From Roseomonas sp. E05 (GTDB taxonomy: Bacteria > Pseudomonadota > Alphaproteobacteria > Acetobacterales > Acetobacteraceae): 32,268 nucleotides of DNA. Made by a program: the position numbers and the translations under genes. Below, in pieces: positions 1 to 32,268 of the stretch. Within the stretch, counting starts at the first letter, position 1. Each line of letters begins with the position of its first letter. Where the stretch lies: contig NZ_JASIRT010000043.1 of NCBI RefSeq assembly GCF_030063475.1, positions 1-32,268 on the forward strand, given 5' to 3'. Below the pieces are notes generated by a model. That model saw only the letters and a program-made list of their open reading frames with translations. It had not been told where the DNA came from and did not search any database.

Positions 1-32
1 TCATCGCGCAACGCATCCGGGTCCGCGCTCAT
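1..32 (-). CDS. Start of an outward-facing ORF, probably transposase (partial)
   Basis: The first ten codons of an ORF read MSADPDALRD on the minus strand and leave the window at base 1. A GGAG motif lies a short distance upstream. The identical start occurs at 32238-32268 on the plus strand. Position inside a duplicated IS edge suggests a transposase, but ten residues identify no family. Confidence 0.45.
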   Translation of the reverse strand, partial: MSADPDALRD

Positions 33-119
33 CCAGGCCAGCCTCCAAAAGCCAGCCTTGAATCACGCCCCGCTCAGCAGCGGAATCCCTCAGATCAGGA
101 AATCGTCACCACCGCCTAG
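1..119 (-). mobile_element. Left insertion-sequence end (partial IS copy running off the window)
   Basis: Bases 2-119 are the exact reverse complement of 32151-32268 (118 bp, no mismatch; the match stops at base 120). On the minus strand it reads: CTAG (116-119), a short leader with a GGAG ribosome-binding site, then an ATG at 30-32. The leader contains a small hairpin (ccgct-gctg-agcgg). Outward orientation, a shared CTAG at the element border and an ORF starting about 80 bp inside fit a terminal segment of an insertion sequence. CTAG would suit an IS5-like target site, but the family cannot be named from this much sequence. The inner border lies only 26 bp from the stop codon of the SMP-30 gene. 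Confidence 0.72.
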
Positions 120-145
120 CGCCTCGTGGGCGGCTTCTGGCGGCC

Positions 146-1069
146 TCAGGCCGTACGGTGCGAGTACAGAACCGCGCCGGGACGCGGCATCTCCGCCACC
201 AGGATGCTGCCGCTGTCGGATTCCGTGATGAAGATCTGCCGCCCCTCGGGGCCGCCATAGGCGACATTTGTCGTGGAGAGGCCTTGCGGGCAGCGCACCC
301 GCAGCAGCGGCTCGCCAAGGCGGCTGAACAGCCAGACCGTGCCCAGGCCGCAATGAGCGATGGCCAGGTTGCCCTCATCGTCCAGCGCCAGCCCGTCCGG
401 CCCCGCCAGCCCGCCGCTCAGGCGGATGAAGGCGGCGACCTTCGAGGTGGTGCCGTCGGCGTGCAGCGGCAGGCGCCAGATCTCGTTGGCGCGGGTGACC
501 GCCAGCAACAGCGCCGATTCATCCTTGGTCAGCACCAGCCCGTTCGGGCTCGGCACATTGTCGATCAGGCAGTCGATGCGGCCGGTGGCGGCGGAGAGCC
601 GGTAGACCCGGCCGGAGGGGTCCTGGAGGCCGGTCTGGCCCTGGTCGGTGAAGTAGAGGTCGCCGTTGCGGGCGAAGGTCAGGTCGTTGGTGCCCTTCAG
701 CCCCTCGCGCCGCACCGTCTCCACCACCGGCTCCGGCTTGCTGGCACCGGGGGCCAGCCGCAGGATGCCGCGCAGGTGGTCAGCGATCCAGAGCGAGCCG
801 TCCGGGTGCAGCGCCAGGCCGTTCGGCCAGCCGTCATACTCGGCCACCAGGCTGAACGTGCCCTCGGGGCTGACGCGGAGGATGCGGCCATAGGGGATGT
901 CGGTGACGTAGAGGTTCCCCGCGCGGTCGAAGACCGGCCCTTCCAGGAAGGCGTGCAGCGGTGCGCGCCCCTTGCCGAAGGCCCAGCCCGAGCGGCGGTC
1001 GGTGATGCGGAGCGAATCCGGCAGGCGGGCGAAGAGGCGGGCCTCGACGGCGGGTGGCGCAGCGAACAT
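146..1069 (-). CDS. SMP-30/gluconolactonase-family protein (lactonase-like beta-propeller)
   Basis: A 307-residue protein of the SMP-30/gluconolactonase/LRE family, six-bladed beta-propeller hydrolases that usually open sugar-acid or related lactones using a bound divalent metal. Blade-type repeats are visible: FDRAGNLYVTD, WPNGLALHPDGSLWIAD, TNDLTFARNGDLYFTD, SPNGLVLTKDE and GPDGLALDDEGNLAIAH. The Asn/Asp in the PNGL and NDL turns are typical metal ligands. There is no signal peptide, so it should be cytoplasmic. The start at 1069 is chosen because AAGGAGGAAAC lies just before this ATG; a longer frame reaching 1258 overlaps the GntR gene and begins with low-complexity residues. It is 10 bp downstream of the GntR gene and almost certainly co-transcribed with it. 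The substrate is not predictable. It may act with the divergent operon on a lactone intermediate (inference). Confidence 0.88.
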   Translation of the reverse strand: MFAAPPAVEARLFARLPDSLRITDRRSGWAFGKGRAPLHAFLEGPVFDRAGNLYVTDIPYGRILRVSPEGTFSLVAEYDGWPNGLALHPDGSLWIADHLRGILRLAPGASKPEPVVETVRREGLKGTNDLTFARNGDLYFTDQGQTGLQDPSGRVYRLSAATGRIDCLIDNVPSPNGLVLTKDESALLLAVTRANEIWRLPLHADGTTSKVAAFIRLSGGLAGPDGLALDDEGNLAIAHCGLGTVWLFSRLGEPLLRVRCPQGLSTTNVAYGGPEGRQIFITESDSGSILVAEMPRPGAVLYSHRTA

Positions 1070-1079
1070 GTTTCCTCCT

Positions 1080-1865
1080 TCAGTTCGCGCCGGAGGATGG
1101 CGCGGTGCCCTCCCCCAGCACGTATTGCAAGCGGACCTCGGCGCGGAAGGCGCTGCGGCCGCAGAGCAGCGGCCGGCCGTCATCGTCGCGGTAACAGTTC
1201 TCGCGCACGCTGACGGGGCTGCCGACCGGCACCTCCAGCCGCTCGGCGAGGGCGGCATCGGCGATGTCCGGGAACAGGTTGACGACGATGACCGGCACGC
1301 GCTTGCCGATCACCTCGCCGACGAAGCGCAGGGTGGACCACTCGGCCAGCATCGGCGCGGTGATGCGGAGCGCCAGCGCCTCAGGGATGTAACGCAGCTC
1401 GGAACCGACCGGGCGGCCGTCCACCAGGCGCAGGCGGTCGAGCGCATAGACCGTGGCGCCCGGCGGCAGGCCGAGCAGTTCGCGCGCGAAGTCCGGCGCG
1501 GGGACACGGCTGAAGCCCAGCAGCCGGTAGGAGAGCCGATCCTGCTCCACGCCCACCTGCTCCTCGAAGGAATGGCAGAGGCGGGTGTCGATGAAGGAGT
1601 TCACCGGCGGGGGGGTGGCGACGAAGGTGCCGCGGCCGACCTGCCGCTGCACCAGCCCGTCCCGCTCCAGCTGCGTCACCGCCTTGGCCACCGTCACGCG
1701 GGTGGTGCCGAACTGCCGTGCCAGTTCGGCATCCGATGGCAGCCGGGCGCCGGGGCCCATCGGCGGGGTGGCGATCAGCCGGCGCAGCGCCTCCTCGATG
1801 CGGCGATAGAGATAGCCCCCATCGGCCACCGGAGAAGTTCGCGACTCAGGCCCGGAAACGGTCAT
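1080..1865 (-). CDS. GntR-family transcriptional regulator, HutC type (UTRA domain)
   Basis: A 261-residue regulator. Residues about 15-80 form a winged helix-turn-helix with the GntR signature (RLPSDAELARQFGTTRVTV, then a VGRGTFVA wing). Residues about 90-250 form a UTRA effector domain (LLGFSRVPA, LDRLRLVDGRPVG, VRENCYRDDDGRPLL). HutC-type regulators usually repress a neighbouring catabolic operon and release DNA on binding a small acid or amino acid. It is divergent from the AtuA operon and upstream of the SMP-30 gene, so it probably controls both. Three in-frame ATGs are possible (1901, 1871, 1865). The one at 1901 lies inside a perfect inverted repeat that looks like an operator and adds a non-conserved leader, so 1865 is preferred. 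No helix or domain is missing. Confidence 0.9.
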   Translation of the reverse strand: MTVSGPESRTSPVADGGYLYRRIEEALRRLIATPPMGPGARLPSDAELARQFGTTRVTVAKAVTQLERDGLVQRQVGRGTFVATPPPVNSFIDTRLCHSFEEQVGVEQDRLSYRLLGFSRVPAPDFARELLGLPPGATVYALDRLRLVDGRPVGSELRYIPEALALRITAPMLAEWSTLRFVGEVIGKRVPVIVVNLFPDIADAALAERLEVPVGSPVSVRENCYRDDDGRPLLCGRSAFRAEVRLQYVLGEGTAPSSGAN

Positions 1866-1919
1866 TGACATATACCTGCATATACCAATACTGGGTCGCA
1901 TATTCTACGGGATATGCGA
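1863..1919. promoter_or_regulatory. Divergent promoter/operator region for the GntR and AtuA transcription units
   Basis: This AT-richer stretch holds three signals. A perfect inverted repeat, tcgcatat-N8-atatgcga, spans 1896-1919. A direct repeat, catatacc-tg-catatacc, spans 1869-1886 with one helical turn between copies. A plus-strand promoter-like pair, TTGACA (1865-1870), 16 bp, AATACT (1887-1892), would start transcription near 1899, on the inverted repeat. This is the layout expected if GntR blocks the AtuA operon by binding at its start point and also represses itself. Repeats are seen directly; protein binding is inferred. Confidence 0.6.
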
Positions 1920-1995
1920 TGCCGAGGTAATGCCCGGCACCCCCCGCCTCGGAGAAGGCGGCGGCCCTGAGGAAACGAGAGGAAGGAGACGCCGC

Positions 1996-3357
1996 ATGCG
2001 CGAGATGCGCCTGCTATCGACCAGTGGCATCCTCGGCTACGGGTTTCCCGAGGAAAGCCTGAAGGCGGGCCTGGCCCGTGGCGTCGACATGATCGGCGTC
2101 GATGGCGGCAGCAGCGATCCCGGACCCTATTACCTCGGCAGCGGCACGCCCTTCGCCTCGCCCATGGCCATCCGGCGCGACCTGCGGCTGATGCTGCGCG
2201 CCGCCCTCGCCGCGCGCGTGCCGCTGGTGATCGGCACCTGCGGCGGCGCCGGCGGCGAGCCGCACCTGGCGCTGGTGGCGCAGATGGTGCGGGAGATCGC
2301 CCGCGAGGAAGGGCTGCACTTCAAGCTCGCGCTGATCCATGCCGAGCAGGACAAGGCCACCATCAAGCGCCACATCGCCGAGGGCCGGGTGCGCCGCCTC
2401 GGGCAGCTGCCCGAGCTCGACGAGGCCATGGTGGACCGCGCCGAGCGCATCGTCGGCATGATGGGACCGGAGCCCTACATGCGCGCGCTGGATGCCGGCG
2501 CGCAGGTGGTGCTCGGCGGCCGCAGCAGCGACCCCGCGCCCTTCGCCGCCGTCGCCATGCGCGGCCAGATGCCGCCCGCCCCCGCCTGGTATGCCGGCAA
2601 GATGCTGGAATGCGGCGCCACCCCCTCGATCCCGAAGGGGCATGACTGCCTGCACGTCACCATCGACGAGGAGGGCGTCACCTGCGAGCCGACCAACCCG
2701 GCCCGCCGCTGCACGCCGCTTTCCATCGCCAACCACTCGTTGCACGAGAATTCGAGCCCGATCCATCATGTGGAGCCGGGCGGCCTGCTCGACACCAGCG
2801 AGTGCCGCTTCGAGGCGCTCTCCGACCGGCGGGTGCGCATCACCGGCATGCGATGGACCCCGGCGGAACGCTACACGGTGAAGCTGGAGGCGGCGGAGCC
2901 GGTCGGCCACCGCGCCATCAGCATCTGCGGCACGCGCGACCCGCTGCTGATCGGCCGCATCGACACTTTCCTCGACGAGGTGCGCGGCGCGGTGCGTACC
3001 AAGGCCGCCGATTTCGGCGTGCCGCCCGAGGACTACTCGCTGATCATCCGCAGCTACGGGCATGACGGCGTGATGGCGGAGCGTGAGCCGGTGCACGAGA
3101 TCCGCGGCCACGAGCTGGGCTTCCTGATCGACGTCGTCGCGCGCACGCCGGAGCAGGCCGGCGCGGTGCTGGCGATGGCGCGCACCAACATGCTGCACAC
3201 CGACTTCCCCGGGCGGCTCTGCCGGGAGGGCAACATGGCCTTCCCCTTCTCGCCCTCCGACATCCCGGTGGGCACGGTCTATCGCTTCAGCATGCAGCAT
3301 GTGACGCAGCCCGACGATCCCTGCGCCATGTTCCCGATCGAATACGAGACGGTCTGA
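1996..3357 (+). CDS. AtuA-family protein (DUF1446)
   Basis: A 453-residue member of the AtuA/DUF1446 family, named for a Pseudomonas acyclic-terpene utilisation gene whose biochemical reaction is, to my knowledge, not established. Recognisable segments: an N-terminal LLSTSGILGYGFPEESLKAG; GVDGGSSDPGPYYLGSG at about 31-47; a Gly-rich TCGGAGGEPH near 80; GGRSSDPAPFA near 173; SYGHDGVM near 352. There is no signal peptide. The family's longer members carry a C-terminal ferredoxin-fold extension that is absent here, and the adjacent DUF4387 gene may supply it (inference). The ATG at 1996 follows ggaaggaga; an upstream in-frame ATG at 1930 has no comparable site. First gene of the plus-strand operon, 14 bp before DUF4387. 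It probably acts on the compound brought in by the ABC transporter. Confidence 0.9.
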   Translation: MREMRLLSTSGILGYGFPEESLKAGLARGVDMIGVDGGSSDPGPYYLGSGTPFASPMAIRRDLRLMLRAALAARVPLVIGTCGGAGGEPHLALVAQMVREIAREEGLHFKLALIHAEQDKATIKRHIAEGRVRRLGQLPELDEAMVDRAERIVGMMGPEPYMRALDAGAQVVLGGRSSDPAPFAAVAMRGQMPPAPAWYAGKMLECGATPSIPKGHDCLHVTIDEEGVTCEPTNPARRCTPLSIANHSLHENSSPIHHVEPGGLLDTSECRFEALSDRRVRITGMRWTPAERYTVKLEAAEPVGHRAISICGTRDPLLIGRIDTFLDEVRGAVRTKAADFGVPPEDYSLIIRSYGHDGVMAEREPVHEIRGHELGFLIDVVARTPEQAGAVLAMARTNMLHTDFPGRLCREGNMAFPFSPSDIPVGTVYRFSMQHVTQPDDPCAMFPIEYETV

Positions 3358-3371
3358 GGAGGGCCGGCGCC

Positions 3372-3683
3372 ATGACCCGCATCCGCGACCTCGCCGAGGT
3401 CTGCAAGAGCAAGAATGCCGGCCCCTTCGACCTGACCATCGACGTGGTCTTCCGCGACCGGGCGCTGTTCGACCGCGTGCAGGCGACCGGCGTGCTCGGC
3501 CCCGCGCTGTTCGCGCGGCTCTATGGCGTCGAGGAATCCTCGGTGCTGTTCACCCCCTACCCCGCCGGCTGCGCCTTCAAGGCAACGCTGCCGCGCCTCG
3601 TTCCGGCCGGCGTTGTGGGGGACACCGACGTCTATGGGGCGCAGCAGCATGCGCCGTTGCTCGATGTCGACATCCCTCTCTGA
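3372..3683 (+). CDS. DUF4387-domain protein
   Basis: A 103-residue soluble protein matching the DUF4387 family over its whole length: LAEVCKSKNAGPFDLTIDVV at residues 6-25, then LYGV near 50 and YPAGCAFKATLPR near 63-75. DUF4387 proteins are typically encoded directly after AtuA-family genes. The simplest reading is that the two form one enzyme, with DUF4387 as the small subunit or detached C-terminal domain (inference from gene order). An AGGAGGG site precedes the ATG. Its last 20 bases overlap the next gene, pointing to translational coupling. Catalytic activity is unknown. Confidence 0.88.
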   Translation: MTRIRDLAEVCKSKNAGPFDLTIDVVFRDRALFDRVQATGVLGPALFARLYGVEESSVLFTPYPAGCAFKATLPRLVPAGVVGDTDVYGAQQHAPLLDVDIPL

Positions 3684-4479
3684 GCCGCGGGCACGGCCGG
3701 TGCCGCCCCGGACGATGCGACTGCGCGGCGCCTCGGCCGGGATCTGGCCGGCGCTGTCGATCCTGGCCGGGCTGCTGCTGTGGCAGCTCGTCTCGCTCGG
3801 CTTCTCCGACTTCATCCTGCCGCCGCCGACAGCCGTGCTGCAGCGCCTGGGCGATCCCGCCTATCTCGCCGAGCTGGGCGCGGCGCTCGCCGCCTCGCTC
3901 GGCACCATGCTGGCGGGCTTCGCCATCGCCTTCGCCGTGGCGGTGCCGCTCGGCACGGTGATGGGCCGCTCGCCGCGGCTGGCGGCGGCGGTGGAGCCGG
4001 TGCTGACGGCCTTCTACGCCATCCCGCCCGTCGCGCTGGTGCCCTTCGTGGTGATCTGGTTCGGGCTCTTCGTGGAAGGGCGCATCGCGCTGATCGTGCT
4101 GATGAGCCTGCCCGACATCCTGGTGGTCACGCTGGCCGGGGCGCGCGACATTCCGCCGCGGCTGATCGCCGTCGGCCGCTCCTTCGGCGCCAGCCCCGCG
4201 CAAATGCTGCGGCGGGTGCTGCTGCCGGCCAGCCTGCCCTTCCTCTTCGCCGCCATGCGCGTCGGGCTGGCGCGCGCCATCACCGGCATGATCACGGCCG
4301 AGCTGTTCCTCGCCGCCGCCGCGCTCGGCGGCATGATGAAGACCAGCGCTGAGGCCTTCGACAATGCCGGCGTCTTCGTCATCGTCGTGCTGGTCTGCCT
4401 GCTCGGCCTGGCCGTGCAGTCGGGCGTGCGGCGGCTGGAGCGGCGCATGCTGCACTGGCACATGGAGGAGAACCGCTGA
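3664..4479 (+). CDS. ABC transporter permease, NitT/TauT type (subunit 1)
   Basis: A 271-residue inner-membrane permease of the SsuC/TauC/NrtB class (BPD_transp_1 fold), with about six hydrophobic helices. The cytoplasmic EAA loop that docks to the ATPase reads VGRSFGASPAQMLRRVLLPA near residue 170. N-terminal PPPTAVLQRL and GRSPRLAAAVEPVL are typical of the class. The start is uncertain: ATG 3664 overlaps the end of DUF4387, and ATG 3715 is an alternative that loses only the unstructured N-terminus. It overlaps the second permease gene by one base (TGATG). The two permeases differ in sequence, so the channel is probably a heterodimer. Confidence 0.88.
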   Translation: MSTSLSEPRARPVPPRTMRLRGASAGIWPALSILAGLLLWQLVSLGFSDFILPPPTAVLQRLGDPAYLAELGAALAASLGTMLAGFAIAFAVAVPLGTVMGRSPRLAAAVEPVLTAFYAIPPVALVPFVVIWFGLFVEGRIALIVLMSLPDILVVTLAGARDIPPRLIAVGRSFGASPAQMLRRVLLPASLPFLFAAMRVGLARAITGMITAELFLAAAALGGMMKTSAEAFDNAGVFVIVVLVCLLGLAVQSGVRRLERRMLHWHMEENR

Positions 4480-5234
4480 TGCGCCGCGACATGCTGCCCT
4501 GGAACCTGCTCGGCATCGTGGTGGCCCTCGGCGCCTGGGAGATCGGCGGCCGGATGCTCGGCGACGGCCTGCTGGCGCCGCCGAGCAGCGTGCTCGCCGC
4601 CTTCCCCGCCCTGCTGCGCGACGGCATGGCGGAGGCGCTGGGCACCGCGATGCTGCAGATGCTGGTGGGCTACGCCTGCGCCCTGCTGGTCGGCATTCCG
4701 CTCGGCGTGCTGATGGGCCGCTCGCGCATGGCCGACCGGCTGCTGCATCCCTGGCTCTCCATGCTGCTGGTCACCTCGACGGCGGCGCTGGTGCCGCTGT
4801 TCATCCTGATCTTCGGCACCGGCATGGCCTTCTGCGGCGCGCTGGTCTTCATGGCCTCGGCCTTCTACATCATGCTCACCGCCTATCAGGGCGCGCGCGG
4901 CATCGACCGCCGCCTGATGGCGGTGGCCCGCTCCTTCGGCGCCACACGGATGCAGGCCTTCCGCATGGTGCTGCTGCCCGGGCTTTTTCCCTATCTCGTC
5001 ACCGGCGCCCGCGTCGGGCTGGTGCATGCCATCCGCGCCATGGTGATGGCGCAGATGTTCGTCATGGTCGGCTTCGGCGGGCTGATCGCGCAGTCCGGCT
5101 TCGATGCCAGCACCGCCGGGCTGCTCGCTCTGCTCGTCACCATCATGCTCGTCAGCCTGGCCCTGAACCGCGCGCTCGATGCCACCGGCCACCGGCTGGC
5201 CCCCTGGTACCGCGCCAGCAAGGCGGGACACTGA
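4479..5234 (+). CDS. ABC transporter permease, NitT/TauT type (subunit 2)
   Basis: A 251-residue second permease of the same fold, with about six membrane helices, LAPPSSVLAAFPALL near the N-terminus, GRSRMADRLLHPWL, and an EAA loop (VARSFGATRMQAFRMVLLPG) near residue 150. Its ATG shares a base with the stop codon of the preceding permease. Most transporters of this class use one permease gene twice. Two adjacent, clearly different genes suggest a heterodimeric pore, as in some vitamin or aromatic-acid importers. It sits 38 bp before the binding-protein gene. Confidence 0.88.
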   Translation: MRRDMLPWNLLGIVVALGAWEIGGRMLGDGLLAPPSSVLAAFPALLRDGMAEALGTAMLQMLVGYACALLVGIPLGVLMGRSRMADRLLHPWLSMLLVTSTAALVPLFILIFGTGMAFCGALVFMASAFYIMLTAYQGARGIDRRLMAVARSFGATRMQAFRMVLLPGLFPYLVTGARVGLVHAIRAMVMAQMFVMVGFGGLIAQSGFDASTAGLLALLVTIMLVSLALNRALDATGHRLAPWYRASKAGH

Positions 5235-5272
5235 ACACCCGCCACGAACCAACGAAAAGCACGGAGGAATTC

Positions 5273-6322
5273 ATGAACCTGACCCGCCGCAACGCCTTGC
5301 GCAACGCCGCCCTGGCCGGTGGCATCCTCACCGCCGGCGCCGCTGGGCTGGCGCCCTGGCGCCCGGCCCTGGCGGCCAAGCCGAAGCTCGATATCGGCAT
5401 CCTCGGCTTCAGCCTCGCCATCCATGTCCCGGCGATCACCGCGCTGCATCAGGGCTTCCCCGCCGAGGGCTATCCGGAGCCCTCGCTCACCCGCATCACC
5501 TCGATGCGCGTGGTGACGCAGACGATCGCCGCCGGCGCCTCCAATCTCGGCGAGAGCGACGCCATCTCGGCGCTGCGCGCGGCGGAGAGCGGCGCGGACA
5601 TCAAGCTGGTCGGCCTGCCCTATGCCAATACCAGCCAGGTCTATGTCGCCAATGCCGCGAAGATCAAAAGCCTGGAGGACTTCGCCAAGGGCGCCGTGGT
5701 GGCGGTGAACTCGAAGGGCGACTTCACCCACCTGCTGCTGCTCGGCCCGCTGGCCAAGCACGACATCGATGCCTCGAAGCTCACCGTGATCGAGATCGGC
5801 GGCTCCGGCGGCCGGGTGGCTGCGCTGCGCGCGGGGCGGGTGGACGCCGTGCCGGTCCATCTCGACCAGGCGCAGCAGCTCATGGCCGCCGAGCCCGGCA
5901 AGTTCAACATCGTCATCCGCCCCTGGAACGAGTTCGAGAACTGGATCTCCGAGGCCTGGATCGTGCCCTCCTCCTTTCTCGGCAATCCCGACAACGAGCG
6001 GGCGCTGGTGGACGTGCTGAAGGCGCAGATCGCCTCCTTCCGCAAGGCCAATGCCGATCTCGGCTACTTCGCCGAGGGCTACCGCAACTACGCCACCATC
6101 AGCAACGCGAAGGAGGCGAGCGACGATAGCCTGCGCGAGATCTGGCAATCGCTGTCGAAGGAGGCGCGCGCCTGGCCGGAGGATGGCGGCTTCAGGCGCA
6201 AGGACTTCGAGGCGATGATGCCGATCTGGAAGCGCACCGGCGCGATCAAGGGCAGCGTCGATCTCGACAAGGTGCTGGCGACGCAATACGTCGAGCAGGC
6301 GCTGCAGGAGCTGGGGGCATGA
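5273..6322 (+). CDS. ABC transporter substrate-binding protein, NitT/TauT type, Tat-exported
   Basis: A 349-residue periplasmic binding protein. The N-terminus has a twin-arginine leader, TRRNAL at residues 4-9 followed by a hydrophobic stretch, with probable cleavage around ALAA at 32-35. The mature part begins KLDIGILGFSLAIHVPA and has features of the SsuA/TauA/NMT1 fold: a GASNLGESDAISALRAAESG segment, then IGGSGGRVAALRAGRVDAVP. ATG 5273 is preceded by ACGGAGGAA; the reading frame is open far upstream but that part overlaps the permease. The class binds sulfonates, nitrate, pyrimidine precursors or aromatic acids, and the ligand here is unknown. Its last four bases overlap the ATPase gene (ATGA). 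Confidence 0.88.
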   Translation: MNLTRRNALRNAALAGGILTAGAAGLAPWRPALAAKPKLDIGILGFSLAIHVPAITALHQGFPAEGYPEPSLTRITSMRVVTQTIAAGASNLGESDAISALRAAESGADIKLVGLPYANTSQVYVANAAKIKSLEDFAKGAVVAVNSKGDFTHLLLLGPLAKHDIDASKLTVIEIGGSGGRVAALRAGRVDAVPVHLDQAQQLMAAEPGKFNIVIRPWNEFENWISEAWIVPSSFLGNPDNERALVDVLKAQIASFRKANADLGYFAEGYRNYATISNAKEASDDSLREIWQSLSKEARAWPEDGGFRRKDFEAMMPIWKRTGAIKGSVDLDKVLATQYVEQALQELGA

Positions 6323-7125
6323 GCAACACGCCCAAGCTGGAGCTGCGCGAGGTCAGCAAGAGCTTCCCGCGTGCCAGCGGCGCGCCGCTCACCGTGCTCG
6401 ACCGCATTGCGCTCAGCGTGCCCGACCAGGAGTTCCTGGTCATCCTCGGCCCCTCCGGCTGCGGCAAGTCCACGCTGCTGAAGATCATCGATGGCACCGA
6501 GCCCTGCACGACGGGGACGGTGCTGCTGGACGGGGCGGACGTGACCGGCCGCCCCGGCACCGGCCGCGCCATGGTCTTCCAGGGCGCCGACCTGCTGCCC
6601 TGGCAGACGGCGCTGGGCAACGTGATGTTCGGCCTGATCCTGCGCGGCGTGCCGAAGGCGGAGGCGCGGGAGCGGGCGATGCGCTACCTGGAGATGGTCG
6701 GCCTGACCGCCTTCGCGGACTCCTACCCGCACCAGCTCTCGGGCGGCATGCAGCAGCGCGTCGGCATCGCCCGCGCGCTGGCGGTCGAGCCGGAGCTGCT
6801 GCTGATGGACGAACCCTTCGGCGCGCTCGACGTGCAGACGCGCGACCTGCTGCAGGAGGAATTGCTGCGGATCTGGGAGCGCGACCGCAAGACGGTGGTC
6901 TTCATCACCCACTCCATCGAGGAGGCGATCTATCTCGGCGACCGCATCGTGGTGATGGGCGCGCGGCCCGGCCGCATCGAGACGGTGCTGCAGGTCCCCT
7001 TCCCCCGCCCGCGGCGCGAGAGCATCCGCGACGAGCCGGAGTTCCGTGCCCTGCGCCGGCAGATCTGGGACCAGCTCAAGGTCGGCGCCCAGGCGGCACC
7101 CGACCTTGCCGGGGCGCCGGCGTGA
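6319..7125 (+). CDS. ABC transporter ATP-binding protein, NitT/TauT type
   Basis: A 268-residue cytoplasmic ATPase of the SsuB/TauB/NrtD class. All nucleotide-binding motifs are intact: Walker A GPSGCGKST at about 44-52, Q-loop Gln 88 (VFQGADLLPW), signature LSGGMQQR at 140-147, Walker B LLLMDEPFGALD at 160-171, and switch His near 199 (FITHS). Energises the two permeases above. It overlaps the binding-protein gene by four bases and the next gene by four (GTGA), so transporter and enzymes are one transcript. Confidence 0.93.
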   Translation: MSNTPKLELREVSKSFPRASGAPLTVLDRIALSVPDQEFLVILGPSGCGKSTLLKIIDGTEPCTTGTVLLDGADVTGRPGTGRAMVFQGADLLPWQTALGNVMFGLILRGVPKAEARERAMRYLEMVGLTAFADSYPHQLSGGMQQRVGIARALAVEPELLLMDEPFGALDVQTRDLLQEELLRIWERDRKTVVFITHSIEEAIYLGDRIVVMGARPGRIETVLQVPFPRPRRESIRDEPEFRALRRQIWDQLKVGAQAAPDLAGAPA

Positions 7126-8048
7126 GCGCGGCGGCACCTGTCTGGTCCATCGGCTTCGCCGGCCTGGGACAGATGGGGCGCCACATCGCCGCCAACCTGA
7201 TGCGGCCCGACACGCGCCTGACCGTAAGCGCGCGCCGACCGGAGCTGCGCGAAGCCTTCCGCGCGCGCGGTGCCGCCGTCGCCGAGCGCAACGCCGATCT
7301 CGCCGGCTGCGATGTCGTCTTCCTCTGCCTGCCCGACGGCGCAACCCTGCGCGAGGTCCTGCTGGGCGCCGGCGGCCTCGCCGCCGGGCTGCGCCGCGGC
7401 GCGACGGTGGTCGATCTCGGCACCAGCGATCACGGCACCACGATGGAAGTGGCAGCGGCGCTGGAGCAGCTCGGCATCGGCTTCCTCGATGCGCCCGTCT
7501 CGGGGCTGGAGGCACGCGCCGAGGCCGGCACGCTGACGGTGATGTGCGGCGGCCCGGCGCCGCTCTTCGAGCGGATGCTGCCGCTGCTGCAGCGCATCGG
7601 CAGCACCATCCTGCATATGGGGCCGCAGGGCAGCGGCCAGCTCACCAAGCTGGTCAACCAGCTGCTCTACGACATCAACATGGCGGCGCTGGCCGAAATC
7701 ATGCCGATGGCGGCCAGCCTCGGCCTCAACCCGGCGCAGCTCGCCGCGGTGGTGAATTCCGGCACCGGGCGCAGCCATGCCTCGGAATACTTCCTGCCGC
7801 GCATCCTCGCCGGCCGCTTCACCGAGAGCTACCCCTTGCAGGCCGCCTACAAGGATCTCGTCGCCGGGGCCGAGCTGGGGGCGCGGCTCTGCCTGCCCAT
7901 GCCGGTGCTCGGCGCCGCCACGGCCACCTACCAGACGGCGCTGCGCCAGGGTCTCGGCACGCAGGACAAGGGCGCGATGATCCAGGTGTTCGAGAATCTG
8001 CTGGGCGTGCGCTTCCGCGCCGCGCCGGAGGGGGAGATTGCCGCATGA
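7122..8048 (+). CDS. NAD(P)-dependent 3-hydroxyisobutyrate-dehydrogenase-family oxidoreductase
   Basis: A 308-residue beta-hydroxyacid dehydrogenase. The Rossmann nucleotide-binding loop is GFAGLGQMG at residues 11-19, the substrate loop is DAPVSGLEARAEAGTL, and the catalytic Lys is in GSGQLTKLVNQLL near residue 175. The family oxidises or reduces short beta-hydroxy acids (3-hydroxyisobutyrate, tartronate semialdehyde, related acids). The start is a GTG at 7122 overlapping the ATPase stop codon; no strong ribosome site is visible, consistent with translational coupling. It overlaps the next gene by four bases. In this operon it probably handles a hydroxy acid or semialdehyde made from the imported substrate (inference). 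Confidence 0.88.
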   Translation: MSAAAPVWSIGFAGLGQMGRHIAANLMRPDTRLTVSARRPELREAFRARGAAVAERNADLAGCDVVFLCLPDGATLREVLLGAGGLAAGLRRGATVVDLGTSDHGTTMEVAAALEQLGIGFLDAPVSGLEARAEAGTLTVMCGGPAPLFERMLPLLQRIGSTILHMGPQGSGQLTKLVNQLLYDINMAALAEIMPMAASLGLNPAQLAAVVNSGTGRSHASEYFLPRILAGRFTESYPLQAAYKDLVAGAELGARLCLPMPVLGAATATYQTALRQGLGTQDKGAMIQVFENLLGVRFRAAPEGEIAA

Positions 8049-8812
8049 CCGACATCCAGGCCGCCGCCGCGCAACTGGCCGCACTGTGGCGCAGCGGCGC
8101 GCAGGTCGAGGCGCTGCCGCCGGAACTGCGCCCCGCCGATCTCGGGGAGGCTTATGACATCCAGGACGCGCTGGTGGCGCAACTCGGCGAGCCGGTGGTG
8201 GGCTGGAAGCTCGGCGTCGGCAGCCATAAGCAGCGGCGCGAGACCGGCTTCGGCCGGCCGATAGCCGGGCGCGTGCTGGGCAGCCGCCAGTTCCGCATCG
8301 GCGACACCGTGCCGCTGCCCGATGCGGCGCCCGCCACGGTCGAGTTCGAGATCGCCTTCGTGCTGGGCTGCGACATCCATCCCGATGCCCCGCCGCCGGC
8401 ACCCGCTTCAGTGATCGCCGAGACACGGGTGGCCTTCGAACTGGTGCGCGCCCGCTTCCGCGACCGCCGCAGCGTCGGCTGGCCGAGCTTCGCCGCCGAC
8501 AATGCCGGCTTCGACGCGCTGGTCCTCGGCGAGCGCATCGACCCCGCCTCGATCCGTGGCCTCACCGCCTCGCTGTCGGTCTCCGCCGATGGCGTGGAGC
8601 GTGCCCGCGCCGCCACCGGCGAGGACGCCTCCGATCCGCTCCAGGCCCTGGCCGACCTGATGGCGCTGGCCCGCGAGCGCGACATGCTCCTGCCCCGGGG
8701 CGCGGTGATCTCCACCGGCACCGCCTCGGTGCCCTTCACCATCAGCGGCGCGGCGCAGGTCGTGGCGCGCTGGAGCGGCACCCAGGCCGGCTTCAGCACG
8801 CGGCTGGCCTGA
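8045..8812 (+). CDS. 2-keto-4-pentenoate hydratase-like protein (FAH superfamily, MhpD type)
   Basis: A 255-residue member of the MhpD-type hydratase/decarboxylase branch of the fumarylacetoacetate hydrolase superfamily. These enzymes add water to, or decarboxylate, 2-keto-4-enoic acids in meta-cleavage and related acid pathways, using Mg2+ bound by acidic residues. Visible marks: an N-terminal AYDIQDALVAQLGEPVVGWK, the metal-ligand region VEFEIAFVLG near residues 98-107, and a C-terminal GAVISTGTASVPFTI. Length is normal for the family. The ATG overlaps the previous stop (ATGA). The substrate cannot be read from sequence, and there is no ring-cleavage dioxygenase nearby, so an aliphatic rather than aromatic route is suggested. 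Confidence 0.85.
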   Translation: MTDIQAAAAQLAALWRSGAQVEALPPELRPADLGEAYDIQDALVAQLGEPVVGWKLGVGSHKQRRETGFGRPIAGRVLGSRQFRIGDTVPLPDAAPATVEFEIAFVLGCDIHPDAPPPAPASVIAETRVAFELVRARFRDRRSVGWPSFAADNAGFDALVLGERIDPASIRGLTASLSVSADGVERARAATGEDASDPLQALADLMALARERDMLLPRGAVISTGTASVPFTISGAAQVVARWSGTQAGFSTRLA

Positions 8813-8867
8813 GGGCTGCCGCCCCTCCCCGCAACCGGCCGCGCCGCGGCCCGAGAGAGCCCTGGAC

Positions 8868-9923
8868 ATGACAGATACGCCCCGCGTCGCGGCCGACCGC
8901 CTGCTCGACTTCGCCACCGCCGCCTATGCCCGCGCCGGGATGCCACAGGGGGATGCGCGGCTGGCCGCCGACACGCTGGTGCAGGCCGATCTCTGGGGCC
9001 ACCAGTCGCATGGCGTGATGCGCCTGCCCTGGTACGTCGCCCGGCTGCGCGCCGGCGTGGCGAAGCCGGTGGCCGAGCCGGAGACGGTGGTGGATGCCGG
9101 CGCCGTCGCCGTCATCGACGGGCATGACGGCATGGGCCAGGTGCTGACCCACGCCGCCACCCGGGAGGCGATCCGCCGCGCCAGGGCGCATGGCCTCGGC
9201 GCCGTGGCGCTGCGCAACTCCAACCACTTCGGCACGGCGATGTACTACACGCTGATGGGGCCGCCGGAGGGCTGCATCCTGTTCCTCTCGACCAATGCCA
9301 GCCCGGCCATGGCGCCCTGGGGCGGGCGGGACAAGATCCTCGGCAACAATCCGTGGTCCTGGGCGGCGCCGGCGGGGAAATACGCGCCGATGGTGCTGGA
9401 CATCGCCAATACCGCCGTCGCCCGCGGCAAGGTCTATCTCGCCCGCCAGCGCGGCGAGCCGATCCCGCCGGGCTGGGCGGCCGATGCCGAGGGCGCGCCG
9501 ACCACCGACCCGGCCCAGGCACTGGGCGGGCTGATCCTGCCGATGGCCGGGCACAAGGGCTATGCCATCTCGGTGGTGATGGACATGCTCTCCGGCGTGC
9601 TGACCGGCAGCGGCTTCGGGCCGGAGGTGAGCGGCCCCTATCAGGCGGAACGGCGCAGCCGCGCCGGGCATCTGCTGCTGGCGCTGGACATCGCCCGCTT
9701 CCGCCCGCTCGACGCTTTCCAGGCTGACATGGAGCGGATGATCGCTGGCCTGAAAGCCTCCCGCACCGCCCCGGGCGTGGAGGAGGTCTTCTACCCCGGC
9801 GAGATCGAGGCGCGGAACAATGCCCGCAACCGCCAGGAGGGCCTCTCCCTGCCGGCTGACACCCTGGCCGACCTGCGGCGCCTCGCGGAGGAGATGGACC
9901 TGGCGGCGGTGCTGCCCTTCTAG
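8868..9923 (+). CDS. Ldh-family NAD(P)-dependent oxidoreductase (malate/L-lactate/diketogulonate dehydrogenase type)
   Basis: A 351-residue member of the type-2 malate/L-lactate dehydrogenase family, which also includes ureidoglycolate and 2,3-diketogulonate dehydrogenases. These use an unusual non-Rossmann NAD(P) site and a catalytic His. Diagnostic motifs are GHQSHGVMRL (His near residue 48), LRNSNHFGTAMYY near 116-128, NNPWSWAAP, and GHKGYAISVVMDMLSGVLTG near 227-246. The family interconverts 2-hydroxy and 2-keto acids. It is the last gene of the operon, 55 bp after the hydratase, and is followed by a large hairpin at 9986-10031. Confidence 0.9.
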   Translation: MTDTPRVAADRLLDFATAAYARAGMPQGDARLAADTLVQADLWGHQSHGVMRLPWYVARLRAGVAKPVAEPETVVDAGAVAVIDGHDGMGQVLTHAATREAIRRARAHGLGAVALRNSNHFGTAMYYTLMGPPEGCILFLSTNASPAMAPWGGRDKILGNNPWSWAAPAGKYAPMVLDIANTAVARGKVYLARQRGEPIPPGWAADAEGAPTTDPAQALGGLILPMAGHKGYAISVVMDMLSGVLTGSGFGPEVSGPYQAERRSRAGHLLLALDIARFRPLDAFQADMERMIAGLKASRTAPGVEEVFYPGEIEARNNARNRQEGLSLPADTLADLRRLAEEMDLAAVLPF

Positions 9924-9985
9924 GCCTCGCCCCTTCCCCAGCCTGGCTCCGGCCCGCGCCGGCACCGTGCAACCGTCGCGGTGAG

Positions 9986-10031
9986 GGCGGGTTGACCAGC
10001 ACGGCGGAGCGTGCGGCACCGGTAACCCGCC
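9986..10031. terminator. Large branched hairpin after the catabolic operon
   Basis: The arms ggcgggtt-g-acc (9986-9997) and ggtaacccgcc (10021-10031) pair over 11 bp with one bulged G. The inner sequence forms a second small stem (gcacg/cgtgc). There is no T-tract, so intrinsic termination is possible but not proven. It is the only strong structure in the 213-bp gap between the Ldh gene and the next gene. Confidence 0.35.
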
Positions 10032-10136
10032 GGGTCTGGCGGACGGCCTCCCCTCAGGCGGATGCCCGGCGCCGCCCCGATGGCGCGCCGGCACCATGCC
10101 GGAGGCCGCCGCCTGCCGGAAGGAAGAGAGGCCCGC

Positions 10137-10760
10137 GTGTCCCTGCTGACGAGAACGGATCTGCAGCGCCACTCCCGGCTGAGCTGGGCATGCCTCTCGC
10201 TGCTGGCCCTCGTGGCCCTTGCCTTCGGGGGAGCGGGCAAGGGCGGCGCGGCGCTGGGGACGGCGGCGGCTCTCGTGGGGTGCCTCGGGCTTATCCTGCC
10301 GCCGCGCGAGCGCATGCCCGCCCTGCCCTGGCGGCTGCGGGCGCTGCCCCGCAGCCTCGACGTGACGCCGATCCTGGCCACGCTGGTCTCCTGCCCGGGC
10401 TACGGGCTGGGCTGGTTCTATCTGCCCGGCCCGTATGACGAGGTGGTGCACCTGCTGAATGGCATCCTGGCGGGCGCCGTCTTCGCCGCCCTGCTGCAGG
10501 CCGACCGGCGGCGGCGCGGTGTCCTGCAACTGGCCGTCGCCGGTGCCGCCTTCGGCGTGGCGGTCGGCTCCGGCTGGGAGGTCTTCGAGGCGGTGACGGG
10601 GCTGATCGGCAGCTGGACCGACACCTGGACGGATGTGCTGCTGACCACTCTGGGCGCCACCGTCGCCGCCGCCCTGGCCCCGCTCTGCGACGGCCGCCGG
10701 CGACAGCCGCGCCAGGCGGCGATGCAGCCGCGCCGGCGCGCCAGCTGGCCCTCCCCCTGA
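10137..10760 (+). CDS. Membrane protein resembling the DUF2238/YjdF family
   Basis: A 207-residue integral membrane protein with about five hydrophobic segments. The conserved-looking core is YDEVVHLLNGILAG near residues 100-113, then GSGWEVFEAVTG, then DTWTDVLLTTLGATVAAAL. The pattern of an acidic residue and His in one helix, WE-FE in the next and D--D-----G in the third resembles DUF2238/YjdF proteins, whose role is unknown. The C-terminus is short, basic and probably cytoplasmic. The GTG at 10137 is chosen because ggaaggaagagag precedes it; an ATG at 10062 lacks a site and adds a charged leader. The stop is 7 bp before the next gene, so the two are probably co-transcribed. Confidence 0.65.
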   Translation: MSLLTRTDLQRHSRLSWACLSLLALVALAFGGAGKGGAALGTAAALVGCLGLILPPRERMPALPWRLRALPRSLDVTPILATLVSCPGYGLGWFYLPGPYDEVVHLLNGILAGAVFAALLQADRRRRGVLQLAVAGAAFGVAVGSGWEVFEAVTGLIGSWTDTWTDVLLTTLGATVAAALAPLCDGRRRQPRQAAMQPRRRASWPSP

Positions 10761-10767
10761 AGGCGGC

Positions 10768-11487
10768 ATGCTCGTCGCCACCTATAACGTCCATCGCTGC
10801 CGCCCGCCCGCGGGATTGTTCCGGCCGGACCGCATCGAAGGCGTGATCGCCGAGATCCGGCCCGATCTGATCGCGCTGCAGGAGGCACAGCATTACCTGC
10901 GGCGCGGCACCGGCATGCTGGATGCGGGCAGGCTGCAGCGCGAACTCGGCCTGCGCCTGCTGCAGGTCACCGGCCGTGCCGGCGAGCAGGGCTGGCGAAG
11001 CAACCTGCTGCTGGCGCGGCAGGACGTGACGCTGCTGCACGGCCCTGTTGGCCTCCGCCTGGGCGGATGGGAGCCGCGCGGCGCCATCCTGGCGGTGCTC
11101 GACCTCGGCGCGGGACCGCTGCGGGTCATCTCCACCCATCTCAGCCTGGGCGCGCGGCGTCGGCGGCTGCAGGCGGCGGCGCTGCTGGAGGCCATGGAGG
11201 GCGCCCCCGGCAGGCGGTTGCCAACCCTCCTGCTGGGCGACTTCAACGAGTGGCGTTCCGGCAGATCCGCGCTCGGCGTGCTTGAGACGGTATTCGGCGA
11301 CCCGCCGCACCCGCCGGGCTTTCCCTCCTTCTTCCCGCGCCTGGCGCTCGACCGGATCCTGGCCGATCCGCCAGCGCTGGCGCCGCGGGTCGAGGCGCAT
11401 GATACGCCCCTCGCCCGGCGCGCTTCGGATCACCTGCCGCTCAAGGCACGGCTGGACACGACGGTACTGGCGGGGCGGGCGGGATGA
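10768..11487 (+). CDS. Endonuclease/exonuclease/phosphatase-family protein
   Basis: A 239-residue EEP-fold metal-dependent phosphoesterase. The motifs are in family order: TYNVH at 5-9 (Asn ligand), PDLIALQEAQ near 30-40 (Glu ligand), STHLSLG near 123, LLGDFNEW near 156-163 (catalytic Asp/Asn), and a C-terminal SDHLPL near 220 (Asp-His). There is no signal peptide. The family includes nucleases, sphingomyelinase-like and phospholipid-headgroup enzymes. Short bacterial members often sit beside membrane-lipid genes, which suits its membrane-protein neighbour, but the substrate is unknown. An AGGCGG motif precedes the ATG closely. Confidence 0.86.
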   Translation: MLVATYNVHRCRPPAGLFRPDRIEGVIAEIRPDLIALQEAQHYLRRGTGMLDAGRLQRELGLRLLQVTGRAGEQGWRSNLLLARQDVTLLHGPVGLRLGGWEPRGAILAVLDLGAGPLRVISTHLSLGARRRRLQAAALLEAMEGAPGRRLPTLLLGDFNEWRSGRSALGVLETVFGDPPHPPGFPSFFPRLALDRILADPPALAPRVEAHDTPLARRASDHLPLKARLDTTVLAGRAG

Positions 11488-11492
11488 AGCCA

Positions 11493-11534
11493 GGGGGGGA
11501 AAGAACTCCTCCCAGGCCCCATCTTGATTCTGCC
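11493..11534 (+). repeat. Half-copy of a GC-rich intergenic repeat
   Basis: This segment (GGGGGAAAGAACTCCTCCCA, then a GCCCCATCTTGATTCTGCCA part) closely resembles each arm of the palindrome at 12775-12880. It lies between the EEP gene and the 3' end of the acyl-CoA dehydrogenase gene. Three related half-units within 1.4 kb point to a dispersed intergenic repeat family rather than chance. Confidence 0.6.
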
Positions 11535-11584
11535 AGCCGGGCACGGCGCATTCCGCGCGCGGGGGGATTTCCCTTCCGGCCGTT

Positions 11585-12742
11585 CTAGCCCCGCAGCACG
11601 CGCCGCGCGATGGCCATGCGATGCACCTCGGTGGGACCCTCGTAGATGCGCATCAGCCGCACCTGCTGGGCGAAGAGTTGCAACGGCAGCTCCTTGGTCA
11701 TGCCCATGGCGCCGAAGCTCTGCATCGCCTGATCCACCACCTCCTGCGCCATCTCCGTGCCGAAGACCTTGATCATCGAGGCCTCGTTGCGCACGTCGCC
11801 GCCCGCATCCAGCGTCTCGGCGGCGGCATGCACCATCAGGCGGCAGGCATGGATGCGGATGGCGGCATCGGCGATCCACCACTGGATGGCCTGCCGGTCC
11901 GCCAGCTTCACGCCGAAGGTGACGCGCTGCTTCGCCTGCTCCGTCATCATGTCGAGCGCGCGCCGCGCGATGCCGACGCAGCGCGCGCCGACCTGCAGGC
12001 GGCGGATGTTCAGGCGGAGCTGCATCGGCGCATAGCTTTTGCCCAGCTCGCCCAGCACCTGCCGCGCGGGCAGGCGGCAATCCTCGAAGACCAGCTCATA
12101 GGTTCGCCGGCCACCGATCATCGGGATCTCGCGCTCGATGGTGAAGCCGGGCGTGCCGCGCTCGACGATGAAGGCCGTCATGCCCTCCTCGCGCTTGCCC
12201 TCGCCGGTGCGCGCCATGACGATGATGAAGTCGCAAGAGGGCACGCGGCTGACCCAGATCTTGCGGCCGTTCAGCACCCAGTCCTCGCCATCCTGCACGG
12301 CGCGGGTGAGCATCCCCGCCGGATCGCCGCCGGCGCCGGGCTCGGAAATGGCGATGGCCGACTTCATCCGGCCCTCGGCATAGGGTGTCAAATAGGTTTC
12401 GCGCTGCCAGGGGCTCGCCGCGGCCATCAGCATGTGCAGGTTGGGGGAATCGGGCGGGAACTCGAAGGGCGTGATGGTGCGGGAGACCTCCTCCTCCACC
12501 AGCATGCGCGCCACGGCGGGCAGGTCGGCGCCGCCCATTGCCTCCGGCACGTCGAGACCCCAGAGGCCAAGCTCCTTGCACTTGGCGAGGAGCGGCACCT
12601 CCTCCTCCTCGGTCAGGCCGTACTTGCCGCCCGCGGCCTCGCGCGCCAGCACCGCCGGCTCCAACGGCATCAGCTCACGTTCGACGAATCTGGCCACCAT
12701 GTCCTGCAGCATGCGGTGCTCTTCGGTGATGCTCCTCAGCAT
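11585..12742 (-). CDS. Acyl-CoA dehydrogenase
   Basis: A 385-residue FAD-dependent acyl-CoA dehydrogenase. It has the full three-domain layout: an N-terminal helical domain (EEHRMLQDMVARFVERELMP), the middle beta domain with AIAISEPGAGGDPAGM and NGRKIWVSR, and a C-terminal helical domain ending in MRIYEGPTEVHRMAIARRVL. The YEG glutamate there is at the usual catalytic-base position of the family. It introduces a 2,3 double bond into an acyl-CoA, passing electrons to ETF. Chain length cannot be read. ATG 12742 follows ggaaggGAG; the frame stays open upstream to 12934 but that part is intergenic repeat sequence. A decayed CoA-ligase tail lies upstream on the same strand, suggesting it once formed a ligase-dehydrogenase operon. 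Confidence 0.93.
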   Translation of the reverse strand: MLRSITEEHRMLQDMVARFVERELMPLEPAVLAREAAGGKYGLTEEEEVPLLAKCKELGLWGLDVPEAMGGADLPAVARMLVEEEVSRTITPFEFPPDSPNLHMLMAAASPWQRETYLTPYAEGRMKSAIAISEPGAGGDPAGMLTRAVQDGEDWVLNGRKIWVSRVPSCDFIIVMARTGEGKREEGMTAFIVERGTPGFTIEREIPMIGGRRTYELVFEDCRLPARQVLGELGKSYAPMQLRLNIRRLQVGARCVGIARRALDMMTEQAKQRVTFGVKLADRQAIQWWIADAAIRIHACRLMVHAAAETLDAGGDVRNEASMIKVFGTEMAQEVVDQAMQSFGAMGMTKELPLQLFAQQVRLMRIYEGPTEVHRMAIARRVLRG

Positions 12743-12774
12743 CGCGCTCCCTTCCCCTGGATGGAAAAAGTTCT

Positions 12775-12880
12775 GGGGAAAGGAACTCCCCCAGGCCTCT
12801 TTTGCCAGTTTGGCGGAGCCGCAGGCCCGGCCGCAAACTGCCAGAAAAAAGATGGGGGTTCGGGGGAATTCATTCCCCCG
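12775..12880. repeat. Large imperfect palindrome of the intergenic repeat family
   Basis: Two arms of about 45-50 bases, starting at 12775 on the plus strand and at 12880 on the minus strand, are inverted copies. Shared parts are GGAACTCCCCCAG / GAATTCCCCCGA, a C-rich then CTTTT part, and GCCAGTTTGGCGG / GGCAGTTTGCGG around the centre. A perfect inner palindrome, cgggggaat-tc-attcccccg, occupies 12861-12880. The element sits in the leader between the ligase relic and the acyl-CoA dehydrogenase start, and could fold in the mRNA or stop read-through. Confidence 0.6.
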
Positions 12881-13065
12881 ACCTTCCCGGCACGGCCAGC
12901 CCGTCCACCGCCACGGCACCCGGCCCCTCGGCACGGATGATCAGCGGATTGATCCCGGCCTCGGCCACCGCCTCCGCCGGCAGGCGCCGGAAGCCGGGGG
13001 TCACCGGCGAGGCCGCGCTGCATTGGCGCCACCGGCACATCCTGGCCAAGCCGGCCTCCCGCAGA
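12870..13065 (-). pseudogene. C-terminal relic of an acetate-CoA ligase/acyl-CoA synthetase (ATP-grasp type)
   Basis: Translating the minus strand gives a tail reading EAGINPLIIRAEGPGA then VAVDGL and a stop at 12870-12872. This is the characteristic end of the ATP-grasp half of ADP-forming acetate-CoA ligase-like proteins (usual form DINPLIV--EG--AVAVDA). Further upstream, in a different frame, GRLGQDVPVAPMQRGLAGDP resembles an internal family segment normally about 100 residues before the tail. The two pieces are joined out of frame with most intervening sequence missing, so this is a deleted, frameshifted remnant. Left and right limits are approximate. Confidence 0.6.
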
Positions 13066-13141
13066 CCTGGGGCGTTTCACGGATCCGGGCAAGGACGAGC
13101 CGCCCGCCGGAGGGAATGATGAAGAAGACGCTCCAGGCGCA

Positions 13142-13188
13142 GCAAAGGAGCTTGCGAGCCGCGTCCGTCGAAAGACTCTCTCCTTTGC
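13142..13188 (+). promoter_or_regulatory. Stem-loop in the leader of the formate dehydrogenase gene
   Basis: The 9-bp arms gcaaaggag (13142-13150) and ctcctttgc (13180-13188) are perfect inverted copies around a 29-base loop, about 60 bp before the FDH start. It could be a leader structure or a factor site; no known riboswitch core is recognised. No sigma-54 promoter motif was seen nearby. Confidence 0.3.
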
Positions 13189-13250
13189 CGCGGAAACCGG
13201 GAGACCGCCCTGGAGTTGTGTGCTGAAAGGTGTTGTCGGAGCAGTGCGCT

Positions 13251-16200
13251 ATGAAAAAGCTTCGCCGTGGCATTGCGGGCCGGATCTCAGGTTTTGTTCG
13301 CGACTGGTCCCTTCCCCGCCAGTTTGCCGGCCAGAGCGTGATGTCCGAAGCGGCGAAGAGCACTCTGTCGAAGACGCTGCGCCCCCGCCTGGAAGAGGCC
13401 GACGCGGTCGGCACCAGCATCTGCCCCTTCTGCGCCGTCGGCTGCAGCCAGCTGATCTATGCCAAGAACGGCAAGCCGATCCATATCGAGGGCGACCCGC
13501 GCAGCCCGGTCAATCAGGGCACGCTCTGCCCCAAGGGTGCGGCGACGCTGGGCGCCCTGCTCTCCCCCGAACGCATCAACACGGTACTCTACCGCGCCCC
13601 CCACTCCGACACCTGGGAACGGAAGCCGCTCGACTGGGCCATGGAGCGCATCGCGCAACTGGTGAAGAAGACGCGCGACGACACCTTCGTCGAGAAGCTG
13701 CCTAGCGGCAAGCGGGTCAACCACACGCTGGGCATTGGCTCGCTCGGCGGCGCCACGATGGACAATGAGGAAAACTACCTCATCAAGAAGCTCTTCGGCG
13801 GTGGGCTGGGCATCGTCAACATCGAGAACCAAGCCAGAATTTGACACTCCTCTTCGGTGCCCAGTTTGGGCACCTCCTTCGGACGCGGCGCCGGCACGAC
13901 GGCCCTGTGGGATCTGGCGAATGCGGATTGCCTGATCGTCATGGGTTCGAACATGGCGGAGAACCATCCTGTTGCCTTCCGCTTCCTGCTGGAAGCGAAG
14001 CAGCGCGGCGCCACGCTGATCCATGTCGACCCGCGCTTCACCCGGACCTCGGCGCTGTGCGACATCTACGCGCCGATCCGTTCGGGCACGGATATTGCCT
14101 TTCTGGGCGGCATCATCCGCCACGTGCTGGAGAACGACCTCTGGTTCCGTGATTTCGCGCTGGCCTACACCAACATCGCGGACATCATCGAGGAGGGCTA
14201 CGAGGACGCCGAGGAGAAGGACGGCATCTTCTCCGGCTTCAACGCGGCGCAGGCCAATTACGAGACCGGCACCTGGCAGTACAAGGGCAAGAAGGTCCCC
14301 TCCTCGATCGCCGAGCACCACGCGGAAAGCCGGGAGAGCACCAGGGATTCGGGGAGCATGTCCGACGGCCCGCCGCCCAAGGACCCGACGCTGCAGCACC
14401 CGAACTGCGTCTATCAGATCCTGCGCCGGCACTTCGCGCGCTATACGCCGGAAATGGTGGAGCGGATCACCGGTTGCCCGAAGGAAACCTTCATGAAGGT
14501 GGCCGAGGCCCTGGCCCGCAATTCCGGCCCCGAGCGCACCGGCACCTTCTGCTACGCGGTGGGCTGGACGCACCACACGGTGGGCGTGCAGATCATCCGT
14601 GCCTGCTCGATCCTGCAGGGGCTGCTCGGCAATATCGGCCGTCCCGGCGGCGGCATCCAGGCGCTGCGCGGGCATTCCAGCATCCAGGGCAGCACCGACA
14701 TCCCGACGCTCTACAACATGCTGCCGACCTATCTGCCGCAGCCGGACGCCTTCAAGTCGCACGACACCTTCCAGGACTATCTGAAGGAGGAGACGCCGGC
14801 CACCGGCTGGTGGCACAACTTCCCCAAATACATGGTCAGCCTGCTGAAGGCCTGGTACGGCCCCGGCGCGCGGCCGGACAACGACTGGGGCTACGACTTC
14901 CTGCCCAAGCTGACCGGCGACCACTCGCAGCTGCCGATGACGCTCGCCATGGCCGATGGCGTGGTGAAGGGGCAGTTCATCTTCGGGCAGAACCCCGCCG
15001 TGGGCGCGGTGAACTCCGAACTGGTGGAGCACGGCCTTGCCAAGCTGGACTGGCTGGTGGTGCGGGACTTCGCCATGGTGGAGACGGCCGATTTCTGGCA
15101 GAAGGGCCGGCGCGTGCAGAAGGGCGAGACCACGCCGGCGCAGATCGGCACAGAGGTCTTCTTCCTGCCCGCCGCCATGCCCGGCGAGAAGGACGGCTCC
15201 TTCACCAACACCAGCCGGCTCGTGCAATGGCATGACAAGGTGCTGGAGGCGGCGGGCGACAACCGCTCCGACCTGTGGTTCGTCTATCATCTCGGCAAGC
15301 GGCTGAAGCAGCTCTACGCCGGGAGCACCGCGCGGCGCGATGCGGCGCTGCTGGCACTGACCTGGGATTACCCCGAGCGCGGCGAGCGCCGGGAACCGGA
15401 CCCCGAGGCCGTGCTGCGCGAGATCAACGGCTATACCGTCGCCGACGGCAAGCAGATCGAGAAGTACCAGGAGCTGAAGGACGACGGCTCGACCGCCTGC
15501 GGCGGCTGGATGTATTGCGGCGTCTATCCCAAGGAGGGGCACAACCAGGCGCGCTCGCGCATCCCCGACGGCCCGGATGGGCCGGGCAGTCATATGAACT
15601 GGGCCTTCGCCTGGCCGTCCAACCGGCGCACGCTCTACAACCGCGCCTCCGCCGACCCGCAGGGCCGTCCCTGGTCCGAGCGCAAGAAGATGATCTGGTG
15701 GGACGAAGGGCAGGGAAAGTGGACCGGCACCGACGTGCCGGACTTCATCCCCACCAAGCGCCCGGACATGCGGCCCGACTGGAGCAAGCACCCGAAGGGT
15801 ATGGATGCGCTGGGAGGCGACGACCCCTTCATCATGGAGGCCGACGGCAAGTGCCAGCTCTTCGTGCCGACGGGCCTGCGGGATGGGCCACTCCCCACCC
15901 ACTACGAGCCGGTGGAAAGCCCGGTGCGGAATATCCTCTACGGCCAGCAGCACAATCCGACGGCGAAGCTCTGGCCGCGCCCCGGCAATGAGTTCAACGA
16001 GCCCGAGGACCCGCGCTTCCCCTATGTCTTCACCACCTTCCGCCTGACCGAGCTGCATTGCGGCGGCATTCCGACCCGGGTCGCGCCGCACACAGCGGAA
16101 CTGCAACCCGAGGCCTTCGTGGAGATCCCGACCGAGCTGGCGCGCGAGCTCGGTATCCGGCACCTGGACTGGACGGTGCTTTCGACACGCCGCGGCGAGA

Positions 16201-16445
16201 TCGAGGTGAAGGCCATGGTGACCAACCGCCTGCGCCCCTTCGTCATCGACGGCCGCACCATCTACCAGATCGGCATGCCCTGGGTCTTCGGCTGGGATGG
16301 CTATGCCCGCGGCGCCCCGGCCAATGCGCTGCTCTCGATCTATGGGGATGCCAATACCAGCATCCATACGACCAAGGCGCTCACCTGCAACCTGCGCCCC
16401 GGTCGCCTGGGCCCTCCCGGCAGGATGTCCCATGCCGGCGCGTGA
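13251..16445 (+). CDS. Formate dehydrogenase alpha subunit, selenocysteine-containing (in-frame UGA at 13842-13844)
   Basis: A molybdopterin oxidoreductase of the FdnG/FdoG type, about 1064 residues if the UGA is read through. It oxidises formate to CO2 at a Mo(W)-bis-pterin centre. A [4Fe-4S] site is visible before the UGA (CPFCAVGCSQ then TLCPKG). The UGA falls in NQAR-I-U-HSSSVPSLG, exactly where FdnG has selenocysteine. Downstream the frame continues through GRGAGTTALWDLANAD, GHSSIQGSTDIPTLYNMLP and a molydopterin-dinucleotide-binding C-terminus with no other stop. UGA is residue 198 from ATG 13251 (GGAG upstream) or 168 from ATG 13341. The second start fits a mature FdnG-like protein, so the true start is uncertain. 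No hydrophobic Tat leader is evident, unlike FdnG. No beta or gamma gene follows. Reading the UGA as a plain stop would split the gene into two false halves, 13230-13844 and 13857-16445. Confidence 0.9.
13842..13885 (+). promoter_or_regulatory. SECIS-like element with selenocysteine UGA codon
   Basis: The UGA at 13842-13844 is followed, after 11 bases, by a perfect 7-bp stem ggtgccc (13856-13862) / gggcacc (13868-13874) closing a 5-base loop AGUUU (13863-13867). In E. coli fdhF the apical loop GGUCU likewise starts 18 bases after the UGA, and the loop G-U is what SelB recognises. Here the loop begins 18 bases after the UGA and keeps G-U in second and third place. The bulged U of the fdhF stem is not obvious. 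Function needs SelA-SelD, none of which is in the window. Confidence 0.82.
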
Positions 16446-16452
16446 GGACAGG

Positions 16453-16728
16453 ATGGTGGTCCTCCATGAGCAGGCCCTGGAGGCGATGGACCGCCTCCTC
16501 GCCAAGCGCCCGCAGAAGGAGGGCCATGCCTTTTCCGAGGCCACGCGCTGCCTTTGCGCGCTGCGGGATGAGCTGATCCGCCGCCAGAGCGAGGCCGGCG
16601 CCTCTTCCGGCGAGCGCGAAAGGCTGGAACGCCTGAACGCCGTCATCAGCGTGCTGGTCGGCGGCCATTTCCCGCTCGGCAGCATCCCCTGGGACGAGAT
16701 CGAGAAAGCCCGCGCCTGGATCCCCTGA
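16453..16728 (+). CDS. Small hypothetical protein following formate dehydrogenase
   Basis: A 91-residue, mostly helical, charged soluble protein that I do not recognise. It starts MVVLHEQALEAMDRLLAKRP and ends WDEIEKARAWIP, with two Cys close together (CLCALRDELIRR). It begins 7 bp after the FDH stop with GAGGA just upstream, so it is translated from the same transcript. Position suggests an accessory or assembly role for FDH, but nothing in the sequence proves it. An in-frame ATG at 16432 would overlap the FDH end. Confidence 0.6.
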   Translation: MVVLHEQALEAMDRLLAKRPQKEGHAFSEATRCLCALRDELIRRQSEAGASSGERERLERLNAVISVLVGGHFPLGSIPWDEIEKARAWIP

Positions 16729-16879
16729 AAGCGCGGGGGACGCTCCATCGCAGTCACCTTCCGAAGCAGATCGGGCAGGCGGAACTGGCGAAGCCGATTC
16801 CGTGCGCGTCGGGCGAGGCCTGTGGTTGATGTCAGGCGGTGTCCGCTGGCCGCTGTACGACGAATGGCTGGAGATGGGC

Positions 16880-17230
16880 CAGGGCAGAAGCGCCTCGATG
16901 CGGCGTGCCGGCTGTTCGGCGATGCGGCCGAGGATGTGGCGGAGATCGGCTTCTCCGGGTTGAACCCGCTGAGCTTGGCGGTTTCGGCGAATGTGCAGGC
17001 GGCGGCCGCGTTGCCGAGGCAGGCGCGCAGTTCGGCCATGATCGGCGCGGGGGGGGCCGCTCATCCGGGCTCCTGCCGTGGGCGCGTTTCTCGACGGCAT
17101 AAGGAGCCGCGATATGCGCCTGGGCCCCGCGGGCGGACCGGCGCCGCCAGAAAGGGGTGGTCGTCGCGCACACAGCCCAGAGCCGCCCCGTCCCCGTCTG
17201 ACCAAGCCCCGGCGCCAGCACCGGGACCGC
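16880..17230 (-). pseudogene. Decayed IS66-family transposase (C-terminal half)
   Basis: Pieces of an IS66 TnpC-type transposase appear in order on the minus strand but in different frames. VLAPGLGQTGTGRLWA (about 17224-17175) is followed by VRDDHPFLAAPVRP. After a large internal gap come AACTFAETAKLSGFNPE (from about 17010) and, shifted again, ADLRHILGRIAEQPARRIEA then LLPW (to about 16880). These match the usual family segments V-APG-GKTKTGRLW, YVRDD-P, ETAKLNGVDPEAYLR and ARI-EHP-NRI-ELLPW. At least two frameshifts and the loss of the catalytic centre make it inactive. No intact terminal repeats were found. Confidence 0.75.
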
Positions 17231-17641
17231 CGTGCCGCCGGAACGATGCCATCCAACGCGTCCGTTGTCGGATCGGGAAGATCTTCGGTGCCTGGAAGCG
17301 CGGCGACGGGCTGCGACGCATGCGATGGCGAGGGCTCAAGCTCGCAGGTTCGCTTCACCGCCATCGCCTGCAACCCCAAACGCGCAGCATCCATGCTCGG
17401 AGCTGCCGCGGCCTGAGGGGGTCACGCAGGGCTCAACGCAGGGCCAAACAGCAGCCCCTCACCGCAGCACGATGCAGTAACCCGCCGCCTTCCGCCTCCA
17501 GGTCTCCCGGGCTGACGCGGCATGCCGCAATAACGCCAGAAAAGCTGTTGGCGCATGCGCTGAAAAAAAAGCGGGCACAAGCCAGGGCCAGTCAGGCGCT
17601 GCACTTCAGCCAAAACAAGCAATTCGCGGTGTTTCTTCAAT
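17230..17641. other. Stretch without recognisable gene between IS66 relic and tRNA-Thr
   Basis: No ORF here has convincing homology or a ribosome-binding site. A short plus-strand segment ending at 17416 (VRFTAIACNPKRAASMLG) faintly resembles the C-terminal tail of another transposase family, but it is too short to call. The base composition becomes more AT-rich towards the tRNA. Most likely mobile-element debris. Confidence 0.4.
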
Positions 17642-17671
17642 GTTGACAGTGGGTTGTATGTCAACTTCGGG

Positions 17672-17746
<75 letters not shown>

Positions 17747-17950
17747 AAGGCACTGAAATTACCAGTGCTTTTCTGCGCCAGCCTGCCCTGTCCGCACCGT
17801 CCGGGTTGAACAGCCCGCAACGACCGGAACCAGGGAGCTCCCCTTCTCTCCGGTTTCGCTGCGGATTTCAAGCGATGGCTGTGTCAACGTGCATGTCTCA
17901 CCCGCATGTCTCACCGCGGGCCCTGCGCAGCAGTCCAGGTCTTCGATGCT

Positions 17951-18265
17951 TCACAGTGCTGCGGTGCCGCGTACGAAATGAATGACCTGCCCAGCCGTGC
18001 CGCCCTTCAGAAGGACAATCGACTGAGCGCGCTGCCCGCAAACGCTACAGCGCATCCGGCCAGTCATGTCACGGACCGTGATGTCACCCCAGGCGCTGAG
18101 CATGTCACCCACACAGACCAGGCGGTTGGGTGGGCAAAGCGGGTCACCGCAGCGGGCGCGGATCTGCCAGCCTCGCCAGGAGGAGAGACGGCTCTCCAGC
18201 GTGCGGCTGGCCGACAGGCCGGTGGAGGGCAGCGCGGTCTTCGTTGGTGCGGTGCATCCAGGCAT
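17951..18265 (-). CDS. Small cysteine-containing hypothetical protein
   Basis: A 104-residue protein that I cannot assign to a named family. It has WQIRARCGDPLCPPNRLVC near the middle and RMRCSVCGQRA about 25 residues later. Paired C-x4-C and C-x2-C groups suggest a small zinc-ribbon-like fold, a pattern often seen in short uncharacterised proteins of alphaproteobacterial accessory DNA. The ATG at 18265 has AGGA about 10 bp upstream; starts at 18282 and 18418 are also in open sequence. An SOS-type box lies 61-75 bp upstream, so it may be damage-inducible (inference). No partner gene is adjacent. Confidence 0.5.
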   Translation of the reverse strand: MPGCTAPTKTALPSTGLSASRTLESRLSSWRGWQIRARCGDPLCPPNRLVCVGDMLSAWGDITVRDMTGRMRCSVCGQRAQSIVLLKGGTAGQVIHFVRGTAAL

Positions 18266-18774
18266 GATCTGTGATCCTTCATGGTCCCGCAGTGAGCCTC
18301 CCCCCCCAGGACATGCTATCGTATAGAACAAAATAGGAACAAGAGGGTTCCATGGACCATCAGGGCTGCATCGCCCCCCGGCGTGAGGCATTCCCCCCTG
18401 CCGGCCGTTGCCCAGCATCGCTCCCGAGTTGCACAGAGGCCGCGAGCTTTAGAGCGCTTGGCTCCTGGCCATGGATATGCACAGCGCAGCGTCACGCTCT
18501 GCCCTGCCGCGCATCGGGCCGCAGGGCTCGCCGCGGCAGCGGCGGCCATCTCGGCCAGCCGCACTGGAGGCCGAGAGGGATATGCCAGATATCCTCTCCC
18601 TTCAGGCCCGCGCGGTGCTGGCCGCTGCTGCTGCCGGCCAGGAGGACCGCGCGCCGCGCCTTGCGCCCAACCTGCCCGCGCCGCCCCTGCCCTGGCGCTG
18701 CCAGCCTCCTTGCGCCAGACTGCTGCGGCATGCCGGTGAACAGGCGCTTTTTTACAAAGGGGGGAAGACGGGGC
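18266..18774. other. 509-bp gap: SOS-like box, otherwise no recognisable gene
   Basis: Apart from the GAAC repeats at 18326-18351 and the ribosome-binding site of the nitroreductase gene, I see no gene. Open frames from 18352, 18383 and 18471 exist on the plus strand, but they lack ribosome sites and have low-complexity Pro/Arg/Ala composition typical of chance frames in GC-rich DNA. Confidence 0.5.
18326..18351. promoter_or_regulatory. LexA-type SOS box (GAAC-N7-GAAC) with an overlapping inverted GTTC
   Basis: GAAC at 18326-18329, seven bases, then GAAC at 18337-18340 matches the alphaproteobacterial LexA direct-repeat box (GTTC-N7-GTTC on the other strand). A third element, GTTC at 18347-18350, forms an inverted pair with the second GAAC (GGAAC-N6-GTTCC). 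On the minus strand the box lies upstream of the small Cys protein, near a TATACG that could serve as -10 element. Binding is inferred from the motif alone. Confidence 0.5.
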
Positions 18775-19446
18775 ATGGATGTGTTCGAGGCGATGGCCAC
18801 GCGCCGCAGTGTGCGCGGCTTCCTCCCCGATCCCGTGCCACGCGCCACCATCGGGGCAATCCTGGAGATCGCGGCACGCGCGCCGTCCGGCTCCAACCTC
18901 CAGCCCTGGAAGGTGCGCGTCACGCAGGGCGCCGAGAAGGCGCGCCTCTCCGCCGCGCTGCGCGCCGCGCATGATGCCGGCGCCGTGACGCCGCGCGACT
19001 ACCAGTACTATCCGCGCAACTGGCGGGAGCCTTACCTGTCGCGGCGCCGCAAGGTGGGCTGGGACCTCTACGCGCTGGCCGGCATCGCCAAAGGCGACCA
19101 TGCCGCCGGGCACGCGCAGCGCGCGCGCAACTTCGACTTCTTCGGTGCGCCGGTCGGGCTGATCTTCACCATCGATCGCGACCTGGAGCAGGGCTCCTGG
19201 CTCGACTATGGGATGTTCCTGCAATCCGTCATGCTCGCCGCCCGCGGCTTCGGACTGGACACCTGCCCGCAGGCGGCCTTCTGCGATCACCATGACGTGC
19301 TGCGCGCCCATCTCGGCATCCCGACGGCGGAGGCGGTGGTCTGCGGCATGGCGCTTGGCCGGGGGGATCCCGATGAGCCCGCCAACCGCCTGGCGACAGA
19401 ACGCGCGCCGCTGGCCGATTTCGTGCGGTTCGGACCCGAGGCATGA
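18775..19446 (+). CDS. Nitroreductase-family protein (FMN-dependent)
   Basis: A 223-residue flavoprotein of the nitroreductase superfamily, NAD(P)H:FMN-dependent reductases of nitro compounds, quinones or enones. FMN phosphate contacts are in MATRRSVRGFLPDPV near residues 7-21. The second conserved region is ARAPSGSNLQPWKV near 35-48, and the C-terminal FMN segment is VVCGMALGRGDPDEPAN. A middle insert containing RDYQYYPRNWREPYLSRRRK is typical of one nitrobenzoate-reductase-like branch. The ATG at 18775 follows a purine-rich GGGGGGAAG. It overlaps the MFS gene by four bases (ATGA), so the two form an uptake-and-reduction pair, probably for a nitroaromatic or unsaturated compound (inference). 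Confidence 0.9.
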   Translation: MDVFEAMATRRSVRGFLPDPVPRATIGAILEIAARAPSGSNLQPWKVRVTQGAEKARLSAALRAAHDAGAVTPRDYQYYPRNWREPYLSRRRKVGWDLYALAGIAKGDHAAGHAQRARNFDFFGAPVGLIFTIDRDLEQGSWLDYGMFLQSVMLAARGFGLDTCPQAAFCDHHDVLRAHLGIPTAEAVVCGMALGRGDPDEPANRLATERAPLADFVRFGPEA

Positions 19447-20657
19447 GCGGCGAGCATCTGCTGGATTCACGGACCGCCTGGCTCCGCCTCTCCGCCATCG
19501 TCGCGCTCACGACGCTGGGCGGCGCGGGGATGTGGTCCGTGGTCGTGGCGCTGCCCTCGGTGCAGGCGGAGTTCGGCGTGACGCGCGGCGCGGCCTCGCT
19601 GCCCTACACGCTCACCATGCTGGGCTTCGGCACCGGCGGCATCCTGATGGGGCGGCTCGCGGACCGGTTCGGTCCGATGAAGCCGCTGCTCGGCGCGACG
19701 GTGATGCTGGCCGGCGGCTATGTCCTCGCCGGGCTTGCGCCGAACCTGACCCTCTATACCCTGGCGCAGGGCGTGATGATCGGCATGCTCGGCGCATCCG
19801 CGGCCTTCGCGCCGCTGGTGGCCGATGCCTCCCTCTGGTTCCGCCGCCGGCGCGGCATCGCGGTCGCGCTCGCAGCCTCCGGCAACTACCTGGCGGGCGT
19901 CGTCTGGCCGCCGATGCTGACCTGGCTGATCGGGGCCCATGGGTGGCGCATGGCGCATCTGGCCGTCGGCGCCATCTGCCTGGTGACGATGCTGCCGCTC
20001 GCCCTGGCGCTGCGCGCGCGGGCGCCTGGATCAGGCGGCGGCAGCTTCGCGGGCGATCCGGGGCAGGTGAGGCCCCTCGGCCTGTCGCGCAACGGGCTGA
20101 CGGCGCTGCTCTCCTGCGCGGGCGTGGCCTGCTGCGTCGCCATGGCCATGCCGCAGGTGCATATCGTCGCCTATTGCGGCGATCTCGGCTACGGCGTGGC
20201 GCGCGGGGCGGAAATGCTCTCCCTGATGCTCGCCTGCGGCATCGTCTCGCGGGTCGGCTCCGGCCTCATCGCCGACCGGATCGGCGGGCTCCGCACGCTG
20301 ATGCTGGGCTCGGTGCTGCAGGGCGTGGCGCTCTCGCTGTTCCTGTTCTTCGACGGGCTGGGCTCGCTCTTCACGCTGTCGGCGCTGTTCGGCCTGTTCC
20401 AGGGCGGCATCGTGCCCTCCTATGCGGTGATCGTGCGGGAGAGCTTTCCGGCCTCCGAAGTCGGCATGCGGGTCGGCATCGTGCTGATGGCGACCCTGGT
20501 CGGCATGGCGCTGGGCGGGTGGCTGTCCGGCGTCATCTTCGACGCGACAGGCAGCTACGCCGCAGCCTTCCTGAACGGCGTTGCCTGGAATGCGGCGAAT
20601 GTGCTGATCGTGGCGACGCTGCTGCTGCGCAGCCGCGCGCGCCTGGCCACCGCCTAG
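19443..20657 (+). CDS. Major facilitator superfamily transporter
   Basis: A 404-residue inner-membrane protein with 12 predicted helices. The loop between helices 2 and 3 carries the MFS signature GRLADRFGPMKPLLG near 74-88, and a second half-repeat SGLIADRIGGLRTLMLG occurs near 275. The pattern resembles monocarboxylate- or CynX-like MFS carriers. Translation is coupled to the nitroreductase (ATGA overlap). The stop codon TAG at 20655-20657 lies inside the first arm of the intergenic palindrome, so that element supplies the gene's end. Confidence 0.88.
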   Translation: MSGEHLLDSRTAWLRLSAIVALTTLGGAGMWSVVVALPSVQAEFGVTRGAASLPYTLTMLGFGTGGILMGRLADRFGPMKPLLGATVMLAGGYVLAGLAPNLTLYTLAQGVMIGMLGASAAFAPLVADASLWFRRRRGIAVALAASGNYLAGVVWPPMLTWLIGAHGWRMAHLAVGAICLVTMLPLALALRARAPGSGGGSFAGDPGQVRPLGLSRNGLTALLSCAGVACCVAMAMPQVHIVAYCGDLGYGVARGAEMLSLMLACGIVSRVGSGLIADRIGGLRTLMLGSVLQGVALSLFLFFDGLGSLFTLSALFGLFQGGIVPSYAVIVRESFPASEVGMRVGIVLMATLVGMALGGWLSGVIFDATGSYAAAFLNGVAWNAANVLIVATLLLRSRARLATA

Positions 20658-20760
20658 AGCGTTTTCCGTTCGCTCCGGCTCACCGAAAACGCTCTAGCCG
20701 TTTGTTTTGACGAGCATCTTCACCCGTTCCGATAATGCCATCGGAACGGGATCTGCTCTA
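20654..20760. repeat. Double-hairpin intergenic repeat between convergent genes
   Basis: Two palindromes lie side by side. The first has perfect 13-bp arms ctagagcgttttc (20654-20666) and gaaaacgctctag (20685-20697). The second has perfect 11-bp arms cccgttccgat (20723-20733) and atcggaacggg (20740-20750) and ends in ctctag. CTAGAGC-bordered units of this kind recur between genes in many alphaproteobacteria (general knowledge, not checked). Located between the convergent MFS and TctC genes, it may act as a two-way terminator. Confidence 0.7.
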
Positions 20761-20807
20761 GGCACGGGGGCAAGCTCCGGCCAGCCGGCGGCTGGCCGGA
20801 GCGGCCG

Positions 20808-21788
20808 TCATTCGGGCTGCACGCCGGCCGCGCGCATCACCGACCCGTAGCGGTCGACCCCCTCGCGCACCAGGGCCATCACCTGCTCGGATGTCTCGAA
20901 GCCCGGCCGTGGCGCGACCCCGGCCAGTTCGATGAGCTTCGGCGCGCTCTGCTGGATCGCGCTCCGGAAACTGGCGCCCAGCGCGGCCACCACGGGCTCC
21001 GGCGTGTGGGCGGGCGCGAGGATGGGGAAGAACTCCTCATGGATCAGGCCGGGCAGGCCGGCCTCGGGGGCGCTCGGCACGTCGGGCAGGGCCGGGCTGC
21101 GCCGCTCCGCGAGCACCGCCAGGGCGCGCAGCCCCCCACCACGGACCTGCCCGATCGAGGAAGCCATGGTCGGCGTGCCGAACTGCGCCTCCCCGGCGGC
21201 CAGGGCGGCGACGCTTGGGCCGCCGCCGCGGTAGTGCACCACCTCGACCTGCACCTTGGTGCCGGTGCGGAACAGTTCCCCGCCGAGATGCACGCTGCTG
21301 CCGATGCCGGCCGTGGCCAGGTTGTAGCGGCCCGGATTGGCCTTCAGCAGCGCCACAAGCTCCTGCGCGGTCCGCGCCGGCATCTGCGGATTGACGACCA
21401 GCACATGCGGCGAGAAGCCGGCCACCGCCACGCCGACGAAATCGTTGATCGTGTCGTAAGGCACGCGCGCGACAATCGCCGGCACGGCCGAATGGGAGCT
21501 GTTGATCAGCACCGTGTAGCCATCGGGCGCCGCGCGCGCGACGGCCTCGGCGCCGATCATGCTGCCGGCGCCGGCGCGGTTCTCAACGACGATCGGCTGG
21601 CCGAAGGCCTGGCCCGCCGCCTCCGCGATGATCCGCCCGACAATGTCGTTCGAGCCGCCGGGAGCGAAGGGGACGATCATCCGGATGGGCCGGTCGGGTC
21701 GCCAGGCCGGCGCGGTCTGCGCCCGCACGGCCGGCGGCGCGAGGCCGGCGGCAAGGGGAAGGACAAGGGCCTGGCGGCGGGTCAGCAT
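20808..21788 (-). CDS. Tripartite tricarboxylate transporter (TctC/Bug family) substrate-binding protein
   Basis: A 326-residue periplasmic binding protein of the Bug/TctC family, which captures small carboxylates. The N-terminus has a twin-arginine-like leader (TRRQALVLPLAAG, cleavage around VRAQ at about 21-24). Family marks are WRPDRPIRMIVPFAPGGSND near the mature start, the GQPIVVENRAGAGSMIGAE loop, and the PDGYTVLINSS segment. GGGAGACG precedes the ATG at 21788. No TctA or TctB membrane subunit is in the window, so this is an orphan receptor. It is convergent with the MFS gene and divergent from the family 5 binding protein. Confidence 0.92.
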   Translation of the reverse strand: MLTRRQALVLPLAAGLAPPAVRAQTAPAWRPDRPIRMIVPFAPGGSNDIVGRIIAEAAGQAFGQPIVVENRAGAGSMIGAEAVARAAPDGYTVLINSSHSAVPAIVARVPYDTINDFVGVAVAGFSPHVLVVNPQMPARTAQELVALLKANPGRYNLATAGIGSSVHLGGELFRTGTKVQVEVVHYRGGGPSVAALAAGEAQFGTPTMASSIGQVRGGGLRALAVLAERRSPALPDVPSAPEAGLPGLIHEEFFPILAPAHTPEPVVAALGASFRSAIQQSAPKLIELAGVAPRPGFETSEQVMALVREGVDRYGSVMRAAGVQPE

Positions 21789-22006
21789 CGAGGACGTCTC
21801 CCTGGTTCGGCGACGCCACGCCCCTGCCGGGCCCTGCGCGCCATGCTTTGACCGAACCATACCGCGATCGGGGGCGGGCGCGAGGCTCGGCATCGCCGAT
21901 CCGCCTGGGTCACGCTATCGAATCTTCTTGTGCCGGGGCCGATTCCCCGGTGGCATGGTTCATGCTGGGCGAGGGGAGCGTTCTTTCACCCCCACCGGAG
22001 GCTGCC

Positions 22007-23584
22007 ATGCTGTCACGCCGAGGATTGATTGGAACCGCTCTCGCCTCGGGCCTTAGCCTGCCCTCGGTCGGCAGGGCCCAGAGCGGCGCACGCCGCCTGC
22101 GCTTCGTCCCCATGGCCGCCTATTCCTCGCCGGACCCGATCTGGACCACCGCCATCGTCGTGCAGACCCATGCGTTGATGGTGTGGGACACGCTCTACGG
22201 CGTGGATATCGGCCTCACCCCGCACCCGCAGATGTGCGCCGGCCACGACCTTTCCGACGACCGGCTCACCTGGACCTTCACCCTGCGCGACGGCCTGCTC
22301 TTCCATGACGGCGAGGCGGTGCGCGCCGCCGATGCCGTCGCTTCCATCGCGCGCTGGGCGCAGCGCAACAGCTTCGGCCAGCTCCTCGCCGCCGCGACGG
22401 AGGAGATGAAGGCGCTGGACGACCGCCGCTTCTCGATCCGGCTGAAGTCGCCCTTCCCGCAGATGCTCTACGCCCTCGGCTCGCAGGGCTGCTACGTCAT
22501 GCCGGAGCGCATGGCCCGGGTGCCCTCCAGCGAGGCGGTGCGGGAATTCGTCGGCAGCGGCCCCTTCCGGTTCCGCCAGGACGAATGGGTCTCGGGCGTG
22601 CGCTCCCTCTACGAGCGCTTCGACCGCTATGTCCCGCGCGCCGAGCCGCCGGACTATCTCGCCGGCGGCAAGGTCGTGCATTTCGACCAGGTGGAGTGGT
22701 CGATCCAGCCCGATCCCGGCACCGCCGTCTCCGCACTGCAATCGGGCGAGGTGGACTGGGTGGACCAGCCACTGTTCGACCTGGTGCCCACGCTGAAGCG
22801 CAGCCGCGGCGTCACCGTGCAGCAGCTCGATCCTTTCGGGCTGATCGGCATCATCGCCCTCAACCATCTCCAGCCGCCCTTCGACAACCCGAAGCTGCGG
22901 CGCGCCCTGCTGCCGGCCATCGACCAGCGCGAATACGTGGCGGCCGTGCTGGGCGAGCAGGCGGATTACGCCTCCATCCCGGTCGGCTACTTCACCGCCG
23001 GCTCCCCCATGGCGAGCGACACCGGCATGGCCAGCCTCACCGGCCCACGCGACCTGGAGCTGGCGCGGCGCCTGGTGCGGGAGAGCGGCTATGGCGGCGA
23101 GACCATCCTCATCATGGACCCGGGCGACCAGCCGCAGATGCACGCCATGGCCGAGGTGACCTCGGCCACCTTCCAGAAGATCGGGCTGAAGACCGAGCTG
23201 GTGGCGATGGACTGGGGCTCGGTGCTCACCCGCCGCGCGGTCAAGAAGCCGCCCGCCGAGGGCGGCTGGAACGTGTTCAACACCCGCCAGGCCGGGCTGG
23301 GCGCCGCCGACCCCGCCAGCGTCCAGCTCAAGGGCAATGGCGACCGCGCCTGGTTCGGATGGCCCACGGCCCCCCGCCTGGACGAGCTGCGGGAGGCCTG
23401 GTTCAAGGCCGACGACCTCGCGGCCCAGAAGCGCATCGCCGCCGAGATGCAGGCCGCGGCCTTCGAGGCCGTGCCCTATATCCCCCTCGGCCAGTGGTCC
23501 CAGCCGACCGCCTTCCGCACCGAGCTCAGCGGCTTCCTCAAGAGCGCCAACCCGCTGTTCTGGAACGTCCGGCGAAGCGCCTGA
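22007..23584 (+). CDS. ABC transporter substrate-binding protein, family 5 (peptide/nickel/opine type)
   Basis: A 525-residue periplasmic binding protein of the DppA/OppA family (SBP_bac_5). It starts with a Tat-like leader SRRGLIGTALASG and cleavage near GRAQ. Family-typical segments: WDTLYGVDIGLTPHPQMCAG, then LTWTFTLRDGLLFHDGEAV near residues 86-104, then VGSGPFRFRQDEW near 182, then FDNPKLRRALLPAIDQREYV near 292. The ATG at 22007 has GGAG eight bases upstream; the frame is open to 21848 but that part overlaps the divergent promoter region. No permease or ATPase is adjacent, so the partner transporter must be elsewhere. Confidence 0.9.
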   Translation: MLSRRGLIGTALASGLSLPSVGRAQSGARRLRFVPMAAYSSPDPIWTTAIVVQTHALMVWDTLYGVDIGLTPHPQMCAGHDLSDDRLTWTFTLRDGLLFHDGEAVRAADAVASIARWAQRNSFGQLLAAATEEMKALDDRRFSIRLKSPFPQMLYALGSQGCYVMPERMARVPSSEAVREFVGSGPFRFRQDEWVSGVRSLYERFDRYVPRAEPPDYLAGGKVVHFDQVEWSIQPDPGTAVSALQSGEVDWVDQPLFDLVPTLKRSRGVTVQQLDPFGLIGIIALNHLQPPFDNPKLRRALLPAIDQREYVAAVLGEQADYASIPVGYFTAGSPMASDTGMASLTGPRDLELARRLVRESGYGGETILIMDPGDQPQMHAMAEVTSATFQKIGLKTELVAMDWGSVLTRRAVKKPPAEGGWNVFNTRQAGLGAADPASVQLKGNGDRAWFGWPTAPRLDELREAWFKADDLAAQKRIAAEMQAAAFEAVPYIPLGQWSQPTAFRTELSGFLKSANPLFWNVRRSA

Positions 23585-23620
23585 GCGCAAGGCGGGCCCC
23601 GCTTGCGGCGATGCCGCGCC

Positions 23621-24553
23621 TCAGCGCCGCCGCGCCCCGGCCGCTGGCGGCGTCATGATGCCGAGGCCCTGCAGCCGGGCGGTCATGGCGTGCAGATGCG
23701 CCAGGACGGCGCGCAGGGCGGGCGTCATGCCCCGCATGGGGCTGACCGCCACCATCAGCCGCGCGCGCAGCGGCGGCGAGCCGATGCCGCGCAGGATATA
23801 GCGCCGGTCGGCGGCCTCCCGTGCCAGCGCGGCGCGCGGCAGCACGCTCCAGCCGATGCCGCGCTCGACCAGCGCGCGGATCGCGGAGAGGCTGTCGACC
23901 TCCAGCAGGAGCGTGGGGTCGGGGTGCGCCCCGGCCCGGTGCAGCGCGCGGCGGAGTCCGTGCTGCCGGTCCGGCAGGATGAGGTCGAGCCGCGCCAGGG
24001 CGGAGACCGGCACCGGCCCCTCTCCCGGCAGGTCGCGGGCGCGGCGTCGGCGGGCGAAGAGCAGCAGGTCCTCCTCCGCCAGCACCTCCGCCGCGATCGC
24101 CCGGCTGCGCTGGCTGTCGTAGAGGATGGCGATGTCGAGCCGGCCCTCGGTCAGCCACTGGTTGATGAAGCCGCTGAACCCATCGACAAGGCGGATGTGC
24201 AGCTGCGGATGGCGCTGCCGCAGCTCGCCGAAGATCGATTCCGCCAGGTGCACGGACATGAAGGTCGGCACGCCCAGCACCACCTGCCCGCGCGGCACGG
24301 GGTCATCGAGCGCCGCGGGCAGGCTAGCCAGTGCAGCGAGCAGCGGCCGCGCGGCATCGGCCAGACGCTGCCCGTCCTCGGTCAGCCGGGCGCCACGGCC
24401 GTGGCGGTAGAGCAGCGGCCGGCCGATCTCCTGCTCCAGCAGGGCGATCTGGCGCGACAGGCTGGGCTGGGCGAGGCCGAGCGCCGCCGCCGCCCGGCCG
24501 AAGCCGCCATGCTCGGCGATCGCCAGCAGGGAGCGGAGCCGCGTCTGGTCCAT
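23621..24553 (-). CDS. LysR-family transcriptional regulator
   Basis: A 310-residue LysR regulator. Residues about 3-60 are the helix-turn-helix (RLRSLLAIAEHGGFGRAAAA then LGLAQPSLSRQIALLEQEIG). Residues about 90-295 are the two-lobed effector domain (GQVVLGVPTFMSVHLAESIF then DIAILYD and VERGIGWSVLP). It is divergent from the thiamine-diphosphate enzyme with 61 bp between starts, the usual geometry for LysR activation of the neighbour. Perfect 7-bp arms tagcgcg (24553-24559) and cgcgcta (24598-24604) frame the intergenic region and could be part of its site (inference). Confidence 0.92.
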   Translation of the reverse strand: MDQTRLRSLLAIAEHGGFGRAAAALGLAQPSLSRQIALLEQEIGRPLLYRHGRGARLTEDGQRLADAARPLLAALASLPAALDDPVPRGQVVLGVPTFMSVHLAESIFGELRQRHPQLHIRLVDGFSGFINQWLTEGRLDIAILYDSQRSRAIAAEVLAEEDLLLFARRRRARDLPGEGPVPVSALARLDLILPDRQHGLRRALHRAGAHPDPTLLLEVDSLSAIRALVERGIGWSVLPRAALAREAADRRYILRGIGSPPLRARLMVAVSPMRGMTPALRAVLAHLHAMTARLQGLGIMTPPAAGARRR

Positions 24554-24614
24554 AGCGCGGGACTATAGCTGCTACTGCAAGCCGGAACATGCCCCGGCGC
24601 GCTATCCATCCGGC

Positions 24615-26267
24615 ATGGGAAACGTCAAGACCGCCGCCGAGGTCCTCCTCGACAGCCTGGCCGCACGGGGGGCCGACCGCGCCTTCTGCGTGCCGGGAGA
24701 ATCCTACATCGCGCTGCTCGACGCCTTGCACGCGCACCCCTCCGTCGATCTCGTGACCTGCAGGCAGGAGGGCGGCGCGGGTTTCATGGCGGTGGCCGAT
24801 GCCAAGCTCACCGGGCGGCCGGGCATCGTGCTGGTCTCGCGCGGCCCCGGTGCCTGCAACGCCGCCATCGCGCTGCACACGGCGGAGCAGGATGCGGTGC
24901 CGCTGATCCTGCTGATCGGTCAGGTGGAGAAGCGCGACCTGCGCCGCCGCGCCTTCCAGGAGATCGACTACGCGGCGATGTTCGGCGGCATCGCCAAATG
25001 GGTCGGCGAGGCCACGCATCCGGACGAGGTGCCGGAGCTGATCGCCCGCGCCTGGGCCATGGCCACGCAGGGCGTGCCGGGGCCGGTGGTGCTCGCCCTG
25101 CCGGAGGATGTTCTGGCCGCGCCCTGTGCCACCCCCGCCCTGCCACCCAACCGCCTCGCCGGCGCCGGGCTGCCGGCGGAGACCTCGGCGGAGCTGGCGG
25201 CCCTGCTGCGCCGCGCCGAGCGGCCGATCCTGCTGGCCGGGCACGGGCTGGACGTGCCGGGCGGGCGCGAGGCGCTGCGGGCCTTCGCCGAGGCCTGGCA
25301 ACTGCCCGTGGCGGTCTCCTTCCGCCGCCAGGACCTCTTCCCCAACGACCATCCGCTCTATGCCGGCGATCTCGGCCTGCGCAACCCGGACGCGCAGCGT
25401 GACGCCTTCGCCGAGGCGGACCTCGTGCTCGCCCTGGGCACGCGGCTGACCGACATCACCACCCAGGGCTACAGCTGGCCCGCGCCGGGGCAGCGCCTGG
25501 TGCATGTCTGCGCCGACCCGCGCTTCCTCGGCTGGCTGTTCCCGGCGGAACTGGCCATCGCCGCCGAGGCCTGTGCCGTGCTGGCGGGGCTTTCCGCCGA
25601 GCACGCCGCCGCCCCGCCGGACCGCGAGACCTGGAACCGCCGCCTGCGGCAGCTTCAGGAGGCGGACAGCCGCGCCATGGCCGCAGACTTCCCGGATGGC
25701 CTGCACTTCCTCCGCGTGGCGCGGCTGGTCGGCGAATGCGCGCCGGCCGACGCCATCGTCACGCTCGATGCCGGCACCTTCGCCGCGCCCTTCTACCGCA
25801 AGCTGGCCTGGAAGCCGCCGCAGCGCCTGCTGGCACCGATCTCGGGCGCCATGGGCTTCGGCGTGCCGGCGGCGGTGGCCGCGGCGCTGCGGCACCCGGA
25901 GCGCACGGTGATCTGCGCCGTGGGCGACGGCGGGGCGCTGATGACCGGCAACGAGCTGGCCGTCGGCATGGCACGCCGCCTGCCGATCAAGCTGCTGCTC
26001 TCCGACAACGGCAGCTACGCCTCGATCCGCATCCACCAGGAGCGGCAGCATCCCGGCCGCGTCTCGGGCACCGACCTCGCCAACCCCGATCTCGGCGCCT
26101 GGTGCGCCGCCTTCGGCGCGCCCATGCTGCGCGTGGAGAGAGAGGCGGATCTGCCGGCGCTCGCCGCGGCGCTGCGCGCACCGGGGCCGCTGGTCGCCGT
26201 GGTCCGCACCTCGCTGCAGGCGGTGCTGCCGGGCACGCTCTGCGTGCCGCAGCCGGCGCCGGACTGA
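24615..26267 (+). CDS. Thiamine-diphosphate-dependent enzyme, acetolactate-synthase-like
   Basis: A 550-residue TPP enzyme of the acetolactate synthase large-subunit/oxalyl-CoA decarboxylase/benzoylformate decarboxylase group. The catalytic Glu is in VTCRQEGGAGFMAVADAK near residue 52. The central domain includes RPILLAGHGLDVPGG. The Mg-TPP motif is GDGGALMTGNELAVGMARRL near 436, with the closing Asn in LLLSDNGSYASIR. No FAD-loop or regulatory-subunit gene is seen, so biosynthetic acetolactate synthase is unlikely; a catabolic 2-keto-acid decarboxylase or carboligase is more probable. It is divergent from LysR and followed after 72 bp by a TctC-type receptor, which may deliver its substrate or a precursor. 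Confidence 0.88.
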   Translation: MGNVKTAAEVLLDSLAARGADRAFCVPGESYIALLDALHAHPSVDLVTCRQEGGAGFMAVADAKLTGRPGIVLVSRGPGACNAAIALHTAEQDAVPLILLIGQVEKRDLRRRAFQEIDYAAMFGGIAKWVGEATHPDEVPELIARAWAMATQGVPGPVVLALPEDVLAAPCATPALPPNRLAGAGLPAETSAELAALLRRAERPILLAGHGLDVPGGREALRAFAEAWQLPVAVSFRRQDLFPNDHPLYAGDLGLRNPDAQRDAFAEADLVLALGTRLTDITTQGYSWPAPGQRLVHVCADPRFLGWLFPAELAIAAEACAVLAGLSAEHAAAPPDRETWNRRLRQLQEADSRAMAADFPDGLHFLRVARLVGECAPADAIVTLDAGTFAAPFYRKLAWKPPQRLLAPISGAMGFGVPAAVAAALRHPERTVICAVGDGGALMTGNELAVGMARRLPIKLLLSDNGSYASIRIHQERQHPGRVSGTDLANPDLGAWCAAFGAPMLRVEREADLPALAAALRAPGPLVAVVRTSLQAVLPGTLCVPQPAPD

Positions 26268-26339
26268 CCGGCGCCGCGCCAACGAGAATTCGCGCCGACA
26301 AAGTCACGGGCACCACAAAGAAAAATCGGGAGACGCACC

Positions 26340-27311
26340 ATGAAGACCGCACGCCGCCTGCTCCTGCTGGCCACCGCATGGCTCGCCACGAGCCCCGCCC
26401 TGGCGGACCCGGCCTGGCCGGACCGGCCCATCACGCTGGTCGTGCCCAACCCGCCCGGCGGCGGCACGGATTTCGCCGCCCGGCTGTTCCAGGAGGCGCT
26501 GGGCCAGGCGCTCGGGCAGCCGGTGATCATCGAGAACCGCTCCGGCGGCAACGGCAATGTCGGCATCCTGGCCGTCACCCGCGCCAAGCCGGACGGCTAC
26601 ACGCTGCTGCTGCAGTATTCCGGCTATCACGGCGCCAATGCCGCGCTGACGCCGGAGATCGGCTGGGACCCCGATCGCGACCTCGCCGCCGTGGGCATGG
26701 CGACCCTGGCGCCGCATGTCATCTTCTGCGGCCCAGGCCTGCCGGTCCGCACCCTGGCCGAACTGGTGGCGCATATCCGGGAGAATCCCGGTCGCGTCAC
26801 CTATGCCTCTGCCGGCACCGGCTCGATCCAGAACATCGCCGGCCTCCAGCTCGCACAACGGGTCGGCGCGCCGATGCTGCACGTGCCCTATCGCGGCGCG
26901 GCGCCGGCGCTGCAGGACGTGGTCGGCGGGCGGGTGGACATCTTCATCACCACGCCCTCTTCGGCCATGTCGCTGCTCCAGGGCGGGCAGCTGAAGGCCC
27001 TGGCCGTGGCCAGCGACGCCCGGCTGCCGGCGCTGCCCGAGGTTCCGACGACCGCGGAGGCCGGGCTGCCGGGCTACACGGTGGATGCCTGGTTCGCGAT
27101 CTTCGCGCCCGCCGGCACGCCGCGGCCGGTGATCGAGACGGTCAATGCCGCGCTGCGTGCGGCGACGCGGCAGCCCAAGGTGCAGGAGGTCGCCGCCGCC
27201 TCCGGCGTGGTGCTGAAGCCCCTGAGGGTGGCCGAGATGGAGGCTCTGGCGCGGCAGGAGGTGGAGAGCCTGACGCGCGTCGTGCGCGAGGCGGGCCTGC
27301 GGCTGGAGTAG
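26340..27311 (+). CDS. Tripartite tricarboxylate transporter (TctC/Bug family) substrate-binding protein
   Basis: A 323-residue periplasmic carboxylate receptor. The N-terminus is an ordinary Sec leader (MKTARRLLLLATAWLATSPA, cleavage around ALAD). Family segments: WPDRPITLVVPNPPGGGTDF, then GQPVIIENRSGGNGNVG, then KPDGYTLLLQYSG, and FAIFAPAGTPRPVIE towards the C-terminus. A GGGAGACG site precedes the ATG. It is probably in the LysR-controlled unit with the TPP enzyme. As with the other TctC gene here, there is no TctAB, and a relic of a third one follows downstream. Confidence 0.92.
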   Translation: MKTARRLLLLATAWLATSPALADPAWPDRPITLVVPNPPGGGTDFAARLFQEALGQALGQPVIIENRSGGNGNVGILAVTRAKPDGYTLLLQYSGYHGANAALTPEIGWDPDRDLAAVGMATLAPHVIFCGPGLPVRTLAELVAHIRENPGRVTYASAGTGSIQNIAGLQLAQRVGAPMLHVPYRGAAPALQDVVGGRVDIFITTPSSAMSLLQGGQLKALAVASDARLPALPEVPTTAEAGLPGYTVDAWFAIFAPAGTPRPVIETVNAALRAATRQPKVQEVAAASGVVLKPLRVAEMEALARQEVESLTRVVREAGLRLE

Positions 27312-27374
27312 CGGCGGGAGCGGTCCTCCCGAGGGCGGGCCGATCGCCGCCCTCGGCCTGGGCCGGATTGTCGT

Positions 27375-27535
27375 GGATGTTGCCGCCGCCGAGATCGCCG
27401 CCTTCTTCCGCAAGGCCACGGTGGAGATGGGGCAGTGGTGGCGCCTACGGCGCCGGAGAAATTCGCCGGGGTGGTGCGGGGCGATCACGAGCGGCGGGCG
27501 AGATCGTCCGCGGGGCTGGCACAGAGCTGGAGTGA
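27375..27535 (+). pseudogene. C-terminal relic of a TctC/Bug-family protein
   Basis: The plus strand encodes TAPEKFAGVVRGDHERRA in one frame and, after a frameshift near 27507, AGEIVRGAGTELE followed by a stop at 27533-27535. Joined, this resembles the usual family end (P-EFA--VR-D--RW-E-VR-AG---E). Just upstream, AAAEIAAFFRKATVEMGQ may be part of the same relic in a shifted frame. The rest of the gene is missing. Probably debris of a tandem TctC copy. Confidence 0.45.
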
Positions 27536-27949
27536 GAGCCTGGATCGTTCATCGCGCCACGTGGACCGTCCCGCCGCACGGCAGGCCTGAACCGCGCCGG
27601 CCGGTGAACCGCGGGACTGCGCCCCTTGCTGCCAGGCGGGCCGCCGAGAGTGGCGGCAGCATCATCCGGCACCGAGATCCCGCCCGGGTATCCGGCAGCA
27701 TGGAAGCCAAGCTGGATGGCCGTGTGGCCGTGGCCTGCGATGTCTCCAGGGCCGAGGATGTCACGCGCGCCTACGCGCAGGTGCTGGCCGCATATGGAAG
27801 ACGAGTGGATCGGCCAGGAACATCACGCCTTGCCGCGCATCACCAGCCTGGCGCCGCCGGTATCGAGGTCAAGCAGCCCGCCAGAACATGGGCCCACTCT
27901 CTCACAACCCGTGGCGCCCAGATCGCGGGCAGGCCAGGAGAAGACCTTC
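27536..27949 (+). pseudogene. Gene-poor stretch with short-chain dehydrogenase fragment
   Basis: Around 27700-27806 the plus strand encodes LDGRVAVACDVSRAEDVTRA then YAQVLAAYGR. This is the ACDVS-AEDV segment of short-chain dehydrogenases, normally about 60 residues into the protein and followed by G-VD-LVNNAG. The expected Rossmann GxxxGxG start and YxxxK catalytic part are absent, so only a fragment remains. Nothing else is recognisable between 27536 and 27949. Confidence 0.45.
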
Positions 27950-29572
<1,623 letters not shown>

Positions 29573-29584
29573 GGATACCTGAGG

Positions 29585-29627
29585 CGGGAGCGGTTCGGGC
29601 ATGCTTATGCCATGTCGGCCGCTCCCG
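29585..29627 (-). promoter_or_regulatory. Hairpin in the leader of the ABC-F gene
   Basis: The perfect 9-bp arms cgggagcgg (29585-29593) and ccgctcccg (29619-29627) enclose a loop that itself contains ggcat-gctt-atgcc. On the minus strand the stem ends about 12 bases before the ABC-F start codon, next to its weak CAGG ribosome site. It could modulate translation or transcription of the ABC-F gene. The rest of the 29628-29838 gap holds only the promoter and ribosome site of the next gene. Confidence 0.4.
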
Positions 29628-29838
29628 GGCATGCCCGTTGCCTGGAAGAAAGTCACGGGACCGGAGGATTGGTGGATTTTTGCCTGCTGCGGACCTGTAA
29701 AGCCCTCTGGCCCCTCGCCGAATTCCCAATCCGCTCATTCCGTCATGCCGTTCTTGTACGGGGTGGCTCCTTGCAGGACATTGCAAAGGCGGTCCCGTAT
29801 CGGAATCGCATCAGAAGAACACAAGGGAGGATACCGGC

Positions 29839-30732
29839 ATGGATGTCGGCTTCATCGGGCTGGGGCGCATGGGGCGGCCCATGGCATCGAATCTCTGCCG
29901 CAAGGGCTTCCGGCTGACCGTCAACGACATCAACCCGGAAGCCATGGCCGAGCTGGAGCTGCTTCAGGCGCGCCCCGTCGCCAGCGTGGCCGAGGTTGCT
30001 GCCGCCGGGCGCGTGATCGTCACCATGTTGCCGAACTCCGTCATCGTCGATCAGGTGGTGAGCGGGGCGGATGGCGTGCTGGCCCATGCGAAGCCTGGCT
30101 CCATCGTGCTCGACATGAGCACCATCGACCCTGAGACCACGGACCGTCTGGCGCAGCAGGCCGCGGCGCGCGGCATCGGCTTCGTGGATGCGCCCGTCGG
30201 CCGCCTCGCCAGCCATGCCGATCGCGGCGAATCGCTGTTCATGGTCGGCGGTGCGCCCGAGCACTTCGAGGCCGTCCGGCCGCTGCTGGAGGCGATGGGC
30301 AGCACCATCCACCATTGCGGCCCGGTCGGCAGCGGCACCCGCACCAAGCTGGTGAACAACTTCCTCGCCGTCGCCTCCTGCCAGATGAACGCCGAGGCCC
30401 TGGCCCTGTCGCAGCGCTTCGGCCTGAAGCTGGAGGCGACGCTGGATGTGCTCTACGGCACCACGGCGGTGAACGGGCAACTCAAGATCGCCTGGCCGAG
30501 CAAGGTGCTGAAGGACGACACCGATCCCGGCTTCACCATTGATCTCGCGCACAAGGACCTGACGCTGATCATCGATGCGGCCAATGCGGCGAAGGTGCCG
30601 ATGCCGATGGCCGCCGCCGCGCGAGAGGCCTTCAGCACAGCACGGTCGCGCGGCTTCGGCGGGCGGGACTTCTCGGCGATGGTGGACGCGCTCTGCGATC
30701 TGGCCGGCATCGAGAAACCCCGGCTGCGCTAG
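29839..30732 (+). CDS. NAD(P)-dependent beta-hydroxyacid dehydrogenase, YihU/sulfolactaldehyde-reductase-like
   Basis: A 297-residue beta-hydroxyacid dehydrogenase with GFIGLGRMGRPMASNL at residues 4-19 and catalytic Lys near 170 in GSGTRTKLVNNFLAV. The substrate loop reads DAPVGRLASHADRG rather than the usual DAPVSGG, and the C-terminal part contains WPSKVLKDDTDPGFTIDLAH and KVPMPMAAAAREAFSTAR. Both resemble E. coli YihU, the 3-sulfolactaldehyde reductase of sulfoglycolysis, more than typical 3-hydroxyisobutyrate dehydrogenase. Substrate assignment remains tentative because the family is broad. GGGAGG lies before the ATG. It is 81 bp before a binding-protein gene that may import its substrate. 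Confidence 0.86.
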   Translation: MDVGFIGLGRMGRPMASNLCRKGFRLTVNDINPEAMAELELLQARPVASVAEVAAAGRVIVTMLPNSVIVDQVVSGADGVLAHAKPGSIVLDMSTIDPETTDRLAQQAAARGIGFVDAPVGRLASHADRGESLFMVGGAPEHFEAVRPLLEAMGSTIHHCGPVGSGTRTKLVNNFLAVASCQMNAEALALSQRFGLKLEATLDVLYGTTAVNGQLKIAWPSKVLKDDTDPGFTIDLAHKDLTLIIDAANAAKVPMPMAAAAREAFSTARSRGFGGRDFSAMVDALCDLAGIEKPRLR

Positions 30733-30813
30733 GAGATGCCCCAAATATCCGGGCCGGATCTGCCATGCACCGTCGCGCAGACGACGGGCCGTAACACATA
30801 CAGGGAAACCTCC

Positions 30814-32037
30814 ATGTCCACTTCGCGTCGCGCCCTGCTCCAGGGCACAGCCGGTCTCGCGGCCGTCCTCGCCACACCTGCCATCGCGCAGGCGCCGACC
30901 ATCCGGATCGGCGTGCTCGCAGACTTCTCCGGCATCTACACGGATCTCCTGGGCCCGGGCGGCGTGGCCTGCGCGCGGCAGGCCGCTGCCGAGTTCGCAC
31001 CGCAGGTTCCAGGCCTGAATGTCGAGGTCATCTTTGGCGACCATCAGAACAAGGCGGATATCGGCGCCAGCCTGGCACGGCGCTGGTTCGATCAGCAGGA
31101 TGTCGACATGCTGATCGCCGGACCGAACTCGGCGGTGGGTCTCGCGGTCGCCACCATCTCCCGCGACAAGGACAAGGCCTGCCTGGGCGTGGCCGTCACC
31201 GCGACCGAGTTCACCAATGCGCTCTGCACACCGAACACCATCAACTGGACCTATGACGGCTACATGCTGTCCAAGGCCGTGGCTGCGGAGACGGTGAAGG
31301 GCGGTGGCCGCAAGTGGTATTTCATCGCCACCGACAATGCCTTCGGCCATTCCCTGCAGGCGGAGACCACGGCTTTCGTGGAGCAGGCCGGCGGCAGCGT
31401 GATGGGCGGCGCCCGGGTTCCGCTCGGCACCAGTGACTTCTCGGCCACGCTGCTCGCGGCACGCAGCAGTGGCGCACAGGTGATCGGCCTTGCTCTGGGC
31501 GGCAATGACCTGCCGAGCTGCATCAAGCAGGCACAGGAATTCGGCATTACGCGACAGATGAAGCTCGCGGCGCTGGTCATGTTCCTCAACGACATCCATG
31601 CCGCCGGGCTGCAGGCCATGCAGCAACTGCTGTTCACCAACAGCTTCTACTGGGATACCAACGACCAGACGCGTGCCTTCACCCGACGTGTGCTGCCCGG
31701 CATGGGCGGAGCCTATCCCGGCATGGTGCATGCCGGCTGCTATGCCACGACGCTCCACTACCTGAAGGCCGCTGCCGCGCTGGGCGTGGCGCAGGCGAAG
31801 CAAAGCGGTGCCGCAGTGGTGGCACAGATGAAGAAGATGCCGACACAGGATGACGCCTTCGGCTCCGGCTCGATCCGCGCGGACGGGCGGGCGGTCCTGC
31901 CGGCTTATCTCCTGCAGGTCAAAACCCCTGCGGAAAGCCGGCGGGAATGGGACTACTGCAAGCTGGTCTCCACCATGTCCCCTCCGGACACCGTCAAGCC
32001 ACTGGAGCAGAGCGCCTGCCCTCTTGTGCGCACCTAG
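30814..32037 (+). CDS. ABC transporter substrate-binding protein, branched-chain amino acid type
   Basis: A 407-residue periplasmic binding protein of the LivJ/Peripla_BP_6 family, which binds amino acids, amides or aromatic acids. The Tat-like leader is TSRRALLQGTAGLAAVLATP with cleavage near AIAQ. The mature start is TIRIGVLADFSGIYTDLLGP; later segments include VEVIFGDHQNKADIGASLAR and MLIAGPNSAVGLAVATIS. The C-terminus (WDYCKLVSTMSPPDTVKPLE) is normal for the group. The ATG at 30814 is preceded by a weak AGGG about nine bases upstream. The stop codon TAG (32035-32037) lies inside the left repeat of the MITE-like element, so the last residues may differ from the ancestral end. No permease or ATPase follows; the downstream genes were probably displaced or lost beyond the mobile elements. 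Confidence 0.9.
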   Translation: MSTSRRALLQGTAGLAAVLATPAIAQAPTIRIGVLADFSGIYTDLLGPGGVACARQAAAEFAPQVPGLNVEVIFGDHQNKADIGASLARRWFDQQDVDMLIAGPNSAVGLAVATISRDKDKACLGVAVTATEFTNALCTPNTINWTYDGYMLSKAVAAETVKGGGRKWYFIATDNAFGHSLQAETTAFVEQAGGSVMGGARVPLGTSDFSATLLAARSSGAQVIGLALGGNDLPSCIKQAQEFGITRQMKLAALVMFLNDIHAAGLQAMQQLLFTNSFYWDTNDQTRAFTRRVLPGMGGAYPGMVHAGCYATTLHYLKAAAALGVAQAKQSGAAVVAQMKKMPTQDDAFGSGSIRADGRAVLPAYLLQVKTPAESRREWDYCKLVSTMSPPDTVKPLEQSACPLVRT

Positions 32038-32153
32038 TATCCTGATCGCGAAGTCCTTCGGACTACCAGATAAGGGCATCCTCCTTTGTTTCAGTGGCCT
32101 GCTTGTCCGCAAAGTGCGCGGGAAATCCCGCGCACTTTGTGATCAGGACACTA
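32035..32153. mobile_element. MITE-like element, 119 bp, TA-flanked inverted repeats
   Basis: Terminal 20-base repeats at 32035-32054 (tagtatcctgatcgcgaagt) and 32134-32153 are inverted copies with 17 of 20 matches, and both outer ends are TA. The interior has a small hairpin agtcc-ttc-ggact (32052-32064) and a perfect 13-bp-arm palindrome at 32111-32138. It encodes nothing. Small size, TA ends and terminal repeats fit a non-autonomous IS630/Tc1-type element (inference). The inner palindrome could also terminate transcription of the binding-protein gene. Confidence 0.6.
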
Positions 32154-32268
32154 GGCGGTGGTGACGATTTCCTGATCTGAGGGATTCCGCTGCTGAGCGG
32201 GGCGTGATTCAAGGCTGGCTTTTGGAGGCTGGCCTGGATGAGCGCGGACCCGGATGCGTTGCGCGATG
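32151..32268 (+). mobile_element. Right insertion-sequence end (partial IS copy running off the window)
   Basis: Exact inverted copy of bases 2-119. It begins with CTAG (32151-32154), whose first three bases are also the last three of the MITE-like element, suggesting insertion at that site. It continues through a leader with TTGGAGG and an ATG at 32238. The two window ends face outward in opposite orientation. Confidence 0.72.
32238..32268 (+). CDS. Start of an outward-facing ORF, probably transposase (partial)
   Basis: The ATG at 32238 is preceded by TTGGAGG about 11 bases upstream and begins MSADPDALRD before leaving the window. It is identical to the minus-strand start at 1-32. Too short for family assignment; a transposase is inferred from its duplicated IS context. 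Confidence 0.45.
   Translation, partial: MSADPDALRD

Follow-up and report, generated by a model that had tools for sequence, protein, structure and literature searches.

Does the long forward-strand frame at 13251-16445 of this contig encode a selenoprotein or a broken enzyme, and why does it stand away from the genes of its partner subunits? The window analysed here (32,268 nt) is the complete contig C43 of the draft genome of Roseomonas sp. E05 (5.73 Mb, 109 contigs). As stated in the initial annotation, the frame contains a single internal stop, the TGA at 13842-13844, located between NQARI and HSSSV. The order of positions along the NF041513 profile is continuous across this codon (positions 3-185 in the first half, 187-1051 in the second), and NF041513 is the best family for either half, with 219.3 and 1248.6 bits, respectively, the halves having been scored apart and each falling below the whole-protein cut-off of 1400. 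The part following the UGA alone scores 818.8 bits with TIGR01553, the family of formate dehydrogenase N (FDH-N) alpha subunits, which is above the cut-off of 814.2, and among proteins of solved structure E. coli FDH-N (1kqf) is the closest in sequence. Together with the trees of 19 homologous rows described below, these matches indicate that the frame very probably encodes the catalytic (alpha) subunit of a molybdopterin FDH, 1064 residues long, with the UGA read as selenocysteine (Sec) at residue 198. Gene prediction that ignores Sec would truncate this protein at residue 197. At the N-terminus of alpha (window 13251-13400), the motif DWS[LV]PRQ is seen in 15 of the 16 rows printed, and L071 has DWAVPRQ. 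No obvious twin-arginine signal was found there by eye, so alpha may face either side of the membrane.

Among the 43 homologous loci identified in the genome_contigs set, four stop short of the codon; the 39 that reach it have UGA in 30 cases, Cys in eight (TGC or TGT, one base from TGA) and TGN in one. Both the nearest locus, L064 from a distant Acetobacteraceae MAG, and the locus of a congener (L035, genome G012) have UGA. A family search yielded matches at E up to 1e-190 in 26 of 299 genomes and added 25 loci, at least four of which duplicate loci already named; all 21 that are readable at the codon have TGA, three of them being of the FdnG type. Within the genus, the subfamily is present in only two of 17 genomes, our own and G012, and identical proteins in a 59-row tree show that the family of the window's protein includes Belnapia, Paracraurococcus and Roseicella, which suggests a host related to the acetic acid bacteria.

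The machinery for Sec is encoded in the host on contig C1, where selB (frame 433384-435252), the gene for tRNA-Sec with anticodon TCA (selC, 433251-433339) and selA (435282-436619), all on the reverse strand, and selD on the forward strand (436848-437774) each score over the respective family cut-off. Two further tRNA-Sec matches over the Rfam cut-off turned out to be tRNA-Ser genes. The initial annotation had proposed a selenoprotein and had suggested looking for these four genes and for an ordinary codon in close relatives. All four genes are present, the relatives have UGA or Cys apart from the ambiguous TGN, and the proposal is further supported by the wobble bases considered next.

Downstream of the UGA, a predicted upper hairpin of a bacterial SECIS element (13856-13874, +) has a 7-bp stem, GGUGCCC/GGGCACC, and the loop AGUUU at 13863-13867. 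The stem, the loop and the spacing of 18 nt between UGA and loop are as initially described, and counting by eye places the loops of E. coli fdhF, fdnG and fdoG at an equal distance. The bSECIS constraints given in the available part of PMC13188914 are a loop of 3-9 nt, an upper stem of 4-16 bp, a G in the first two loop positions, a location 16-37 nt from the UGA and an MFE of at most -7.5; this element, with a loop of 5 nt, 7 bp in the stem, G as the second loop base, a spacing of 18 nt and a hairpin MFE of -13.8, falls within all of them. By itself, the hairpin is weak evidence: the gene is GC-rich, and at 37 of its 1044 codon positions a perfectly paired hairpin of 7 bp or longer follows in accordance with the bSECIS rules on spacing and loop G. 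Nor does the fold energy stand out (z -0.56). The Rfam family SECIS_3 (RF01989) aligns end to end with 29.4 bits and E 8.1e-5, below its gathering score of 63. The hairpin holds the only TTG among the 84 Leu codons of the gene and one of the two AGT among its 54 Ser codons.

We accept the SECIS as real because the UGA and the wobble bases are conserved, not because of the hairpin alone. The bases corresponding to U17, G23 and U24 are located at 13858, 13864 and 13865, in the same register as in E. coli. The wobble base at position 24 is U in all 32 Sec rows (the 30 UGA loci, the window and L035) versus one of the eight Cys rows, for which Fisher's test, estimated by hand, gives about 4e-7, although the rows are related to each other. 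At positions 17 and 23, the Cys rows do not vary either, and hence these two bases are set by the protein sequence. In the Sec rows, 92.9% of the helix cells are paired, a level reached by five of 500 shuffles, with 28-55% in slid versions; in the Cys rows, the corresponding values are 73.2%, 258 of 500 and 29-50%. Compensatory changes on both sides of the helix are limited to two cells, not above shuffles, so the argument was built on the wobble bases. A covariance model made from the Sec rows recovers L037 and L039, both FdnG-type loci, at about 2e-6 and the E. coli genes fdnG and fdoG at E 0.002; fdhF is not among its matches with E up to 1. We discarded this model as a means to tell Sec from Cys loci: every one of the eight Cys loci is matched within that limit, L104 and L074 at about 1e-6, level with the FdnG-type Sec loci, and so it partly reflects shared coding sequence. 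When applied to the host genome, it gave this site as the one match among the 150 of 5308 candidates that were scored, and the genome may contain other genes with this type of SECIS.

The loop and the state of U17 require separate consideration, given that the initial annotation had suggested a variant SelB target on account of the loop sequence and an apparently missing bulged U. In E. coli, the fixed SECIS sites are U17, G23 and U24, according to the part of PMC8659212 available. The loop of fdnG and fdoG is AGUCU, with these three bases in the same register as in the window, and fdhF has the three bases as well. The suggestion regarding the loop was based on fdhF only and does not hold: AGUUU belongs to an AGUYU type shared with fdnG and fdoG, and so defines neither a new loop class nor a new SelB target. 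The U is not missing either, since U17 is present in register. What stands is the lack of a bulge: one extra base of the 3' strand, A31, faces U17, which is thus predicted to be paired. The base opposite U17 in the 32 Sec rows is A (15), G (15) or U (2), whereas U17 is bulged in the E. coli elements and, by eye, in L037 and L039 of the FdnG type. Judging by these rows, the faced U17 is a trait of the whole subfamily and no quirk of this gene. Base 31 opens a Thr, Ala, Ile or Ser codon and may itself be set by the protein sequence.

Two other explanations of the interrupted frame and its hairpin can be weighed against this evidence. The UGA could stem from a mutated base or a sequencing error in what is normally a Cys gene, leaving a pseudogene or a split gene, and the Cys codons in eight of the 39 readable homologs are indeed a single base away. 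Nevertheless, UGA is the usual state in the relatives (30 of 39, and 21 of 21 in the family search), no other stop interrupts the frame, the sel genes are present and the wobble base at SECIS position 24 is kept in the Sec rows but in only one of the eight Cys rows, so we give this explanation almost no credence. The alternative that the element is a distinct SelB target, unlike the E. coli kind in its loop and unbulged U17, draws on the A, G or U facing U17 throughout the Sec rows and on the bulge of the E. coli elements. It seems improbable, considering that U17, G23, U24, the distance from UGA to loop and the AGUYU loop are those of fdnG and fdoG, that the element lies within the constraints in the consulted part of PMC13188914, and that positions 17 and 23, being fixed in the Cys rows too, are set by the protein. 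A natural set of SECIS elements in which U17 faces A or G provides a simple test of what SelB requires. The Sec part of this system is ordinary biology, a regular Sec-FDH, and the UGA is not damage.

In the established pathway, SelD makes selenophosphate, SelA converts Ser-tRNA-Sec to Sec-tRNA-Sec, SelB binds the hairpin and delivers the charged tRNA to the ribosome, and the Sec of FDH is a ligand of the active-site metal. In this host, the proteins encoded on C1 would perform the same steps, with SelB binding at 13856-13874 and Sec at the active site as metal ligand. We infer that Sec is actually inserted at residue 198 and that alpha assembles with the products of the beta and gamma genes of C1.

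The location of these subunit genes constitutes the second part of the question. The fetched flank of alpha contains beta and gamma in 37 of the 43 relatives, and in each of the six exceptions (L088, L091, L092, L096, L105 and L106) either the alpha match or the contig is truncated; a sel gene is also seen near alpha in 11 of the 43. In the window, alpha is not next to its partners, and the host's own beta and gamma are located at C1:431140-433094, adjoining selC-selB-selA-selD. In G012, the gene order is gamma-beta, a divergent alpha, a 91-aa ORF and a hydroxyacid dehydrogenase. According to blastn, our C1 matches both flanks of the G012 alpha locus (85% and 89%), with 144 bp where G012 has 3676 bp containing alpha and the small ORF; C1 thus joins beta to the hydroxyacid dehydrogenase with no alpha between them. 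Just upstream of beta on C1, there is an open frame (L017 6878-7129, +) without a Pfam match, and DNA similarity to several relatives starts near L017 6886-6911.

On C43, similarity to G012:C8 is found in parts of the sequence to the left of alpha, ending at 12985, and resumes on the right at a tRNA-Thr gene (TGT; 17672-17746, -), where 17670-17749 is identical to the congener over 80 of 80 positions, and then from 18684. The segment in between (12986-17669), with alpha and the small ORF, has no match in the three G012:C8 stretches fetched around the corresponding flanks. In G012, the two flanks are about 33 kb apart and the order on the right-hand side is shuffled, indicating that the region has been rearranged. 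Immediately after alpha comes the counterpart of the 91-aa ORF (16453-16728, +), which travels with this FDH: tblastn detects it in 30 of the 43 genome_contigs loci and in L035, and it follows alpha in some relatives and gamma in others. It has no Pfam match and is possibly an unnamed FDH accessory protein. Further downstream, there is a weak trace of the C-terminus of an IS66 transposase (16879-16944, -; PF13817, E 6.9e-5, 23.4 bits, below the cut-off of 30), and the end of the stretch 17120-17416 (+) resembles, by eye, what we take to be a transposase C-terminus.

A 112-bp repeat at 20650-20761 has at least 40 near full-length copies in the host genome (40 of 76 candidates were scored), with 86-100% identity and three short inverted matches, and two copies flank selA and selD on C1. 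The short stretch at 12800-12885 resembles two sites on C1 (L017 9097-9185 and 3750-3800; 76-84% identity) and is perhaps another dispersed repeat. Contamination was considered for C43 and is unlikely: stretches on either side of alpha match G012:C8 at 82-94%, and the contig carries the genome's own 112-bp repeat.

Phylogenetic analysis suggests different histories for alpha and its partners. Identity to the G012 counterparts is 91% for the host's beta and gamma alike and 92% for its hydroxyacid dehydrogenase, and the gamma shares only 58% with that of L064. As to alpha, the stretch following Sec is 85% identical to L064 and 78% to G012; for the stretch preceding Sec, these values are 80% and 81%, respectively. 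In the 19-row alpha tree, our protein groups with L064 (100/100) and G012 with Belnapia and Paracraurococcus (96/92), and a quick 59-row tree likewise unites ours with L064 (100) and places G012 with L158 (83). In the 19-row beta and gamma trees, ours groups with G012 (99/99 and 100/100). The AU test rejects the grouping with G012 for alpha after Sec (p 4e-5) and the grouping with L064 for gamma (p 1.5e-4); for beta, the grouping with L064 is not rejected (p 0.11), and residues 1-197 of alpha do not discriminate between the two origins (p 0.45). Along the protein, L064 leads G012 over most of alpha, with the exception of residues 1-75 and 676-825 and ties in 76-150 and 376-450, and the identity profile reveals no clean recombination point inside alpha. 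Most of alpha is likely foreign in origin, though this may not extend to the whole protein.

The presence of beta and gamma on C1, the lack of alpha at its native place, the discordant trees and the AU tests together lead us to propose that the native alpha beside beta was probably lost and that the present one, derived for the most part from a lineage like that of L064, stands in for it at a different locus. A vertically inherited alpha that moved within the genome, its odd position in the tree reflecting uneven rates or recombination, or a split created by faulty assembly, would fit the undecided first 197 aa, the residues 1-75 and 676-825 in which L064 is no closer than the congener, and a draft of 109 contigs. 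We regard this as rather unlikely in view of the AU rejections for post-Sec alpha and for gamma, and of identities of 85% to L064 and 78% to G012 for alpha compared with 58% and 91% for gamma; the C1 contig joining beta to the hydroxyacid dehydrogenase without alpha and the match of other parts of C43 to the congener also speak against it. If alpha was indeed replaced by a foreign gene, it is conceivable, and we offer this tentatively, that the UGA-containing alpha, having arrived at another locus along with its 91-aa companion, now relies on the resident SelB, tRNA-Sec, beta and gamma and forms part of a chimeric enzyme; with U17 facing a base, as throughout the subfamily, SelB of this lineage would have to flip U17 out of its pair.

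The available part of PMC1794560 describes fdhA beside selA-selB-selC in the Sec-decoding Alphaproteobacteria, Betaproteobacteria and Pseudomonadales examined there, and links the transfer of the Sec trait to the joint transfer of a selenoprotein gene. With Sec decoding already in place, a recipient could take a foreign UGA gene alone, and the newer point here is that a selenoprotein gene has apparently passed from one lineage to another unaccompanied by its sel cluster. We found no report of a displaced FDH alpha in the literature searched, and claim its absence from print no further than that.

Compared with known systems, the closest parallel is FdnG and FdoG of E. coli, the alpha subunits of FDH-N (1kqf) and FDH-O, which share with the window the placement of Sec, the loop type (AGUCU there, AGUUU here), the placement of U17, G23 and U24, and the distance from UGA to loop. 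They differ in the residues around Sec (UHGPTV versus UHSSSV); in the window, U17 faces a base and no twin-arginine signal is evident by eye. Also, fdnG and fdoG adjoin their own beta and gamma genes, unlike alpha in the window. In the alphaproteobacterial Sec-FDH clusters with selA-selB-selC, so far as they are described in the available parts of PMC1794560 and PMC8124441, the FDH alpha is a selenoprotein, as it is here. In cases from the latter source, selC is nested in selB, whereas in our genome it starts 41 nt past the selB stop, outside selB. Beta and gamma adjoin the sel genes in this host just as in those clusters, but alpha, unlike theirs, is set apart.
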